From: Caldifarciminota bacterium
GTDB lineage: Bacteria > Hydrothermota > Tepidihabitantia > SM23-42
Assembly: GCA_020349965.1 (NCBI GenBank)
Contig: CP070705.1
Location: 609,934-673,933 of the forward strand
Length of the DNA: 64,000 nucleotides
Direction: 5' to 3'
Part shown: piece by piece, positions 1-64,000 of the stretch
How positions within the stretch are numbered: position 1 is the first letter of the stretch
How the letters are laid out: every line of letters starts with the position of its first letter
Notes under the pieces: model-generated
The model's input: only the letters and a program-made list of their open reading frames with translations
What the model was told of the DNA's origin: nothing
Databases searched by the model: none
Translations under genes and position numbers: made by a program

Positions 1-221
1 TCATTGTTTTGTTTGAGCACCCAGATTTCGAGCGTTTCTGTGGATTCGAGAGTGCCGCCAGAGTAATCCAGTCGCGACCGTGCGGTATAGAACAATTTCT
101 TACCCGGCGTGAGGCTATATTCGAAAAGATTCGTTGTTGTCTGCGGGTTGACTTGTGATAGTCCGAATTCCACCTGGACTGCCATTATTATGAGTACACA
201 GATTATTCGACTGGATATCAT
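1..221 (-). CDS. N-terminal part of an exported protein, truncated by the window edge
   Basis: An open frame starts at ATG 221-219 and runs off the left edge (73 codons visible). A strong AGGAGGT site lies 4-5 nt upstream. The N-terminus has a hydrophobic stretch (CVLIIMAVQVEFGLSQ) that fits a Sec signal peptide with cleavage near residues 20-22. The mature part begins with a polar, beta-rich sequence (NLFEYSLTPGKKLFYTARSR). The family is not recognised from this fragment. It is transcribed divergently from the PD40/TPR gene at 370 and has its own promoter at 242-269. I read it as a periplasmic or surface protein; the rest of the gene is outside the window. Confidence 0.7.
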   Translation of the reverse strand, partial: MISSRIICVLIIMAVQVEFGLSQVNPQTTTNLFEYSLTPGKKLFYTARSRLDYSGGTLESTETLEIWVLKQNN

Positions 222-241
222 TCAACCACCTCCTGACAGTT

Positions 242-269
242 ATTATACCACACCTCCACGAAAAGTAAA
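242..269 (-). promoter_or_regulatory. Promoter for the minus-strand gene at 221
   Basis: TTTACT (269-264), 16-bp spacer, TATAAT (247-242). The start codon follows 20 nt after the -10 box, with an AGGAGGT site in the leader. The -35 is weak (4 of 6), and I used the 16-bp rule to find it. Confidence 0.55.
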
Positions 270-332
270 GTGTGAATTGATATTGCCGAGTGATTCGCCG
301 ACGGAAAGTCGTTGTGATCCAATGTGGGCGGC

Positions 333-360
333 TTGACAACAGTGTTATTCCGGGTAGATT
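333..360 (+). promoter_or_regulatory. Promoter for the PD40/TPR gene, nearly leaderless
   Basis: TTGACA 333-338, 16-bp spacer, TAGATT 355-360. The ATG at 370 lies 9 nt after the -10, so the leader would be about 0-3 nt and there is no ribosome binding site. Confidence 0.5.
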
Positions 361-369
361 CACTTGTAA

Positions 370-1665
370 ATGAGAAGCATCACGCTGCTGACGTATTTCA
401 TGGCGACCATATGGTTGCCGCTTGTCCACATGGCGGTTGCTGAAGGAACGCGATTCCGTGGACCTTGCCTTGGGCAGGAGATGCCTGGCTACAGGCCGCG
501 GGCTTTTGCGCCGGCTCTTTTTTCGCCTTGGGGAGACTATGGTTTCCATGTTGTGACAAGTGCTGTTTTCGCGCCGGACGGCAGGAAGCTGTTTTTCACA
601 AACCAGGTGCTGCCGTCGATCAATGGGCGCAGTTGTTCAATTTTGTTCATGGAGAGAATCGGTGACCTGTGGACAGACCCTCGCCCGGTTCCGTTTTCGA
701 GCGAGTACAGTGATAGCGGAATTTTCTTTTCACCTGACGGACGCGTAGCGTATTTTAACTCAACACGCCCGGCCAGGAAGGGAGGTAGATCAAAAGATGC
801 TGACATCTGGGCAGTTCACAAGGTTGCACAGGGATGGTCAGAGGCTGAGCGTCTTGCTTCGGTGATCAACGGCCCATTCGAAGATGTCGGTGGTGGAGTG
901 ACCCTGGACAATACGCTCTTCTTCAGCTCAAACCGCCCGGGCGGCAGGGGCTCATTCGATATCTATTCTGCTCAAATCGCTGAGGCATCTGCTGAAGATG
1001 TCCAGAGTTTGGGTGAGGTCGTGAACACCAGTGCAGCAGAATACGTGGTCTGCATCGCGCCGGATTCAAGATTTCTCATTTTTTGCCGGTCTGAATCGCC
1101 GGATGAAGTCGACCGCCGCCTGTATATCACGTTTCGTGGATCAGATAATATGTGGACGGCAGCTAAGACACTTGGTGACCACGTTACTGCCTTGAATGCT
1201 TCGGGAGGTAGTATTTGCCCTGACGGTAAGTACCTTTTTGTACTCGGTCAGGGGCGCGGAATGTACTGGCTCAGGATAGGCCTCATTGACTACCTGAAAG
1301 ATAACGATCTCGGGGTCTCAGATGTATTGCTCAATTCATACCTAGAAAATAACATGGGTGCCGCTCTGCAAACATACAAGAAGTTGATGCGCATGCACGA
1401 GAGGTATATTAATATAGATGAATCGTTGTTGAATGAGATGGGCTACCGTCTGCTGGACGCAGGCAAAATCACGGATGCGATTGCACTGCTTTCCATCGTA
1501 GCCGCTGTTTACCCCGATTCGTGGAATGCGTTTGACAGTCTTGGCGAAGCATACATGAAGGCGGGAGATGCCGAGGCAGCGAAAATGTGCTACCGAAGGT
1601 CGTTGAGGTTGAATCCTGCGAACCAGAATGCAGTCGATGTGCTGTTAGAACTGGATAGCAAATGA
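370..1665 (+). CDS. Exported PD40 beta-propeller protein with C-terminal TPR
   Basis: 431 residues. A hydrophobic N-terminus (about residues 1-25) fits a signal peptide. Residues about 60-310 contain TolB/PD40-like blades: FAPDGRKLFF, FSPDGRVAYF, SSNRPGGRGSFDIY, IAPDSRFLIF and CPDGKYLF. This is the repeat style of WD40-like/OmpA-associated PD40 proteins of FCB-type bacteria. Residues about 350-430 hold two TPR-like helix pairs (AFDSLGEAYMKAGDAEAAKMCYRRSLRLNP). It probably acts as a periplasmic binding or scaffold protein; the ligand is unknown. It stands alone, divergent from the gene at 221. No Shine-Dalgarno sequence precedes the ATG, which agrees with the promoter at 333-360 giving an almost leaderless mRNA. 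Confidence 0.8.
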   Translation: MRSITLLTYFMATIWLPLVHMAVAEGTRFRGPCLGQEMPGYRPRAFAPALFSPWGDYGFHVVTSAVFAPDGRKLFFTNQVLPSINGRSCSILFMERIGDLWTDPRPVPFSSEYSDSGIFFSPDGRVAYFNSTRPARKGGRSKDADIWAVHKVAQGWSEAERLASVINGPFEDVGGGVTLDNTLFFSSNRPGGRGSFDIYSAQIAEASAEDVQSLGEVVNTSAAEYVVCIAPDSRFLIFCRSESPDEVDRRLYITFRGSDNMWTAAKTLGDHVTALNASGGSICPDGKYLFVLGQGRGMYWLRIGLIDYLKDNDLGVSDVLLNSYLENNMGAALQTYKKLMRMHERYINIDESLLNEMGYRLLDAGKITDAIALLSIVAAVYPDSWNAFDSLGEAYMKAGDAEAAKMCYRRSLRLNPANQNAVDVLLELDSK

Positions 1666-1686
1666 TCGAGGGAGTGCATAATCGTA

Positions 1687-1714
1687 TTGATAAACGACGA
1701 TTTCGGTATATAAT
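1687..1714 (+). promoter_or_regulatory. Promoter for the DHOD-like gene
   Basis: TTGATA 1687-1692, 16-bp spacer, TATAAT 1709-1714, about 40 nt upstream of the ATG. Confidence 0.65.
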
Positions 1715-1753
1715 ATCCCAGACCGTGTGCAGTTCTTGATAAGGAGGTAATTG

Positions 1754-2737
1754 ATGGCAGATCTGACCACGAGGTATATGGGTCTTGAATTACGAAACCC
1801 TCTAATTGTAGCGAGTTGCAGTCTGGTGAATTCCGTTGAAGGGGTCCAGCGATGTGCTGACGCGGGCGCGGCTGCGGTCGTACTCAAGTCATTGTTCGAG
1901 GAACAGATCGAAGCCGAAACGCGCGAGATCCAGAAACACGTGTGGCTTTCGGGTCACACCGAGGCATACGACTACGTGAGAAGGATTGGGATCGAAGCCG
2001 GTGAGCAGGATTACCTCAGCCTGCTTGAACGGACGAAAAAAGCCGTGTCGATTCCGGTTATCGCCAGCATAAACTGTATCACAGCTGACTGGTGGGCAGA
2101 CTACGCGCGAAAACTGGAAGCTGCCGGAGCAGACGGTGTTGAACTCAATATAGCGGTTCTGCCGAGTGATCCCCGTCACAGTAGCAACGAGATCGAAAAA
2201 CTCTATTATGACATTGTGGAGGGTGTCCGCAAAAATGTCACAGTGCCCATCGCCGTGAAAATCGGTCCCTATTTTACTTCGCTGGCGAGCGTGGCTGAGG
2301 CGCTGTGTGCAAGAGGCGCATCGGCTCTTGTTCTGTTCAACCGCTTTTATCAGCTTGATATCAACATCGATAAGCTCAATCTTGTTCCTGGCTACCGTTT
2401 CAGTACACCCGAAGAGATCAATGTTTCACTGCGCTGGATTTCTCTGCTTGCCGGTCGCGTGAAATGCGATCTTGCCGCAACCACCGGTGTTCACGACGCG
2501 CCGGGTTTCATAAAGCAACTGCTTGCCGGTGCTGCAGCGGTCCAGATCTGTTCTACTTTGTACAAACACGGAATAGGACATATTGCGCAGATCCTCAGCA
2601 ACGTGGAACAATGGATGAAGAAGCATCAGTTCGAATCCGTTACGCAGTTCCAGGGTAAACTGAGCCAGAAGGAGAGTGAGCAGCCTGAGTCATATGAGCG
2701 TCTTCAGTACGTAAAGGCGCTTGTCGGTATTGAATAG
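1754..2737 (+). CDS. Dihydroorotate dehydrogenase-like FMN TIM-barrel protein
   Basis: 327 residues. The start MADLTTRYMG at 1754 is chosen because AAGGAGG (1741-1747) is 6 nt upstream; an in-frame TTG at 1751 would be too close. The N-terminal GLELRNPLIVASCSL and the barrel layout match the PyrD/DHOD superfamily. Residues about 120-135 read GVELNIAVLPSD where true DHODs have NVSCPN, so the catalytic Cys/Ser base is missing. A genuine PyrD is encoded at 39770, so this is probably a different FMN-linked oxidoreductase of the group usually annotated 'dihydroorotate dehydrogenase-like'. The next gene starts 6 nt after its stop, so the two are likely co-transcribed. Confidence 0.8.
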   Translation: MADLTTRYMGLELRNPLIVASCSLVNSVEGVQRCADAGAAAVVLKSLFEEQIEAETREIQKHVWLSGHTEAYDYVRRIGIEAGEQDYLSLLERTKKAVSIPVIASINCITADWWADYARKLEAAGADGVELNIAVLPSDPRHSSNEIEKLYYDIVEGVRKNVTVPIAVKIGPYFTSLASVAEALCARGASALVLFNRFYQLDINIDKLNLVPGYRFSTPEEINVSLRWISLLAGRVKCDLAATTGVHDAPGFIKQLLAGAAAVQICSTLYKHGIGHIAQILSNVEQWMKKHQFESVTQFQGKLSQKESEQPESYERLQYVKALVGIE

Positions 2738-2742
2738 GGTGG

Positions 2743-3267
2743 ATGAGTAAGATGCCGCTGACTCAGTGTCGGGAGTGTCTGAAGGATGTAAGTACTGAAG
2801 CTCAACACTGTCCGCATTGCGGAGTTCCGTTTCCCGCCAAGACGAAATGGCAGGGCCGCGGATTCGAATGGAAGTCTAAGCAGACGGTCTACGGTTATCC
2901 GCTGATCCACGTTGCATTCGGCCGCGATGCACAAAATAAGGTCCGCGTAGCAAAGGGAGTGGTCGCAGTAGGACAATTCGGCATCGGGCTGGTGACCTTT
3001 GCCCAGTTCGGAATTGGTATTCTTTTCGGTTTTGGGCAGTTCATATTGGGTTTGACCGGCATTGCCCAGTTTGCGGTGACGGGTTTGCTCGGCCTCGGAC
3101 AATTCGCGACCGGCTACATCGCAGTCGGGCAGTTTGCACTGGGTTATTATGTTCTTGCCCAGATCGGTTTCGCACGATATATTTGGAGCCAGGCGGTCAA
3201 AGACCCTGAAGCGATTGAGTTTTTCCGTCAGTTGTTATCGACCGTGAAAGATTTTTTTCACATTTGA
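2743..3267 (+). CDS. Zinc-ribbon protein with GQFGIG-type hydrophobic repeats
   Basis: 174 residues. An N-terminal zinc ribbon uses C9-x2-C12 and C23-x2-C26. Residues about 68-152 contain seven 10-11 residue repeats with the pattern (G/A)QF-x-(I/L/T)-G: VGQFGIG, AQFGIG, GQFILG, AQFAVTG, GQFATG, GQFALG and AQIGFA. The C-terminus is amphipathic. The regular Gln-Phe spacing suggests a solenoid or membrane-associated repeat rather than ordinary transmembrane helices; that is inference. It starts 6 nt after the DHOD-like gene, which links the two functionally. I do not know a function. Confidence 0.75.
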   Translation: MSKMPLTQCRECLKDVSTEAQHCPHCGVPFPAKTKWQGRGFEWKSKQTVYGYPLIHVAFGRDAQNKVRVAKGVVAVGQFGIGLVTFAQFGIGILFGFGQFILGLTGIAQFAVTGLLGLGQFATGYIAVGQFALGYYVLAQIGFARYIWSQAVKDPEAIEFFRQLLSTVKDFFHI

Positions 3268-3307
3268 TTCAGTCCCCACGATCAACAACGTAACGTGAAA
3301 GGCTATG

Positions 3308-4927
3308 CTATAAGCCGAGTGCTTTGCGGATGAGGCAAATGGGTATTGAACCGAAATTGAGCAGGCTATCGTGGAATTCCTTCAATTTGAATTTATCACC
3401 CTGCTTTTTCTGGTAGTCGCTCTTCAGCTCAAGGATCTGCTTCTTTCCTATCATGTAACTCATGGGCTGTGATGGCGTATAGGTATATCGCATCACTTCT
3501 TTCTGAGCGTGCACCCGCTCAAGCTTCGCATCGTTGACGAGTAGATCAACCGCCTCCTCATAACTCATCTTTTTCGTGTGCAGCCCGACATCTATTATTA
3601 CACGGCAGGCACGCCATAATTGGTCCTTCAGCTGGAGTAACCTCGACCGCGGGTCTGAATAGAATCCTGCTTCATACATCATTTCCTCGCAATATAGTGC
3701 CCAGCCCTCGATGAAGACGGTTGTTTCGAGGAGGCGCCTGAGTTTATTGTGTAGTTTATTCGCTATGACGAGCTGGAGGTGATGGCCGGGATAACCTTCG
3801 TGCAATGCTGTCACGGGTATTCCAAATATCGGATGCCCCCTGAGTATTTCCTCTTTCTCTCGATCAGAAAGGTTCTTTTCGATGAGCGTGACGTAGAAGT
3901 GGCCTTTTTGCTGTTTTTCGAATTGCGCAGGGCTCATATATGCAGCATACGGGATGACGGGCCGGCTGAACGAAGGCGTTGGTATGACGTCCAGATGTTC
4001 GCCAGGGGGGACCGTAACCAAATCTTTCTGCAGAATGAAATTCCTAGCCGATTCCATTTCTTTTTTGTAGGTCTGCAAAAGGTCGGAGGGTTCCGGGTGC
4101 TGTTCTTTGATGGCCTCTACAATCTCGAACCACGTTCTGCCTGTATCGATGTGGTGTGCGGCCAGTCTGATGGCGTCCTCGGTCCTTTTCTTCATTATGT
4201 GGCCTATCTCGAGGATTTCCTGAGCGTCGTAAGGCAACATGTGGTCGTTCTTAAGTTTAAAATTGAAGAGTTCAGGTCCGATGGCAAATTCCCCGGTCGA
4301 TCGCGGGAGCAGATCTTTCTCCAAATATTGTCGGTAGTCTTGCAGTGCTCTGAATGCTTTACCGCTGGCGGCTTCGAGTTCGTGTTTCAACGCGGGGACA
4401 CTCGTGCAAAGTTTTGGAATGAGATCTTCAATAAAGGAAACGCAACCGTCCGTCATTTGAATGCCCAGTGTAACGAAAAGCCGGGGACAGTCTGCCAGAT
4501 TTCTCTTGCCGTCCTCGAGAACACGCGGTACGTTTCGTAATCTTGAAAGAATTGCCGACGTGCGTTCACTGAGGGGAGCGAATTCTCTGACGAACAGAAG
4601 GAACATCGAGTGCGCACAGAGTCTAGGATAATAGGCGGCGTGTGTTTTCCAGAATCCTATTTGCTCATAGTCTACGATTATAGACGCTATTTCGTTTCTC
4701 AACAGCTGTCGATCGATCTGCTCTTCGTCGTTCAACTCTTCTTTCGGGATGCGGTCGAGTTCATTCAGATAACGTTTTCGTTGGTCGGTGATATCCTGGA
4801 TAAAATCAGGTTGGACGTCGTCAAGTTCATGATCGTATTTGTGAATGCCGACGTACGTAGCAGTGAGCGGCGATGCTTTCCAGTTGAATTCCAAATATTC
4901 TTCTGCGATATCCGCAAATCTTGGCAT
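3308..4927 (-). CDS. DUF885 family metalloprotease-like protein, cytosolic form
   Basis: 539 residues, starting MPRFADIAEEYLEFN after a strong AGGAGGT site. The hallmark DUF885 motif HEGYPGHHLQ lies near residues 380-390 and EGWALYCEEMM follows about 35 residues later. These are the presumed zinc ligands (HExxxxH, then Glu). No signal peptide is visible, unlike the exported paralogue at 13493. DUF885 proteins are predicted peptidases of uncertain substrate. The gene is divergent from the lipoprotein at 5086, and the two promoters are arranged back to back (4982-5009 and 5039-5066). Family assignment is sure; function is inferred. Confidence 0.88.
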   Translation of the reverse strand: MPRFADIAEEYLEFNWKASPLTATYVGIHKYDHELDDVQPDFIQDITDQRKRYLNELDRIPKEELNDEEQIDRQLLRNEIASIIVDYEQIGFWKTHAAYYPRLCAHSMFLLFVREFAPLSERTSAILSRLRNVPRVLEDGKRNLADCPRLFVTLGIQMTDGCVSFIEDLIPKLCTSVPALKHELEAASGKAFRALQDYRQYLEKDLLPRSTGEFAIGPELFNFKLKNDHMLPYDAQEILEIGHIMKKRTEDAIRLAAHHIDTGRTWFEIVEAIKEQHPEPSDLLQTYKKEMESARNFILQKDLVTVPPGEHLDVIPTPSFSRPVIPYAAYMSPAQFEKQQKGHFYVTLIEKNLSDREKEEILRGHPIFGIPVTALHEGYPGHHLQLVIANKLHNKLRRLLETTVFIEGWALYCEEMMYEAGFYSDPRSRLLQLKDQLWRACRVIIDVGLHTKKMSYEEAVDLLVNDAKLERVHAQKEVMRYTYTPSQPMSYMIGKKQILELKSDYQKKQGDKFKLKEFHDSLLNFGSIPICLIRKALGL

Positions 4928-4981
4928 GTGACCTCCTGTACATGCGAATCAACGTGGAGGCGGTTGAAATCGCGTACCGTT

Positions 4982-5009
4982 AGAATACACGTGTGCGGTC
5001 ATTTGTCAA
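4982..5009 (-). promoter_or_regulatory. Promoter for the DUF885 gene
   Basis: TTGACA (5009-5004), 16-bp spacer, TATTCT (4987-4982), on the minus strand, back to back with the plus-strand promoter at 5039. Confidence 0.65.
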
Positions 5010-5038
5010 GGTTACATATCAACGGCAATTGAAGGATG

Positions 5039-5066
5039 TTGACAATGTTCGCCATACGCGTAGAAT
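5039..5066 (+). promoter_or_regulatory. Promoter for the LamG-like lipoprotein
   Basis: TTGACA 5039-5044, 16-bp spacer, TAGAAT 5061-5066. It lies inside the longest open frame (from 4993), which argues that the true start is downstream at 5086 or 5092. Confidence 0.65.
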
Positions 5067-5085
5067 TCAATGGTTAGGAGAAATC

Positions 5086-6012
5086 TTGAAGATGGTGGCT
5101 GAGCGTATTGTATCCGTAGCATTATTAGTTTCTATTCTATTGCTGCACTGTAGGGAAGAGGCACTCGAAGTTGCAATTATCTACCCCGACCATGGATCCG
5201 TAGTGGAGGGGATTGTAAGGGTCGAGACCGAAACAAGCGACAAGGTGAGATGCGTCATCTTCTACGTGGATGATGCATGTATTGATTCTTGCCGGGCGGC
5301 GCCATTCCTGTGCTGTTGGAACACATTTGTCCACTCAGGCAATTCCGTGCACCATCTCTATGCGATAGCCCAGGATTTCTATGGCAATGAGATCTGCTCC
5401 GATTCTGTTCAGGTTATCGTGGATAACGGTGACATCGTTTTCGCGGATGATTTTGAGCCATACCCGCCCCATACCTACCCGGACGCTGCTTGGTTTGAGA
5501 TATGGTTGGGAGCAGGAAGCGAGCATACGTATGTCGATGAGGGTGTTGCCAATAAGGGTTTGCAGAGCATCAGGTTACGAGGGCTGGCATCGTGGGTGAG
5601 GACCGACGGAGTGGAATTGAATGTTGATGGTCTTGAGGATCTTTCGTATGAGCTCAGTGTCATGATCCCGTCGGCAGATTCAACCGGCGCGATGTTTGGT
5701 TTCTTCTGTATGGTGGGGCCGCAGGTAGGGACGATATATAACGGCGTCTGGTTCAGGAGTGAAGATAATTCCGTTTATGCGCGAGGGATTCTCGAGACCT
5801 ACACGGGATGCACGTGGCGCTATGACACCTGGCATAGGGTGAGGGTCGCACTGGATTATGATCAGCTCAGAATGAATGTCTGGTTTGACGACGAACAGAT
5901 CGTATTCGACCTGCCTGCCGCTCCTCGCGAATGGACCGACACATTTGCGTTGGCCACAGAATACGGCTCGGCCGGCGTTGTCTATTACGATGATGTGAGC
6001 GTGTCCGAATAA
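5086..6012 (+). CDS. Lipoprotein with Ig-like and LamG-like domains
   Basis: About 308 residues. The frame is open from 4993, but the promoter at 5039-5066 and AGGAG at 5076-5080 place the start at TTG 5086 (or ATG 5092). A lipoprotein signal follows (LLVSILLLHC, with Cys as the lipidation site). Next comes an Ig-like region (IIYPDHGSVVEGIVRVETET) of the type found beside Big_7 domains. The C-terminal ~200 residues form a concanavalin/LamG-like jelly roll (WYDTWHRVRVALDY-like strand, DDVSVSE end). It is probably an outer-membrane-anchored carbohydrate- or surface-binding protein. No neighbour suggests a specific ligand. Confidence 0.75.
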   Translation: MKMVAERIVSVALLVSILLLHCREEALEVAIIYPDHGSVVEGIVRVETETSDKVRCVIFYVDDACIDSCRAAPFLCCWNTFVHSGNSVHHLYAIAQDFYGNEICSDSVQVIVDNGDIVFADDFEPYPPHTYPDAAWFEIWLGAGSEHTYVDEGVANKGLQSIRLRGLASWVRTDGVELNVDGLEDLSYELSVMIPSADSTGAMFGFFCMVGPQVGTIYNGVWFRSEDNSVYARGILETYTGCTWRYDTWHRVRVALDYDQLRMNVWFDDEQIVFDLPAAPREWTDTFALATEYGSAGVVYYDDVSVSE

Positions 6013-6056
6013 TAAACGTTGTCGTATGCCGCGCGAGCGGTGATGTTCATTGTCCC

Positions 6057-6084
6057 TTGACCGCCAAAATACTACCGATATAAT
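6057..6084 (+). promoter_or_regulatory. Promoter for the PurF-like gene
   Basis: TTGACC 6057-6062, 16-bp spacer, TATAAT 6079-6084. It gives a leader of about 100 nt containing a short CTGTC/GACAG hairpin near 6121-6138. I see no known riboswitch in it. Confidence 0.65.
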
Positions 6085-6191
6085 ATATCTTCGTTACATG
6101 GCAAGCTGCGCGATCATGGCGCTGTCATAGTTTCGACAGTCTGCATAGAGCGAGGCAAAACTATCGGCATCTCAGAAAGGGGGTACTAAGA

Positions 6192-7595
6192 ATGAGCGGT
6201 GTGGTTGGTATCATTGCAGATAAGGACTGCAAGGAAGATCTGTTCTACGCCACAGATTATCATTCCCACTTGGGGACGTGTTTTGGTGGTATTGCGATCT
6301 CGGATGACAGGTCGCTTGCCAAGAAGATCCATAGCATTGCTCGTGCACAGTTCAAGTCGCGTTTCGACGAAGATATAGATTTCATCAGCATGCACGGTAA
6401 TTCGGGTGTGGGTGTGATCAGCGATCGTGATACGCAACCTTTGATAATGAGGCTGAAATTCGGTGAATACGCCCTCTGCGGGACGGGGTACATCGACAAT
6501 CAGAACGAGTTAGCCAGAAAGTTGATTCAAGACGGTGTGGTATTTTCGGAAATGCCTGACGGCAAGGTCAATCAGATCGAACTGGCTGCAAAGCTTATCA
6601 ATAGAGGCAAGACCCTCGTCGACGGTATCGAGTATTTGCACGGTCAGATTGATGGTTCGTTATCGCTCTTGCTCTTAGGCAAAGACGGTCTTTATGCGGC
6701 AAGGGACAGGTTTGGACGAACACCCTTGGTCTTGGCTGAAAAGGATGGTTCAAAAATCGTTGCATCAGAGACGTGTTCGTATAAGAATCTGGGTTTCAAA
6801 ACAAACAGGTACCTTGGTCCCGGAGAAATTGTGTTGGTTGAATCGCATAAGATTCGACAGTTGAGAAAACCTGATGATAACCTCAAGCTGTGCACATTCC
6901 TTTTCGTGTACGCCGGATTCCCGGCATCTGAGTATGAGGGCGAAAATGTTGAAGTTTTCCGTGAGAAGTCAGGTAGGATCATCGCGCTAAATGATCATGT
7001 GGCTGTCGATCTTGTGGCCGGTATTGCCGACTCTGGGACCGCTTACGCGCACGGTTACTCCCACGAGTCGGGCGTACCCGTGAAGATCCCTCTGTTGAAG
7101 TATACACCCGGTTGGGCGCGCAGCTATGTACCGCCGACGCAAGAGCGACGTGACCTCATTGCTCTGATGAAACAGATAGCGGCCGACGCTTTGATCAAAG
7201 ACCAGAGAATGGTTATAACCGAGGATTCTATTGTACGGGGTACCCAGCTGAGGAATTTCTTACTGGTGAAACTATGGGATGCTGGTGCGAAGGAAGTCCA
7301 TGTCCGTCCAGCATGCCCGGCATTGATGTTTCCCTGCAAGTATCTTTACTCAACACGGCAACTTGATGAACTTTTCGCGCGGCGCATACTGAAGGAGTTC
7401 CACGGTAAGCACATAGAGAACATTGACCCATATCTCGATGTAGAGACAAAGGAATACAAGGAGATGATCAAGGCGATGGAAAAAGATTTAAACGTTACAT
7501 CCTTGAGGTTCCAACGGCTCGAGGATATGGTTGCGGCGACGAACTTGCCGGCCGGAAGTCTGTGTAATTATTGTTGGACCGGCAAGACCGGCTGA
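6192..7595 (+). CDS. PurF-like phosphoribosyltransferase without glutaminase residues
   Basis: 467 residues, about the size of amidophosphoribosyltransferase. The N-terminus is MSGVVGII instead of MCGIxGI, so the nucleophile Cys is Ser. The glutamine-site motif HRGQE reads HSHLGT, and the usual HNGN motif is lost. The phosphoribosyltransferase half is well kept: GIADSG, and the PRPP loop TEDSIVRGTQ. Four cysteines that match the Fe-S ligands of Bacillus-type PurF are present: C234, C382 (MFPCKY), C458 and C461 (LCNYC). Related glutaminase-dead PurF-like proteins occur in other anaerobes, from memory. It may use ammonia or act on another PRPP reaction. A GGGGG-rich ribosome site precedes the ATG. 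It is monocistronic, and there are no other pur genes nearby. Confidence 0.85.
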   Translation: MSGVVGIIADKDCKEDLFYATDYHSHLGTCFGGIAISDDRSLAKKIHSIARAQFKSRFDEDIDFISMHGNSGVGVISDRDTQPLIMRLKFGEYALCGTGYIDNQNELARKLIQDGVVFSEMPDGKVNQIELAAKLINRGKTLVDGIEYLHGQIDGSLSLLLLGKDGLYAARDRFGRTPLVLAEKDGSKIVASETCSYKNLGFKTNRYLGPGEIVLVESHKIRQLRKPDDNLKLCTFLFVYAGFPASEYEGENVEVFREKSGRIIALNDHVAVDLVAGIADSGTAYAHGYSHESGVPVKIPLLKYTPGWARSYVPPTQERRDLIALMKQIAADALIKDQRMVITEDSIVRGTQLRNFLLVKLWDAGAKEVHVRPACPALMFPCKYLYSTRQLDELFARRILKEFHGKHIENIDPYLDVETKEYKEMIKAMEKDLNVTSLRFQRLEDMVAATNLPAGSLCNYCWTGKTG

Positions 7596-7617
7596 GTATT
7601 TGATCACCTTGCACTTC

Positions 7618-7645
7618 TTGACAAAGCGCTCTGAGCGAGTATCAT
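7618..7645 (+). promoter_or_regulatory. Promoter for rubrerythrin
   Basis: TTGACA 7618-7623, 16-bp spacer, TATCAT 7640-7645; about 100 nt of leader follows before the ATG at 7750. Confidence 0.65.
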
Positions 7646-7749
7646 TATTGCACATTAGCATGGGGGTCTGGTGGAGTAATCCTCTCCGGTCTGTTGTTAT
7701 TTGGTTTCAGATTTCATGATAATCATCCTATTATTAAGGAGGTTTTTAT

Positions 7750-8328
7750 ATGGGTAAGTCATTGAAAGGAAGTAAAACAGAGAAGAATCTGTTAGCGGCT
7801 TTTGCGGGTGAATCACAGGCCAGGAACCGATACACATACTTTGCTTCCAAAGCGCGTAAAGAAGGCTATGAACAGATATCGGCAATATTGCTTGAGACGG
7901 CAGACAACGAAAAAGAACATGCCAAAGTCTTCTTCAAATATCTTGAGGGCGGCGAGGTCGAGATCACTGCCGGTTATCCGGCTGGAGTGATTGGGGAGAC
8001 CAAGGCCAATCTCGAAGCCGCTGCAGATGGCGAGAACATGGAATGGTCCACGTTGTATGCCAATTTCGGCAAGGTTGCTCAGGAAGAGGGTTTTCTTGAG
8101 GTCGCGCGGTCGTTTGAGCAGATTGCCAAGGTCGAGAAGTTCCACGAATCGCGTTACCGGAAGTTGATCGACAACATTGCGAATAATGAGGTCTTCAAGA
8201 AGAAGAATACAGTTAAATGGCATTGCCGGAATTGCGGCTATGTATATGAGGGAGCAGAACCTCCCAAGGAATGCCCGGCGTGTAAGCACCCCATTTCTTA
8301 CTATGAGGTTTTGGCCGAAAACTTCTGA
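7750..8328 (+). CDS. rbr: Rubrerythrin
   Basis: 192 residues. The N-terminal ferritin-like diiron domain shows GESQARNRY, ETADNEKEHAKVF and EEGFLEVA/HESRYRKL, which carry the Glu and His ligands. The C-terminal rubredoxin-like domain has HCRNCGYVYEG and CPACKHP (two CxxC pairs). Rubrerythrins reduce hydrogen peroxide in the cytoplasm of anaerobes using electrons from rubredoxin or NAD(P)H systems. AAGGAGG lies just upstream of the ATG. A small DUF2892 membrane protein follows 50 nt downstream and may be in the same transcript. Full length, no oddities. Confidence 0.96.
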   Translation: MGKSLKGSKTEKNLLAAFAGESQARNRYTYFASKARKEGYEQISAILLETADNEKEHAKVFFKYLEGGEVEITAGYPAGVIGETKANLEAAADGENMEWSTLYANFGKVAQEEGFLEVARSFEQIAKVEKFHESRYRKLIDNIANNEVFKKKNTVKWHCRNCGYVYEGAEPPKECPACKHPISYYEVLAENF

Positions 8329-8378
8329 CGGGCATAACAGAGTTGGTTGCCTGTGTTAGTCTGGTAAGGGAGGTTGGT

Positions 8379-8585
8379 GTGAAATTGAATATGAATACGT
8401 GGGACCGCATCATCAGGATACTGATCACTGTGGTGATTGTAATATTGCTTATTGCCGATGTGTTGAAAGGAACGCTCGCAGTCGTCCTGGGTATCATCGC
8501 GATCGTCTTTTTTGCGACGAGTGTGATCGGATATTGCCCTCTTTACGTTATCTTCGGCTTCTCGACCAAGAAAAAGATACCCTAG
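8379..8585 (+). CDS. DUF2892 small membrane protein
   Basis: 68 residues from GTG 8379, chosen because AAGGGAGGT (8366-8374) is 4 nt upstream; the first in-frame ATG is 8391. Two hydrophobic segments are present (ILITVVIVILLIADVL and LAVVLGIIAIVFFATSVI), followed by GYCPLYVIFGFSTKKK. NTWDRIIRI at the start and the GYCPLY motif are typical of the YgaP-like/DUF2892 inner-membrane family. The function is unknown; related domains are often found beside rhodanese or redox genes, and here it follows rubrerythrin. The sequence between 8586 and 8681 has no gene I can support. Confidence 0.8.
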   Translation: MKLNMNTWDRIIRILITVVIVILLIADVLKGTLAVVLGIIAIVFFATSVIGYCPLYVIFGFSTKKKIP

Positions 8586-8681
8586 CCTTACCGTCGTTCA
8601 GGTCCTTTCGATCATGCCGGGACTCGACTGCCGTTGAATTGGACAGGCTGCGGCAGTTTGTACACCCTCCAGTAGAAATTA

Positions 8682-10133
8682 TCACTCTCTCAGCAGCATG
8701 ACCTGTCGGTTCTCATTGCCCTTGTCTGTGGTGATAGTGCAAATGTAGACCCCTGAACTGAGTGCGTTACCCTTGTCATCCCTGCCATCCCAGAGAACTG
8801 ATGCCTCTTGCGCTGCCGCCGGCAGGTTGTTGGTCAAATCCCTTACCCTCCGTCCGGCAATGTCATATACGATCAATCTGACAGTGCTATGGCCGCTGGG
8901 GATTTCGTATCTGATATTAATACGACCCTCGAAGGGATTGGGGTAGCTCCAGAGAAGGATTCGGTCGTTGGGCGGCTGTAGGGTTTTATCTTCTTCAATT
9001 GACGACGGGACGTCCGGAAGTATCGTGCTTCCCGGACCGCCGTAAGCACCCATGTCGTTTCTCAATAAGCCAAGTGATGGCCACAGCGCATACCCTGGGT
9101 TGAGGGTATCTTCAGGGTCATTATATACTGCGCTTGTGTCACCCCCATCGATGCAGGGAGAGTTCATTGACAGGTAAAGATTCTGCGCCTCGAATAAGGG
9201 GTCGGCATCGATGTTTCCTTCACCCGCATGACCGCCTTGTATGTCCGAGTAGGTAATTAGAACCACGCCACCCGTTTGGAGTATCTGGGCGATTTCATTA
9301 TCCCAGATGATATTGTTACGAAGTGTAGCACTGGCAGCCCAAAATCGTATTCCTCCGCCAGTCGCATACTGTCCTGGTGAATTGTACACGATCGTATTGT
9401 TATTCAGAATCTTCGGGTGGGTTCCATTTTCCAGAATCCACAATCCTCCACCACCGCCATACGCATCACCGGCAGAGTTGTGGGCGATTATGTTATTGCG
9501 GACATTCGCTCCCGTGTAATTCAAGACGATGCCTCCGCCGTAAAGTGCCGAATTGAAGGCGATGATATTGTTGGCAATATCCGGGTTACCGTCACCGCAG
9601 CGTATGGCACCTCCTCCCGTACTTGTTACTCCTGTTTGGTCTGTTATGTGATTATCTCTTATGATGTTATGCCTTATTCTCGGCGAAAGATACTGAATGA
9701 GTATGCCACCGCCTTCACGATATAGGCCGGCACCGTGTTCATCGAGCCATTTCGTTCCTGTTCCGCCCGTGATGGTGAAACCAATGAGCGCGGCCGAGGT
9801 ATCAGCGGTCGTATACGCGCTGTCGCTGACGATTAGAACGCAGCTTCCCGTATCAGGATTCATTGGGCTGCTGCCATCGATAATCGTTTGTTCAATGATC
9901 ATTGGATCGGGATCTACTATGTAGTGGCTCGCGACTACGAGGCCTTTCTCGTGAAAATGTATGTTCTCTTGATACGTACCGGCTGCAACGAGAATGGTAT
10001 CATTGCTGGCTGCTGCATTGATACCTGCTTGTATAGTAGGTTGCTCTCCTGGAACGTTTATGATTGTTCCGAACAGCGGTACAACGATGAGCGGTGCAAT
10101 TACTGCAATCTTCTTAACGTAGGTAAACATCAT
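8682..10133 (-). CDS. Exported right-handed beta-helix protein with FlgD-like C-terminus
   Basis: About 483 residues, starting MMFTYVKKIAVIAPLIVV at ATG 10133 (or the adjacent ATG 10130), preceded by AAGGAGGG. The ATG overlaps the stop of the TetR gene (ATGA), so translation is probably coupled. After the signal peptide, VPGEQPTIQAGINAAASNDTI opens a pectate-lyase-like parallel beta-helix; repeated NNIIxxN and GGGI turns (residues about 120-330) form the coils. The last ~85 residues (SYPNPFEGRINIRYEI, YDIAGRRVRDL, DGRDDKGNALSSGVYI) are a FlgD-Ig/T9SS type A-like sorting domain. Probable cell-surface carbohydrate-binding or structural protein. It is likely controlled by the TetR regulator upstream. 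Confidence 0.87.
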   Translation of the reverse strand: MMFTYVKKIAVIAPLIVVPLFGTIINVPGEQPTIQAGINAAASNDTILVAAGTYQENIHFHEKGLVVASHYIVDPDPMIIEQTIIDGSSPMNPDTGSCVLIVSDSAYTTADTSAALIGFTITGGTGTKWLDEHGAGLYREGGGILIQYLSPRIRHNIIRDNHITDQTGVTSTGGGAIRCGDGNPDIANNIIAFNSALYGGGIVLNYTGANVRNNIIAHNSAGDAYGGGGGLWILENGTHPKILNNNTIVYNSPGQYATGGGIRFWAASATLRNNIIWDNEIAQILQTGGVVLITYSDIQGGHAGEGNIDADPLFEAQNLYLSMNSPCIDGGDTSAVYNDPEDTLNPGYALWPSLGLLRNDMGAYGGPGSTILPDVPSSIEEDKTLQPPNDRILLWSYPNPFEGRINIRYEIPSGHSTVRLIVYDIAGRRVRDLTNNLPAAAQEASVLWDGRDDKGNALSSGVYICTITTDKGNENRQVMLLRE

Positions 10134-10987
10134 CCCTCCTTGTTTGGTGTCGTCGTTACATCCTTCCACGCAGGATTCTTCGCGAGCACAGCGAGTGCTG
10201 CGTTGCGGGCGGATTTTTTGTTCAAAACCTGGGTTTTTTCAAGGAAAGTGGTCATCGTGTTGAGCACTGCGTCAAAGGATTTCAGGTTTCCTCGTTCATC
10301 CGTGCAATACGTGCAATATCTGTTGGTGGTATCCTGATTGGCGAAGTCGGCTGCTCGATGCAGGATCATTGCACAGCTTTCGCACAATACCTTTGCAGTT
10401 CCCTCTGCAGTTGTGGGCGCAGCGTTCTGTTGTGGTTTGCCCATGAAGTTGATCAATTGTTCTGTGAAATCTTCCGAGATGTTATTGTCTTCGAACATGT
10501 AGTCGCCAAAAAAAGAAAGATACGTCATTGCTCCTTGCCAGGCAGTAGAGCGTATCAAGCCTTTATCTGCCCACCGATTGAACGACTCTACGAGGTAGTA
10601 GTTTGCGACCGCCAACAGAGCGATTACCTGTTGTTTTACATCCTCGTTGAAACTGGAGAATCCAGATAACAGTGCTCTGATTGTCCGCCAATTTGAACGG
10701 ACCACATGGCAATGTTCGATGAGAAACTTCTCGAGACTTTCTGATTGAACATAAGCGACGTGCAGTTTATCGGTAACGATGAGGACAAGACGGCGGACGA
10801 CCGACAGGATCAACTCATCACGATTCTTGAAGTGAAAGAAGATCGTGCCGTGCGCAACGGATGCATTTTCTGCAATATTCAGAGTGGAGGCCCCGAAATC
10901 AGTCTCTAAGAGAACTCGTTCGGCCACATCCAGAAGTCTGCTTCTGGTCGTCTGCTTGGCATATTTGCGCATCTTTCTTTTGTGCAC
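10130..10987 (-). CDS. TetR-family regulator fused to a C-terminal zinc ribbon
   Basis: 285 residues from GTG 10987, with AAGGAGGG 7 nt upstream. Residues about 12-65 form a TetR helix-turn-helix (TRSRLLDVAERVLLE, NASVAHGTIFFHFKNRDELIL). Residues 70-190 are the usual ligand/dimer helical region. Residues 200-285 add an unusual tail with C202-x2-C205 and C225-x2-C228 followed by helices; this resembles the 'putative zinc ribbon' of PF12674 (CxSCxMxL...YCTYC). The gene is upstream of, and overlaps, the beta-helix gene. Two tandem TGAGT-N4-ACTCA dyads sit directly after its -10 box, so autoregulation is likely. The zinc ribbon may sense metal or redox state. Confidence 0.88.
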   Translation of the reverse strand: MHKRKMRKYAKQTTRSRLLDVAERVLLETDFGASTLNIAENASVAHGTIFFHFKNRDELILSVVRRLVLIVTDKLHVAYVQSESLEKFLIEHCHVVRSNWRTIRALLSGFSSFNEDVKQQVIALLAVANYYLVESFNRWADKGLIRSTAWQGAMTYLSFFGDYMFEDNNISEDFTEQLINFMGKPQQNAAPTTAEGTAKVLCESCAMILHRAADFANQDTTNRYCTYCTDERGNLKSFDAVLNTMTTFLEKTQVLNKKSARNAALAVLAKNPAWKDVTTTPNKEG

Positions 10988-11004
10988 AGTCCAGCCCTCC
11001 TTTC

Positions 11005-11033
11005 TGAGTTATCACTCATTGAGTACATACTCA
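11005..11033. promoter_or_regulatory. Tandem operators for the TetR regulator
   Basis: Two 14-bp dyads, TGAGT-N4-ACTCA, at 11005-11018 and 11020-11033, are separated by 1 bp (15 bp centre to centre). The second abuts the -10 box of the tetR promoter, covering the likely start site. Proposed autorepression sites; the dyads are seen directly, the role is inferred. Confidence 0.7.
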
Positions 11034-11061
11034 ATTATAATGAAAATCTGGTGTTTGTCAA
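11034..11061 (-). promoter_or_regulatory. Promoter for the TetR/beta-helix operon
   Basis: TTGACA (11061-11056), 16-bp spacer, TATAAT (11039-11034): consensus hexamers on the minus strand, followed at once by the operator dyads. Confidence 0.8.
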
Positions 11062-11231
11062 GGGGTGACTTGACCTGAATACGTGCGGTTTCGAGTTCTC
11101 GAAGGCAGGATTTTATGATTAAATTGAAACATTTTTGTGTTTAAGGCGTATTACTTCTTATACAGATGCCAAATCTTTGAATGCACGTCAGGTTTTCTGC
11201 AGATGTGTACCGAGGACAGAAAGGAGGTCAT

Positions 11232-12065
11232 ATGATCAGTGCACTCGGCATTATCTTGGTTATTGGCCAGCTAAGTAGTCTATCTGTGGGTGCGATGTTT
11301 GGGAGTATGATGGTCGGCTTCTTCGAAAAGACCGAAGAATTCCGGGAGACCTACAGAGTCTCGCCAGATACGAGATTGATGATCGAGAATATCAACGGAA
11401 ATATCAAGGTCATTGAGTGGAGCGAGAATTATGTTGAGGTATATGCGCAGAAGAAGACGAACCACGGTCAGGAGGAGTTGGACAAAGTAAGGATCGACGT
11501 TGTGACCGATGGAATATTGCACGTACGAACCGAGTATCTTGAGAAAGAAGTACGGGCGTCAGTTCATTACGTACTGCGTGTTCCTGATGGTGTCGTTGTC
11601 GACCTCGTGAAGACGTCAAATGGCCGTATCGACATGGAGGGGACGGAGGGTGACACCGAGATAATGACTTCGAACGGGGATGTCGATGTGCTGGACGTCA
11701 CAGGAAGTGTCCGAATACAGACGGCTAATGGTAAAATACAGGTTAAAGGCAAGACCGTGGTCCGTGAGGCCAGCACCTCCAACGGGGACATCCGTATGGA
11801 AATCTATAGCGTTCCCGAAGGCGGCTCCACGATCGCAACAAGTAATGGTTCGATTGATCTCTATGTCGACGACGGATTGAATGCTGATTTGCGCGGTGCG
11901 ACGTCGCATGGAAAGATATCGACGAAAGACCTTACTCTGCAGTCTCGATTAAATGCTACTGCTCAATCTGCGACATTCGTCACGGGGAAGGTCGGTGCGG
12001 GCGGCAGCTTGATTGATTTAAGCACATCAAACGGCGATATAAGGTTGTACGGATTGGGTAAATAA
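11232..12065 (+). CDS. DUF4097-family exported beta-repeat protein
   Basis: 277 residues from ATG 11232, which has AGGAGGT 3 nt upstream; the frame is open further upstream without a better start. The N-terminal hydrophobic segment (MISALGIILVIGQLSSLSVGAMFG) is a signal peptide or anchor. The rest is a beta-solenoid with repeated (T/A)SNGxI/ANGKI turns (KTSNGRID, TSNGDVDV, TANGKIQV, TSNGDIRM, TSNGSIDL, TSNGDIRL). This is typical of DUF4097/adhesin-like proteins that are often under stress or sigma-factor control. Role unknown, probably envelope. I could not place a convincing promoter in 11062-11231. Confidence 0.85.
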   Translation: MISALGIILVIGQLSSLSVGAMFGSMMVGFFEKTEEFRETYRVSPDTRLMIENINGNIKVIEWSENYVEVYAQKKTNHGQEELDKVRIDVVTDGILHVRTEYLEKEVRASVHYVLRVPDGVVVDLVKTSNGRIDMEGTEGDTEIMTSNGDVDVLDVTGSVRIQTANGKIQVKGKTVVREASTSNGDIRMEIYSVPEGGSTIATSNGSIDLYVDDGLNADLRGATSHGKISTKDLTLQSRLNATAQSATFVTGKVGAGGSLIDLSTSNGDIRLYGLGK

Positions 12066-12147
12066 TTGGAATGGTAAGTAGCATTTGAATGGAGGCACAT
12101 CTATTGATAATCATCCACCCATTCGTGTTTGCGGATAACGGAGGTTC

Positions 12148-12765
12148 TTAGCGTCTTCTCAGAATGAATCCTGTGTCGTTGATGTAGACAAACATGGTAT
12201 CCGAAGTAGCGTATTGAAATGCGGCGATACCATAGGCAGTGTCGACCCCGGGGATCTTTTCGGCATGTTTGAGGAGAAACCTCCACAGGCGCTCTTCCGG
12301 GTGGATCTGATAAATCGAGATGAGCGCGTCTTCGCCTATTTCACGCCGGCCAGAGAAGCGTGTGATGCGGTAGTAGGAGCCAGCCCCTAACCAGCGAAGG
12401 AGGGCGCCCCACCTCAGGAAATATCCTTCGATCATCCACTGATCCCCTGTGATATTAAAAAAATGCAGTCGGTTTTCTCGTTCTATATAGAAGGTCATTC
12501 TCGTGCTGTCGTTTGCCGGTTCGGTGCAGACCCAACCTATTCTCTCTTCGTGCGTATATCTTGCAAAAGTTTGCATAAACAAAGAGAGATATATTAGAGA
12601 TGACGCAAACACGGTAAGAAGCAATGAAAGCAGGAGCCTGGACAAGAATACCTTGACCCTCTGCTTTCCCTTGATCATCTGGACCGTAGAGTGGATTAAG
12701 AGAACGAGTGCTGACGTCAGGAATACCAATCCGGCTATACCGGTCAACAAGACGAATCTGTCCAT
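12148..12765 (-). CDS. Uncharacterised membrane protein, leaderless
   Basis: 205 residues. Two N-terminal transmembrane helices are evident (about residues 5-28 and 40-65). A mixed soluble domain follows, with Trp- and Tyr-rich strands (GWVCTEPANDSTRMTFYIERE, IEGYFLRWGALLRWLGAGSYYRITRFSGR) and a C-terminal RRR. I do not recognise it with certainty; similar short proteins in other bacteria are called hypothetical or 'multidrug transporter' without good reason. The -10 box ends 5 nt before the ATG, so the mRNA should be leaderless. Convergent with the DUF4097 gene. Confidence 0.65.
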   Translation of the reverse strand: MDRFVLLTGIAGLVFLTSALVLLIHSTVQMIKGKQRVKVFLSRLLLSLLLTVFASSLIYLSLFMQTFARYTHEERIGWVCTEPANDSTRMTFYIERENRLHFFNITGDQWMIEGYFLRWGALLRWLGAGSYYRITRFSGRREIGEDALISIYQIHPEERLWRFLLKHAEKIPGVDTAYGIAAFQYATSDTMFVYINDTGFILRRR

Positions 12766-12770
12766 AATGG

Positions 12771-12798
12771 ATTATAGCATTAACATAGCGGGAGTCAA
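12771..12798 (-). promoter_or_regulatory. Leaderless promoter for the membrane protein at 12765
   Basis: TTGACT (12798-12793), 16-bp spacer, TATAAT (12776-12771), then 5 nt to the ATG at 12765. Confidence 0.75.
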
Positions 12799-12859
12799 TG
12801 GGTGCTGCCCTTTGTACTGTGCTTTGCTGTCTTCGAGACTTAAACCTCATTGGAGCCTC

Positions 12860-12888
12860 TTGACGGTATTATTCTAGTTCAATATAAT
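12860..12888 (+). promoter_or_regulatory. Promoter for the conserved-domain gene at 12942
   Basis: TTGACG 12860-12865, 17-bp spacer, TATAAT 12883-12888; one of the few with 17 bp. About 53 nt to the ATG. Confidence 0.6.
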
Positions 12889-12941
12889 ACAATAGATTGC
12901 TTGAGGTGTATTAATGGCCTGTATTGTATTTAGGAGGACCG

Positions 12942-13385
12942 ATGGGAAGTGATGCAGCAGATATTGGGAACCGCATTGTGCTGCACTTCGAGGATAACAG
13001 GTTGCTCAAAGGCTACACGAACGACTTCACTCCTCTGAGGGAGAAGTTTCACCTGGTGTCGGAAGATGAGTGGGACAAGGGCAGTATCTATGAAGTCCAT
13101 TGCTCAGACCTGAAGGCGATCTTCTTCGTAAAGACGCTTGAAGGGAATAGGGATTATATCGAGAAGAAGGATTTCACCGATGTTGACACTCAGGGGCTCC
13201 GGGGTTTGAAGGTGAAGGTGGTATTTCCGGATGGCGAAGTGATCCGCGGAACGAGTTTTGGTTACAGCCGAAGACGCAAAGGCTTCTTCGTCGTTCCGGT
13301 CGACCCCGAAAGCAATAATGAACGTATCTACGTAGTCACTGATAAAGTCCGTGCCGTTCGCGTTGGCGCCGAGGCTGAGCGATAA
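12942..13385 (+). CDS. Conserved small-domain protein, copy 1
   Basis: 147 residues from ATG 12942, with AGGAGG 4-5 nt upstream. The sequence NRIVLHFEDNRLLKGYTNDFTP, LKAIFFVKTLEGN, GLRGLKVKVVFPDGEVIRG and FGYSRRRKGFFVVPVDPESNNERIYVV is about 60% identical by eye to the protein at 16742. The pattern 'F.DGRLLKG.T.DF.P....FHL...LKAIFFVK' is a conserved domain that I recall as PilZ-like/DUF6982-type, without certainty. Beta-rich, no signal peptide, cytosolic. Such domains might bind nucleotides or sit beside signalling proteins, but nothing here proves it. Confidence 0.78.
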   Translation: MGSDAADIGNRIVLHFEDNRLLKGYTNDFTPLREKFHLVSEDEWDKGSIYEVHCSDLKAIFFVKTLEGNRDYIEKKDFTDVDTQGLRGLKVKVVFPDGEVIRGTSFGYSRRRKGFFVVPVDPESNNERIYVVTDKVRAVRVGAEAER

Positions 13386-13457
13386 TTAAGGTCAATTGGC
13401 GAAGCCGCGTCCGGAGCAACGAAGTCGTAACCTTGCATATGTAGTCTGCGTGCGTAC

Positions 13458-13486
13458 TTGACACGCAGCAGCACGCCGCGTAACAT
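13458..13486 (+). promoter_or_regulatory. Leaderless promoter for the exported DUF885 gene
   Basis: TTGACA 13458-13463, 17-bp spacer, TAACAT 13481-13486, then 6 nt to the ATG at 13493. Confidence 0.6.
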
Positions 13487-13492
13487 CAATAT

Positions 13493-15166
13493 ATGAAGAT
13501 CATCCGCGTCATTGGTGTATTCATTTTGGCATCCGTTCTTACCGTCGCTATAGCGGCGGATTTCGATGTCATGGCTGACAGGATTCTCAAGGAAATCTGG
13601 GACTTCCACCCGATTGCGGCGACGCATCTCGGGCTTCATGAGCATGATACACGTATGCCCGACTATTCTACGAAAGCATTGAAGGTAAGGCTTGAGCGTC
13701 TTGAGCAGTGGTATGACGGTTTGTGCAGGTTCGACACAACGTTAATGCCGCCAGAGCGGCGCGTCGATTGCAACCTGCTCAAGGCATCTCTTTATGATGA
13801 GATATACGATATTCGGGAGGGCAGGGTATACGAGAAAAACCCACTGCTCTATGTCCAAGCATGCGTTTATGGGGTCTATACCATCATGATCCGTCACGCT
13901 TCGGACCTTGACCAAAAGGCGGCAGCGATCATTGCTCGATTGAACCAGGTGCCATACTTTCTGAAGTGCGCAATGGAGAACCTCAAACGGCCTGCGGTTA
14001 TACTGTGCGAGGTCAGTGCCGATCAGCTGAACGAAGGTGAGAGATTCATCGAGGACGTATTCGGACATTACAATGATTCGCTGAGCCCGGAGCGTGTGCT
14101 TGAATTTCAGCGTGCGAAAACAAAAGCAATTGCCGCCATGATGCAATTTGCTTATTGGCTCCAGAAGAACGGGGATGCGGATGCTGTATATGCTTTGGGC
14201 AGGGAAGGTTACGACCTCAAATTGCGTAATGTTCATCTTGTGGACATTGATGCCGACAGCATGCTCAAGGTTGGCGAATATTATCTGCGGGTTACAGAGG
14301 AAATGGCAGACAGTTTATCGACATTGCTCAAACCAGCATTAAGGCAAATGGTCGTCCTGCCCCCGGATTTTGGTCCGGACCAAGTAGTAGAATACCGCGT
14401 GGAGGAATTGAAAGATCTCCGCGACTTTGTTGCGGCATCGGGTATGTTGACCATACCGACGTGGGTAGGTGATATCAAGATCGTCGAGACACCGAGTTTT
14501 CTTGCAGGGCTCGTGCCGGGTGCGGCGATGATGCCGCCCGGCGCGTTTGACAAGTCCCGGACTAGTTATTTCTACACACCGCGGCTGCCCGTCGTCTTTG
14601 ATAGAAATGACGCCGAGTATTATTATAACTACATACACAATCGCTGGTTCCGGGAATCTGCTGTGCACGAGGCATATCCTGGTCATCACCTTCAGAAGTC
14701 AATTGCCAATGATCATCCCTCGGCCGTTCGCAAGAGCTTCGGCGACTACTTTCTCATCGAGGGGTGGGCATTGTACTGCGAGGAATTGATGGTGCTGAGT
14801 GGTTATTATGAAGATACGGTCGCAGCGATGATTAACGCACTGGAGGGCGTGAAGTACAGGGCAGCCCGGGTTGTCGTCGATGTCAAACTGCAGACCGGAA
14901 CCTTCACTTACGAAGACGCACTGCGTTTCATGGTTGATAATTTTGGGGGTAGCGAAGCTTACTATTCACGCGAGGTGAAGAGATATATAAGCAATCCGAT
15001 ACAGCCGGCTAGTTACCTGATCGGAAAACTACAACTACATTCACTGCTTGAGGAATACAAATTGATGAAGGGTAACGAATTCATGCTGCGTGACTTTCAC
15101 GATGAATTACTCAGTCACGGGTCGATCCCGATCAAACTCATCCGGAAACTCATGATCGGAGGATGA
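13493..15166 (+). CDS. DUF885 family metalloprotease-like protein, exported form
   Basis: 557 residues. A clear signal peptide (IIRVIGVFILASVLTVAIAA) precedes the mature DUF885 protein. The motifs HEAYPGHHLQKSI (near residue 395) and EGWALYCEELM are intact, as are DYxxAA-like and FHDELLSHGSIP segments shared with the cytosolic paralogue at 3308. The two copies look like an old duplication with different compartments. Predicted zinc peptidase, substrate unknown. No Shine-Dalgarno sequence is visible and the start codon is 6 nt from the -10, so a leaderless mRNA is expected. Confidence 0.87.
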   Translation: MKIIRVIGVFILASVLTVAIAADFDVMADRILKEIWDFHPIAATHLGLHEHDTRMPDYSTKALKVRLERLEQWYDGLCRFDTTLMPPERRVDCNLLKASLYDEIYDIREGRVYEKNPLLYVQACVYGVYTIMIRHASDLDQKAAAIIARLNQVPYFLKCAMENLKRPAVILCEVSADQLNEGERFIEDVFGHYNDSLSPERVLEFQRAKTKAIAAMMQFAYWLQKNGDADAVYALGREGYDLKLRNVHLVDIDADSMLKVGEYYLRVTEEMADSLSTLLKPALRQMVVLPPDFGPDQVVEYRVEELKDLRDFVAASGMLTIPTWVGDIKIVETPSFLAGLVPGAAMMPPGAFDKSRTSYFYTPRLPVVFDRNDAEYYYNYIHNRWFRESAVHEAYPGHHLQKSIANDHPSAVRKSFGDYFLIEGWALYCEELMVLSGYYEDTVAAMINALEGVKYRAARVVVDVKLQTGTFTYEDALRFMVDNFGGSEAYYSREVKRYISNPIQPASYLIGKLQLHSLLEEYKLMKGNEFMLRDFHDELLSHGSIPIKLIRKLMIGG

Positions 15167-15191
15167 CTTTTGTGGTTGAGGACGCACCTCG

Positions 15192-16592
15192 TCAATGTAT
15201 AGTAGTTGAGTTCTGATCCGAATGGTCATTCAACCTCTTGATCAAATATCGCGCCCAGGTGAAGGCGGCAATCCCGCCGATTGTATTTCCGGTCACGATG
15301 CCCCACCATATGCCCGGCAGATCCATGCCTAGAACATCTGCATAGATATACGCAAGCGGCGCCACGAGAATAATGGTCCTGATCATGGTAATGACGAGAG
15401 AGTACATTCCCTTTCCGATACCCTGGAAGAGCGCAGAAGAAAGGATTCCGAGAGCGGCGGCAGGATAATACAGGCACATTGTTCTGATGAATACCGCCAA
15501 CTCTCCGGCAATGCGTCCCGCCTCCCCGCTCGTTGCGAACAGCGCGGTTATTTGGCGCGCGAAGACATAAGTCAACGTTGCCACAATCAATTCGATGAGG
15601 ATGCCGACCCTGACGGCATAACCGTGTGCAACATCGACTTTAGTGTACTCGCGAGCGCCGTATGCGGCTCCGGTCACGGATACGACTGCAGTCGCCATAC
15701 CAATTAACGGAAGGGACGCAAACATGGTTACTCTCCACCCGGTCGTGAATATGGCAACCCCGTCCGTACCGCCGACCTTCACCGCAATGAGATTGAGTAA
15801 GAATACGGAAAAAGCCATGGCGATCTGCATTATCGATGACGGCAGTCCGACTTTCAGGATGTCGTGCAAGATGCTTCGTGCAAAGGAGAAACCTTTCAGC
15901 GTGATTGATACGTAGGTGTCTTTTCTTATACATACCCAGTAGAATAGTAATGAAGACGACACCGACATTGATATGATCGAAGCCCATGCTGCGCCGGCCA
16001 CACCCAGGTTGAGGCTGTAAATGAAGACTGGGTCGAGGATGATGTTGAGTGCTGCGCCGCCCACCATTGCGTACATAGCCCTGCGCACATCGCCCTCGGC
16101 ACGAAGGAGAGCGCTGGCAATGTGCGCGAAGAAAATGACGATTGTCCCGAGCAACATTACCTGCGCATAAGCAGTCGCCATTGGAGCGACTCGGCCCGCG
16201 CCCAAACGAGAGAAGATCGGGCCGATGGAGAAGAAGCAGGGGACAGATACAATGATAGAGACAATGAACATCATCACCATTGCGTGCGCAGCGACGGCAT
16301 CGGCACCCGGCTTGTCGCGACTTCCTATGCGTCTCGAAATTGCGGCTGCGGCACCGACGCCTAGACCCGTTGCCAGGGCAATTATCATGAAGAAGAATGG
16401 GAAGAAGAAACCGACCGCAGAGAGCGCGTCGGGTCCAAGACCAGACACCCAGATCGCATCAACAAAACTGTATATTGTCTGAACAGACATCGCGATGATC
16501 ATTGGGATGGAAAGTCTTACAATTGCTTTCTTAGGATTCCCAAGAAGCGTTCGGACGCCGTTAGTTTGCTCTGGGTGGGTGTCTCTGATCAT
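15192..16592 (-). CDS. MATE-family efflux transporter
   Basis: 466 residues with about 12 transmembrane helices in two similar halves. The N-terminal half has AIVRLSIPMIIAMSVQTIYSFVDAIWVSGLG and ALATGLGVGAAAAISRRIG, both typical of MATE (NorM/DinF-type) proteins. It exports cationic compounds in exchange for H+ or Na+ across the inner membrane; the substrate cannot be told. The gene is convergent with the DUF885 gene. It has its own promoter (16628-16655) and a leader of about 30 nt with only a weak AGGA far from the ATG. Confidence 0.92.
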   Translation of the reverse strand: MIRDTHPEQTNGVRTLLGNPKKAIVRLSIPMIIAMSVQTIYSFVDAIWVSGLGPDALSAVGFFFPFFFMIIALATGLGVGAAAAISRRIGSRDKPGADAVAAHAMVMMFIVSIIVSVPCFFSIGPIFSRLGAGRVAPMATAYAQVMLLGTIVIFFAHIASALLRAEGDVRRAMYAMVGGAALNIILDPVFIYSLNLGVAGAAWASIISMSVSSSLLFYWVCIRKDTYVSITLKGFSFARSILHDILKVGLPSSIMQIAMAFSVFLLNLIAVKVGGTDGVAIFTTGWRVTMFASLPLIGMATAVVSVTGAAYGAREYTKVDVAHGYAVRVGILIELIVATLTYVFARQITALFATSGEAGRIAGELAVFIRTMCLYYPAAALGILSSALFQGIGKGMYSLVITMIRTIILVAPLAYIYADVLGMDLPGIWWGIVTGNTIGGIAAFTWARYLIKRLNDHSDQNSTTIH

Positions 16593-16627
16593 TCAGTCAC
16601 GTTTGGATTCCTGTAAGATCGATACAC

Positions 16628-16655
16628 AGTATAGACAGATAATACTACTTGTCAA
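16628..16655 (-). promoter_or_regulatory. Promoter for the MATE transporter
   Basis: TTGACA (16655-16650), 16-bp spacer, TATACT (16633-16628). Confidence 0.7.
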
Positions 16656-16694
16656 CGGCTTGATCGGTTATGTACTGAACATGCAAAACGGTAG

Positions 16695-16722
16695 TTGACA
16701 GGTCAAGAAATATGGCTATGTT
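16695..16722 (+). promoter_or_regulatory. Promoter for the conserved-domain gene at 16742
   Basis: TTGACA 16695-16700, 16-bp spacer, TATGTT 16717-16722; AGGAGG follows at 16731-16736. Confidence 0.6.
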
Positions 16723-16741
16723 CTTAGAGAAGGAGGTTTGT

Positions 16742-17185
16742 ATGATGGATGGGGTGACCACCGACAGAAACCGTATCGTTGTGCGCTTCAAGGACGGGAG
16801 ACTACTCAAAGGCTTCACGCATGACTTTACACCGGTCAAGGATTCCTTTCACCTAACCTCTGAATTGGAGAGTGATCGCGGTCAGATCCACGAAATTTTC
16901 TGCCCGAATCTGAAGGCAATATTCTTTGTGAAGACCTTGAACGGCAATGTAAACTACAAAGAGAAAAAGAGGTTCGATGAAGTGGACACATCCGGTCTGA
17001 GGGGTATCAAGATAAAAGTTGAGTTCAATGACGGCGAGGTGTTGCGCGGGATCAGTCTTGGCTACAGCAGGACGCGTAAGGGTTTCTTCGTCATACCCGT
17101 TGATCCAAACAGCAATAATGAACGCGTGTATGTCATTTCCAATGCCGTGCGTGACGTCAAGTTAGGTAGCGCGGCAGAAAAATAA
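16742..17185 (+). CDS. Conserved small-domain protein, copy 2
   Basis: 147 residues from ATG 16742 (or 16745); AGGAGG at 16731-16736 decides the start over the upstream in-frame ATG. It is a paralogue of the 12942 product: RIVVRFKDGRLLKGFTHDFTP, NLKAIFFVKTLNGN, GLRGIKIKVEFNDGEVLRG, KGFFVIPVDPNSNNERVYVI. The two are of equal length and collinear, so the duplication is complete. Each has its own promoter, and the two are separated by the DUF885 and MATE genes. Function unknown; soluble and cytosolic by sequence. Confidence 0.78.
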   Translation: MMDGVTTDRNRIVVRFKDGRLLKGFTHDFTPVKDSFHLTSELESDRGQIHEIFCPNLKAIFFVKTLNGNVNYKEKKRFDEVDTSGLRGIKIKVEFNDGEVLRGISLGYSRTRKGFFVIPVDPNSNNERVYVISNAVRDVKLGSAAEK

Positions 17186-17381
17186 TACGTAGCGAGAGCG
17201 CTGCAGGCTTTGATCTGGTAGTCCAAATGTCTCCGCTGCCGCGGGTCACTCCAGTCGACCATGGCTTGTCTGATACGTATCCGGAGGACCGACCCACCGG
17301 ATTGGTGAATGCTTGCGCAAGGGGGGAGTTTGGATCGCACTCTGTCGCGCTACGCATTGATTATATTGATTTCATCGACTA

Positions 17382-17409
17382 TTGACAGTGTAGACTGAGG
17401 TACTATAAT
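17382..17409 (+). promoter_or_regulatory. Promoter upstream of the giant secreted protein
   Basis: TTGACA 17382-17387, 16-bp spacer, TATAAT 17404-17409. It is 282 nt upstream of the ATG at 17691, with the ORF remnant in between. Confidence 0.65.
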
Positions 17410-17629
17410 CGCTTCGCACCTTGCCTCTCCCTGGAAAAAAATCGAGGCAGTTGAGAATCTGTGTGCGAAAGATGCGGAGCTCAATGATCTGTATTACAAC
17501 TTCAGAAAGAGACGTGTGCTAATCATCCATTCTTGGTCCCGGATCGGGGCCGTACTGCAAGGAGGTGGAAAGGAATCGGACAATGTGGTCAGGAAAGACG
17601 GAGTCATCCGGTATTTTCCTGAACTATGA
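17408..17629 (+). pseudogene. Possible short or broken ORF
   Basis: The frame is open for 76 codons before TGA 17627-17629 and reads like protein (SPWKKIEAVENLCAKDAELN, YYNFRKRRVLIIHSWSRIG, KDGVIRYFPEL). The only standard in-frame start is GTG 17516, which would give 37 residues. A TTG at 17421 lies in another frame and would join this one after a -1 shift at the A7 run (17435-17441). It could be a gene remnant, a frameshifted gene, or chance. No homologue is recognised. Confidence 0.3.
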
Positions 17630-17690
17630 TGGCCGATCGAATATTCCTTGATTGGCCAGTGAAAAGTAGAAATGAAAAAGGGAGGGTAGG

Positions 17691-20600
17691 ATGATGAGCA
17701 AAGGATGGGTTTTGTTGATCCTGGTTCTTGCCGTGAACGTCGCGACGGCTGGCCCGGCCGAAGCGGAGGATCTGAGCGACGAGGCATTGGCTTACATTCC
17801 GGTCTACACACCTCAACACTACGATATCAATGCTGAATACCCGGCACCGGTTTGGGATACGAACCGCGTCTATGCCGGTTCGAGTTCCAACCTGACAAGA
17901 AAGGTCGCGATCGGCAGATACTTTAAAGGTGCAACTGACGACACGCTACGTGTGATAGCGGTGCAGTCAGGCGGAACACGCAACCTTGTGATTGCCACTG
18001 ATACTACTTCGACCGCCTTTGGTAAGGAGAAGTTCCGTATCGAAGAACCTTACTCGTTCACCGGTGGTACTCCCCATCCGGTTACGGTCGGCGATATTGA
18101 CGGCGATGCATATACCGACATCGTCGCCGCGATGTCGGCCAGCCCGTACCGTGTAATATGGTTTGAGTGGGATGGCGCCAACTGGGTAGCGCGGGATTCG
18201 TTTGCGGTCAATGCTGGCGTCTGGGATCTCACGATCGGTGATGCAAATAACGACGGCAATGCGAATGAACTGCTCGTTCCGATATACTCTGCAACCGGAG
18301 GCTATTCGGTGATGCATGCGGTCTGGACCGGAACCGCGTGGGATACGACGAGGATAATATTCAGCCAGCCCACTTACCCACGGTGCGCAGTGATCGCCGA
18401 TATACGTCCGGACCTTGCAGGTAATGAGTTCTATGTTTCGGGTACATCGGCCATCGGAATGGCGTACTGGAACGGAACGTCCTGGGATACATCGACGGTA
18501 GCGACTGGTCTCGCTTCGACTGTATATGGCGTTACGGCGGGCGATGTCGATGGCAATCTTACCGGCGATGAACTCGCTGCGGTGCATAGTTCGAGCAGCT
18601 ACCAGCTATCAGTTTGGAACTGGGATGGTGCTGCATGGCAGGGAAGGGCATGGCGATGGTTAACTACCTCCATTGGTTCTTACAGTGATATAGAGGTGGG
18701 CGATATTCTGACGGATAATCCGGGCAATGAGGTGGTCGTTGCCGGAGCAAGTTCCACGCAGTACCCGGCGGCATTCTGGCTTGCACCCGACGGTTCGGGG
18801 TGGGTGAGTACGCTGCCCAAACCGGTGGCCAGTCAGACTCAGTACGGCGTTGCGATCGGTGACATAAACCGGTTTCGGGCCGTGAACGATGAATTCGTCC
18901 TCACGGGCTACGGGACGATCGTTGAAGTCGAACAATACGTCTTCGTGAACGACATCGGTACATACTGGGTGTCGATGCATAATCCGACATCGATCATAAA
19001 CCTGCAGGATACGATAACGGTCGCTATCTTCAACTCCGGTTCTGCTGCACAGTCCGGGTTCAGTGTTGGGTACAGTTTCAAAACGAATCCGGCGAGTGGG
19101 AGCGTAACCTACAGCGGGACACTGGCATCGGGCGCGATCGATTCGGTGAAGATTCCCATAATCTTGAATGCTCTGGGTTGGGACACGCTGTATGTCTTTA
19201 CGAATCTGGCCGGTGACGGGTACGCCGGAAACGACACGAGCATCGTCCATATGGAGGTCTATGACGATTCCACGAGAGCTGCTTCCGGTTTTAATGCATC
19301 AGGTTTTCCACCGCAGGACTGGACCGCAACGATACTTGCCGGCACCTACAACTGGGATCGGTATACGTCGCCGACCCTTCCTACGGCACCGGTACTTGAG
19401 GGCTACGCAGTCGCTGGATACAACAGTTACAGCGCATCGGCCGGTTCGATGGCGCGCCTGCGCACCCATCAGTTCAATATTGGACCGACGCCGAAGAAAG
19501 TTATGCTTCGTTTCTATATGTTCGGTGACGACGGTTACGCAACCTACTATGATTCTCTGTATGTTCAGTATTCGTTCGATGACATAAACTACACGACCGT
19601 CGCAGGTTTTGGCCGTATCGACACCGCGGACCTCTGGCGCGTGTTCGATGTCGAGATCGGCGATTTTGCCGCGAACATGGATCTGTACGTTGGTTTTCTC
19701 GCGGTCAGCCAATCAGGTTACCGGATGTACATAGATTCGGTTAGGGTGTTTGTGACCACTGCAACTGCGGCATTGACCGACGCGGGTGTGATGTCGATCG
19801 AGCCGTTCCCTGCACCGATTTTCGAACTCGATACGCTAGAGGTGACGGTGACGCTGAGGAACTATGGTCTGAATCCTTTGACGACGACGCCGGTCTTCTA
19901 TACGCTGGGCGGTGCGGATACGACGACCGAGACATGGACAGGTTCGCTCTTGATCGGGCAGACCGAAGACTTCACCTTTGCTACAGATTTCGTGCCGCAG
20001 GCAGCTGGTGTTATGACATTGTATGCCGGGACCCAACTTCCTGGCGACCAGGTACCTGATAACGATACTGCGAGTACTTCTTTCTCGGTATGTCCGTTCT
20101 CCAATATTCCGCCGTATTCCAAAGACTTTGAAGAGGATTGGTCGAATTCGACGAATCCGCCGTTCTGCGGCTGGACGATCGTCGATGGCGGGACGCAGAC
20201 GCCGAATATCGTCGACAACAATGACTGGCACCGGTACTACTACTCGGCTCACGGCAGTTACGTAGCACGCGTTTACTACTCGCCGATCGAGATACAGGAT
20301 GACTGGCTCATTTCACCTCGGTTTGATTGCTCTGCGGGAGGTATCTACACGTTGAATTACTGGCATTACTACAATGACTATACGGCGACGAGGCTCGACT
20401 CGGGCCGGGTGCTCGTCAGTACCGATGAGGGAACGAGCTGGCAGACGATCGCGATGTATTCCAATGCCGATGACTCAGGTTCCTGTAGCTTCGACGTCAG
20501 TTCATTTGTTGCCGGCGAGCCGCAGGTGCGGTTTGCCTTCCATTACGTTGCCGAAAATGAATACTGGTGGTACATCGATGATTTTGAAGTCGACTTCACT

Positions 20601-22385
20601 CCGGACGTTACCGGACCTGTCATTACGGTCATTGAGCAGCCGGCAAGCACCTATCTCGCTGGTCCGTACAGAGTCAGCGCCGAGATCACGGATGTTTCCG
20701 GTATAATGGCTGATACATTGTACTACATCGTCGACGATGTAGTGACTGCGGTCGGCCACACGTCTGTCGCAGGTGATACGATCAGTTATGATGTACCGAC
20801 CCAGGCACCCGGGACCGTGATCGAGTACTATATCGGCGCATGGGATAATTTGAGTAACGGCTCGACGAGTGATCACTACAGTTTCTGGGTGTTATCTCCG
20901 ATGGCGCCGAGCGACCTTGAAGTACTTGGATTGGCGGATTCGACGGTGCAGCTGGATTGGTTGCCGCCGGGTGAGGAGTTATCGTATCATGGTGCGTATA
21001 TGTATTACTGGTTTTCAATGACCGGTGATATGGTTGCCACCCAATTCACACCGCAGCATACGCCGTGTAGATTGGAGGCGGCTTCGATCACGTTCTGGAC
21101 CTGGTACGATTCCCTCGTCTTCTATGTCTGGGCCGATGATGGATATGGTAATCCTGGAACAGTTCTCTACGTGGACACGCTTGTCAACTCTCAGATTAAC
21201 CCGAATGCCGAGATATTCGATCTTACTGGAGAGGATATCGTTGTCGACGGCGATTTCCACGTCGGGTACGAGTGGTTGAATGATACCACGCCGTGTCTGC
21301 TTTGTGATGCTGGTGCGAATACCTCAAGGAGCAAATACAATGTGGGTGCCGGATGGTTCCCGACCGGTCTTGATTTCTTGACGACAGCCGTCGTCAGTTA
21401 TATTCCACCCATTACCGAGGGTCTTGTTGCCGCGAGTCGTATGTCCAACAGTGTTGTCATGCCGATCAGCAGCGGACGGAACGAGCGTGGCGGTGAGCGT
21501 GTAGCGAACAATCGGTTAGTAGAGGTCAGATTGGAACCGGTCGACGCTGTTGGTCCGGGATTGTTAGAGCGGATACTGGGGATCAGTGATTTCGAGGTCG
21601 AGCGGAGTGAGTCGCAGGGTGGTCCTTATACTTCGTTGGGCACGACGTCACAGTCGGGGTATATTGACACCACGGTTGCCGACGAAACCCGCTACTACTA
21701 CGTGGTGAAGGCTAACTATACCGCACCGGAGTCGGCATCGGTCTATTCGAACGAGGTGACGATCGGGATTGATTTCAGTCCGCCGGCTTATGCGAATACG
21801 ACCTACGATTCACTCGTTGGTGGACCGTGGGTTGTGTCGACCGACATCACCGATTGGACAGGTTTGGCTTATGATTCGCTTGCTTACCGTGCAGACGGTG
21901 GTACGTTTGCCTATGTTACACACGACAGCATGTCGGGCAATACGTATTACTATACGATACCATCTTATCCGAGTTACACGGTCATCGATTTCTATCTCTT
22001 CAGTGAGGATTCGTCCTGGATGCAGAATGCGGGTCGGGATCCATTGACTGGCTATTACTCTTGGACGGTCACCGGTATCGCTGATTACAAACCGGAAATG
22101 ATACCGGATCGCGTGTTCTTCAACCAGAACCGGCCCAACCCGTTCAGCCATTTCACGCAGATCGAATACGGCGTGCCGCGCAGCATGCACGTGAACATAT
22201 CGGTCTACAACACAGCGGGACAGCGCGTGAAGACGCTGGCTGACGAGATCAAAGCGGCGGGCTATTACGTTGTAGCATGGCCCGGCACCGATGATCTGGG
22301 GCGTCGTCTGGCTGATGGCATCTACTTCATGCGGTTCACGAGCGAGGACCTGAAAGACACGAAGAAGATCATCCACGTACGCTAA
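17691..22385 (+). CDS. Giant exported multidomain protein with FG-GAP and FlgD-like domains
   Basis: 1564 residues. A signal peptide (about 1-25) is followed by an integrin-like FG-GAP/VCBS propeller (about 60-420; GDIDGDAYTDIVAA, GDANNDGNANELLVP, GDVDGNLTGDELAAV). Then come CARDB-like domains (about 425-530 and 700-800), each followed by a choice-of-anchor J/MAM-like domain (540-700, 805-980), then an Ig-like domain (980-1070). A fibronectin III domain starts near 1071, is interrupted by about 195 residues, and resumes near 1299. Another Ig-like domain and a C-terminal FlgD/T9SS type A-like domain (about 1480-1564; NRPNPFSHFTQIEYGVP, DDLGRRLADGIYFMRF) end it. Probable surface adhesin or degradative scaffold. 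GGGAGG precedes the ATG; an intrinsic terminator follows. Confidence 0.9.
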   Translation: MMSKGWVLLILVLAVNVATAGPAEAEDLSDEALAYIPVYTPQHYDINAEYPAPVWDTNRVYAGSSSNLTRKVAIGRYFKGATDDTLRVIAVQSGGTRNLVIATDTTSTAFGKEKFRIEEPYSFTGGTPHPVTVGDIDGDAYTDIVAAMSASPYRVIWFEWDGANWVARDSFAVNAGVWDLTIGDANNDGNANELLVPIYSATGGYSVMHAVWTGTAWDTTRIIFSQPTYPRCAVIADIRPDLAGNEFYVSGTSAIGMAYWNGTSWDTSTVATGLASTVYGVTAGDVDGNLTGDELAAVHSSSSYQLSVWNWDGAAWQGRAWRWLTTSIGSYSDIEVGDILTDNPGNEVVVAGASSTQYPAAFWLAPDGSGWVSTLPKPVASQTQYGVAIGDINRFRAVNDEFVLTGYGTIVEVEQYVFVNDIGTYWVSMHNPTSIINLQDTITVAIFNSGSAAQSGFSVGYSFKTNPASGSVTYSGTLASGAIDSVKIPIILNALGWDTLYVFTNLAGDGYAGNDTSIVHMEVYDDSTRAASGFNASGFPPQDWTATILAGTYNWDRYTSPTLPTAPVLEGYAVAGYNSYSASAGSMARLRTHQFNIGPTPKKVMLRFYMFGDDGYATYYDSLYVQYSFDDINYTTVAGFGRIDTADLWRVFDVEIGDFAANMDLYVGFLAVSQSGYRMYIDSVRVFVTTATAALTDAGVMSIEPFPAPIFELDTLEVTVTLRNYGLNPLTTTPVFYTLGGADTTTETWTGSLLIGQTEDFTFATDFVPQAAGVMTLYAGTQLPGDQVPDNDTASTSFSVCPFSNIPPYSKDFEEDWSNSTNPPFCGWTIVDGGTQTPNIVDNNDWHRYYYSAHGSYVARVYYSPIEIQDDWLISPRFDCSAGGIYTLNYWHYYNDYTATRLDSGRVLVSTDEGTSWQTIAMYSNADDSGSCSFDVSSFVAGEPQVRFAFHYVAENEYWWYIDDFEVDFTPDVTGPVITVIEQPASTYLAGPYRVSAEITDVSGIMADTLYYIVDDVVTAVGHTSVAGDTISYDVPTQAPGTVIEYYIGAWDNLSNGSTSDHYSFWVLSPMAPSDLEVLGLADSTVQLDWLPPGEELSYHGAYMYYWFSMTGDMVATQFTPQHTPCRLEAASITFWTWYDSLVFYVWADDGYGNPGTVLYVDTLVNSQINPNAEIFDLTGEDIVVDGDFHVGYEWLNDTTPCLLCDAGANTSRSKYNVGAGWFPTGLDFLTTAVVSYIPPITEGLVAASRMSNSVVMPISSGRNERGGERVANNRLVEVRLEPVDAVGPGLLERILGISDFEVERSESQGGPYTSLGTTSQSGYIDTTVADETRYYYVVKANYTAPESASVYSNEVTIGIDFSPPAYANTTYDSLVGGPWVVSTDITDWTGLAYDSLAYRADGGTFAYVTHDSMSGNTYYYTIPSYPSYTVIDFYLFSEDSSWMQNAGRDPLTGYYSWTVTGIADYKPEMIPDRVFFNQNRPNPFSHFTQIEYGVPRSMHVNISVYNTAGQRVKTLADEIKAAGYYVVAWPGTDDLGRRLADGIYFMRFTSEDLKDTKKIIHVR

Positions 22386-22410
22386 TTATCGATCAGTAGT
22401 CGTAGAATAT

Positions 22411-22438
22411 GGGGCGGCCAAAGGCCGCCCCTTTTTTT
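22411..22438 (+). terminator. Intrinsic terminator after the giant protein
   Basis: A perfect 9-bp GC stem (GGGGCGGCC / GGCCGCCCC) with an AAA loop is followed by seven T, 25 nt after the stop codon. Confidence 0.93.
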
Positions 22439-22504
22439 CAGACGCAATAGAGATGTTGGTGCAGAAAAGCAGTGCCGGTCTGTGCCACCATTGGCCATCG
22501 CACA

Positions 22505-22645
22505 AAAGAATCGGAAATTCGAAACGCAAAGCAAATTTAAAGTTCAGAGCACAAATGGTCGAAAAACACATTTTGGATTTTGGTCATTTGATATTCGATA
22601 TTGTTTAGTATTCGGTGCTTAGTATTTCGTATTTATGGTATGTGT
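22505..22645. repeat. Degenerate AT-rich fold-back repeat
   Basis: The left part (GGAAATTCGAAACG..., CACAAATGGTCGAAAA) and the right part (TTTTGGTCATTTGATATTCG..., CTTAGTATTTCG) are imperfect reverse complements around a centre near 22575. I recall similar 'AAATGACCAAAA / TTTTGGTCATTTG' fold-back repeats in intergenic regions of many uncultured bacteria. A short related piece (CTTAGTATTCCGTGTTTCG) occurs at 42043-42061. The rest of 22439-22688 shows no gene. Confidence 0.5.
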
Positions 22646-22688
22646 TCTCCGGTTCTCCATCTTCCGCAAATTGTGGTAAGTCTTAGTC

Positions 22689-22716
22689 TTGACTGCGTCA
22701 AGAAATTATCTATCTT
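22689..22716 (+). promoter_or_regulatory. Near-leaderless promoter for the MFS transporter
   Basis: TTGACT 22689-22694, 16-bp spacer, TATCTT 22711-22716, then 9 nt to the ATG at 22726. Confidence 0.55.
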
Positions 22717-22725
22717 TAGCAATAC

Positions 22726-24138
22726 ATGGCCGATAGGGGCAAAAGTTCTGAACTCCGCCATACAGTAGTATTCTCCATCACCGAGGGAGTATATACACAG
22801 GTCTATATTGCCTTAGCAACGGTCGGAAGCGCATTCGTAACGAGATACGCCCTATTGCTCGGAGCGATGCCTTTCCACCTCGGTCTGCTTGCGGCAATTG
22901 GACAGCTTGCGCTCGTGTTCCAGCCCCTGGGTATTGTGATCACCCGCCGCGGAACCTCGAGAAAGAGGATCATCGTTAAACTTGCGACTTTTGGCCGCGC
23001 ACTCGCCTTGCTGTATGGCATATTACCATTCCTTTTTCCACGTTACACGGCCATCTGGGTATTCTTATTGCTGCTTTCGATAGCTACATCGATGCACGCA
23101 ATGGGTACGAATGCCTGGATCGCCTGGATCTCGGATATGATACCGGAACGTATCCGCGGGCGTTTCTTTTCATGGCGTTCACGGTACTTCATGATCGTAG
23201 GTCTCTTCATAGGCTATGTATTTGGTGCTATTGTGGACATCTTCGATCCGAAGACCGAGGGTTTCATTGAGAAGGTCATTTCTGTCCGACCTACGGGCAT
23301 TTTGGCACCCGAGCATATGAACGTCGCCTTCATACTTGTGTTCACGGCGGCGGCGGTTTTCGGATACTTAGGCGTGCAGTTCCTCAAACGGCAGCCGGAG
23401 CGGCCGAAACGCGCCGATGATGAACGTGTCTCGGCGAGCTTAGTCACACCACTGCGGGATCTCAATTTCAGGAAATTCCTGATATATAATTTCTGGTGGA
23501 TGTTGGCCCTCGGCATTGGGTCTCCCTTTTGGCAGCCTTTCATGATACAAAAATTGCAGATGTCGTTGGTCAATATCCAGGTCTATGGTACTATCAGTGC
23601 AGTAGCATCCATTCTGGCACTACGCCCATGGGGTATGGTCATTGATCGGTTCGGTAACAAGGCGGCAATGCGTCTCGCCATCGTTCTGGGCGGGATCAAC
23701 CCGCTCGTCTGGCTCTTCGTGAACACAGGCAATTCCTGGATACTGAACATTGAAGCGATCACGTCCGGCATTATGTGGTCGGGTACCAACATCGTTGCCA
23801 TGAACTTTGTATTATCGATCGCACCGCGGGATGGCCGTCAGGTATATTCGGGTATCCTGGGTGCCGTCTCGGGCACTGCGATGGTGATTACTATGTTGCT
23901 GTCCGGAATCCTTTTACCAAGAGCGAGGGATATTCTCGGAATGCACCTGCAGCCTGAGCAGATACTCTTCGGGCTCACCGGATTGCTCCGTTGGACGGCG
24001 CATATTCCCTTGAGCTGGGTGAAAGAGCCCAAGGGCAGACCGTTTGGAGCATTATTGTACTATATTCGGCAGTCGGCAAAGGTGCGAATAGGACAGTTCA
24101 TCGGTGTGATCGCGCGCAATGGGCAGAACGATCGATGA
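22726..24138 (+). CDS. MFS transporter
   Basis: 470 residues with about 12 hydrophobic helices. The first half shows ITEGVYTQVYIALATVGSAF and LLAAIGQLALVFQPLG; an MFS-like loop 2 motif is RRGTSRKRI and the central loop is charged (KRQPERPKRADDERV). SDMIPERIRGRFFSWRSRY resembles the conserved segment of MFS proteins of the UMF-type or 'transporter without assigned substrate' groups. It sits in the inner membrane. The substrate is unknown. No ribosome binding site is visible before the ATG, matching the near-leaderless promoter. The next transcription unit has its own promoter 40 nt downstream. Confidence 0.88.
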   Translation: MADRGKSSELRHTVVFSITEGVYTQVYIALATVGSAFVTRYALLLGAMPFHLGLLAAIGQLALVFQPLGIVITRRGTSRKRIIVKLATFGRALALLYGILPFLFPRYTAIWVFLLLLSIATSMHAMGTNAWIAWISDMIPERIRGRFFSWRSRYFMIVGLFIGYVFGAIVDIFDPKTEGFIEKVISVRPTGILAPEHMNVAFILVFTAAAVFGYLGVQFLKRQPERPKRADDERVSASLVTPLRDLNFRKFLIYNFWWMLALGIGSPFWQPFMIQKLQMSLVNIQVYGTISAVASILALRPWGMVIDRFGNKAAMRLAIVLGGINPLVWLFVNTGNSWILNIEAITSGIMWSGTNIVAMNFVLSIAPRDGRQVYSGILGAVSGTAMVITMLLSGILLPRARDILGMHLQPEQILFGLTGLLRWTAHIPLSWVKEPKGRPFGALLYYIRQSAKVRIGQFIGVIARNGQNDR

Positions 24139-24177
24139 CGTTTCCCATCATGGCTCAAGGTCTCTTCCCCCTTTTTA

Positions 24178-24205
24178 TTGACAAGTATTGCAATATCCGT
24201 ATAAT
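24178..24205 (+). promoter_or_regulatory. Promoter for the divIC-like/PSP1/mazG/rsmG unit
   Basis: TTGACA 24178-24183, 16-bp spacer, TATAAT 24200-24205. Confidence 0.78.
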
Positions 24206-24223
24206 TCAGTTTGTACGGTGAGA

Positions 24224-24511
24224 ATGAATCGGCGGCGAAAGAAGGTAAAGAGAAGGTATGGAATAATAGCAATAATCGTTATTCTTTCAGTACCCGTCTT
24301 CTATCTGGGTAAGAGAGTATATAAGTTCGCCGGTGCTTTGCTTGAGGAGAGAGAATTGGAGAAAAAGAAGATTGTGTTGCAGGCGGAGAACGACGTGATG
24401 ATGTTGAGGATCGAGGAATATAGAAAAGGTGGCTTGACCGAGACCAAAGCCCGAGAAGATCTCGGTATGATAAGAGAAGGCGAGAAAGTGTTTCTGGTGC
24501 CCAAGAAATGA
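24224..24511 (+). CDS. DivIC/FtsB-like septum formation initiator
   Basis: 95 residues from ATG 24224 (an in-frame GTG at 24218 is possible). A basic N-terminus (NRRRKKVKRR) leads into one transmembrane helix (YGIIAIIVILSVPVFYLG). A coiled coil follows (LLEERELEKKKIVLQAENDVMMLRIEEY) and then the typical tail (ETKAREDLGMIREGEKVFLVPK). This is the layout of DivIC/FtsB proteins, which bridge FtsL and FtsQ in the divisome. The gene overlaps the PSP1 gene by 4 nt (ATGA), so they are translationally coupled. The assignment rests on architecture and the tail motif. Confidence 0.85.
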   Translation: MNRRRKKVKRRYGIIAIIVILSVPVFYLGKRVYKFAGALLEERELEKKKIVLQAENDVMMLRIEEYRKGGLTETKAREDLGMIREGEKVFLVPKK

Positions 24512-25176
24512 TCTACCAGTTGGCAATCACTCCTTTCCGATTTGAGCCCTGCCGGAGCGACGCCAGTTTTGCTCCGGGCGAGCAGGTCATTCTCAAGAGC
24601 AAAGAAGGTATCGATATCGGTAAGGTGATCGTCGCCCAGAGAGATGATACGGGCGATTATTACGGAGAGATCATTCGCAGCGTCACTCCGGAGGATCTCA
24701 TCAAACGCCGCGAGCTGCAGGAATATGAAGATTTCTGCCTGGTGGAATTTAAGAAGGCGGTTGAGGAGTTCAATGTTTCGATGAAGCCTGTCTATTGCCA
24801 CTGCCAGTTCGATGAAGAACGGGTGATGTTTTATTTCACGGCCGAAAAGAGACTCGAATTCCGCAGGTTGCATCGCAGTATATCGCAAAGATTGAATAAG
24901 CGGGTGGTCATCAAGCAGATTGGTGTCCGTGACTACTCTAAGCTTTTTGGCGGGATCGGTCCGTGTGGCAGGAATCTCTGCTGCTCCGCATTTCTCAATG
25001 AGTTAAAATCGATCTCCTTGCGAATGGCGAGGGAGCAGAAACTGTACGTATCCCCGAGTAAAATATCCGGTGTGTGCGGCAAATTGCTATGCTGCCTGAA
25101 TTTTGAGGAGAATTACTATACCGATTTTCAGGAGAGAAACTTCAGCAAAGCGATGCAGGTTGATGAGGAAGAATAG
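24508..25176 (+). CDS. PSP1 domain protein (YaaT/RicT-like)
   Basis: 222 residues. The PSP1 core includes YYGEIIRSVTPEDLIKRREL, LVEFKKAVEE, KPVYCHCQFDEERVMFYFTAEKRLEFRRL and RVVIKQIGVRDYSKLFGGIG. The Cys-rich end PCGRNLCCSAFL...GVCGKLLCCLNFE matches RicT/YaaT, where such cysteines hold [4Fe-4S] clusters in the RicAFT complex that affects RNA processing. RicA and RicF are not in this window. It overlaps the DivIC-like gene and precedes mazG by about 32 nt. Full length for the core, short in the C-terminal tail. Confidence 0.9.
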   Translation: MIYQLAITPFRFEPCRSDASFAPGEQVILKSKEGIDIGKVIVAQRDDTGDYYGEIIRSVTPEDLIKRRELQEYEDFCLVEFKKAVEEFNVSMKPVYCHCQFDEERVMFYFTAEKRLEFRRLHRSISQRLNKRVVIKQIGVRDYSKLFGGIGPCGRNLCCSAFLNELKSISLRMAREQKLYVSPSKISGVCGKLLCCLNFEENYYTDFQERNFSKAMQVDEEE

Positions 25177-25208
25177 ACCTGCCTCGGCTAAGATACATCC
25201 AATAGAAG

Positions 25209-25937
25209 ATGATGAAGCTAGACGAGCTCTATGAACTGGTAAAGACGCTCCGTGAAAAATGCCCTTGGGATAAAACGCAGACCATCGATACATTGAAAAA
25301 CAAGGTAATCGAGGAGTCGTATGAGCTGGTCGATGCGATATCCGAGAATAGTACAGAGGCGATCGCTGAGGAGATCGGTGATGTGCTTTTTCTTTCTCTT
25401 TTTCTTGTGAGGATCTTGGAGGAAGAAGGCAGGACGAAGCTCGATGTCCTTGTCAATTCTGCGTTAGACAAATATCGCAAGAAGCACCCCCATGTGTTCG
25501 AAAGTAAGGACCTGAAAGATGCACATGAAGTGCTGGAATTCTGGCACAAGAGCAAGGGTGATATCTTTGCGGGCATACCGGAGATCTTGCCTGCGTTGCT
25601 CGCCGCAAAAGTGATTCAGGAGAGGGCCGCGAGAGTCGGCTTTGACTGGGATACGCGGTCCGGTCCGCTGGAAAAGGTGCGTGAAGAGGTCGGCGAGGTC
25701 GAAAAGAGTGAAGAAGCGGCACGTGGCGAGGAGTTGGGTGATCTTCTCTTTGCCTGTGTTAATCTTGCTCGGCATATGGGTGTGGATCCTGAGGAGGCGT
25801 TAAGGAGTGCCAACAGGAAGTTCGTCAGACGCTTCAGGAAAGTCTTGGAAGTGTTGAAAAAACAGGGAAAGGATTTGGATAAGGCAGGGCTTGTCGAGAT
25901 GGATGCAATTTGGGATGGCCTCAAGAGGGAAGAATAA
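25209..25937 (+). CDS. mazG: MazG nucleoside triphosphate pyrophosphohydrolase
   Basis: 242 residues with two MazG modules. The N-terminal one (LVKTLREKCPWDKTQTIDTL, KVIEESYELVDAI, AEEIGDVLFLSLFL) has the EExxE and ExxD metal-binding motifs. The C-terminal one repeats them (REEVGEVEKS, GEELGDLLFACVNLARH). It hydrolyses NTPs and dNTPs to NMP and PPi, a housecleaning role in the cytoplasm. The start is ATG 25209 or 25212. It lies between the PSP1 gene and rsmG and overlaps the latter slightly, in one transcription unit. Confidence 0.95.
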   Translation: MMKLDELYELVKTLREKCPWDKTQTIDTLKNKVIEESYELVDAISENSTEAIAEEIGDVLFLSLFLVRILEEEGRTKLDVLVNSALDKYRKKHPHVFESKDLKDAHEVLEFWHKSKGDIFAGIPEILPALLAAKVIQERAARVGFDWDTRSGPLEKVREEVGEVEKSEEAARGEELGDLLFACVNLARHMGVDPEEALRSANRKFVRRFRKVLEVLKKQGKDLDKAGLVEMDAIWDGLKREE

Positions 25938-26589
25938 CGTACGCGTGGATGCCGAGCGTGAGATCGATGACATCAAGGCGGGGCTGAAAGAACTCGGCAT
26001 CGATACGGCCGGTCAGACAATCGAAAAGTTCAGGACATATCTCGACGCTCTTTACTCGTACCGAGATCGGATGCATCTCTTGTCTCGCCGGGACTATGAG
26101 CGCATCGGCAGGCGCCATTTCTTGACTTCTTTGATCGCCCACCCTTATGTGAAGGATAGCCGCAGAATATGCGATGTTGGCGCCGGTGCAGGCTTTCCGT
26201 CTCTTCCGCTGAAAATTCTCTTTCCAGAGGTCCATTTCGTCCTCTTCGAATCGAACCGCAAGAAAGCAGAATTCCTCGATCATTTGGTAGACATGCTTGG
26301 CCTCCACAGGATAGAAGTGATCAACGCCAGAGCGGAAGGGTACTCGGGGCATGGTTTTGACCTGGTTCTGCTGAGGGCCGTTGGCAAGGTAGACAGATTG
26401 CTCAAGGTTGTGCAAAGACTTCTCGTTAGGGGCGGGAGAGCTATTTTCTTCAAAACTCAGGATGTAGAAGCAGAACTCCGGCGTGCCTCGACAGCGATAA
26501 GCAAAATGGGATACGGTGTTGAAGTGAGAAAGATCCAAACGCCTGTCGAGAAGATCCCGATGGCATTAGTTATTCTGCGCAAGCCTTAA
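25915..26589 (+). CDS. rsmG: 16S rRNA (guanine527-N7)-methyltransferase RsmG
   Basis: 224 residues from ATG 25915; GTG 25945, preceded by GAGGGA, is an alternative start. The N-terminal helices (GLKELGIDTAGQTIEKFRTYLDALYSYRDR) and the SAM site DVGAGAGFPSLPLKILFP, followed by FVLFESNRKKAEFL and INARAE, are diagnostic of RsmG (GidB). It methylates G527 of 16S rRNA. It overlaps the end of mazG by 23 nt if ATG 25915 is used. It is the last gene of the unit; no terminator hairpin is obvious after it. Confidence 0.94.
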   Translation: MASRGKNNVRVDAEREIDDIKAGLKELGIDTAGQTIEKFRTYLDALYSYRDRMHLLSRRDYERIGRRHFLTSLIAHPYVKDSRRICDVGAGAGFPSLPLKILFPEVHFVLFESNRKKAEFLDHLVDMLGLHRIEVINARAEGYSGHGFDLVLLRAVGKVDRLLKVVQRLLVRGGRAIFFKTQDVEAELRRASTAISKMGYGVEVRKIQTPVEKIPMALVILRKP

Positions 26590-26719
26590 TATTGTTGAGT
26601 TTCTTCCTTTTCCGACTGAGAGTCATAGAGATGCAGTTCCTAAACCATAGAAAAGGCGGCGTTCATTCATTTGTGTGATGGTCAAGCGGAGAGTGGAGAT
26701 GATGCACAAAGTATCGAAC

Positions 26720-26747
26720 TTGACAAAAGCGATATAATAAATATAAT
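26720..26747 (+). promoter_or_regulatory. Promoter for the ferredoxin
   Basis: TTGACA 26720-26725, 16-bp spacer, TATAAT 26742-26747: perfect consensus hexamers. Confidence 0.85.
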
Positions 26748-26771
26748 TCACAGATTAAATGAGGAGGTATT

Positions 26772-26978
26772 ATGGCATACAAAATAAATGAAGAGTGTAC
26801 GGCATGCGGGCTCTGTGAGCCGGAGTGTCCAGTTCAGGCAATTGCAGCTGGAGATCCCATCTATACGATCGATCCGGGGAAGTGTGTGGAGTGCGAGGGC
26901 CATTTCGATGAACCTCAGTGTGCTTCAGTATGCCCGGTGGATGCATGCGTCCCTGATCCTGATCATCCAAAGAAGTAG
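26772..26978 (+). CDS. YfhL-type 2[4Fe-4S] ferredoxin
   Basis: 68 residues after GAGGAGG and a short spacer. The first cluster motif is [16 protein letters not shown]. The second begins [13 protein letters not shown] and ends SVCPVDAC, with the extra residues (GHFDEPQC) that mark the YfhL family of dicluster ferredoxins. It carries electrons in the cytoplasm at low potential. It is monocistronic, with a consensus promoter and a strong terminator, which suggests high expression. Confidence 0.96.
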
Positions 26979-27000
26979 GTTTCTGGAGAGAATAAATGAA

Positions 27001-27030
27001 ATGCGGTCGGAAAACCGACCGCATTTTTTT
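27001..27030 (+). terminator. Intrinsic terminator after the ferredoxin
   Basis: A perfect 10-bp stem (ATGCGGTCGG / CCGACCGCAT) with an AAAA loop is followed by a run of T, 22 nt after the stop. Confidence 0.93.
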
Positions 27031-27050
27031 ATTTATGATGTGCGCAGTAA

Positions 27051-27953
27051 TCAGTTCGAGCTCAGTGTGAACTGTGCATCGAGGTAGGCGCCTTCGGAAT
27101 CGGTGGCGCGAACGAACACCTCAAAAACAGAGATATCCCCAGCACTGCCGTATATTACACCGTTGTCCGCATCGATCATGATGCCTTCGGGAGCCTGTAA
27201 GAGTGAAAATGACATGGGGTCTCCGTCCGGATCGAATATCGGGAGGACATAATGGACGTTTTTCGGCGAACATTTCACAGAATCGGTTTTGGTCTTGAAA
27301 GCAGGGGGCGCGTTGGCGATAGTGATTTCGAATGGAAATGCTTCAGAACGGTATTCACCGTCGTCGGCAAATGCAGCACCGGTTATGACGTCATTCTTCT
27401 TCAAACGGAGCGGTGCCATAGGCAATACGTTCGAGGTGTTGGGTAGCACGTCATCCTTGACGAGCCAGTGAACGACGAGGTCTATATCATCACCATCGGC
27501 GTCTTCGAAAAGCGCGTTCAGCGTGACCTGGGGCGTGGTGACATCTATGATCTCGGGTATTACCGAAACCGAAACGATCCTTGGGGGTAGACCGCCTATC
27601 GTTATTTCACTTGACCTCATCATCTTGCCATATGCTTTGCCGTCGTATGGCGTCACTTCGGCAAGTATCCTGTCCCCCTTCTTGATTTCCGGGTACGTAA
27701 GGGACATGCCTTCGCCGATCTCTTCGTCATTGACATACCATTTAACCTCGTAGGTTATCGGATCGCCATCCTTATCCGAAGCGAGGATACGGGCAGTGAT
27801 CTCCGATTGAACAGTCGGATTTAGTGGCAGTAGTGTAATGTTCTCAAGCACGGGCGCGTGATTGACTGCGGCGCTGTCCTCTTCCTTTTTCCCGCCGCAC
27901 GTGACGACAGCGAGGACGAAAATAATCCCGAATGCGAATATCGACTTACTCAA
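27051..27953 (-). CDS. Lipoprotein with PKD/cadherin-like Ig domains
   Basis: 300 residues from TTG 27953, chosen because CGGAGGTGA lies about 5 nt upstream and no ATG fits. The lipobox is VVTCGG (Cys near 19). Three Ig-like modules follow: residues about 35-118 (DKDGDPITYEVKWYVN), 125-215 (EDADGDDIDLVVHWLV) and 220-300 (PDGDPMSFSLLQAPEGIMID, a He_PIG/cadherin-like repeat). The DxDGDxI strands are typical of calcium-binding surface lipoproteins. It is probably anchored in the outer membrane. It lies downstream of the pilin operon but has its own promoter (27973-28000). Confidence 0.85.
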   Translation of the reverse strand: MSKSIFAFGIIFVLAVVTCGGKKEEDSAAVNHAPVLENITLLPLNPTVQSEITARILASDKDGDPITYEVKWYVNDEEIGEGMSLTYPEIKKGDRILAEVTPYDGKAYGKMMRSSEITIGGLPPRIVSVSVIPEIIDVTTPQVTLNALFEDADGDDIDLVVHWLVKDDVLPNTSNVLPMAPLRLKKNDVITGAAFADDGEYRSEAFPFEITIANAPPAFKTKTDSVKCSPKNVHYVLPIFDPDGDPMSFSLLQAPEGIMIDADNGVIYGSAGDISVFEVFVRATDSEGAYLDAQFTLSSN

Positions 27954-27972
27954 TTGTCACCTCCGTTCCATC

Positions 27973-28000
27973 AGTATAGGCACATTTTGGCATGTGTCAA
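27973..28000 (-). promoter_or_regulatory. Promoter for the Ig-domain lipoprotein
   Basis: TTGACA (28000-27995), 16-bp spacer, TATACT (27978-27973). Confidence 0.72.
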
Positions 28001-28039
28001 TGTGCGCTTGCGACTGGCGCTTTCAGATCGGTGATCACC

Positions 28040-28345
28040 TTATCGTTTCTCGATCAACCTACCGTCTACCACTTCGTAGAGTTTCTCGATCCGTATGTAC
28101 GTTCTGACCCCGGTGCGACTGAGTCGGTCGCGGACGAGTGAAGCCGTGAACGGAAAGGAGATATTCTGCACGTCGAATTCCAAATTCCTGTGAACCAATG
28201 AGGCGCGCGCATTGGGGACGTAGATCCTCAAGCCATCGACGAGGACGAGTGAATCACCTTCAATCCCGTGGACCATGCCCAGATAGGTCTCTTCGGCAAA
28301 GAGACATAAGCATAAAGTGAGCGAAAGCAGTATGATCATTTTCAT
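28040..28345 (-). CDS. Small exported protein at the end of the pilin operon
   Basis: 101 residues starting MKMIILLSLTLCLCLFAEETYLG, a short signal peptide; AGGAGG is upstream. The mature 85 residues are beta-rich (GMVHGIEGDSLVLVDGLRIYVPN, TASLVRDRLSRTGVRTYIRIEKLYEV). I do not recognise the family. It starts 10 nt after the stop of the PilY1-like gene, so it is the last gene of the pilin operon. It may be a periplasmic pilus accessory protein; that is inference from position only. Confidence 0.7.
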   Translation of the reverse strand: MKMIILLSLTLCLCLFAEETYLGMVHGIEGDSLVLVDGLRIYVPNARASLVHRNLEFDVQNISFPFTASLVRDRLSRTGVRTYIRIEKLYEVVDGRLIEKR

Positions 28346-28355
28346 GTTAACCTCC

Positions 28356-31300
28356 TTATCTTCCCTTCCACATTATCACGCCGCTCCGGGGCAGACCAGG
28401 AATCCCGGTTTCCGGCGATACGATCACGCCTCCCACCTGAACAAAGACCTTTGTCTGGTCGGCGGTGACATAGAGCGATGGCTCTGACGGCATTCCCGCA
28501 CCGAGGTCGATCCAGACGCGGTTCGTATCTCCGGTCGTACCGAGGAAAGGCTCAATGTACGCTGTACCGGTCAGGTAGTGCAGGGCGTACAGCTGGCCCG
28601 TGCCGCCGTATGAGCATATGTCAGCGCCCGGTTTGAACGACGTGAACAGCACGGCGCCGCCGATCACCAAACTCGTTGTTATGCTCCGCTCACCGCGCTG
28701 CATCCAGCGGTACCAGCCGAGCCGGTTGTTGACAAGGGTCTTCAACGAATCGAACGTGACGATACCACCGCCCGGGATGTGGACCTGGTCGAGGGTATCG
28801 ACCCACACATTCGTCACGTCATAGCGGTCCGTCACAACCTGCGTATGGACCGTGTCATCGCGGAAGCCGACATAGAGCTGCTGGGTCGTGGTGTCGGCTA
28901 CGTCGAATTCGCTGTAGAGCCGTCCCGAGCCAAAGTACACCCATAGATGGTTATATTCATCGGTGGCGACCGAACCTTCTGCCGTTACCGGCCGCTGCAT
29001 GTCCATGACCGATCCCCATGTCCAGGTATTGGGGTCAGTGCTGTCATTCGTCAGGATGCGGTAGATCTTGCCGCGCCATGCCTTGACCGGTGGTCCGGCA
29101 AAGTAAGCGTTGCCAAAGTATATACGATCCACGCTGTAATCAATCCCCCAATCGCAGGCGAATATGTTTGAGATGAAAGAACCTGCGTCAGGCAGGGTGA
29201 TCTTGCGCAATAGAGTTCCGGTGCTCAGGTCGAGAATGAAGATACGGCCGTTCTGGGTGCATTCACCAGAGCAGCTCTGCGGGCCCGAACCGAAGACGAG
29301 GAACCAGCGGTCACGGACCTTGACCACGGTGGAGAAGCAGGTGGTCAATGCCAGGTCAGATGGAGAGTATTCCCACAGCGGTATCGGATCGTGCGGGTCA
29401 GTGATATCGATCGCAAAGAAGGCTGAAGAGCATGTGTCACCAGTTATCGCGATGGGCATACCGCCGAGCCTCATACCTCCGATCAGGATTGTACCCCAAC
29501 CGCCGGGACGTTCCGGATCATTGGGATCGAAGATCTGGGCGTCCGTAACATATGCCCTGAGGTCGACATAATAATTGTGACACTGATCATACCCCTTCTT
29601 AGTCAGCCACCTCAGATGGGGCAGCAGGTTGTACGGTATATACCCCCACAGTTCTTCGCCCAGGTCATGGCCGGCCGGTTCGAGGGTCATTGGAGTTAGT
29701 ACATTGTCGCTTCTCTGGGCGACGCCGCCGTTGAAGCAGTGGAGCATGCCGTCGTTGCTTCCTACGTATACGACATTCCTGCGGTCGCGGTAATAGTTGT
29801 AGTATTGCGCGTACGAGACATCGCCGTAGATGAAGTCATAGCGCTCAGTGGGCCGGCCGACAAGGGTCGGGCCTGAGTTTATCACGTCCCCCAGCTTCCA
29901 GACCTTGCCTCCGGTCGTCCTTGTCCTCAGATCAGGGAAATCGGTGCCCCTGATATACTGGATGATCGTATCGGCTGCGCTTGCGGTTGAAACGCCGAGA
30001 TACGGCTGCAGGGCAGATGAGTTGGCCGATGTGAAATCGACTATCTCTCCGGCATCGACGGTTCCGTTCTTATTGGCGTCGACAAATGTCTTGATCGTCC
30101 GGACTGCAGGTAGTGTGTCCCAGAGCCACTTGCCAGCATCCCATATGGGCTTCAGACTGTCGATCGGCATAGCGGCGACCGAATCGAGTGTCTGGCCATT
30201 GCCATAGACGTCCCTGTATTTGATGATCGTCACGCCGGTCTGATGTGAGATCATGTTGATAACGTAGTCGTTCTCCAAATTTAGGGTGGCGTCGGCTTCT
30301 GTATCTTCACGGAGGAGGCCGAACGGATCGAGCCACAGCGAGTGGGTCGTGCCGATCCAGTCGAGCATCTCGTTGGTTGGATAGAGTTTCACCTGATAGA
30401 ACTGCGATTGGATCGCGAGCCCGCCGCTCCTGGAGCCGGTGGAGACCACCGCTACCGGCGAAGCGGATTGCGTGCGCGCGATCATGGAGAGGATCGCCCT
30501 CTTCAGCGCCATTTCGATTTCATAACCGTCCCGGGCGAAGAAGTACGTGTCGGGTATAGTGTCAAAATCGGCGTCCCATTCGACCTGTTGGTCCGGTCTG
30601 TTATTGTCGTTGTTATCGACAAACCCGCCGAATTTGCACGCGTTCCTCAATAGTTGGCTCTCCTCGAATGCGGCAATGCCGTAGAGCGCGACGTTCTGAA
30701 CGTCGGGCAGGTTCCGGTCGAGCCACTCCGCACCGGCCGGAAGGCTGTCGGGCCTGAGGTCCGTGATATTGCCGTAGTATGCCAGGTGCACGAGATAGTT
30801 GGAGCCCTGGTCAGCGCTCGGGTTCGGGCCCGGCAAGATGCCTGAACCGGCATAGCTTGCAAAGGAGCGCAGATTAATTGCATTGGGCATGTCGGCGGCG
30901 CTATTGGGTACGTGCAGGTCTTTCGTCGATTGACCGTCTGTGACAACGAGCATGAAACTCTGGCGGCACGGCGTCATCTTTGCCCAGCCGGTCGGGCCGG
31001 GCAATCCTTTGTCATAGTATGGGTCTTTAGGCAGTATCACCTGCTTGACGTAATCGCCGTTACTGTAGAAAGGCTCTGCCTGTGAAAAGTACCTGAGCAT
31101 CTCCCAGTAGCATTCGCCGAGCGGCGTCCAGGAATCGAAGACGACGTTCCTTATCGCCTGGTAGCACGCCGTGTATGTGACGTCGCCGATATATCCGGTT
31201 CCGCCTGTGATGCTGCCGCCATTGTCGGCGAATGTCCCGGTCAATTCGTTGTAGCCGTCCCAGATACCTCCTGGGCCGTAGTTGAAGTTCGCAATGCCGA

Positions 31301-32003
31301 AACGGGGCACATTGTCATCCCATATCCCGTCGTCGTTGATATCAGCGATCTGGGCAAGGACGCCGCCCCACGCCGAGCGCGGTATATAAACCCAGATGAC
31401 GGACGAACCGATCGATGGTAAGGGGCCGGTGCCGACCCGTGTAACGGATATACTGGTAAGCATTGTGGCATCGTGGGTGATGTCGATCCGGCTGTAATTG
31501 CTGCTCGGCGATGTGCTCGAGCGGTAGTATACGCTCCAGCTGTATCGGCCTTCGCTCTCCAGTCGGACCGGATCTGAAGCAGCAGCCCATGTCGATGGTC
31601 CCCGTCCACCGATAAGGACCTTCTTGGCGACATCGCCGCGGCTCATGATCGCCCAGTTCAAAATATGGCCGGGATACGGGCCGGTCGGGCTCGCAAACCA
31701 GCCGGTCGCGGCGCCCGTGGTTCGGTATTCATAGCTGCTGTCCGGATTGAAATAGCCGTAGTATTTGACCGTATCAGCGGGCGTTCCCTGTATGATCTCG
31801 GTCGTCGTATACGCGCGGTCGGCCATAGAACCAGAATTGTCCAGGACGATGAGAACGTTCGGCGTCGGTGTTTTCCAGGTAAAGGGCGGGAAGCAGCAGT
31901 ACGTGGTGTCAAGCTCCTGGGCAGATACAATGAGAAATGACAACAACAGCAATTGGATTGCAATCCCTGCAAATGATTTGTGACCTGCGGTAATGTTACT
32001 CAT
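28356..32003 (-). CDS. pilY1: PilY1-like type IV pilus tip/assembly protein
   Basis: 1215 residues. Signal peptide about 1-28. A von Willebrand A domain starts near 50 with the MIDAS motif VLDNSGSM. Near 642 a loop DANKNGTVDAGEI resembles the PilY1 calcium-binding site. The C-terminal half is the PilC/PilY1 beta-propeller, with VVYVGSNDGMLHCFNGG near 740 and AFFAIDITDPHDPIPLWEY near 860. In other bacteria PilY1 joins minor pilins at the pilus tip, controls retraction and mediates adhesion. Here it follows the pilX-like gene, with AAGGAGG before its ATG. Full length for the family. Confidence 0.93.
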   Translation of the reverse strand: MSNITAGHKSFAGIAIQLLLLSFLIVSAQELDTTYCCFPPFTWKTPTPNVLIVLDNSGSMADRAYTTTEIIQGTPADTVKYYGYFNPDSSYEYRTTGAATGWFASPTGPYPGHILNWAIMSRGDVAKKVLIGGRGPSTWAAASDPVRLESEGRYSWSVYYRSSTSPSSNYSRIDITHDATMLTSISVTRVGTGPLPSIGSSVIWVYIPRSAWGGVLAQIADINDDGIWDDNVPRFGIANFNYGPGGIWDGYNELTGTFADNGGSITGGTGYIGDVTYTACYQAIRNVVFDSWTPLGECYWEMLRYFSQAEPFYSNGDYVKQVILPKDPYYDKGLPGPTGWAKMTPCRQSFMLVVTDGQSTKDLHVPNSAADMPNAINLRSFASYAGSGILPGPNPSADQGSNYLVHLAYYGNITDLRPDSLPAGAEWLDRNLPDVQNVALYGIAAFEESQLLRNACKFGGFVDNNDNNRPDQQVEWDADFDTIPDTYFFARDGYEIEMALKRAILSMIARTQSASPVAVVSTGSRSGGLAIQSQFYQVKLYPTNEMLDWIGTTHSLWLDPFGLLREDTEADATLNLENDYVINMISHQTGVTIIKYRDVYGNGQTLDSVAAMPIDSLKPIWDAGKWLWDTLPAVRTIKTFVDANKNGTVDAGEIVDFTSANSSALQPYLGVSTASAADTIIQYIRGTDFPDLRTRTTGGKVWKLGDVINSGPTLVGRPTERYDFIYGDVSYAQYYNYYRDRRNVVYVGSNDGMLHCFNGGVAQRSDNVLTPMTLEPAGHDLGEELWGYIPYNLLPHLRWLTKKGYDQCHNYYVDLRAYVTDAQIFDPNDPERPGGWGTILIGGMRLGGMPIAITGDTCSSAFFAIDITDPHDPIPLWEYSPSDLALTTCFSTVVKVRDRWFLVFGSGPQSCSGECTQNGRIFILDLSTGTLLRKITLPDAGSFISNIFACDWGIDYSVDRIYFGNAYFAGPPVKAWRGKIYRILTNDSTDPNTWTWGSVMDMQRPVTAEGSVATDEYNHLWVYFGSGRLYSEFDVADTTTQQLYVGFRDDTVHTQVVTDRYDVTNVWVDTLDQVHIPGGGIVTFDSLKTLVNNRLGWYRWMQRGERSITTSLVIGGAVLFTSFKPGADICSYGGTGQLYALHYLTGTAYIEPFLGTTGDTNRVWIDLGAGMPSEPSLYVTADQTKVFVQVGGVIVSPETGIPGLPRSGVIMWKGR

Positions 32004-32020
32004 CTTTTCCTCCTTAAAAA

Positions 32021-32497
32021 CTAATCGACGGATGCGGTAAAGCGCTGAACGGCTTCGAGTCCGACCCGTTCGCCGCTGCGAGCGAGTATCGTCGCGCTGA
32101 TATAGTAAGTCCGGTAACTACCCGAAGCGGGTGTCGCGCCGGGTCCAACCATGGCGCGTGCGAATTTTATCGCGGTACCTGACATCGTAATGACTTGAGC
32201 CGAAGTCCGCTCGGCAGTTACTGATGCTCTGTAGCCGCCAATACGCACCGTGTCGACAATGCGAGGCGGAGCATCGAGAAAAGTATTCAAACTCTCTGCC
32301 TTTGCCTTGCTGATCTCCAGCGCGGCTACGGCCGCTTCATAAGTTGTTTCGTATCTTACCTGACCGCGCGTGACGCTCATGCCACGAACGACAACATAGA
32401 GGGCCAACGATCCCACGATCAAAACGACGATCATCGTTCCTAACGCAACTAAGAGAGCGATACCGCTACTATGTTTTTCAATCATTCGAATCTTCAT
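32021..32497 (-). CDS. PilX-like minor pilin
   Basis: 158 residues. The short basic leader ends before SSGIALLVALGTMIVVLIVGSLALYVVV, a PilX_N-type hydrophobic helix (GIALL rather than FTLxE). The rest is a small globular domain with RQVxYET-like segments. It overlaps the pilW-like gene by 4 nt. With PilV-, PilW- and FimT-like proteins it should form the minor pilin complex that primes type IV pilus assembly with PilY1. Confidence 0.85.
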   Translation of the reverse strand: MKIRMIEKHSSGIALLVALGTMIVVLIVGSLALYVVVRGMSVTRGQVRYETTYEAAVAALEISKAKAESLNTFLDAPPRIVDTVRIGGYRASVTAERTSAQVITMSGTAIKFARAMVGPGATPASGSYRTYYISATILARSGERVGLEAVQRFTASVD

Positions 32498-33480
32498 AGA
32501 TCCTCCCCTGGCTGCAGGTTCTGAGGATAGATGATGCTGCTGAGTATCGCGCGCTTTCGGCGCTTCGCGTAGGGATCGAGTGCGAGTGGATACTCCGGAT
32601 CATGCTCGATCAATATTGTGTCTTCGACTTCTTCGTATCCAGTGATGAGATCAGACGCAATGACCACAGTGAATCTCACCGCCCACTTATTGCCGTAATT
32701 AGGATTGAAAAGCGGGTTGTTAGCATTGTTCCAGTTGTCGATTATCCCGTCGTTATCTGTATCAATGCCGTATCGGAATTGGATCGCTTCGACATTGGTC
32801 AGGAGCGCTTCGCCGCCTCTCATCAGTGTATCATTAGAGAGCGTGTAGGTCAGGCCGTTATTATATGTTGCCGAATTGCGTCTGAATACCATGAGCCCTG
32901 CCCTTGCAGCGATGGTAGGACCGATGTACAATCGGAGTCCGTCGATTGCGTTATTCCAGACCGGGTCATAGAATGTAAATGTATCGATTCCGGTTATGAT
33001 TAGATCCTGGTGCACTGGTCTGCGCGTTTCATTCATGATGATGATTGTGTCGCCGACCCGAAAGTTGGCCAGACTGTCAGTCCAGCGTCGGACCGGTAGG
33101 GTAGACCCAGCGACGTCATCGAGCAGGTAGCTCCATTGGGTTCTGTTCATTTCGAATCCAAGGCCGACGCCCTTAAGTGTGATGTCACCCCCTGCGTTCG
33201 AGAGCTGGAGCGCATCCTGCAGTTCATACGGATAGCCGAGGCCGGCCAGGAGCAGGTCCCATTTGATCAACGTAAAAGCGACCTGAGCGTCGGTCTGTAG
33301 AATCGTGGTGCGCGTCACCTGGACGGACTTGGTCTGTTGAAGATTGAGTACCGAATACACTGCACCGAGGACGACCATGAGAATGACCAGGGAGATCATA
33401 AGTTCAACGAGGGTCATACCAAATCTTCTTTCTGATCGCAAACGGCCGCCATTCTTGCAAATCTTAAAAGGGATCTTCAT
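32494..33480 (-). CDS. PilW-like minor pilin
   Basis: 328 residues. A prepilin leader ends in RRFG, followed by MTLVELMISLVILMVVLGAV; Glu is at +5 as in class III prepilins. The globular part (about residues 60-328) is large, as usual for PilW. It lies between the pilV- and pilX-like genes, overlapping the latter by 4 nt; AGGAGGA is found just before its start. Confidence 0.88.
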   Translation of the reverse strand: MKIPFKICKNGGRLRSERRFGMTLVELMISLVILMVVLGAVYSVLNLQQTKSVQVTRTTILQTDAQVAFTLIKWDLLLAGLGYPYELQDALQLSNAGGDITLKGVGLGFEMNRTQWSYLLDDVAGSTLPVRRWTDSLANFRVGDTIIIMNETRRPVHQDLIITGIDTFTFYDPVWNNAIDGLRLYIGPTIAARAGLMVFRRNSATYNNGLTYTLSNDTLMRGGEALLTNVEAIQFRYGIDTDNDGIIDNWNNANNPLFNPNYGNKWAVRFTVVIASDLITGYEEVEDTILIEHDPEYPLALDPYAKRRKRAILSSIIYPQNLQPGEDL

Positions 33481-33489
33481 CGTTCCTCC

Positions 33490-33942
33490 TTAATAACGTT
33501 TTATGAGATAGGAAGTGAGTGGTTGCGCTGAGTGTGGCCAGGAGACGTGGATGCAAATCGTCTTGAATCGTGAATCGTATACCGTATCTATGACGCTGTC
33601 AGCGACGTTCCAGATTATCTGAAATTCGCCACGGCCGGCGATCTCGTATTGCTCGTAATCGTGGTTGATGGTGTCACCGAGGCTGTCAGATGTGAGATGG
33701 CGCAAAATCGAGTCGCTTGTGGGCAGGTTCATGAGTTGTTCGTGATAGCGGTTGAGCACATCTCTGGCATACATCCGGCGGTTCATCATGGTGCTCGTGC
33801 GGACGCCCATCACGGTCAAGTTGGCGACCGCGAGGACACCGATGGCTAGTATGACGAGCGCTACGAGAACCTCGACAAGGGTGAAGCCACGGTTTCGCAT
33901 TGGGAAATAAATAAAGCGTAACTTCTTAAAGCGGGTGTTCAT
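33490..33942 (-). CDS. PilV-like minor pilin
   Basis: 150 residues from ATG 33942, with GAGGAGG 5 nt upstream (an in-frame GTG at 33948 is too close to the site). The prepilin motif is NRG-FTLVEVLVALVILAIGVLAVANL, with cleavage before Phe and Glu at +5; the 'VALVILAIGVLAVA' core is typical of PilV/GspI. It is the second gene of the pilin operon, 10 nt before the pilW-like gene. Confidence 0.9.
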   Translation of the reverse strand: MNTRFKKLRFIYFPMRNRGFTLVEVLVALVILAIGVLAVANLTVMGVRTSTMMNRRMYARDVLNRYHEQLMNLPTSDSILRHLTSDSLGDTINHDYEQYEIAGRGEFQIIWNVADSVIDTVYDSRFKTICIHVSWPHSAQPLTSYLIKRY

Positions 33943-33953
33943 ATTCACCTCCT

Positions 33954-34505
33954 CTAAGGATTCCAGGTGCCACCGGCAAACTCATAGGTGGCGATCTTTC
34001 CGAGCGTGTTTACGCCTACCGCGTAATTGTCGATACCATCTGTAATGTAAAGAACGCCACTCGTTGCACCACCCCGGCCATCGAAGAATAGTATGTCTGA
34101 CGGAAAGTCGACGCCATCAACTGCAGGCGCGCCCGTGGTTCCCTCGGGCGGTTGGCCGACGACACCGACACCGCCGAAATAGACCTTCCCGCCTGCAATT
34201 TCGCTCAGTTTGAAATCCTGGGTCGTGCTGTCCGGTCGGATGAGGCGATAACTGTATTGGTCGGGGAAATTGATGGCGTAGGTGCCTCCGGATGTGATGG
34301 CTCGCTCTCTGAGTGCCTTGAAATGCTGTGCAGTTTTATAGCATGCACTCCGCGTGCGAGCCTGCCTCTGCATCCGTGTAAAATTTGGTACGGCGATCAG
34401 CGCGACGATGGCGATGATCGCTATAACGACCATCAACTCTATCAAAGTAAAACCGTGCGTGGATGAATGTCTGTGTGGCTTTGGTCTTTTAAAGATTTTC
34501 TCCAT
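33954..34505 (-). CDS. FimT/GspH-like minor pilin
   Basis: 183 residues from ATG 34505, with GGAGGA a few nt upstream. The prepilin motif THG-FTLIELMVVIAIIAIVALIAVPN sits near residues 18-40. The rest fits GspH/FimT pseudopilins (RSACYKTAQHFKALRERAITSGG, DILFFDGRGGATSGVLYIT). It is the first gene of the six-gene operon running to 28040, directly behind the sigma-54-like promoter. Confidence 0.88.
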   Translation of the reverse strand: MEKIFKRPKPHRHSSTHGFTLIELMVVIAIIAIVALIAVPNFTRMQRQARTRSACYKTAQHFKALRERAITSGGTYAINFPDQYSYRLIRPDSTTQDFKLSEIAGGKVYFGGVGVVGQPPEGTTGAPAVDGVDFPSDILFFDGRGGATSGVLYITDGIDNYAVGVNTLGKIATYEFAGGTWNP

Positions 34506-34534
34506 AATTCCTCCAGTCTTCAGTGAAAAATACA

Positions 34535-34550
34535 TGCAAGATCCGTTCCC
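34535..34550 (-). promoter_or_regulatory. Sigma-54-like -24/-12 promoter of the pilin operon
   Basis: On the minus strand GGGAACG-GATC-TTGCA matches TGGCACG-N4-TTGCA with exact GG-N10-GC spacing. The predicted start near 34524 leaves room for the GGAGGA site and ATG at 34505. The same bases lie in a short perfect dyad (AGATCCG / CGGATCT), so a chance match is possible. Confidence 0.55.
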
Positions 34551-34730
34551 GGATCTGATTTACTAAGGTTCGATATTACGGTTATTTTCTATAGGATTGG
34601 TTCTTGTTGGCCATTCTTTTTCATTAATTGGGTGAATTTTTACCCATATGCTCTGCGGCCAAAATCGGGCGGTCACGGAATTTTGTGTAGTAATTTTGCT
34701 ACATTGAGGATACGACATGGTCGTAAGTCG

Positions 34731-34758
34731 TTGACTTTGGGGAGGCAAGGCGTATAAT
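34731..34758 (+). promoter_or_regulatory. Promoter for the histidine kinase
   Basis: TTGACT 34731-34736, 16-bp spacer, TATAAT 34753-34758, divergent from the pilin operon. The start codon GTG 34835 is about 76 nt downstream. I see nothing else in 34551-34730. Confidence 0.68.
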
Positions 34759-34834
34759 AGCCCATGTCGTTATTGCGGCCGCCGTTCTTTGATATTCTTC
34801 GCAATCCATTGATGGCGATGGCACGGGAGAGAGG

Positions 34835-36127
34835 GTGAGATTCGGAAGGTTGCATCCGCGTGACATTGGTGTCATCTCCGTAATATTCATCATATTGATC
34901 CTCTTCGTCGCACTCTTCAATTTGTATATCAGCTTCCAATTCAGAAACGAATTCATTGATTACGGACGGAACAACGTCCTGTCGATCATGAGCGTTTGCC
35001 GCGGTTATATGAACGGTGGTTATGATCAGCGTGAACTGAGCTCGTTGTTGAGAGGTGTGAGTCAGTCCTTTGGTCTTGCGCGCATGACCGTCAGCGATAC
35101 GCTGGGTAACCGGATCTATGATTCGTGGAGGTATATCGCTGCCATTGCACCGTTCGAGGAGACCGATCACATGGAAAGTTTCACAAGGATGCCTGAGGCA
35201 GGGGAACTCGTACAGGAAGGTAACGAATTCATGTACTTGAGCACTGAGCCACCGGCATATTTCTATGTATCATTGAGTCCTGCGTACACGGTCGTATTCG
35301 GAAATATTTTCCGGTGGCACATATTCTACATAACCATTTCGCTCCTTTTCGCAAGCTTCCTGGGTCTATTCCTGCTGCGCAATCTATTTCTGCCGATGCG
35401 TTACGTGACCAACCTTGCGCAGAGTTTTGGGATTGAGATGAAGAAGGAGGATTTTGTATCGGCAACGTTCAGTGAAGTTTACAAGAAACTAAAGTTACGG
35501 GAGCAGATGCTTGTCGAGTTTTCTGCATACATCGCGCACGAATTCAGAAATTCTCTTGGTGCCGTAATCGGTCTTGCCCGCCTCGTCGAGAAAGGAAAGA
35601 GGCCGGCTGCAGAGATTATCAAAGAATGTCGCAATATGGAAGAATTGATTGCGCGGATATTGGAATATTCAAGTCCGTTGAAACTCGACCTGGGCGACGT
35701 CAGTCTGAACACCGTTCTGAATGATGCTCTCAGCAGGGTTACCTTGCCGAAGAGGATACGTGTTGCAAAAAAAACGATGGCAGGTATTCCGAACATACGG
35801 GGCGATCACGAATTACTCGCCGTTGCTCTGTGCAATCTTCTGAAGAATGCGAAAGAAGCGATAAAAGGCAAAGGGCAGATAACCATCGTTACCGGGGTGA
35901 AGGACGGGGTGTGCTTTCTGTCGGTCGAGGATACCGGTGTTGGCATGGACAGCAGTGAGTTGGCGATGGTTTTCAATCCATTCTTCTCGAGAAAGGCCGA
36001 GGGAATGGGGTTGGGGTTGGCATATGTCAGGAAGGTAGTGGAAGAACATGGCGGACATGTAGAGGCAAGAGGAAAGAAAGGGAGAGGTGCGACTTTCCTG
36101 CTGGAATTCCCTTCACGTCGCCGATGA
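34835..36127 (+). CDS. NtrB-type membrane sensor histidine kinase
   Basis: 430 residues from GTG 34835 with GGAGAGAGG just upstream. Two transmembrane helices (about 12-35 and 155-180) flank a periplasmic sensor region. The HisKA H-box is AYIAHEFRNSLGAVIGLARL (His near 235), the style of NtrB/AtoS/PilS kinases, whose partners are sigma-54 activators. The HATPase domain shows NLLKNAKEAI, VEDTGVGMD and GMGLGLAYVRKVVEEHGG. There is no response regulator gene beside it. Its divergence from a pilin operon with a sigma-54-like promoter suggests a PilS-like role; this is inference. Confidence 0.92.
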   Translation: MRFGRLHPRDIGVISVIFIILILFVALFNLYISFQFRNEFIDYGRNNVLSIMSVCRGYMNGGYDQRELSSLLRGVSQSFGLARMTVSDTLGNRIYDSWRYIAAIAPFEETDHMESFTRMPEAGELVQEGNEFMYLSTEPPAYFYVSLSPAYTVVFGNIFRWHIFYITISLLFASFLGLFLLRNLFLPMRYVTNLAQSFGIEMKKEDFVSATFSEVYKKLKLREQMLVEFSAYIAHEFRNSLGAVIGLARLVEKGKRPAAEIIKECRNMEELIARILEYSSPLKLDLGDVSLNTVLNDALSRVTLPKRIRVAKKTMAGIPNIRGDHELLAVALCNLLKNAKEAIKGKGQITIVTGVKDGVCFLSVEDTGVGMDSSELAMVFNPFFSRKAEGMGLGLAYVRKVVEEHGGHVEARGKKGRGATFLLEFPSRRR

Positions 36128-36154
36128 CGGGTGTTTGCTTCGTTCCTATCCATC

Positions 36155-36182
36155 TTGATTTTCATTAAGAATTGAATATATT
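36155..36182 (+). promoter_or_regulatory. Promoter for tldD and the pyr genes
   Basis: TTGATT 36155-36160, 16-bp spacer, TATATT 36177-36182; AAGGAG follows shortly before the ATG. Confidence 0.6.
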
Positions 36183-36199
36183 AAAGCAAAGGAGTTTTG

Positions 36200-37627
36200 A
36201 TGGATCAATTTGCTCGCCGAATTGCCGATACGATAAGGTCGATCAGGGTAGATTACGGAGATGTAAGAGTCGTTACGCGAGAATCCCAATCGATCGTTCT
36301 GAAGAATGGCATAATTGAAGCCATAACGCACAACACCGACACGGGGTTCGGAGTGCGCGTTCTTAAGGATTCAGCCTGGGGCTTCGCGTCATCGAACGAG
36401 ATGAAGAGAGATGTTGCTGATAGAGTCATCAAGGATGCTCTTAACATCGCGCTCGCCTCGGCGCTTGTCAGATCGGAGGGCGTCAAATTGACAACCCTGG
36501 AGCCTCAGAACGGGAATTACACTACCGCAGTGACGATCGATCCCTTTAGCATATCACTAGATGACAAAATCGGGATGCTCTTGTCATGTGATCGGGTAAT
36601 GCGGGGAGACAAGCGAATCAAGGTCAGCGAAGCGTCGTTGAGGTTCTTCAAAAACAAGGTGATTTTTGCATCAACCGATGGTTCTTTCATTACACAGGAA
36701 TTCATCATCGCCGGCGGCATGATCAGGGTTTACGCTATGGACAAAGGGGAATTGCAGTCCAGATCATATGGTGACTATTCTCAGAGTGGTTACGAATTCA
36801 TAGTTGATATGGATTTTGCCGGCAATGCACACAGGATCGTCGACGAAGCATTGATGCTTCTTCAAGCCGAGCAGTGTCCGCAGATGCAGACAACGGTCGT
36901 TATCAATGATGATCAAATGGTTCTGCAAGTGCATGAATCGTGCGGTCACCCGGTCGAGCTCGACCGGGTGCTCGGTACCGAGGCTTCGTATGCGGGAACT
37001 AGTTTCTTGACCGTCGACAAGTATAATAACTACCGTTACGGGTCCGATGCGGTGAACATTACTGCGGACGCGACGGTGCGGGGAGGCCTCGGATCCTTTG
37101 GCTGGGATGACGAAGGGGTTCCTGGACAGCGCTTTCCTCTGATCAAGAATGGAATGTTCGTCGGCTATTTGACGTCGCGCGAGACCGCGGACATCGTCGG
37201 AACGAAATCGAGCGGCGCGATGCGCGCCGACGGTTGGAACAGGATACCTTTAATTCGGATGACGAACATCAATCTTGAGCCTGGTAATCATAAGATTGCT
37301 GAAATGATTGGCGATACGGACGATGGTGTACTCATGTCGACGAACAAATCATGGTCAATAGATGATAAACGATTGAACTTTCAGTTCGGCTGTGAATTTG
37401 CCAAGAGGATCGAAAAGGGCAAGTTGACGAAAGTTTACAAGAATCCGACTTATGCCGGTATCACTCCACAGTTCTGGGCGAGCTGTGATGCGTTAGGCGA
37501 TCGCGATTCATGGCGAATGCACGGGACACCCAATTGTGGCAAAGGCGAGCCTGGTCAGATCATGTTTGTTGGGCACGGCACGACGCCGGCGCGGTTCCGC
37601 AATGTCCAGATCGGTATTGCCAGATGA
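36200..37627 (+). CDS. tldD: TldD/PmbA-family metalloprotease
   Basis: 475 residues from ATG 36200, with AAGGAG at 36189-36194. The catalytic motif HESCGHPVELDRVLG near residue 245 is the HExxxH zinc site of TldD. TldD normally forms a heterodimer with TldE, the TldE subunit lacking zinc; no second subunit is in this window. These proteases unfold and degrade small peptides in the cytoplasm. The following TPR lipoprotein starts 12 nt downstream, so the pair appear co-transcribed, possibly together with the pyr genes. Confidence 0.92.
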   Translation: MDQFARRIADTIRSIRVDYGDVRVVTRESQSIVLKNGIIEAITHNTDTGFGVRVLKDSAWGFASSNEMKRDVADRVIKDALNIALASALVRSEGVKLTTLEPQNGNYTTAVTIDPFSISLDDKIGMLLSCDRVMRGDKRIKVSEASLRFFKNKVIFASTDGSFITQEFIIAGGMIRVYAMDKGELQSRSYGDYSQSGYEFIVDMDFAGNAHRIVDEALMLLQAEQCPQMQTTVVINDDQMVLQVHESCGHPVELDRVLGTEASYAGTSFLTVDKYNNYRYGSDAVNITADATVRGGLGSFGWDDEGVPGQRFPLIKNGMFVGYLTSRETADIVGTKSSGAMRADGWNRIPLIRMTNINLEPGNHKIAEMIGDTDDGVLMSTNKSWSIDDKRLNFQFGCEFAKRIEKGKLTKVYKNPTYAGITPQFWASCDALGDRDSWRMHGTPNCGKGEPGQIMFVGHGTTPARFRNVQIGIAR

Positions 37628-37639
37628 TGGTCCGGTGGA

Positions 37640-39037
37640 GTGCGTGTGTTTTATCAGGCTTTCATGATCGGTCGTAGATTCAAGCGTTCACTGCAACCGT
37701 CTATGAAGCTTTTTCTTCTTACCGGGGTTAAATTTCCATTGATCATGCTCTGTTTGGCATTCTTATCATGTGCATATTTCAATACCGTATACAACGCGAA
37801 AAATTACTACCGTCAAGGCGTGAAAGCGGTAAAGCATGACACGCTGATGGTCGATTCTGAGAACTTCGATAAGACAATAGAAAAATCGACTGCGATAATC
37901 GTAAAGTATCCCGATACACGGTGGGTCGACGATGCTCTCTACATGATGGGTGCCTCTTACTATTTCAAGGGCGATTATGTGCGAAGCTTGGAGAAATTAG
38001 ATTTCTTCATTGAGAACTACCCAGGCTCGGCCTTCTATCACGAGGTGCAGTACCTCAGAGGTTTGGCGTACTTCAAACTGAGGAGGTATGGTTCTGCGAT
38101 TGCCGCACTCAGGGAGGCTGCAGGATCGAAGAAGTACAGGAAGAAATCACTGCTCGCGATGCTCTATGTCTACTACGGTGATGCAAACTACAGTAGCCTA
38201 TACGCGATCGCCGACACGTTGACGGAGCAATCGCTTCGATATGCTGAAAAACGTAATGTTCTTAGATTCACGGCAATGGCTCAATTTGAGGAGAAACGCT
38301 ACCAAGAGGCGCTTGATACGTTCATTCGATTGCTCGCGATAACCAGAGATGAAGGCGAACGGCGAAATCTGAAATTACGCATCGCCGAGACCTACCTGGA
38401 ACTCGGTGAATATGAACTCTGCAGGAATTTTCTGGTCGGTGAGACGGCTCCGGAGTTCAGGGATCTTCTCGGTGATCTGTATTTGAAGATCGGCAACATA
38501 GAAGAGGCCAAGGAGATCTGCTATGAGTTGGCTCAGAACAGCTTCCCCGATATTGCAGCCGAGGCTTTCTATGAGCTCGCCCAGATCAGTGAGGTTGAGG
38601 ATAGTATTGATCTTGCTGTCGCGTACTATGACTCGGCGCTCGTGAAGTCCCCGAATAGTGAATACGGTTTGAAGGCGCGTAAGAAATCAGAAGTTCTCAA
38701 ACGAATCCAGATACTAACCAATGAAACCGAGGATACGGTGCGCGCGGAATTTCTCCTTGCCGAGATCTATTTCACCGCTCTCGATGATTTGCCGCGGGCT
38801 CTTCAGGGGTATGAGAAGGTCTACAGCAATCATCCGCAGAGCAAATGGGCTCCGAAGGCGCTCTACGCACATTTGTGGATAGCAGACAAAGTCTACAAAG
38901 ATGATACCCTTGCGCCAAGGCTGGCACGTACTTTGATCGGCGAGTATCCGGGGACCGAGTATGCGATGAGTGCCGAGCAGATACTGGAAGCATACAATAC
39001 AAAACTGCGCACGGACAGCCTGGAACAGGGTCGATGA
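37640..39037 (+). CDS. TPR lipoprotein, BamD/YbgF-like
   Basis: 465 residues from GTG 37640 (an in-frame ATG at 37703 would give a shorter lipoprotein signal). The lipobox is LAFLSC. Tetratricopeptide repeats follow from about residue 55 to the end: DTRWVDDALYMMGASYYFKGDYVRSLEKLDFFI, ALDTFIRLLAI, PRALQGYEKVYSNHPQSKWAPKALY. The early 'KYPDTRWVDDALYMMG' segment resembles BamD and YbgF family proteins. It is probably an outer-membrane-anchored assembly scaffold. Its stop overlaps the ATG of pyrK (ATGA), which is odd for an envelope gene next to pyrimidine genes. Confidence 0.82.
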   Translation: MRVFYQAFMIGRRFKRSLQPSMKLFLLTGVKFPLIMLCLAFLSCAYFNTVYNAKNYYRQGVKAVKHDTLMVDSENFDKTIEKSTAIIVKYPDTRWVDDALYMMGASYYFKGDYVRSLEKLDFFIENYPGSAFYHEVQYLRGLAYFKLRRYGSAIAALREAAGSKKYRKKSLLAMLYVYYGDANYSSLYAIADTLTEQSLRYAEKRNVLRFTAMAQFEEKRYQEALDTFIRLLAITRDEGERRNLKLRIAETYLELGEYELCRNFLVGETAPEFRDLLGDLYLKIGNIEEAKEICYELAQNSFPDIAAEAFYELAQISEVEDSIDLAVAYYDSALVKSPNSEYGLKARKKSEVLKRIQILTNETEDTVRAEFLLAEIYFTALDDLPRALQGYEKVYSNHPQSKWAPKALYAHLWIADKVYKDDTLAPRLARTLIGEYPGTEYAMSAEQILEAYNTKLRTDSLEQGR

Positions 39038-39789
39038 GATCGTACAGGCTGAAGATCGCTCGAAGAACAACTTACACAGAGAACATTTTCGGTCTGGAGT
39101 TCAAGTACGGCGGTATTAAGCCTTGGCCCGGCCAATTCTTTCATGTCCGAGTGGATGAAGGTGTCGAACTCTTTCTAAATCGTCCGATCAGCGTTGCCTC
39201 GTATAAGAGAGGGCATCTACTCCTTGTCGTTAAGATTGTCGGTCGCGGCACAAAGGTGCTCAGCATGAAGAAGGCAGGTGATTATTTGACACTGTTCGGT
39301 CCGTTCGGCCGAAGGTTCAGGCCAGTACACAAAAAGAGTCTGATCATTGCCGGCGGCATAGGTATCGCACCGTTACATTTCCTTGCCGAGTACATGGCTG
39401 GATGCAATATCGACTTTGACGTGCTTTACGGGGTAAGGAACAAAGATGAATTCATCTTCCGCAGCGATCTGAAGAGAATGGCGAGCAGAGTCACTTTCGT
39501 GGCCGAACGCGGATATAAAGATAAGGAAACCGTAGTAGCCCGTATCAGGAGGATGGATCTCAATGATTTCTCGGTGGGATATGCCTGTGGTCCCAGAGAA
39601 ATGCTAATGGCCCTGCAGGAATTGAACCTTCCGATCACTACTTACGCCTTCTGCGAGGATTTCATGGGTTGTGGTTGCGGTCTATGTCTGGGTTGCGCGA
39701 TCATGCACAAGGGTGTGTACCGGAGAATCTGCGTTGACGGCCCGGTTCTTAACCTTGGAGATATTGATTTTGAAGTGCAGAATCTTTGA
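39034..39789 (+). CDS. pyrK: Dihydroorotate dehydrogenase electron-transfer subunit PyrK
   Basis: 251 residues. The FAD-binding barrel (PWPGQFFHVRV, LNRPISVASY) is followed by the NAD site (LIIAGGIGIAPLHFLAEYM) and ACGPREML. The [2Fe-2S] motif CEDFMGCGCGLCLGCAI is near residues 209-225. PyrK passes electrons from PyrD to NAD+, making the class 1B enzyme. It overlaps the upstream TPR gene by 4 nt and pyrD by about 20 nt. Confidence 0.95.
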   Translation: MRSYRLKIARRTTYTENIFGLEFKYGGIKPWPGQFFHVRVDEGVELFLNRPISVASYKRGHLLLVVKIVGRGTKVLSMKKAGDYLTLFGPFGRRFRPVHKKSLIIAGGIGIAPLHFLAEYMAGCNIDFDVLYGVRNKDEFIFRSDLKRMASRVTFVAERGYKDKETVVARIRRMDLNDFSVGYACGPREMLMALQELNLPITTYAFCEDFMGCGCGLCLGCAIMHKGVYRRICVDGPVLNLGDIDFEVQNL

Positions 39790-40600
39790 TATCGAATTCA
39801 AGAACCCTGTCTTCCTTGCATCGGGTACTTTCGAGTACGGGTTGATCTACAGAAATGTCACCAACAGGGCAGGGGCTATATGCACAAAGGGCATTACGGC
39901 ACGACCGCGCGGCGGTAATCCTCCGCCAAGAATATTCGAGACTGCGTGCGGCTTGATCAATTCGGTCGGGCTTGAAAACCCTGGAGTCGATGTTTTCTGC
40001 AAAGAGACGCTGCCAAGAATGCAGAGGTTGAAGACAAGAATATTCGTCAATGTTGCTGGATTCACGATCGATGAATTCGTGGAGATTGTAGGTAAGATAG
40101 GTCCGCGCGTTGACGGGTTCGAATTGAATGTATCATGCCCGAACGTCGATATGGGTGGTGTGAGTTTTGGCCGAGATCCAGATGTTTGCGCCGAAGTCGT
40201 GGCTCGGGTGAGGGCCGTGACAAAACTTCCTTTGATTGTCAAACTGACCGCGAATTTCTGTGATCCTCTGGTCGTCGCTCGGAGATGCGTGGAAGCCGGT
40301 GCGGATGGTATTTCACTCATCAATACGCTGCACGGGATGGCTTTCGACCTGAAGAAGAGAGAGGTGTTGATCCAAGGGGGTCTTTCAGGCCCGGCGATCA
40401 AACCGTTCGCCCTGTATTGTGTGCATCGGTTGAAGGATATTGATGTACCGATCATCGGTGTCGGCGGTATCATGTCGGGAGCGGATGCTTATGAGTTTCT
40501 CTTGGCGGGTGCATCTGCGGTTGAAATCGGATCCGCCATACTCCGAGATCCGTTCTCACCACTAAGAATAATTAAGGAACTGAAACGATACACAGGTTGA
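39770..40600 (+). CDS. pyrD: Dihydroorotate dehydrogenase, class 1B, catalytic subunit
   Basis: 276 residues from TTG 39770: GGAG at 39757-39760 is 9 nt upstream and the protein then begins MKCRIFDIEFKNPVFLASGTF, the usual family start. The frame is open further upstream only as a shadow of pyrK. The active site is FELNVSCPNVDMGG with the class 1B Cys. It oxidises dihydroorotate to orotate in the cytoplasm together with PyrK. Contrast with the DHOD-like protein at 1754, which lacks this motif. Confidence 0.95.
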   Translation: MKCRIFDIEFKNPVFLASGTFEYGLIYRNVTNRAGAICTKGITARPRGGNPPPRIFETACGLINSVGLENPGVDVFCKETLPRMQRLKTRIFVNVAGFTIDEFVEIVGKIGPRVDGFELNVSCPNVDMGGVSFGRDPDVCAEVVARVRAVTKLPLIVKLTANFCDPLVVARRCVEAGADGISLINTLHGMAFDLKKREVLIQGGLSGPAIKPFALYCVHRLKDIDVPIIGVGGIMSGADAYEFLLAGASAVEIGSAILRDPFSPLRIIKELKRYTG

Positions 40601-40664
40601 ATGTGTGTTTTGCCGGACACCAGGTCATTCAACCGATAACGATTAATACGAGGAGGTAAGTTTG

Positions 40665-41390
40665 ATGAGAGAGAAGCTTATCGTGTCGCTGGACATGACC
40701 GATCTGTCAGAGATCAAGGCACTGGTCGAGAAACTTGGAGCTCGAGTCATCCACTACAAAGTCGGAGCCATACCGTTCACCTACTTCGGGATTGACCTCG
40801 TCGCATTCTTGAAAGGATTGGACAAGAAGATAATGTTTGATCTGAAGTATCATGATATTCCGAACACGGTGGCACGCGCATGCGATGGTGCGATGGCGAT
40901 GGGTGTAGATCTCATTACAGTTCATACCAGCGGTGGCTTTTCTATGCTAGAGGAAGCCGTCAAGGCCGTTATGAGCGGCGCGGGACAGGCCGAGACGCCT
41001 CGACCGAAGCTACTGGGGATCACTGTGCTCACCAGTATCGATGAGGCATATTTCAGGGACCTGTTTGGCAATGTCGAGAGGACACTTGACGACCAGGTCA
41101 CATTCCTCGCTCAGTTGGCGCGAAGTGCGGGGTTGGATGGCGTTGTTGCGTCACCGAGAGAGATCGAAAAGATCCGGGGGTGTTGCGGCGACGATTTTCT
41201 GATCGTGACGCCTGGTATCAGGTTGGCCGAGAAAGGTGTGAGCGGTGATGATCAGGCACGGACTATGACACCCGGACAGGCGATCAAGGCAGGCGCTGAT
41301 TATATAGTAGTGGGTCGTCCGATTGTCAAGGCCACAGATCCGGTGGCGGCGGCAGAAGGTATCTTAAAGGAGATGGAAGATGGAGGTTGA
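40665..41390 (+). CDS. pyrF: Orotidine 5'-phosphate decarboxylase
   Basis: 241 residues from ATG 40665, with AGGAGG at 40651-40656. The catalytic segment is MFDLKYHDIPNTV (D-x-K-x2-D charge network), preceded by LIVSLDMTD and followed by VTPGIRL and ADYIVVGRPIVKA. It decarboxylates OMP to UMP, the last step of UMP synthesis. It overlaps pyrE by 11 nt. Confidence 0.96.
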   Translation: MREKLIVSLDMTDLSEIKALVEKLGARVIHYKVGAIPFTYFGIDLVAFLKGLDKKIMFDLKYHDIPNTVARACDGAMAMGVDLITVHTSGGFSMLEEAVKAVMSGAGQAETPRPKLLGITVLTSIDEAYFRDLFGNVERTLDDQVTFLAQLARSAGLDGVVASPREIEKIRGCCGDDFLIVTPGIRLAEKGVSGDDQARTMTPGQAIKAGADYIVVGRPIVKATDPVAAAEGILKEMEDGG

Positions 41391-41928
41391 GCAATTACTC
41401 AAAGAAATGAATGTCTTGGAGGAAGGTCATTTTCTGCTCAATTCGGGGTTACACAGTAAATATTATTTCCAGAAATTCAGAATACTCGAGAACCCTCATG
41501 CTACGTCTCTGCTCTGCAGTAAGATTGTAGATGAATTCCGCAATAAACACGTCGACTGGATTATCGGCCCGACGACGGGTGGTATAATCATCGCATTCGA
41601 AGTCGCCCGGCAGCTGGGCGTTTACACCGGCTTCGCTGAGGATAGGGGCGGCAAACGGACCGTCGGTCGTGGATTCGATATCAAAGGAAAGAAGATACTC
41701 GTCGTTGATGATGTTATGACGACGGGTAAGTCGATAATCGAAACGGTTGAGGCGGTAAAGGGGAAGGGCGCCGAGATCGCAGGCATTGCTGTGCTCATAG
41801 ACCGCTGTGGTGCTGAATTGCCCTTTGCTTATTATGCTACGTATCGAAAGGTTGTCGAGAATTTCGAACCTGCGACGTGTCCACTCTGCAAGGCGAACAT
41901 ACCACTGACCAAACCCGGTGGGGTGTAG
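41380..41928 (+). CDS. pyrE: Orotate phosphoribosyltransferase
   Basis: 182 residues. The PRPP-binding motif is KILVVDDVMTTGKSI; upstream GLHSKYYFQKF and IIGPTTGGIIIAFEVARQLG are typical of PyrE. The C-terminal CPLCKANIPL is a short Cys pair also seen in other PyrE proteins of this length. It joins orotate to PRPP. The pyrK-D-F-E order makes the second half of the de novo pyrimidine pathway; pyrB and pyrC are not in the window. Confidence 0.95.
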   Translation: MEVEQLLKEMNVLEEGHFLLNSGLHSKYYFQKFRILENPHATSLLCSKIVDEFRNKHVDWIIGPTTGGIIIAFEVARQLGVYTGFAEDRGGKRTVGRGFDIKGKKILVVDDVMTTGKSIIETVEAVKGKGAEIAGIAVLIDRCGAELPFAYYATYRKVVENFEPATCPLCKANIPLTKPGGV

Positions 41929-42108
41929 TATTTTATGATCTGCTAGCCGGACAGGGAGTGAAGCGGGAGATTAAGTGATCTGGTCTGCCTCTCTGCCTCC
42001 GGCTGATACTCTGATTTCCTTGTGGACGCATATATTTATAACTTAGTATTCCGTGTTTCGTTCTGGGTCATACCAGGGCGACGTGATCGACCGATTTTGG
42101 TTTTAAGT

Positions 42109-42648
42109 TTACAACCTCCAGAATCCCAAACCGGCAATGACTGCAAAACCTAACCCTGCAATCAATGCGCCGATCCAACCCAGGAGACACAGGCTCGTCA
42201 CGATCACGCCAGCAATGAAAACACCGATACCGATTACGAGTAGTGATTTCTTGAAGTCCAGTCCGAACAAGAAAGCAATGAGGGCGCCGGTCCATGCTCC
42301 GGTTCCGGGCAACGGTATAGCCACGAATGCCATCAATCCTATCTCTTCATATCTCTCGATAACCGTATTACTCTTTTTCCTCGTTCGCTCGAAAAGCCAG
42401 TCGAAGAATTTTTTGAATACGCATATCTTCGACAGCAGTTTCACGGCCGGGTTGAGGAGCAGGAGGATCAGCGGTACCGGAATGATATTTCCAAGGTACG
42501 CGATGGCAAAGGCTTTGGGCCACGTAATGTCCAAAAGATTGATTGCCAACGGTAATGCTCCCCGCAATTCGACGATCGGCAACATGGATGTAAGGAACAC
42601 GGCGAGTTCAGGGGTCATTCCCCTTGCGACGAGATCCTGAGGGGTCAT
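42109..42648 (-). CDS. Small multidrug export family membrane protein (COG2426-like)
   Basis: 179 residues. About five hydrophobic segments, with PIVELRGALPLAINLL and FVAIPLPGTGAWTGALIAFLFGLD, the signature of the Sm_multidrug_ex (PF06695) family. It overlaps the stop of the VWA gene (ATGA), so translation is coupled. The true transport role of the family is not established. Between pyrE and this gene (41929-42108) I see only a short remnant of the fold-back repeat at 42043-42061. Confidence 0.85.
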   Translation of the reverse strand: MTPQDLVARGMTPELAVFLTSMLPIVELRGALPLAINLLDITWPKAFAIAYLGNIIPVPLILLLLNPAVKLLSKICVFKKFFDWLFERTRKKSNTVIERYEEIGLMAFVAIPLPGTGAWTGALIAFLFGLDFKKSLLVIGIGVFIAGVIVTSLCLLGWIGALIAGLGFAVIAGLGFWRL

Positions 42649-44582
42649 GTGACACCCCTGCGCCGGCGCAGTATCCAGTCGACCACCAGCATTATCAGCA
42701 CAACGAGATAGACGACCGGTGAGTTCAGGTTGACCATTCTACCCTCTTGACGCGGTTCACGTGCTGGTGGCAGCGGCTCTGTTTGATGTAAATCCTTTAG
42801 TAGAAGGTATTCCCCCTTTGTCCTCGCGGCAATATTCTCGAGGAGCGTACGGTTAAGTACATGCTCCGCCTCGTCTGATCGGGGTATGACGTTCACCTCG
42901 ACCGTATCGCTCGTCAGACGCTCTCCGTCGAGCTCCCCTTGGGCGAGGATGTCATGAGTGCCTTCTTCTCGGAGAACAGTACTTGTTTCATATATGCCTC
43001 GCCGTACTTCATAAAAGGGGACCTTGTTGTCACCTACAATGAGGAAAAAGTCACCGCCGCCAGTTCTTCGGAAATCGTGATCATAGCTCTGCAAGGTAAG
43101 CTGCATGCTCTCACCGACCTGATAATCCCAGCGTTTAGTGCGGAGCACCAGTCGTGTCTGTGTACCCAGGGGAGAAAGGAATCGGACGATGTCACTCAGG
43201 AGATCGTAGATTAGATCCTTATTTCTTATTCCTTGCAACAGGAAACTCCATGTTCCAAGATCGCCTATGCAGATCTGGAAGACTCTGCCCATTCCATTTC
43301 GGCGGAAACCGATTAGGGGGAGGTTTTTGCTGCGGGCAATTATCGTTGCATCATGTTTCGAACCGACGACCCGCAACATGGAACGTACTGGAGGATAATC
43401 GCCGACGGTCAACCTCGAGAATGTTTCGGTGATCTCGATCTCGTGTTTGCCTTCTTGAAGACCGCCTGTGGTATTGATGGGCATGATGCGACGCCACTGT
43501 TCATCGGCGTCCTCGATCTGTCCGATGAGGACGATTCCCATTCCATTATTCAAGAATTCAGGCAGGTGCCTCCATGGAATGGTGCGGACATTTGCGTTAT
43601 CGAGGATGACTACGTCAAAGGTTGTAATATCAGGTAGTTCGGCGTCATCGTTCGTTTCCCGCAAACGGCTGTACTTTCCGGGCCCTTTTCTCACCAACGG
43701 CGATACTGATATGTTGGTATTAAGGGCTAATGCCTCGAGGATGAATCTTGTGTTGAGCGAAACATGGTCGGTGTAGTATAGCACTTTTGTCTTCTCCTCC
43801 AGGACACTGAGCGAGATCGTAGATTTGTTATTGGCGTATGATATTTCATCGGCCAGCGGTTCCATCTCTATGTTGAAGGTCATTGTTCCGGGTTGCCTCG
43901 GGATATACCAGAAAGTCAATCTACTTCTTGCCCTAACACCGCTGAGAGGAAACATTTGTGCGTCGATGTTCTTCCCTGATGCCATTTTGAGTGTGATCCA
44001 GCCATTTCCGACCGCATATCCGCCCGACTCGACGGTGACCTCGATCGGGGTAGAATCGCCGGGATAGGCATAGGCTGGAGCTTCGACATCGATGATTGAA
44101 CCATCGCGTTCGATGTCATCTCCGATGCCGCAGACAAAGACCGGTATGTCCACGGCATCAAGGCTGGCAAGCGGCGACGCTCCGAAATTGTGATTGCCGT
44201 CGCTTACGAGTAAGAGAAGAGATGGTTGCATAATCGCTGCTTGCGTGATTGCCATGCCGATGTCCGTATATGAACCGAGACGCTGAGGCTCTGTTCCCGT
44301 TAAGAGGCTTTCGCTGAAGAAATAAGTCTCGTGCGGGAATTCAATTTTCCGGACGGCGTCGAGAATAGTGGGAAGATTGCGGGCCATACTCTTCGAATAA
44401 TCGATTAGAACGAGCGGGCTTCTCCGTTTTTCGCCGGAGGGAATCCTCAGGGTGTAATTGGTGACGAGTAAACATATCAACCCGATGGCAACCAGTCTAA
44501 TCGCGAGTTGTGTCGGGTGCTTACGGTAGAGTACGATACTCAAAACCGTCGCCAGTATACTAATCGATAATAGAATCAACAT
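42645..44582 (-). CDS. VWA-domain membrane protein, BatA/aerotolerance-like
   Basis: 645 residues. Two N-terminal transmembrane helices (LILLSISILATVLSIVLY and LAIRLVAIGLICLLVTNYTL) are followed by a degenerate VWA domain (LVLIDYSKSMA, LLLVSDGNHNFG). Then come Ig-like strands, a class I glutamine-amidotransferase-like region (FDVVILDNANV, LPEFLNNGMGIVLIGQ) and a C-terminal helix plus RRRR. This order is typical of BatA/'DUF4159-like' VWA membrane proteins of FCB bacteria. It overlaps the start of the PF06695 gene and the end of the upstream exported gene. Confidence 0.85.
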   Translation of the reverse strand: MLILLSISILATVLSIVLYRKHPTQLAIRLVAIGLICLLVTNYTLRIPSGEKRRSPLVLIDYSKSMARNLPTILDAVRKIEFPHETYFFSESLLTGTEPQRLGSYTDIGMAITQAAIMQPSLLLLVSDGNHNFGASPLASLDAVDIPVFVCGIGDDIERDGSIIDVEAPAYAYPGDSTPIEVTVESGGYAVGNGWITLKMASGKNIDAQMFPLSGVRARSRLTFWYIPRQPGTMTFNIEMEPLADEISYANNKSTISLSVLEEKTKVLYYTDHVSLNTRFILEALALNTNISVSPLVRKGPGKYSRLRETNDDAELPDITTFDVVILDNANVRTIPWRHLPEFLNNGMGIVLIGQIEDADEQWRRIMPINTTGGLQEGKHEIEITETFSRLTVGDYPPVRSMLRVVGSKHDATIIARSKNLPLIGFRRNGMGRVFQICIGDLGTWSFLLQGIRNKDLIYDLLSDIVRFLSPLGTQTRLVLRTKRWDYQVGESMQLTLQSYDHDFRRTGGGDFFLIVGDNKVPFYEVRRGIYETSTVLREEGTHDILAQGELDGERLTSDTVEVNVIPRSDEAEHVLNRTLLENIAARTKGEYLLLKDLHQTEPLPPAREPRQEGRMVNLNSPVVYLVVLIMLVVDWILRRRRGVT

Positions 44583-45486
44583 CGATCTTTTCCGGCCGCA
44601 AGTGGATGATGTTATCCGCTGTTACACTAACCCGGGCCCTACCAGAATATGTATCTGACACAACAAGTACGTCCGATTCAAGCGAATCGGGTACAACGAA
44701 TGTGAATTCTCCCGCCGTTACGAATGTGATGTTTATGGGTTCATCTCTGGACAAAATTGCGAGACCCTTTTCGACCGGATTGCCATCGATCATTGCTTTA
44801 CAACGCAGGGTGATGGGTAGGGATATTGTATCATGTGTCATTTGCGTAATGAATGGTTTCAGCGCGTTACCGCTGATGTCACTGCCTTTCTTCACGTAAA
44901 TGTAGTATACCGAATCGCTCCCAAGAGTGTCGGTTGGATTTGCGGGCATGAGAAGGGCACGACGGTGATTCATCCACTCGGGTCGGAATTCTTTCCGGGG
45001 CATGATCGAGAATGTGAGGTCCGTTGTGTCCATGGCTTCCGAGAAATGGAGGTAAAATTCATGTCTGCTCTTTCCTTCCGAGAAGCGAGTGACCCATGGT
45101 GCTATCGTGTCGCTTGTCGTGGAACCCTGTACGCGCCTTGTGAATGTTCCTTTGTTTTCGGCTTTGTCAAGAACCTCGCCGCGGATTTCATACGCAACAT
45201 TCTCCATGGGCTGAGTGACGATCAATATTTCGGAGGCAGACAATGACGGATATAACATCAAAACGCCGAGAGTTTCGGATGCCGATGTGATTGAGATGTT
45301 ATCGGGTGTCAGAGAAAGGGTGTCGATATCCTCGGTGAAAGTAAGTTGAATCTGGCGCCGGTTGATAACTGCTACATTGCTGAGCCTCGGTCTGAGCCGG
45401 TCCTTGGCGATGGGTGCTGCTTTGTGCGCGCACACTATCGCCATCAGCACGAATGTAAACGATACAATCGCCAGCCTGTGTGACAT
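44560..45486 (-). CDS. Exported Big_5/SbsA-type Ig protein, leaderless
   Basis: 308 residues from ATG 45486; the longer TTG 45492 start would lie inside the -10 box. The N-terminus (IVSFTFVLMAIVCAHKAAPIAK) is a signal peptide, possibly a lipoprotein with Cys near 19. Residues about 35-110 are a SbsA/Big_5-like Ig domain (RLSNVAVINRRQIQLTFTEDIDT); about 120-220 form a second (HEFYLHFSEAMDTTDLT, VYYIYVKKGSDISGN). It overlaps the VWA gene by 23 nt. The three overlapping genes probably work together at the envelope. Confidence 0.82.
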   Translation of the reverse strand: MSHRLAIVSFTFVLMAIVCAHKAAPIAKDRLRPRLSNVAVINRRQIQLTFTEDIDTLSLTPDNISITSASETLGVLMLYPSLSASEILIVTQPMENVAYEIRGEVLDKAENKGTFTRRVQGSTTSDTIAPWVTRFSEGKSRHEFYLHFSEAMDTTDLTFSIMPRKEFRPEWMNHRRALLMPANPTDTLGSDSVYYIYVKKGSDISGNALKPFITQMTHDTISLPITLRCKAMIDGNPVEKGLAILSRDEPINITFVTAGEFTFVVPDSLESDVLVVSDTYSGRARVSVTADNIIHLRPEKIDVDSIID

Positions 45487-45491
45487 ACTCA

Positions 45492-45519
45492 ATTCTATGT
45501 CTTATGTTGGCAAAGTCAA
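45492..45519 (-). promoter_or_regulatory. Leaderless promoter for the VWA cluster
   Basis: TTGACT (45519-45514), 16-bp spacer, TAGAAT (45497-45492), then 5 nt to ATG 45486. Confidence 0.75.
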
Positions 45520-45595
45520 CAACCGGACCGGTAATGTTTTGGCGTTGCGGTGCCGTTACTGGCAGACTCGACGGATGAAATGGATCGGATATTTT

Positions 45596-46420
45596 TCAGT
45601 GTAATACCTTCTTCAGCTTGAGGTTTTTTTTCGGGTCGGAGATGTTCTCGGCAACGGCTCGCGAGAGTGCTTTGTATATATTGTACAGGGTCCTTTCGTG
45701 CTGCAAAGTGGAGAGATGTTTTCTTATGATGCCTACGTCACCGCGCGCCAGCGGGCCGGTCAGGGCGTCTTGAACGCCGTATTTCCTGATGTTATGTAGA
45801 GTTTCCTCAATGAGGGGGAAGATCATTTGTTCGAAATCACGGCGTCGCCAACCGATCTTGGCGGTGAGCCTGTCGATCGATGCGACAAGCCCGATCAGAA
45901 GATTCGATGAGAATACTCCTATCAGATGATAGGCAGCCTTGTCGACCTTGCGGATCTTCCTGATTGTGAAGTGTTTGCTGCGGAAGATCTTCCGCAGCAC
46001 TTTCACGGCTGGTGGATCACCTTCAACAGAAAGAAAGAAATGCTTGTTCTTTGGCTTAGACATGACTGCCGGGAATGTGGCAAATGGATGGACCGACGCA
46101 CGGTAGATCTTCTTGGATTTTGGGATGATATCTGCGGTCAGAATGCCGCTGAAATGGAAGATGTATGTCCTTTTCCTGATGTGCCGGTTTATATTTGCAA
46201 AGGCCCTTAGGATTTCGTCGTCCGGCGTGGCGATGAAGATCGCTTCACTGCGGTTGACTATAGCGTGGAGGTCGGGGTTTTTTCTTATCTTCAGCAGCTT
46301 TGCGGTAGTCCGTTCGTTCTTCTTTCTTATGTCATACACGCCGGTAATCTTGTTGTCTCTTCCGAGAATGCAAAATATCGCAGTGCCGACGCGTCCGCAA
46401 CCGATGAGCCCTATGCGCAT
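45596..46420 (-). CDS. Rossmann-like DUF2520 protein, leaderless
   Basis: 274 residues. The N-terminal NAD(P)-binding fold MRIGLIGCGRVGTAIFCIL and SEAIFIATPDDEI lead to HFSGILTADIIP and YRASVHPFATFP, then a helical C-terminal domain (DKAAYHLIGVFSSNLLIGLVASI, GPLARGDVGIIRKHL). This is the COG5495/DUF2520 architecture, related to ketopantoate and proline reductases but with unassigned substrate. Start codon 5 nt after the -10 box, no ribosome site. Confidence 0.88.
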   Translation of the reverse strand: MRIGLIGCGRVGTAIFCILGRDNKITGVYDIRKKNERTTAKLLKIRKNPDLHAIVNRSEAIFIATPDDEILRAFANINRHIRKRTYIFHFSGILTADIIPKSKKIYRASVHPFATFPAVMSKPKNKHFFLSVEGDPPAVKVLRKIFRSKHFTIRKIRKVDKAAYHLIGVFSSNLLIGLVASIDRLTAKIGWRRRDFEQMIFPLIEETLHNIRKYGVQDALTGPLARGDVGIIRKHLSTLQHERTLYNIYKALSRAVAENISDPKKNLKLKKVLH

Positions 46421-46425
46421 GGCGT

Positions 46426-46454
46426 ATTATATCGCTGTGCCATCGAGGCGTCAA
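46426..46454 (-). promoter_or_regulatory. Leaderless promoter for the DUF2520 gene
   Basis: TTGACG (46454-46449), 17-bp spacer, TATAAT (46431-46426), then 5 nt to ATG 46420. Confidence 0.72.
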
Positions 46455-46491
46455 GATTGTCGGACGTGAAGAATTCTTCTTGAAAAATGCG

Positions 46492-47868
46492 CTAGATCGT
46501 TATGGTAGTGAGTGTCTGTGGTATGTCTGAGTCAAGCCCGATTGTCTTGATTTGTTCTTGCAGGGCTTGCGATTCTTCGATCTCACCGTGCACGAGATAT
46601 ACCTTCTTAAGCTGGCCATTCCGTGTTGCTTTCACATACTCCAGGAGGTCATTGCCGTCGGCGTGGGCCGATAGGCCTGCCATGAGATATGTCTTTGCGC
46701 GCATCTCAAAATCGTCGTTGAAGATCGTGACCTTTGGGGCGCCTTCCAGTATCTTTCTGCCAAGTGTTGCATGTGCCTGAAAGCCGGTGAGGACGATCAT
46801 ATTGCGCGCGTCACCAATGCTGTGGATTAGGTGGTGCGTTACCCTTCCTCCTTCACACATGCCGGATGCGGAAATTATGATCAGTGGCCCGGCCTTGTCG
46901 TTGAGGGATTTTGATTCGTCGGTATCGGCAACGTAATGCAAATTCGGGAAGTTGAACGGATCGCCTTCGTTGAAGATCTTTATCGTTTCGGCATCGAAAC
47001 ACTCGGGGTGCCTGCGGAAAACGTCAGTGACGTTCGAGGCGAGCGGGCTGTCGACATACACCGGCACGCTCTTCAAGCACCCTTCGTCAAAAAGGTTCTT
47101 TAGCATTGTCACCAACAGTTGCGTGCGCTCGACGGCGAATGCAGGTATGATCATCTTGCTGCTCTTCTTTTTCGCCGCTTCGATGATTTCTTTCAGCTCT
47201 TTCTGCATGTTTTCAAAGGAGTGGTGTTGTCTGGCACCGTATGTCGATTCAAGGATCATGTAATCGATGTCCTTCACGACCACCGGATCTCTTATTATCG
47301 GCATTCCTTTGCGTCCGAGGTCGCCGGAGAATAATAGGCGTTTTCCGTCGACTTCGATGACTGTGACCGACGATCCAAGTATGTGCCCGGCATCATGCAA
47401 TGTGATGTGTACTCCGGTGACCGGTTCGAAACTAGTATTGTAGTCGACCGCTTGAAGCTGCTCGATGGTCTTTTCGGCATCGGCGATTGTGTAGAGGGGT
47501 TGCTTTGGCGGCATCCCTTTCTCTGTCCGCTTCTTATTGAGATATTCAAAATCGTATTCCTGAATCTTTGCCGAATCGAGAAGCAGCAGTGAGGTGATGT
47601 CCTTCGTCGCGCTCGTACAGAATATCGGTCCGCTGAATCCGCGCTTTACGAGATTAGGAAGATTGCCCGAATGATCTATGTGTGCGTGAGAGAGTATAAC
47701 GGTCTTGATCTCCTTTGGCTTGAACGGAAACGTGCTGTTGATACGCTCGGCTTCCTCGCGGTGCCCCTGGAACATCCCGCAGTCGAGGAGGAATTTTTGT
47801 TTATTATGTTCGATTAGATGTAGTGAACCTGTTACAGTACGCGCTGCGCCGATGAATGTTACATCCAC
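46492..47868 (-). CDS. MBL-fold/beta-CASP RNA-processing nuclease, leaderless
   Basis: 458 residues from GTG 47868. Metallo-beta-lactamase motifs are HAHIDHSG (HxHxDH), HDAGHILGSS and FSGDLGR; the beta-CASP part has IIPAFAVERTQ, IISASGMCEGGR and LSAHADGNDL. This is the YSH1/CPSF73-like family that cleaves RNA in the cytoplasm. Its promoter's -35 touches the left end of the inserted RAYT element. The GTG is 5 nt after the -10, so the mRNA should be leaderless. Confidence 0.92.
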   Translation of the reverse strand: MDVTFIGAARTVTGSLHLIEHNKQKFLLDCGMFQGHREEAERINSTFPFKPKEIKTVILSHAHIDHSGNLPNLVKRGFSGPIFCTSATKDITSLLLLDSAKIQEYDFEYLNKKRTEKGMPPKQPLYTIADAEKTIEQLQAVDYNTSFEPVTGVHITLHDAGHILGSSVTVIEVDGKRLLFSGDLGRKGMPIIRDPVVVKDIDYMILESTYGARQHHSFENMQKELKEIIEAAKKKSSKMIIPAFAVERTQLLVTMLKNLFDEGCLKSVPVYVDSPLASNVTDVFRRHPECFDAETIKIFNEGDPFNFPNLHYVADTDESKSLNDKAGPLIIISASGMCEGGRVTHHLIHSIGDARNMIVLTGFQAHATLGRKILEGAPKVTIFNDDFEMRAKTYLMAGLSAHADGNDLLEYVKATRNGQLKKVYLVHGEIEESQALQEQIKTIGLDSDIPQTLTTITI

Positions 47869-47873
47869 ATAAA

Positions 47874-47901
47874 ATTATACATGTTACACTGCTATCGTCA
47901 A
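47874..47901 (-). promoter_or_regulatory. Leaderless promoter for the beta-CASP nuclease
   Basis: TTGACG (47901-47896), 16-bp spacer, TATAAT (47879-47874), then 5 nt to GTG 47868. The first base of the -35 is also the first base of the RAYT inverted repeat. Confidence 0.75.
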
Positions 47902-47934
47902 GGGGGACGGTGCTTGACAATTTGACAATTTTCT
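47901..47934. repeat. Left terminal inverted repeat of the RAYT element
   Basis: Perfect reverse complement of 48862-48895. It contains two TTGACA boxes (47914-47919 and 47922-47927); the first is the -35 of the transposase promoter. Confidence 0.93.
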
Positions 47935-47941
47935 CTACAAT
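47914..47941 (+). promoter_or_regulatory. Promoter of the RAYT transposase inside its terminal repeat
   Basis: TTGACA 47914-47919 within the repeat, 16-bp spacer, TACAAT 47936-47941 just inside the element, then 6 nt to GTG 47948. Confidence 0.68.
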
Positions 47942-47947
47942 GCAAAC

Positions 47948-48844
47948 GTGCGCAGAGCGCGTATCACATTTCCTGGAGCTTTTCATCATGTCATGAATCG
48001 TAGCATCCGCGGTGAGAAGATCTTCTTTGATAACAAGAGCAGGGCACATTTCATCACGCTTCTCGAGGAGAAGATTGATTTACTGAAGCAGAGAGTTCTT
48101 GCTTATTGCCTAATGGACACGCACTACCATCTCATACTTCAGAATACGTCAGGCAGGCTGTCGGATTTCATGAGGCAGTTGAACGGACAGTTTGGCATGT
48201 ACTTTCGCAAACGGGTCGGCGGTGCGGGTTATGTCTTTCAGTCTCGTTTCAAATCTACTCTGATCCAAGAAGATCGTTATCTGCAGATGGCGATAATCTA
48301 TGTTCTTCTCAATCCTGTGCGCAAGGCTTGGGTCACATCGCCGTGGGAATACGAATGGTCAAGCATCGGTGAATATTTCAAAGGCGTCAATTCTCATCTG
48401 GTGGACAACCGATTCGTCGAAGAATTATTCGAGACAAAGACCAACATGAAGGAACGTTTGGCTGAGTGGGTGAATATTGGGTTGCCTGTGAGCGATACGA
48501 GATTGGGCGAGGTTGTTGGCGATGGCGATTTTGTAGATTCTGCGGTGAAAAGATTCGATCGTCGGAAGGAACTGGAGAAGTCGGATGGATCCGAAATGGA
48601 TGATCGCAAATTCGAAGACGCGGCACGATTAATCAAGTGCTTCGAAGCCGAAAAAGGGCTGAAGATTGAGGAAATCGACACTGGAAATCACCGGGGGAAA
48701 GCCCTACGTGCCGAGCTGCTGGTACTGCTCAAAGACAAAGCAGGCCTTACATATTCAGAGATTGCTACCTTTCCGCTGTTTGGTTCTTTGAAATATTCTT
48801 CTCTGGGTATGCTGTATAGACGTGCTAAGGATGGTTGCTATTGA
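47948..48844 (+). CDS. REP-associated tyrosine (Y1/HUH) transposase
   Basis: 298 residues from GTG 47948. The Y1_Tnp core shows RITFPGAFHHVMNR, the HUH-type motif CLMDTHYHLIL, FQSRFKS and the catalytic-helix region RYLQMAIIYVLLNPVRKA with the candidate Tyr. The C-terminal ~100 residues are a helical tail (DnaA-like/helix-turn-helix, GLTYSEIATFPLFGSLKYSSLGMLYRRA). RAYT proteins move or copy short palindromic repeats as single strands. The gene appears intact and uses a leaderless start. Confidence 0.93.
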   Translation: MRRARITFPGAFHHVMNRSIRGEKIFFDNKSRAHFITLLEEKIDLLKQRVLAYCLMDTHYHLILQNTSGRLSDFMRQLNGQFGMYFRKRVGGAGYVFQSRFKSTLIQEDRYLQMAIIYVLLNPVRKAWVTSPWEYEWSSIGEYFKGVNSHLVDNRFVEELFETKTNMKERLAEWVNIGLPVSDTRLGEVVGDGDFVDSAVKRFDRRKELEKSDGSEMDDRKFEDAARLIKCFEAEKGLKIEEIDTGNHRGKALRAELLVLLKDKAGLTYSEIATFPLFGSLKYSSLGMLYRRAKDGCY

Positions 48845-48861
48845 TTTGGCGATCTAGTGGC

Positions 48862-48895
48862 AGAAAATTGTCAAATTGTCAAGCACCGTCCCCCT
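48862..48895. repeat. Right terminal inverted repeat of the RAYT element
   Basis: Perfect reverse complement of 47901-47934; it ends inside the stop codon (48894-48896) of the anti-sigma gene. Confidence 0.93.
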
Positions 48896-49361
48896 ATTGG
48901 CCGTAGCGCTGGTTGATTATCTTAATGAATTCTTCCTGTTGTTCCGGGGTAAGTTCATATACTTCTTCATACTGACCTCCCGGACTTTGTGGTGCGCGTT
49001 CCTGAGCCGTCACTTGCGGCTTTGGCCGGATAAAAAGGAAGTAGCCGATGCCGAATGCGACAACAGCCGACGCGACTACGGGCAGGACGATGCGGAAAGG
49101 GAATTTCTTCTCGAATTTTTCGTGGATGATCTTTTCATGCACCGAAAAGACGAATTCCTCCCAATATGTCTCTTGAAACTTGCACGCGCAGTTTTCGGTT
49201 TCGGTGGGGGTGCATAGTTGAAGGCACTGATCGACTAACTTGTATTCCTCGCGGCATGCCGGGCAATCGCGAATGTGTTCGAGAACGGCCGCCCGGTCAT
49301 CGGGTGAGATTTCGTCGCAGAGCAAATAGATGATGTTTTCCTGAACATCTATGCATTTCAT
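48894..49361 (-). CDS. Anti-sigma factor with zinc-finger domain
   Basis: 155 residues. The N-terminal ZAS/zf-HC2 motif is HIRDCPAC (HxxxCxxC near residues 29-36). A transmembrane helix follows (about 92-112, VLPVVASAVVAFGIGYFLFI). The C-terminal part is acidic and Gln-rich (YELTPEQQEEFIKIINQRYGQ) on the far side of the membrane. It overlaps the sigma gene by 4 nt, the normal layout for an ECF pair. The RAYT element ends in its stop codon, so the last residues could have been altered by the insertion. Confidence 0.88.
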   Translation of the reverse strand: MKCIDVQENIIYLLCDEISPDDRAAVLEHIRDCPACREEYKLVDQCLQLCTPTETENCACKFQETYWEEFVFSVHEKIIHEKFEKKFPFRIVLPVVASAVVAFGIGYFLFIRPKPQVTAQERAPQSPGGQYEEVYELTPEQQEEFIKIINQRYGQ

Positions 49362-50011
49362 AATTTTGCCTTCATGTGATTCCTTAAATTCTTTACGGCA
49401 AGATGGTGATTGACTTTGATCGTACTTATCGGTTTCTTCAATATATCGCTCACTTCCTGGTATGACATATCCTCAAGAGTTCGCAATGTGAAAACTGCTC
49501 GCTGCACGGTCGGCAGTTTTTCAACTGCTTCATAGATCATCTCACGCATTTTCTTGTTCCGATAACGCTCAACCGGGTCATCCTTTCCGCTGCTTACGAT
49601 TTCGTCGTATATCTCCTCGGTTGGTCGCTGTTTCTTCAAGTAGTTGAGGCAATTATTGACCGCTATCCTGTAGAGCCAGGTAGAAAACTGCGACCGGCCG
49701 TCGAATTTAGTTATCTTCCGGTAGGCCTTTATAAATGTTTCCTGTGCCATGTCCCGGGCGTCATCATAGTTGCGCAATATCTTATAACAAAGATCATGGA
49801 TCTTGATGCTGTGCCTGCGCACCAGCTCGTCAAATGGTTGTGCTTCGCCCGATTTTACTAGTTGCACAAGCTCGGCATCACTCAGCTGCCGATATTTAGA
49901 CAGCCTATCGGCGAATGAGTTTACCCCTTCGACTGGATCCTTCTTCTGGGGTTCTTTCCTCTTCCGCGACCGCGCGGCCTTCGTTTCTGCACTAGCCATC
50001 TTTTCCGCCAA
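49358..50011 (-). CDS. ECF-type RNA polymerase sigma factor
   Basis: 217 residues from TTG 50011 (ATG 49999 is possible). Region 2 is DELVRRHSIKIHDLCYKILR, NYDDARDMAQETFIKAYRK and FSTWLYRIAVNNCLNYL; region 4 is LPTVQRAVFTLRTLEDMSYQEVSDIL. The N-terminal ~40 residues are a basic extension. The anti-sigma gene overlaps it. I could not find a repeated ECF-type promoter upstream, so the regulon is unknown; the signal would come through the membrane anti-sigma factor. Confidence 0.93.
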   Translation of the reverse strand: MAEKMASAETKAARSRKRKEPQKKDPVEGVNSFADRLSKYRQLSDAELVQLVKSGEAQPFDELVRRHSIKIHDLCYKILRNYDDARDMAQETFIKAYRKITKFDGRSQFSTWLYRIAVNNCLNYLKKQRPTEEIYDEIVSSGKDDPVERYRNKKMREMIYEAVEKLPTVQRAVFTLRTLEDMSYQEVSDILKKPISTIKVNHHLAVKNLRNHMKAKL

Positions 50012-50065
50012 TATTGGGGGATTTTTCTCCTGTCCTATGCTCTTGTTGCGCAGTCAATGCCGTCA

Positions 50066-51214
50066 TTAATAGTGTACGCGCTTTCTTTCGATTAGTTGCA
50101 TTACTCTATTACGTATTTTGCTGACCGAATCTCCCGTCTGCTCGGCGATACGTTTGAGGTCACGGTATTCGACTGAATACTTTGTTCTGCCGTCGTATTC
50201 AATGATTTTCACCCGGACATTACCGTATGGGGAAGCGATTTTCCGCACCTTTCGTTGGAACTTCAATCTCTTTACGTTGTCCAAGCGAAAACCGATCGAC
50301 GTTGTGTGTGCGAAGAGAACATCGACCACATAGTCGAGGTTCTTCTGGCATAAGACGGTCAAGTGGATGCCAGGCCGGGATCGCTTCATTATTGTCGGCG
50401 TGAGGAAGACGTCAAGCGCGCCGGCCGCATAGAGTTTCTCAAAAAGCATTTCAAAGTCTTGCGGGTTCATGTCGTCGATATTGGTCTGGATCAGCGTGCA
50501 TTCGTCGGTCAGGTGATCGTATGATTCGCCGAGGAAGACACGCAAAATGTTCGGATGATCTTTGATGTCCCTGGAACCGGCGCCCAGTCCAATTCCGTTG
50601 ATCTTCGAAACGACAAGGTCTTCCCGAGGTGTCGCTATGCTGCTCAGTATTGCAGCTCCGGTTGGTGTGGTGAGTTCAGCGGAAGTCGGAACAAAGTGCA
50701 CCGGGAATTTCTTGAGCAGTAATGCCGTCGCAAAGTTGAAGGCGGGCATATTACCTTCGGTCGTTCTGACAAAACCAGCACCAGCTTTCACCGACCTTGA
50801 ATATATCTTATCTACCTTTAGCAAATCTACCCCAACGAGTACACCTACGATATCGAGGAGCGTGTCGGCGTCGGCGAGTTCATGGAGGTGCAGATACTTG
50901 GTCCGGTGTACCCGCTTCTCAACCGCAAAGATCCTTTCGATGATATCGATTGCCTGGTCCTTGATCCGCGAGGGAAGTTTGCTCTTCTTAATGAGCGGAA
51001 TGAACTGCTTCTCGCGTATCTTCTTGCGTATGGTGAAGCTGACCTTACAGGCGTTTACGCCCTGGCGAGTGACGCGGCCGACTTTCAGTTCTGAACCCGG
51101 AATGAATCTCAATGCTTTCTGCAGATGGTCTCTCTTGACGCCGAGATCGATGAGAGCAGCGAGTATCATATCTCCGCTTACCCCGCCGATCGGCTCGAAG
51201 TAAAGCAATTTCAT
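50066..51214 (-). CDS. larC: Nickel-pincer cofactor biosynthesis protein LarC
   Basis: 382 residues from ATG 51214, whose ATGA overlaps the larB stop. The start MKLLYFEPIGGVSGDMILAAL, the metal-binding HLHELADADTLLDIVG and the C-terminal TNIDDMNPQDFEMLFEKLY and RKVRKIASPYGNVRVKI fit LarC, the CTP-dependent nickel insertase. In some lactobacilli larC needs a frameshift; here it is one intact frame. LarE and LarA are not in the window. The sigma factor starts 54 nt downstream. Confidence 0.94.
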   Translation of the reverse strand: MKLLYFEPIGGVSGDMILAALIDLGVKRDHLQKALRFIPGSELKVGRVTRQGVNACKVSFTIRKKIREKQFIPLIKKSKLPSRIKDQAIDIIERIFAVEKRVHRTKYLHLHELADADTLLDIVGVLVGVDLLKVDKIYSRSVKAGAGFVRTTEGNMPAFNFATALLLKKFPVHFVPTSAELTTPTGAAILSSIATPREDLVVSKINGIGLGAGSRDIKDHPNILRVFLGESYDHLTDECTLIQTNIDDMNPQDFEMLFEKLYAAGALDVFLTPTIMKRSRPGIHLTVLCQKNLDYVVDVLFAHTTSIGFRLDNVKRLKFQRKVRKIASPYGNVRVKIIEYDGRTKYSVEYRDLKRIAEQTGDSVSKIRNRVMQLIERKRVHY

Positions 51215-51891
51215 AACCGGTTGATCGTTGAAGCGATGTAACCTGCGCCAAAGCCGTTGTCGATGTTCACGACCGCGACCCCTGGTGCACATGAATTGAG
51301 CATGGTCAGGAGAGGAGTGATTCCCTGGAGACTCAGGCCGTAACCGATGCTCGTCGGCACCGCGATGATCGGTCTAGAGAATAGTCCGCCGGCTACTGAT
51401 GGCAGGACGCCGTCCATGCCGGCTACGACGATCATGACCCGCGATTTTTCGATGCGTTCCCGAAAGGCCAGAAGGCGGTGGACACCTGCGACCCCGACAT
51501 CATATATCCGCTCTACCCGGCTGCCCATTACTTCGGCGGTCACTGCTGCTTCCTCGGCGACCGGAATGTCCGCTGTGCCGCCACTGAGTACGGATATGAG
51601 TCCAACCTTTGGCAGACCTTTGCCCGTGTGGAAAATCTTCGCATCAGGGTGATACTTGCCTTTTGGGAATTTCCTTTTGAGTGCTCGACCGACATCTGGA
51701 GTGACTCTCGTCAAGAGAACGGTTTCATTTGCTTTGCATATCTTTGCGGCAATCGTTAGCACCTGTTTTTTCGTCTTACCCTGGCAGAAAACGACTTCGG
51801 GAAACCCCTTTCTCTTTGCCCGGTGCAAGTCTACTTTTGCATAGCCTATATCTTCGAACGGATCGATGTACACCTTGTCCTTCTTATTCAT
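51211..51891 (-). CDS. larB: Nickel-pincer cofactor biosynthesis protein LarB
   Basis: 226 residues. The LarB/PurE-like carboxylase core shows VLSGGTADIPVAEEAAVTAEVMG, RIYDVGVAGVHRLL, VVAGMDGVLPSVAGGL and PTSIGYG. LarB carboxylates and hydrolyses nicotinic acid adenine dinucleotide to start the pincer cofactor. It is followed directly by larC. The gap to the Memo-AMMECR1 gene is 101 nt and holds no promoter I can support. Confidence 0.95.
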   Translation of the reverse strand: MNKKDKVYIDPFEDIGYAKVDLHRAKRKGFPEVVFCQGKTKKQVLTIAAKICKANETVLLTRVTPDVGRALKRKFPKGKYHPDAKIFHTGKGLPKVGLISVLSGGTADIPVAEEAAVTAEVMGSRVERIYDVGVAGVHRLLAFRERIEKSRVMIVVAGMDGVLPSVAGGLFSRPIIAVPTSIGYGLSLQGITPLLTMLNSCAPGVAVVNIDNGFGAGYIASTINRL

Positions 51892-51992
51892 ACTTTTCCT
51901 GTCATCTATGTGATTTGGTACCTTGTCTCTCGACCATCAGTTCTTCCTGTTGATGCGAGATTTTCATTTCACTATTCCGCAATCTCTGTGTG

Positions 51993-53438
51993 TTAAAAAA
52001 CCTCGGCTGAAAAGCGGTATACTTCTATATCTTTTGAACGTAACGAATCAACGGGCAATCCTGCTTTATAGCAGGTATGGACGAGGAATTCGTCGACATC
52101 CCACCCCTGTTCGACCGGCACCTGTGGCAACAGTAACCCTCCATGAATGCCTTTTTGAATGTATAGGCCGTCGCGTCCGATGACGATTTCACTCTTATCC
52201 CTTACCGGCTGCATTGGAGTAAGGACTGAGATTTCGATTTCCAGATCTTCTAATTCGTCGGCAGTGACGGGTGGGAAACGCGGATCTTGCAGGGCAGCAG
52301 CCTGTGCCATTTGCCCGCACAATTCGTACACCGGATGATCGCCAATGTACCGTCCGATGCATCCGCGGAGGTCTCCGTGTTTCTTGATCGTGACGAATAT
52401 ACCATATGGCTCCTGGAGTTTCTTCGTTATTTTTTTCGGTTTAGGCACCGGTTTTCCTCGCACGACGTTTTCTATGGATGTGCGTGCGATCTCTCTCAGG
52501 GTTTCTTTTTCATCGTCACTGAACCCCAGATCGACGCCTACTTTCACCTTCTTCTCCTTATAAAGAGCAGCTGCCATGTACCCGACGACTTGTGTATGAT
52601 CGCCCGTGATGTCGCCGCTCGTTGCATAAAGCAGCGGTTTAGCTTTATCTGCCCCAAGTTCGCGTGCGACTAGCATTGCAGTGATCATCGGGCCTCCGCC
52701 GCAAGCATCGCAGCTCCGGCTACTGAGTCTTTCATGGAGTAGCTCAGGGTCGAATTTTGCGACCGCGTCGACCACCAATTTGTCAAGCGCCTCGGCTCGT
52801 TTCTGGGACTGGTAATGTGATAGATCAGAACTGGCAACGATCAAAACCGTCCTTCCCTTGGTTGCTTTGGCGATCGCCTTGCTCAGCATTTCGCAGGTCT
52901 TATAATCCTGCGTGCCCATTATGATCTCTATCGCCTTGAATTTCCTGACGGTGAATTGTATGAAGGGCATCTGGATCTCAACCGAGTGCTCAACGGCATG
53001 GGCGTCGGATTCGTAAGTTATATCTTTTTCTGCGGCTATCAGTCTCCTGGCGATCTCAATGTCAAAGTCGATCTTTCCCAGGGGCGTTTGCCGACCAGGG
53101 AACGTGTCGACCGATGCACCGTAGAAAGCATGGCGATGACTGGGACCAATGACGATGACGTCGTCGCATTCCCATCCCTCAACCAGCTTGTAGGCATGCG
53201 CCGCGACCGGGCCCGAATACATGTATCCGGCATGGGGCGAGATCAAGCCGACTATCTCGCCGGGTACGGTTGCCCCTGCTTTATCCAGATAGCCGGTAAT
53301 GGTCTCCCTCAATTCCTTCTCGGTACCGGGGTACCATGAACCGGCATGCGGCGAAGCCCGGTATTCTTTCCCTTCGCACTTCTGTGCCATAAACAGTACT
53401 CCCGTTAAGATTATACACCAAAGAGATCTATTCAACAT
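51993..53438 (-). CDS. Memo-like (AmmeMemoRadiSam B) fused to AMMECR1 domain, exported
   Basis: 481 residues. A signal peptide-like N-terminus (LWCIILTGVLFMAQKCEG) precedes the Memo domain (SPHAGSWYPG, GLISPHAGYMYSGPVAAHAY, VIGPSHRHAFYG, SSDLSHYQ; about 30-300). Residues about 310-480 are AMMECR1 (YGIFVTIKKHGDLRGCIGRY, LQDPRFPPV, LEIEISVLTP). In the AmmeMemoRadiSam system the A and B parts occur with a radical SAM protein, which is not seen here. A fusion with a signal peptide is unusual. It overlaps the MTH938-like gene by 7 nt. Confidence 0.9.
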   Translation of the reverse strand: MLNRSLWCIILTGVLFMAQKCEGKEYRASPHAGSWYPGTEKELRETITGYLDKAGATVPGEIVGLISPHAGYMYSGPVAAHAYKLVEGWECDDVIVIGPSHRHAFYGASVDTFPGRQTPLGKIDFDIEIARRLIAAEKDITYESDAHAVEHSVEIQMPFIQFTVRKFKAIEIIMGTQDYKTCEMLSKAIAKATKGRTVLIVASSDLSHYQSQKRAEALDKLVVDAVAKFDPELLHERLSSRSCDACGGGPMITAMLVARELGADKAKPLLYATSGDITGDHTQVVGYMAAALYKEKKVKVGVDLGFSDDEKETLREIARTSIENVVRGKPVPKPKKITKKLQEPYGIFVTIKKHGDLRGCIGRYIGDHPVYELCGQMAQAAALQDPRFPPVTADELEDLEIEISVLTPMQPVRDKSEIVIGRDGLYIQKGIHGGLLLPQVPVEQGWDVDEFLVHTCYKAGLPVDSLRSKDIEVYRFSAEVF

Positions 53439-53770
53439 GTCAGATGCAGGCAGGCGATGACTTTCCTTTCCGCGGCGATTCTATTGTACTCCTGACAGGC
53501 CTGCTCAGTCGGCACGATAACCGTTTCTATATGTAATTTCTCCATTTCGGCAATCGTCGTACTTGAAATGTTCATTAGCCCTGGTTGGCCAGTTCCGAAT
53601 ATGACTGTATCGGGATGGGCCTCAATGACTTGTCTGATATCATCCAGTTCCAGATTGTGCCCTTGTTTTCTCCACCATCGCGAGTCGACATGGTCATGAT
53701 ATATGATTACGTCGGTGTGGTAAGTCTTGCCCGAGATGACGATCTCACCGAATCTATATGCTTCAATCAC
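53432..53770 (-). CDS. MTH938-like (DUF498/NDUFAF3-type) protein, leaderless
   Basis: 112 residues from GTG 53770. The fold core is AYRFGEIVISGKTYHTDVIIY, VIFGTGQPGLMNIS and VIVPTEQACQEYNRIAAERKVIACLHLTC. This family is widespread and of unclear bacterial function; eukaryotic relatives assist complex I assembly. It is the first gene of a minus-strand run that continues with the Memo-AMMECR1, larB and larC genes. Confidence 0.9.
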   Translation of the reverse strand: MIEAYRFGEIVISGKTYHTDVIIYHDHVDSRWWRKQGHNLELDDIRQVIEAHPDTVIFGTGQPGLMNISSTTIAEMEKLHIETVIVPTEQACQEYNRIAAERKVIACLHLTC

Positions 53771-53776
53771 ATATCA

Positions 53777-53804
53777 ATCATACGGAATATCGGTGCAGTG
53801 TCAA
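53777..53804 (-). promoter_or_regulatory. Leaderless promoter for the MTH938-like gene
   Basis: TTGACA (53804-53799), 16-bp spacer, TATGAT (53782-53777), then 6 nt to GTG 53770. Confidence 0.75.
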
Positions 53805-54048
53805 GACACTCCTCCCCCGATAAGGGGAAGCGAAGCATTGGAGAAACCGAGAAGGAGAAGTCAGAACCGCTTCATCGCCAGATGCTCGGCATATCACTGC
53901 TTTCGCAGAAATTCTGTCTCGCTGACCCCTTCTACTGATACCCGGATTGTCCGGTCTGCTTTCGATTGGCTTTCGGCATTGAGATATGGGTCCAGTTCAT
54001 TGGGTTCGGCAAATGTGCCGCAGTGTGGTACGCCTTCCCATAAATTTC

Positions 54049-54077
54049 TTGACATTATAACACCAAACGTGTAGGAT
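54049..54077 (+). promoter_or_regulatory. Leaderless promoter for lpxD
   Basis: TTGACA 54049-54054, 17-bp spacer, TAGGAT 54072-54077, then 5 nt to GTG 54083. The region 53805-54048 has only a doubtful short minus-strand frame (see rejected items). Confidence 0.65.
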
Positions 54078-54082
54078 TGAGC

Positions 54083-55027
54083 GTGAAGCTTGAGGCTATT
54101 GCGTTGGTCATCGAAGGGAAGGCGTACGGGGACATACAGTTTGACGTGAAGAGTGTAGTGCCGCCAACAGAGGCACAATCATCGGATCTCACTTTTCTCT
54201 TTGATGCTTCGGTGGAAACGAAAGCCGGGGCGGTCGTAAGTGACATGAAGATAGACGGCAAGAGCGGCATTGTTGTGAAGGATCCGAAGGATGCAATGTT
54301 TCGTCTCTTGAAAGTTTTCGCAGAAATCGAGAAGAAAGCCGAAATCTCTCAGCGCGCAGTCATCGAGTACGGTGCGAGGTTGGCGAGTTCTTGTACTGTC
54401 GAGCCTCTAGCAGTGATAAAGAGGAACACCCAGGTCGGTCACGGTACCTACATCGGTGCACAGTGCTACATCGATGAGGGGGTGATGATCGGTGCGAACT
54501 GCCGAATTCTTCCGGGTGCCGTAATTTTCAAACACACACAGATCGGAAATTTCGTTGCAATCGACTCAAATACCGTCATTGGTAAAGAGGGTTTCGGTTA
54601 TGTGAAGAAAGAGCGCTATGAAAGGATCCGGCATATTGGCGGCGTCATTATCGGTGATTTCGTCGAAATCGGCAGTTGTGTGTCAATTGACCGTGGTACC
54701 GTAGGAAATACGGTGATCGGTGAAGGAACGAAAATAGACAATCAAGTGCATATTGCCCATAATGTGAGGATCGGTAAGAATTGTATCATCATGGGACAAG
54801 CAGGGATCGCCGGTTCCGCCAAGATCGGTGACAATGTAATCCTGTGCGGTCAGGTGGGGATAAGCGATCATCTGGAAGTCGAGAACGATGTCATTGTACT
54901 GGCAAAAAGCGGCGTCTTCAAGTCGCTCAGGCATGGTGTGAAGTATTCCGGGATCCCGGCACGTGAGCACAACGCAGTGCTGAAGGCTCTGGCCCGTCTT
55001 TACGCTAATATCGAGTCGGATAAGTGA
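54083..55027 (+). CDS. lpxD: UDP-3-O-acylglucosamine N-acyltransferase LpxD
   Basis: 314 residues from GTG 54083, 5 nt after the -10; the upstream TTG 54077 would overlap the -10. The N-terminal LpxD domain has SSDLTFLFDASV. The left-handed beta-helix hexapeptides run from about residue 95 to 285 (GARLASSCTVEPLAVI, IGANCRILPGAVI, NQVHIAHNVRIGKNCIIMGQAGIAGS). The active-site His region is QVHIAHNVRIG. It adds the second acyl chain of lipid A precursor, so the cell has an outer membrane. Its stop overlaps the GTG of lpxC. Confidence 0.95.
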   Translation: MKLEAIALVIEGKAYGDIQFDVKSVVPPTEAQSSDLTFLFDASVETKAGAVVSDMKIDGKSGIVVKDPKDAMFRLLKVFAEIEKKAEISQRAVIEYGARLASSCTVEPLAVIKRNTQVGHGTYIGAQCYIDEGVMIGANCRILPGAVIFKHTQIGNFVAIDSNTVIGKEGFGYVKKERYERIRHIGGVIIGDFVEIGSCVSIDRGTVGNTVIGEGTKIDNQVHIAHNVRIGKNCIIMGQAGIAGSAKIGDNVILCGQVGISDHLEVENDVIVLAKSGVFKSLRHGVKYSGIPAREHNAVLKALARLYANIESDK

Positions 55028-55806
55028 GCACGGTTAGATTGCAGGGTCGTTGCCTCAATGGGGAAGAGAGTCTAGTAGAGATACATTTGAGTGAAGGTTT
55101 CGCTTTGTATCTTCATGTCGATTCTCGACCTCCGGTGAGTATCGATTACAGCGTTGACAGTGTAAGAGTACGAAATCACACAGTGACGGTCGGTGGTATG
55201 CATCATCTGCGTGTTGTGGAACATCTGTTCTCAGCGCTCTACGGTTTCGGTCTCTTTAACGTGCGAATCGACGTGCACGGCAGTGAAATCCCCTTTTTCG
55301 ACGGCTCGAGCCGGGAAATCGGGCATGCGATGGCAGATTTCGACGGCGGCGAGTCGCCGGTCATAATACCAGATGGTTGCATCGAGATAGGCGAAGGCGA
55401 AAGTATCATCCGTTACTCACCAGGAGCTGATGGTGTTTTGACCGTTGATATGACGCTGGTCCATCCGTATATCGGGATGCAGAGGATCGCATTGCCTGTC
55501 ACCCGGCAAACCTACGCGAGCGAGATCATGCCTGCCCGGACTTTCGTTTTTACTCACGAAGAAGATCCGCGCCTTCATGACCTGCCGCCGTATGGCATCG
55601 GCATAACTGAGAAGAAAATTCACGCAGCTACCCCACTGCGTTTCGAGGACGAACCAGTCAGGCATAAGATTCTGGATCTGCTTGGCGATCTGTATGTCAT
55701 GCGCCGCAGATTGTGCGGCAAGATCGTCGCCATCAATACTTCACATCGATTGAACTTCCGGTTTGTCCGCAAAGTCATATCATCGGTGGATGGTCTCAAT
55801 GCATAA
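55024..55806 (+). CDS. lpxC: UDP-3-O-acyl-N-acetylglucosamine deacetylase LpxC
   Basis: 260 residues from GTG 55024 (GTGA overlap with lpxD). The zinc-site motifs are HHLRVVEHLFSALYGFG, and HKILDLLGDLYVM (His and Asp); PFFDGSS and MPARTFVF are also typical. It catalyses the committed step of lipid A synthesis in the cytoplasm. Slightly short for LpxC (usual about 280-305). lpxD-lpxC without lpxA is a partial cluster. The S9 peptidase ATG overlaps its end by 8 nt. Confidence 0.94.
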   Translation: MSTVRLQGRCLNGEESLVEIHLSEGFALYLHVDSRPPVSIDYSVDSVRVRNHTVTVGGMHHLRVVEHLFSALYGFGLFNVRIDVHGSEIPFFDGSSREIGHAMADFDGGESPVIIPDGCIEIGEGESIIRYSPGADGVLTVDMTLVHPYIGMQRIALPVTRQTYASEIMPARTFVFTHEEDPRLHDLPPYGIGITEKKIHAATPLRFEDEPVRHKILDLLGDLYVMRRRLCGKIVAINTSHRLNFRFVRKVISSVDGLNA

Positions 55807-57919
55807 AAAAAGCGTCATCGCAGTGATGATTGTATCGCTGAGCGCGATGTTGTATGGAGGCGCGCAGAATGGGATGGATATCGATCCGCCTATTGCCTCT
55901 GTTATCCCGAAGGTCGACACGGTACATGGTGATATCCGGGTCGATGATTATTTTTGGCTAAGAGACAGAACAGCCCCCGCTGTGTTGGTCTATCTCAGCG
56001 CCGAGAACGAGTATACAAGGTCAATGATGCTGGATACCGAGGGTCTACAAGATTCAATATACGCTGAGATGGTGGCGCGTATCGAGGAGACAGATATGTC
56101 GGTGCCGGTTAGAAGGGACGACTATTATTACTATTCCCGTACCGAGAAAGGAAAGGAATACCCCGTATATTGCAGAAAGAAGGGGAGCCCCGATAGCGCG
56201 GAGCAAGTGTTGATCGATCTCAATGAACTCTGCTCAGGACATGCCTATATTGAACTGGGTGCATATGAGGTCAGCCCGGATAATCGTTATCTTGCATATT
56301 CTATCGACACCACGGGTTCTGAGCGATACACTCTTTTTTTTAGGGACCTGCAAAGAAATGTTTTGTTGTCCGATCACGTCGAGAACGTCGATGATCAGGT
56401 CGCCTGGGCAAACGACAACCTCACGGTTTACTACACCGTGTTGGATGATGCAAGGAGACCATTCAGACTTTATCGACACACGCTCGGTAAAGATGTCGAC
56501 CAGGACAGGATGATCTACCACGAGAAGGATGATGCCTTTTGGCTCGATATCAGCAAGACAAGGAGCGAACGTTTCTTGCTCATGGTTTCAGGCAGTCACA
56601 CGACGACAGAGGTATTTTACGCCGATGCCGAAGATCCAAGCGGCCATTTTTCGTTGATCCGGCCGCGTGAAACGGATGTTGAATACTACATTGAACACCG
56701 TGATACGATCTTCTACGTATTTACGAACGACGGTGCTCCTAACTTCAAGTTGATGGAGGTTTCAGTGAATGATCCCGCGCCGGGCAACTGGCGTGAGATC
56801 GTCCCTCATCGTGATGCGGTTCTGCTCGAGGGTTTCGATGTTTTCGAAAACTATACGGTCTTGTATGAAAGGGAAAGAGGTTTGAAGAAGATCCGTATCA
56901 TGGGTGCAGGCAGCGACATCGATTACTATGTGGATTTTCCTGAGCCCACCTATTACTTAGATCCCGGTGACAATCCGGAGTTCACTACCGATCTTCTCCG
57001 CTTCGAATATTCTTCGCTGGTAACGCCGAAGACAATATTCGACTACAACATGGGGACGAGGGTGCGCGACCTGAAAAAGCAGTACCGGGTGCTGGGCGCT
57101 TATGATCCGGCGTTGTACCGTGTCGAGAGGCTCTATGCGCCGGCCGATGACGGCGTGCCCATCCCCATATCCCTTGTCTATCGAAAGGACCTGAAGAAGT
57201 ATGGGGGAAATCCGCTGTTATTGATGGGTTATGGCGCATACGGCTGGAGTTATGAACCTTACTTCTCCTCTAATCGTCTGAGCTTGCTCGACCGGGGTTT
57301 TGTCTACGCCATTGCACACGTGCGCGGTGGTGGTGAAATGGGTAAATCCTGGCATGAACAGGGACAGTTTCTTCGGAAAATGAATACGTTCAGGGACTTC
57401 ATCGCCTGCGCAAAGTATCTCGTGCATGAGGGGTATACGACGACAGGCAGTCTCGTTATTTCCGGAGGCAGCGCAGGCGGCCTGCTGATCGGAGCAGTGA
57501 TCAATATGGAACCCGGACTTTTCAAAGCCGCAGTTGCGGACGTTCCGTTCGTCGATGTCATCAACACCATGCTGGATCCTTCAATCCCCTTGACCGTAGT
57601 CGAATACACTGAGCTTGGCAGTCCATTTGATGAGAAATTCTATTGGTACATGAAATCGTATTCACCTTATGACAACGTTGAGGCCCGGCGTTATCCGCAC
57701 ATGCTGGTCACCGCCGCATTCAATGATCCGAGGGTGGGCTACTGGGAGCCTGCGAAGTGGACCGCTAAAATACGTGCACTCAAGACTGACGACAATTTGC
57801 TCATTCTAAAGACGAACATGGATGCAGGCCATGGCGGTTCATCGGGTAGGTATGCCGAGTTGAGAGATCTTGCTTTCGAATATTCCTTTGTATTGAAGGT
57901 GCTGGGGATCGCCCCTTAG
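55799..57919 (+). CDS. Exported S9A prolyl oligopeptidase/oligopeptidase B
   Basis: 706 residues from ATG 55799 (GGTGGA about 9 nt upstream; MVSMHKK at 55790 is an alternative). A signal peptide is present (HKKSVIAVMIVSLSAMLYGGA). The propeller domain (about 40-420) starts VHGDIRVDDYFWLRDR. The catalytic domain has VISGGSAGGLLIG (Ser), FNDPRVGYWEPAKW (Asp region) and TNMDAGHGGSSG (His). It cleaves short peptides, likely in the periplasm. It overlaps lpxC, an unusual pairing. Confidence 0.94.
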   Translation: MHKKSVIAVMIVSLSAMLYGGAQNGMDIDPPIASVIPKVDTVHGDIRVDDYFWLRDRTAPAVLVYLSAENEYTRSMMLDTEGLQDSIYAEMVARIEETDMSVPVRRDDYYYYSRTEKGKEYPVYCRKKGSPDSAEQVLIDLNELCSGHAYIELGAYEVSPDNRYLAYSIDTTGSERYTLFFRDLQRNVLLSDHVENVDDQVAWANDNLTVYYTVLDDARRPFRLYRHTLGKDVDQDRMIYHEKDDAFWLDISKTRSERFLLMVSGSHTTTEVFYADAEDPSGHFSLIRPRETDVEYYIEHRDTIFYVFTNDGAPNFKLMEVSVNDPAPGNWREIVPHRDAVLLEGFDVFENYTVLYERERGLKKIRIMGAGSDIDYYVDFPEPTYYLDPGDNPEFTTDLLRFEYSSLVTPKTIFDYNMGTRVRDLKKQYRVLGAYDPALYRVERLYAPADDGVPIPISLVYRKDLKKYGGNPLLLMGYGAYGWSYEPYFSSNRLSLLDRGFVYAIAHVRGGGEMGKSWHEQGQFLRKMNTFRDFIACAKYLVHEGYTTTGSLVISGGSAGGLLIGAVINMEPGLFKAAVADVPFVDVINTMLDPSIPLTVVEYTELGSPFDEKFYWYMKSYSPYDNVEARRYPHMLVTAAFNDPRVGYWEPAKWTAKIRALKTDDNLLILKTNMDAGHGGSSGRYAELRDLAFEYSFVLKVLGIAP

Positions 57920-57933
57920 ATTTTTCTTCTGCT

Positions 57934-58728
57934 TCAGAAATATCTCAGCGTGTAGGAAACGGTCACAAAAAAATAGTGATTGGTATCTGTCAGGCTTCCT
58001 CCATCATACACGGTCTCGAGAACATATTGCGGCGAGACGGTTATCCTTGGCGTTATATTATGTGCGCACCCTATGTAGAGCCGATTTAGCCTGAAGCCTT
58101 TGGGCCAAAAGCCTATTGCATTGGGTGGCGCATCGGTATCTTCGATGACGCCGAAGAATGGTTCGTCGCCAATGACCAGATTCATGCGCGTATTCACGCT
58201 GTAAGACAATTGGAGAAGTTGCCGGATGACCATAGAGTATCCATTGCGCAGTTCGGATGATTCGTAGACACTCGCGTAGATAGTGTTGTGGAAGATCGTT
58301 CTGCTGGTGAGCGTGAATCTGCCCAGTCGGTAATTGAGGATCGGTAGGACCTCGATGTTGTGCGAGTAGAAATAATCGTCTGGGGTAGGGAAGCCCATGT
58401 AGTAGTACCAGATCGGCAGTTTGAGCGTGAATGCGCAGGTTGTCAATGTGTACACAGGGCCAATGAAGAATTCGTAGAAATAAACGCCTTTGGGCGACAA
58501 CGTTGAGGGGTCATCACTTCTCGCGAATTCGTAGCGTAACCCAGGCATGGCGACAATTGCCCAGTTCGGGCTGTGGACCGATGTCAGGTTGAGGTATGAC
58601 CAGAATCGACCGGTCGTTGCACCCTTTCCGGCGTGTGGTTGGGTGAATACCATGACGAACAGGAATGGTAATATGCGGAGAAGATCCGGCGTCTTTCTCT
58701 GCGCAGCGGTAGCGCAAAGGGATCTCAT
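57934..58728 (-). CDS. DUF2490-like outer-membrane beta-barrel protein
   Basis: 264 residues from ATG 58728 (the frame is open to 58770, but the shorter start fits a signal peptide: LLRILPFLFVMVFTQPHAGKG). The mature part has alternating beta-strands (FWSYLNLTSVHSPNWAIVAMPGLRYEF, IWYYYMGFPTPDDYFYSHN, RITVSPQYVLETVYDGG) and ends in VTVSYTLRYF, with a terminal Phe as in outer-membrane barrels. This fits DUF2490-type proteins. Its function is unknown. It follows the adenosine-specific kinase gene with no spacer. Confidence 0.78.
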   Translation of the reverse strand: MRSLCATAAQRKTPDLLRILPFLFVMVFTQPHAGKGATTGRFWSYLNLTSVHSPNWAIVAMPGLRYEFARSDDPSTLSPKGVYFYEFFIGPVYTLTTCAFTLKLPIWYYYMGFPTPDDYFYSHNIEVLPILNYRLGRFTLTSRTIFHNTIYASVYESSELRNGYSMVIRQLLQLSYSVNTRMNLVIGDEPFFGVIEDTDAPPNAIGFWPKGFRLNRLYIGCAHNITPRITVSPQYVLETVYDGGSLTDTNHYFFVTVSYTLRYF

Positions 58729-58735
58729 GTTTTTT

Positions 58736-59218
58736 CTATAATTTATAGCCGATCTTTCTGAGAAAGTCATGGCGCTCCTTACGTGCTCGTTCGTCTTCGA
58801 TTCCCTTCGGCGCTGAACCGTCGATGACGCCTACCACGCCCTTGCCTTGTTCGTCTTCAACGAGGAGGACCTGCACCGGGTTTGCTGTTGCGCAGAAGAT
58901 ATTGACGACCTCAGGACATGACTTGACCGCGCCGAGTACGTTAATGGGAAATGCGTCCTTTATGAAGATGATGAAGAAATGACCCGCGCCGACTTCTAGT
59001 GCGTTCTTACGCGCGAGTTGGGTCAGCTCAATGTCGTTTCCTTCGGAGCGTACGAGGCGAGGCCCCGATGCTTCGCAGAAGGCGATGCCAAATTTGATGT
59101 GTGCCGAGGAATTGACCAATACTTCATAGAGATCTTCGGCTGTCTTTATGAAATGGGTCTGTCCGCAGATGAGATTGATGCCATCAGGCATTTCGATCTT
59201 GACCTTCTTGATTTCCAT
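58736..59218 (-). CDS. Adenosine-specific kinase family protein (PF04008)
   Basis: 160 residues. The sequence [101 protein letters not shown] and [18 protein letters not shown] matches the PF04008 family, first described from an archaeal protein binding adenosine/AMP. The biochemical role in bacteria is poorly tested. AGGTG precedes its ATG. It is between era and the outer-membrane protein, same strand. Confidence 0.93.
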
Positions 59219-59243
59219 AACACCTCCAACTGGGATTTCAACA

Positions 59244-60110
59244 TCAGTAACCCAGTTCCTTGAGAAAGCGTTTATTCTTTCTCCATTTTTTCTTCACCTT
59301 CACCCATAATTCGAGGTATACAGGTCGTCCGAGGAATTTTTCGATTTCCCGCCGTGCTTTCTCACCTACTACTTTCAGGGCGGTGCCGTGTTTGCCGATC
59401 AGTATTGCCTTCTGGGATGGCCGCTCTACGAAGACGGTGGCGCGAATGTAGTCCTTACTCTTCTCTCGCTCCTTGAATTCGTCGATGACAACGCAACTTG
59501 CGTAAGGCACTTCCTCCTTGAAGGTTTCGAAGATCTTTTCGCGTATCAAATCAGCGGCAAAGAACCGTTCGGGTGCGTCTGATAGTTGTTCCGGATGGAA
59601 GTAGAATTCGCCGTCTGGAATATGCGTGAAAATCACGCGCTTCAGTTCTTCGATGCCGGTGCCTTTCAGCGCGGATACGGGGACGATGTCGGCGAACCGC
59701 CCTTTACCGAGGCGCTCGACCAGTGGCAGCAACTCGGCCTTTTCGATGAGGTCGATCTTGTTGATGACAATGACGACCGGGGCGTCACCCGCGATCTTGA
59801 TGAACTCGTCAAATGTACGATCCTCCCTGAACCAGGGTTCGATCATCAGTAGCAATAGATCGGAATCCGCAACTGCTATCTTTATTTGTTTCACCATCTG
59901 TTCCTGTAATTCATATCCCGGGCTGATTATCCCTGGCGTATCGATGAAGCAGGCCTGGCATTCATTCTCGGTAAGAATACCGAGGATGCGCCCCCTTGTC
60001 GTCTGCGGTTTTGCAGTCACGGCCGATATTTTGGTACCGAGTAGGCTGTTGAGTAGCGTGGACTTGCCTACGTTTGGTCGGCCGATGATGGCGACATAAC
60101 CGGCTTTCAT
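59244..60110 (-). CDS. era: GTPase Era
   Basis: 288 residues. G1 [13 protein letters not shown]2 region KPQTTR, G3 DTPGII, G4 NKIDLIE and G5 SALKG; the C-terminal KH domain has [39 protein letters not shown]. Era binds 16S rRNA and helps 30S assembly. No ribosome site or convincing promoter is visible before the ATG. It is followed 25 nt later by the adenosine-specific kinase gene. Confidence 0.97.
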
Positions 60111-60143
60111 TGCTACTGTCCGCTGGGATCTTTTCTTACAGCA

Positions 60144-60181
60144 ACACGCCAGGAGGGCGAAATTTGCCCATCCTGGCGTGT
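60144..60181 (-). terminator. Hairpin between the 60201 gene and era, possible weak terminator
   Basis: A perfect 11-bp stem (ACACGCCAGGA / TCCTGGCGTGT) extended by an inner GGGC/GCCC stem. On the minus strand it is followed by TTGCTG rather than a U-run, so termination would be weak; it could also be a processing or attenuation structure before era. Confidence 0.5.
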
Positions 60182-60200
60182 CTGCAATTCGTCCTTTATG

Positions 60201-61406
60201 CTACTTTGATCTCTTGGTTCTCTTTCTGGTTCGTTTCGGCTTCTTTGTGGCTGGCTTCTTTGCTGGTTCCGGTTTTATTTCCTCTACTTTCTTTTCCTCC
60301 TCGAAAGGCTCTTCTTTTATTTCTAGAAGATTCTTGTCGTCCTTCTTCTTGACTAGAACTGTGAATATTACAGTATTGCCAGCCCACAGAATCGCGACAC
60401 CGAGGGATTTGACGAACAAAACAATGAAGTAATATACGATACCGAGAATGAAAGAAGTAATGGCTCCAGACCAGGTTTCATATGCGGGCAGGTAATTGGG
60501 CGGGTAGAGCAGATTCGTCATGTGTATCGATTCAAGATAGCCGCTGAAGAGATTATGGAATGATTCCGGAAATAACGGCGGAACCGCTATCTTCACGTAA
60601 TAGGCAGCGTTTATCAACAGATTATCCAGTTTCTCAGGTGAGATGATTAGTCCGATCACGTCTTGTCCAAGGAAGATCGCCTTTGCTGAGAAGAAACCCA
60701 GGAGCCCTACTCCAATTAGAACGACAAAGATGAGTAGTATCTCGTATACCACGAACCGCCACGGCTGGTCATTGACTACTGAGAAGGATTCGAATAGAGT
60801 GTCAAAGGTGTCATTGCCCGTTTCTCCCACAATCGAAGGCCCGATGATAAGAGACACGATGGTGACAATGGCAAGGTAGAGGATGAAAAGGCATACCGCG
60901 AATGCGAGTATTGACATGACGGCAAAGAACAGCTGCCCAAAATACGGGACCCACGTGATGAGGGCGAGGATGAGGCCCATAATGACAAGGGCAAGCATGA
61001 ACAGAGTCAGTACGACCGGTGCGAGGATCGCCGATTTACCGCTCTTTAGAGCGAATTTTATCGCTTCCTTTATTTCGAAGAATTCGTCACCCTTGAGTTG
61101 TTCGTAAGTCACTTTCGAGATCGCAACCCCGCTGATCAGAGAAACGAAGAGGTACCATAGGAAGGCTATGATCCAAATTATCCAGGAAAACCAAGGGAGT
61201 CCGGTCGGATACATCGGCACGAGGCGGTAGATTTCCCATATTTCGCTGATCTCAATGCCGCCGGTAATATGGGCAAGATACGACAATATGCCATATCCGA
61301 TATGAGCAATGAGAAGACCAAGAAAGGCCAGCCAGATTTTCTTTGCGCTGAAACCTAGTCTTCCGGCTCTGAAGACATCTTTGTAATTAAAATGTAAATT
61401 AGTCAC
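60201..61406 (-). CDS. Multi-spanning membrane protein with basic C-terminal tail
   Basis: 401 residues from GTG 61406, set by AAGGAGGTGAG just upstream; the frame is open to 61478 but that part overlaps the promoter. About six to seven hydrophobic helices (for example IWLAFLGLLIAHIGYGILSYLA, LVIMGLILALITWVPYFGQLFF, FVVYEILLIFVVLIGVGLLGFF). The C-terminus is acidic then strongly basic (EEEKKVEEIKPEPAKK, PKRTRKRTKRSK). I do not recognise the family. Cytoplasmic tail may bind nucleic acid or ribosomes; that is only suggested by charge. Confidence 0.78.
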   Translation of the reverse strand: MTNLHFNYKDVFRAGRLGFSAKKIWLAFLGLLIAHIGYGILSYLAHITGGIEISEIWEIYRLVPMYPTGLPWFSWIIWIIAFLWYLFVSLISGVAISKVTYEQLKGDEFFEIKEAIKFALKSGKSAILAPVVLTLFMLALVIMGLILALITWVPYFGQLFFAVMSILAFAVCLFILYLAIVTIVSLIIGPSIVGETGNDTFDTLFESFSVVNDQPWRFVVYEILLIFVVLIGVGLLGFFSAKAIFLGQDVIGLIISPEKLDNLLINAAYYVKIAVPPLFPESFHNLFSGYLESIHMTNLLYPPNYLPAYETWSGAITSFILGIVYYFIVLFVKSLGVAILWAGNTVIFTVLVKKKDDKNLLEIKEEPFEEEKKVEEIKPEPAKKPATKKPKRTRKRTKRSK

Positions 61407-61428
61407 CTCACCTCCTTGATTTGTTTGT

Positions 61429-61456
61429 ATTATAACCAACACTGCTATGTTGTCAA
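61429..61456 (-). promoter_or_regulatory. Promoter for the membrane protein at 61406
   Basis: TTGACA (61456-61451), 16-bp spacer, TATAAT (61434-61429): consensus hexamers. Confidence 0.82.
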
Positions 61457-61547
61457 TACCTTTGGGTCGAAAACTCAACAGATGTAGTCGTGGTACGGAA
61501 ACAAGCGCGGTATGCTGATTCCGGGTCGTTATGAATTCATGCCATGG

Positions 61548-61575
61548 TTGACATCGGTTAGGATTTTAGTATAAT
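61548..61575 (+). promoter_or_regulatory. Promoter for tatA
   Basis: TTGACA 61548-61553, 16-bp spacer, TATAAT 61570-61575: consensus hexamers. Confidence 0.82.
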
Positions 61576-61593
61576 TTTTTGAGAGAGGTAATC

Positions 61594-61788
61594 ATGAACA
61601 TTGGCTGGCAGGAAATTCTACTCATCTTACTCATTGCTTTGCTACTGTTCGGGGCGAAGAAGATTCCTGACCTTGCGCGCGGCTTGGGCAAGGGCATTAG
61701 AGAGTTCAAGAAGGGTCTGAGTGAGATCGACAAACCTATAGAACCGGATAAGGACGAGACCAAAGAAGCAAAAAGCTCCAAGGAATAG
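61594..61788 (+). CDS. tatA: Sec-independent translocase protein TatA
   Basis: 64 residues from ATG 61594, with AGAGAGG upstream. The N-terminal transmembrane helix ([16 protein letters not shown]) is followed by the hinge and amphipathic helix [22 protein letters not shown], diagnostic of TatA/E, and a charged tail. TatA forms the Tat pore for folded proteins at the inner membrane. tatC is not in the window. tRNA-Ser follows 37 nt downstream and may share the transcript. Confidence 0.95.
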
Positions 61789-61824
61789 GTTTCCTCCGGT
61801 GCCCCCAACTGCAAACAGTATTAT

Positions 61825-61913
61825 GGAGAGGTGTCCGAGCGGCCCAAGGAGCACGACTGGAAATCGTGTATCCGCCGAGAGGCGGATCGCGGGTTCAAAT
61901 CCCGCCCTCTCCG
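61825..61913 (+). tRNA. tRNA-Ser (anticodon GGA)
   Basis: The acceptor stem GGAGAGG pairs with CCTCTCC (61906-61912), with discriminator G 61913. The anticodon stem-loop CACGA-CTGGAAA-TCGTG gives GGA. The long variable arm (TCCGCC GAGA GGCGGA) is as expected for a class II tRNA-Ser. The TPsiC arm is GCGGG-TTCAAAT-CCCGC. CCA is not encoded. Confidence 0.97.
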
Positions 61914-61958
61914 GAGTGAGATATACGGAAATCTTTAACGATAGGAGAAAGGAGAGCT

Positions 61959-62687
61959 ATGTATTATAACGGTGCAAGGATATTCCTCATTTCTTTTCTC
62001 GTTTCACTTTTCACATCGGCTATTGTCTGTGCACTGTTTTTCTTTGTACTTCCCATTGCGAGGGGGGGTGCCGACACGGTCGTTCCCGACTTGATCGGCT
62101 CCAATCAGGAACAGGCCCGTGTTATTGCGGAATCACGTGATCTGCTTTTCGTTGTCGGTGGCGAAGAGGAGAATGAGGAAGTTCCGGCAAATATGATAGC
62201 AAGGCAAACGCCGTTGCCCGGGTCAGTGGTAAGGAGCAAGGCGGCGATCACCGTGTTCTTGTCCAAAGGTTCCAGCCGGATCGTCGTCCCGGATCTAAGG
62301 AATCAAGGTCTGAGCGAAGCAACGGTGAAGTTGACTGAGTTGGGACTGAATATAGGCGAAGTGAAGAGCGAGGAAAGCAGTGAAATCGGAAAGGATAAGA
62401 TCATCTCGACAATTCCGAGTGCCGGCACACGGATCGAGCGCGGTGAGAAGATAGCCATCGTGCTCAGCCGGGGAGTTCAAACAGCGGAGGTGCCAAGACT
62501 CATTGGCAAGTCGTTCTCATCCGCTAAACGGATTATCGAGAACGGAGGTTTCGTTGTCGGTAATGTCCGGTATGAGGTCAGCACCGAGTTCAATGTCGGC
62601 ATAGTCATGGGTCAGAACCCTGCGCCGGGGAGGCAAGCATTACGGGGGTCGGCGATCGACGTAGTCGTGGCAACAGTGCTCGAATGA
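61959..62687 (+). CDS. PASTA-domain membrane protein 1
   Basis: 242 residues with AAGGAGAG before the ATG. One transmembrane helix (about 8-34) and then three PASTA repeats (VVPDLIGSNQEQARVIAE, VVPDLRNQGLSEATVKL, EVPRLIGKSFSSAKRII), each closing with GxxI.V..S. PASTA domains bind peptidoglycan fragments. There is no kinase domain. The gene overlaps the next PASTA gene by 4 nt, and rpe follows. Confidence 0.93.
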   Translation: MYYNGARIFLISFLVSLFTSAIVCALFFFVLPIARGGADTVVPDLIGSNQEQARVIAESRDLLFVVGGEEENEEVPANMIARQTPLPGSVVRSKAAITVFLSKGSSRIVVPDLRNQGLSEATVKLTELGLNIGEVKSEESSEIGKDKIISTIPSAGTRIERGEKIAIVLSRGVQTAEVPRLIGKSFSSAKRIIENGGFVVGNVRYEVSTEFNVGIVMGQNPAPGRQALRGSAIDVVVATVLE

Positions 62688-63388
62688 GAAGAATTCTGAT
62701 CTATTCGGGGATAGTCGTTGCGTTCTTCGTCGCCGGCATCCTCATGGCCAACTTCCTGATCATGCCCTTGCTGGTCGGGAAGGGTGAAGAGGTTATTGTA
62801 CCGAATGTGTGTAACGTGCATCTGGATAGTGCCATTGTGGAATTGAAAAGCGTCGGTCTTGAGGGCGTGGTCGTAGAGCGCCGGTTCGACCGGATAATCG
62901 AAGAAGGCAATGTGATCATCCAAGATCCACTACCTGATGCTCGAGTCAAGAAAGGCCGGATCGTGAATCTCACCGTAAGCCTCGGTGCCGAAACGATCAG
63001 TGTGCCTTATCTTTCCGGCATCAGCTATGAGCAGGGTTTGTCGATCATCAGGAGAATCGGTCTGCTGATAACGAGGGTCGATTCGGTCTTCTCAGATTCA
63101 ATAGGGGCCGGGAAGATTATCGGCACAGTTCCGGAAGCTGAAACGGCCGTGAAAAAAGGTGACGGTTTGATACTGATCCTGAGCAAGGGATTGATCAGAA
63201 GAATGCCAAACGTTGTAGGCCAGCTGTTGAGCCAGGCTCAATTAATTCTGGAGAGAATGGGGCTGGTCATCGGTACGATAGAGGAGGTTCAGGGGAGCGG
63301 CAGGAAAGGAACGGTCATCCTTCAAAACCCTGAGCCGGGGCGGATAGTGAACATCGGGGACACAGCCACCGTGATGGTCATTAAGTGA
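62684..63388 (+). CDS. PASTA-domain membrane protein 2
   Basis: 234 residues. A transmembrane helix (ILIYSGIVVAFFVAGILMANFLI) is followed by three PASTA repeats (IVPNVCNVHLDSAIVEL, SVPYLSGISYEQGLSII, RMPNVVGQLLSQAQLIL). It is collinear with PASTA protein 1, so they probably arose by duplication. ATGA overlap with the upstream gene and GTGA overlap with rpe imply coupled translation. Confidence 0.93.
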   Translation: MRRILIYSGIVVAFFVAGILMANFLIMPLLVGKGEEVIVPNVCNVHLDSAIVELKSVGLEGVVVERRFDRIIEEGNVIIQDPLPDARVKKGRIVNLTVSLGAETISVPYLSGISYEQGLSIIRRIGLLITRVDSVFSDSIGAGKIIGTVPEAETAVKKGDGLILILSKGLIRRMPNVVGQLLSQAQLILERMGLVIGTIEEVQGSGRKGTVILQNPEPGRIVNIGDTATVMVIK

Positions 63389-64000
63389 AGGTCGCTCCGT
63401 CGATAATTGCCGCAAACTTCAGTCAGTACCAGAGAGAAATAAAGGCTGTCGAGGGGGCCGGGGCAGATTTGCTCCATCTAGATGTGATGGACGGTGTGTT
63501 CGTTCCTAACATCACATTCGGCCCGATGATCGTGGAGGCGATCAAGGATCTGACGAAGCTTGAGCTCGATGCGCACCTTATGATTACACATCCTGAGAAA
63601 TATCTCAAACAGTTCATCGACGCCGGTTCAGGCTGGCTGTCTTTCCACTGCGAAGCAACGCAAAACCCTTCCCGTTGCATAGATTACATGCATGAAAGAG
63701 GTGTTAAGGCTGGTTTGGCGATCAATCCCGATACACCGTTCGGTACAGTAACGGAATTCATGGACAGGATAGACTATTTACTGATCATGACGGTCAATCC
63801 TGGCTTTTACGGACAGAAGTTCATTACCGGGGTCCTTCCGAAGATTGAGGAAGCAAAGAACTACATTGGCAGACAGAAGATTAACTGCATGGTCGAGGTG
63901 GATGGTGGCATCAACGTCGAAAATGCCGCTCGGGTCTGCAGTGCTGGTGCCGACATTATCGTTGCTGGCGCCGGTGTATTCAAGGCGAAAGATTACCGGA
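63385..64000 (+). CDS. rpe: Ribulose-phosphate 3-epimerase, 3' end outside the window
   Basis: 205 codons visible from GTG 63385, which overlaps the PASTA 2 stop (GTGA). The TIM-barrel signatures are VAPSIIAANF, LHLDVMDGVFVPNITFG (metal/catalytic His and Asp), DAHLMITHPEKYL, MTVNPGFYGQKFI and VEVDGGIN. It interconverts ribulose- and xylulose-5-phosphate. The family is about 215-225 residues, so only the last 10-20 are missing. PASTA genes next to rpe recall the prkC-rsgA-rpe locus of Firmicutes. Confidence 0.95.
   Translation, partial: MKVAPSIIAANFSQYQREIKAVEGAGADLLHLDVMDGVFVPNITFGPMIVEAIKDLTKLELDAHLMITHPEKYLKQFIDAGSGWLSFHCEATQNPSRCIDYMHERGVKAGLAINPDTPFGTVTEFMDRIDYLLIMTVNPGFYGQKFITGVLPKIEEAKNYIGRQKINCMVEVDGGINVENAARVCSAGADIIVAGAGVFKAKDYR

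Follow-up and report, generated by a model that had tools for sequence, protein, structure and literature searches.

What does a TetR-type regulator with a zinc-ribbon tail do with two palindromes placed behind the -10 box of its own promoter? The question is raised by a locus in the window analysed here, a stretch of 64,000 nucleotides that is part of a genome of the candidate phylum WOR-3 (G000, 2.30 Mb, one contig of 2,297,753 bases). The locus comprises the following features:

8682-10133, minus strand: gene downstream of tetR, encoding a secreted protein of the right-handed beta-helix type whose C-terminus is a sorting tail (Por_Secre_tail/FlgD_ig)
10130-10987, minus strand: tetR-like gene of 285 aa, with TetR_N, ligand-domain helices and a C-terminal Zn_ribbon_2 (C202/C205/C225/C228)
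10163-10387, minus strand: Zn_ribbon_2 (PF12674) domain, residues 201-275, by Pfam match
10995-11001, minus strand: ribosome binding site AGGAGGG, from the sequence
11005-11018, minus strand: putative operator dyad 2, TGAGTGATAACTCA, at a distance of 15 bp from dyad 1, just 5' of the ribosome binding site
11020-11033, minus strand: putative operator dyad 1, TGAGTATGTACTCA, abutting the -10 box with zero gap
11034-11039, minus strand: -10 box TATAAT, kept in six orthologues
11056-11061, minus strand: -35 box TTGACA, kept in six orthologues
11233-12065, plus strand: divergent gene for a DUF4097 (toastrack, LiaG-like) secreted protein, a neighbour of the regulator shared by four of the six WOR-3 genomes

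We consider it probable that the regulator is a TetR-family repressor which acts on two tandem operators over its own start and keeps the tetR/beta-helix operon silent until a signal arrives, with the zinc ribbon as an accessory. The regulator would bind the two 14-bp operators, probably as two dimers, and once bound would cover the point at which its own promoter starts transcription. Binding would repress the operon of tetR and the beta-helix surface protein, and a signal would release the repressor from the operators. With the palindromes 15 bp apart, each dimer would sit on a face of the helix roughly opposite to that of the other.

The tetR reading frame starts with GTG, and this start is supported by an orthologue of 89% identity that has ATG at the identical place. 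Both TetR_N (PF00440, residues 18-62; 32.8 bits against a Pfam gathering score of 24) and the zinc ribbon (31.9 bits against 22.5, with the whole model covered, 1-81) exceed the Pfam cut-offs, so that the TetR regulator with a zinc-ribbon tail described in the first-pass annotation stands. The likeness of its C-terminal C202xxC205/C225xxC228 module to PF12674 was borne out as well, by the full-model match and by two CxxC pairs that are unchanged in all six orthologues. The six WOR-3 genomes with an orthologue (G000, G001, G002, G010, G011 and G020) form one family (f1); the five further orthologues are 89, 61, 55, 53 and 51% identical, and the nearest named relative lies in the candidate division WOR-3 genome CP070795.1 (89% identity). 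In the AF2 model of the regulator, the TetR helices (residues 1-183) are followed by a small domain that stands apart and by another three helices; between residues 141 and 200, where the ligand domain ends and the linker lies, the model has a low confidence of 50-62. A Foldseek search with this model returned exclusively TetR-type regulators among the best 50 matches (E from 1e-4), the nearest folds in the PDB being the TetR regulators FasR, PfmR and FadR. From these data we infer that Zn_ribbon_2 is a zinc-stabilised accessory module, presumably occupied by zinc, that is appended to a complete TetR ligand domain. Because the TetR core needs no zinc ribbon to be complete, the input is possibly the ligand pocket, and the small-molecule pocket of the full-length TetR may serve as the sensor.

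The tetR promoter (11061-11034, minus strand) reads TTGACA-N16-TATAAT, matches the consensus at 12 of 12 positions and is the sole such site in 3.9 kb. Dyad 1 opens at the next base after TATAAT, in agreement with the claim that the dyads lie directly behind the regulator's own -10 box, and three bases separate the end of dyad 2 from the ribosome binding site. The dyads had been described as identical and 15 bp apart; positions and arms are as claimed, but the identity does not extend to the N4 spacers, which differ. Two TGAGT-N4-ACTCA dyads were observed in the window versus 0.05 expected, a number reached by none of 100 shuffles. As transcription is expected to start about 7 nt past a -10 box, the tetR start would fall inside dyad 1. 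Repression with autoregulation is favoured because the sites sit on the transcription start of a consensus promoter. Some TetR-family members act as activators, and this regulator could in principle be one of them; this is very unlikely, given that the sites lie directly behind the -10 box, where bound protein blocks the polymerase, and that a perfect-consensus promoter needs no activator. It appears extremely improbable that the dyads are RNA hairpins of the leader which control translation, and not DNA operators. The leader is foldable (consensus -13.4 kcal/mol), but the consensus fold pairs arms across the dyads and its covariation term is small (-0.25). Moreover, variants such as TGAGC...ACTCA disrupt pairing within a dyad, and the left arm of dyad 1 would remain untranscribed with the expected start inside it.

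A scan of 390 genomes for the pattern TGAGY-N4-RCTCA-N-TGAGY-N4-RCTCA found the exact tandem pair in all seven genomes with linked TetR and PF12674 versus one of the 383 others, namely in the six WOR-3 genomes with the fused gene, in G294 (from a phylum other than WOR-3 that was sampled by three genomes) and in G355. The Fisher p value of 3e-14, which is uncorrected for the relatedness of the six WOR-3 genomes, overstates independence, because six of the seven genomes are one family; G294 and Desantisbacteria represent separate lineages. The reversed pattern, used as a control, had zero matches across the 390 genomes, and a protein-profile search of the same set detected a TetR-PF12674 fusion or linked pair in no genome beyond those seven. 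Rather than being common or unconnected with tetR, a concern raised with the original proposal, the tandem pair is near-exclusive to loci with TetR and Zn_ribbon_2. Judged from these counts, the dyads are not a product of chance and are best read as a predicted TetR operator for autorepression. The G355 site was attributed to chance, lying inside a glutamate-synthase-like gene in sequence coding for an SMSQD repeat, as was a site in G174, which is located at a gene end and matches only with one mismatch. A single dyad behind a TATAAT in G005 was also judged to be chance, the regulator being absent from that genome.

A search of the 2.30-Mb genome for more TGAGT-N4-ACTCA sites, as the first-pass annotation had suggested, yielded three exact dyads in total. 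The third (G000:C1:676276) was rejected as a target; it is single, has no -10 box before it, and the count equals the chance expectation. Sites with up to two mismatches gave no sign of a larger regulon in the 2.3-Mb genome (102 versus 98 in the control, no excess), and the four sites with one mismatch were dismissed, none having a convincing promoter. No full-length relative of the regulator was detected in viral contigs, phages and plasmids, and stand-alone PF12674 genes in WOR-3 had no TetR within the scanned flanks of up to 1.5 kb.

In all six WOR-3 orthologues the tandem pair is kept at a constant distance from the -10 box. Across these six sites, 18 of the 20 columns in the arms do not vary, versus one of nine in the spacers; with the sites of Desantisbacteria and G294 and that of another G001 promoter added, the nine sites retain 17 of 20 versus none of nine. 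The proposed search for other TetR-PF12674 fusions was productive: among the genomes searched, the fusion occurs only in the six-genome WOR-3 family f1 and in one Desantisbacteria genome, whose fused protein (contig L031) is 44% identical and has the tandem pair in front. In G294, tetR and Zn_ribbon_2 follow each other as separate adjacent genes, with the tandem pair kept before tetR. The two Dojkabacteria loci (L032 and L033) are likewise split, with only one similar dyad before tetR, the spacer of which has 3 bases in L033. The split TetR proteins have about 190 aa. The presence of Zn_ribbon_2 as a separate gene at the equivalent place in other phyla suggests that it works with TetR.

The overlap of the beta-helix gene with tetR, noted in the first-pass annotation, is real but smaller than the list of open reading frames implied. 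The likeliest start is the ATG at 10133 or 10130, not the GTG at 10169, and overlaps the tetR stop codon (ATGA). The sorting tail scored 36.2 bits with TIGR04183 (cut-off 23) and 29.5 bits with PF18962 (cut-off 27), and the Beta_helix profile is matched by an orthologue of the protein. By its C-terminal domain, the product is predicted to be a T9SS-type sorted surface protein. Genome-wide, Por_Secre_tail matches number 67 in G000 and 96 in G001, which is many for genomes of 2.3-2.5 Mb. A sorted beta-helix gene lies behind tetR in five of the six WOR-3 genomes, directly in G000, G002, G001 and G020 and, in G010, with an esterase-like gene inserted between the two; it is absent at this place in G011. 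G001 contains a second exact tandem pair (L104:7205-7233; G001:C48:27704-27732), directly behind the -10 box of a TTGACA-TATAAT promoter, about 85 bases upstream of a YCF48/BNR-type repeat protein with a similar C-terminal sorting tail and with no tetR nearby. The position of this second putative operator is suggestive of a link to surface proteins rather than proof of one, because the roughly 96 sorting tails in the 2.5-Mb G001 genome mean that an estimated 4% of genes would match by chance.

Outside WOR-3, no beta-helix surface gene was present at the tetR loci of Desantisbacteria, Dojkabacteria L033 and G294. The neighbours there, named from sequence reading, are a cysteine desulfurase-like gene, an undecaprenyl-diphosphatase-like gene and a membrane protein, respectively. 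As the neighbours differ, the surface protein is a cargo specific to WOR-3, and the core conserved across phyla consists of TetR, zinc ribbon and the putative operators. The compact circuit for a surface protein that had been proposed is thus supported in part: the operators lie in the regulator's own promoter and the beta-helix operon is kept in WOR-3, but the cargo is absent in other phyla. The dyads do not obviously extend over the promoter of the divergent DUF4097 gene.

The zinc ribbon may have a structural role, provide contacts, or sense metal or redox state. As a contact module it would join two TetR dimers on the sites spaced 15 bp apart, or recruit a partner, for cooperativity. Tandem sites accompany fused or split zinc ribbons in eight loci and the low-confidence AF2 linker suggests a mobile domain, but Dojkabacteria have TetR and zinc ribbon and yet a single dyad; we regard this role as conceivable, if doubtful. 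Alternatively, oxidation of C202/C205/C225/C228 or gain and loss of zinc could alter DNA binding, which would make the ribbon itself the sensor of a metal or redox circuit. All four cysteines are invariant, a rubrerythrin gene adjoins the locus in three genomes, and SczA is a known TetR-family zinc regulator. However, a purely structural zinc site would equally predict invariant CxxC pairs, the split proteins have a complete TetR ligand domain that lacks the ribbon, and in the orthologue loci examined none of the genes beside the regulator was recognisable as one for metal transport or efflux, so that a sensing ribbon seems rather unlikely. A further reading, of rather low probability, is that TetR and Zn_ribbon_2, whether fused or encoded by adjacent genes, make up a regulatory pair not described before and found across phyla, which would use tandem TGAGY-N4-RCTCA operators and the ribbon as active signal input and which WOR-3 would have linked to sorted surface proteins.

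Among known systems, QacR binds as two dimers, and CprB shows two-dimer binding, is autoregulatory and sits on its own promoter (PMC4150764). The WOR-3 regulator resembles both in its N-terminal TetR_N helix-turn-helix, its all-helical core and an operator with room for two dimers. It differs in its operator, which consists of two distinct palindromes, each intact, at a spacing of 15 bp, where those proteins use one shared, often non-palindromic site, and in the extra C-terminal PF12674 domain. The acyl-CoA-responsive regulators FasR, FadR and PfmR are its best PDB fold matches, although identity over the core is only 14-22%, they lack a zinc ribbon and, unlike in their case, no fatty-acid genes were found linked to the regulator. 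The tail resembles PF12674 proteins in its score above the family cut-off, its four cysteines and its C-terminal helices, whereas most members found occupy a frame of their own, roughly 80-150 codons long. The literature also describes a zinc-binding protein with two CxxC motifs, FA519 of Filifactor (PMC8579941). Fusion of a helix-turn-helix to PF12674 is not unique as such, because an XRE-type fusion to Zn_ribbon_2 exists in G375 (L161; G375:C7:113104-113340). For TetR with PF12674, the literature searched contained no report; TetR autorepressors are ordinary, and this combination would be the new part. It ties PF12674, a domain of unknown role, to one regulator family and a recognisable operator, fused and split, in several phyla. 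A single small protein and a 30-bp DNA thereby suffice for a direct test of what the zinc ribbon does, and the control of surface proteins in uncultured WOR-3 bacteria becomes accessible at the level of sequence.

Some further observations concern the surroundings of the locus. In G000 (window 7750-8328), G002 and G001, the rubrerythrin gene lies a short distance from the beta-helix gene. Two similar proteins are encoded close together at 12924-13385 and 16712-17185 of the window, the first of which matches DUF6982 (PF22478). Just outside the window, between the region of an ffh-like gene and an ABC transporter, a consensus promoter precedes a structured, GC-rich stretch and a strong terminator-like hairpin with a T run (L024:2310-2480; G000:C1 ~676310-676480). 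This element had no Rfam match and is a possible small RNA.
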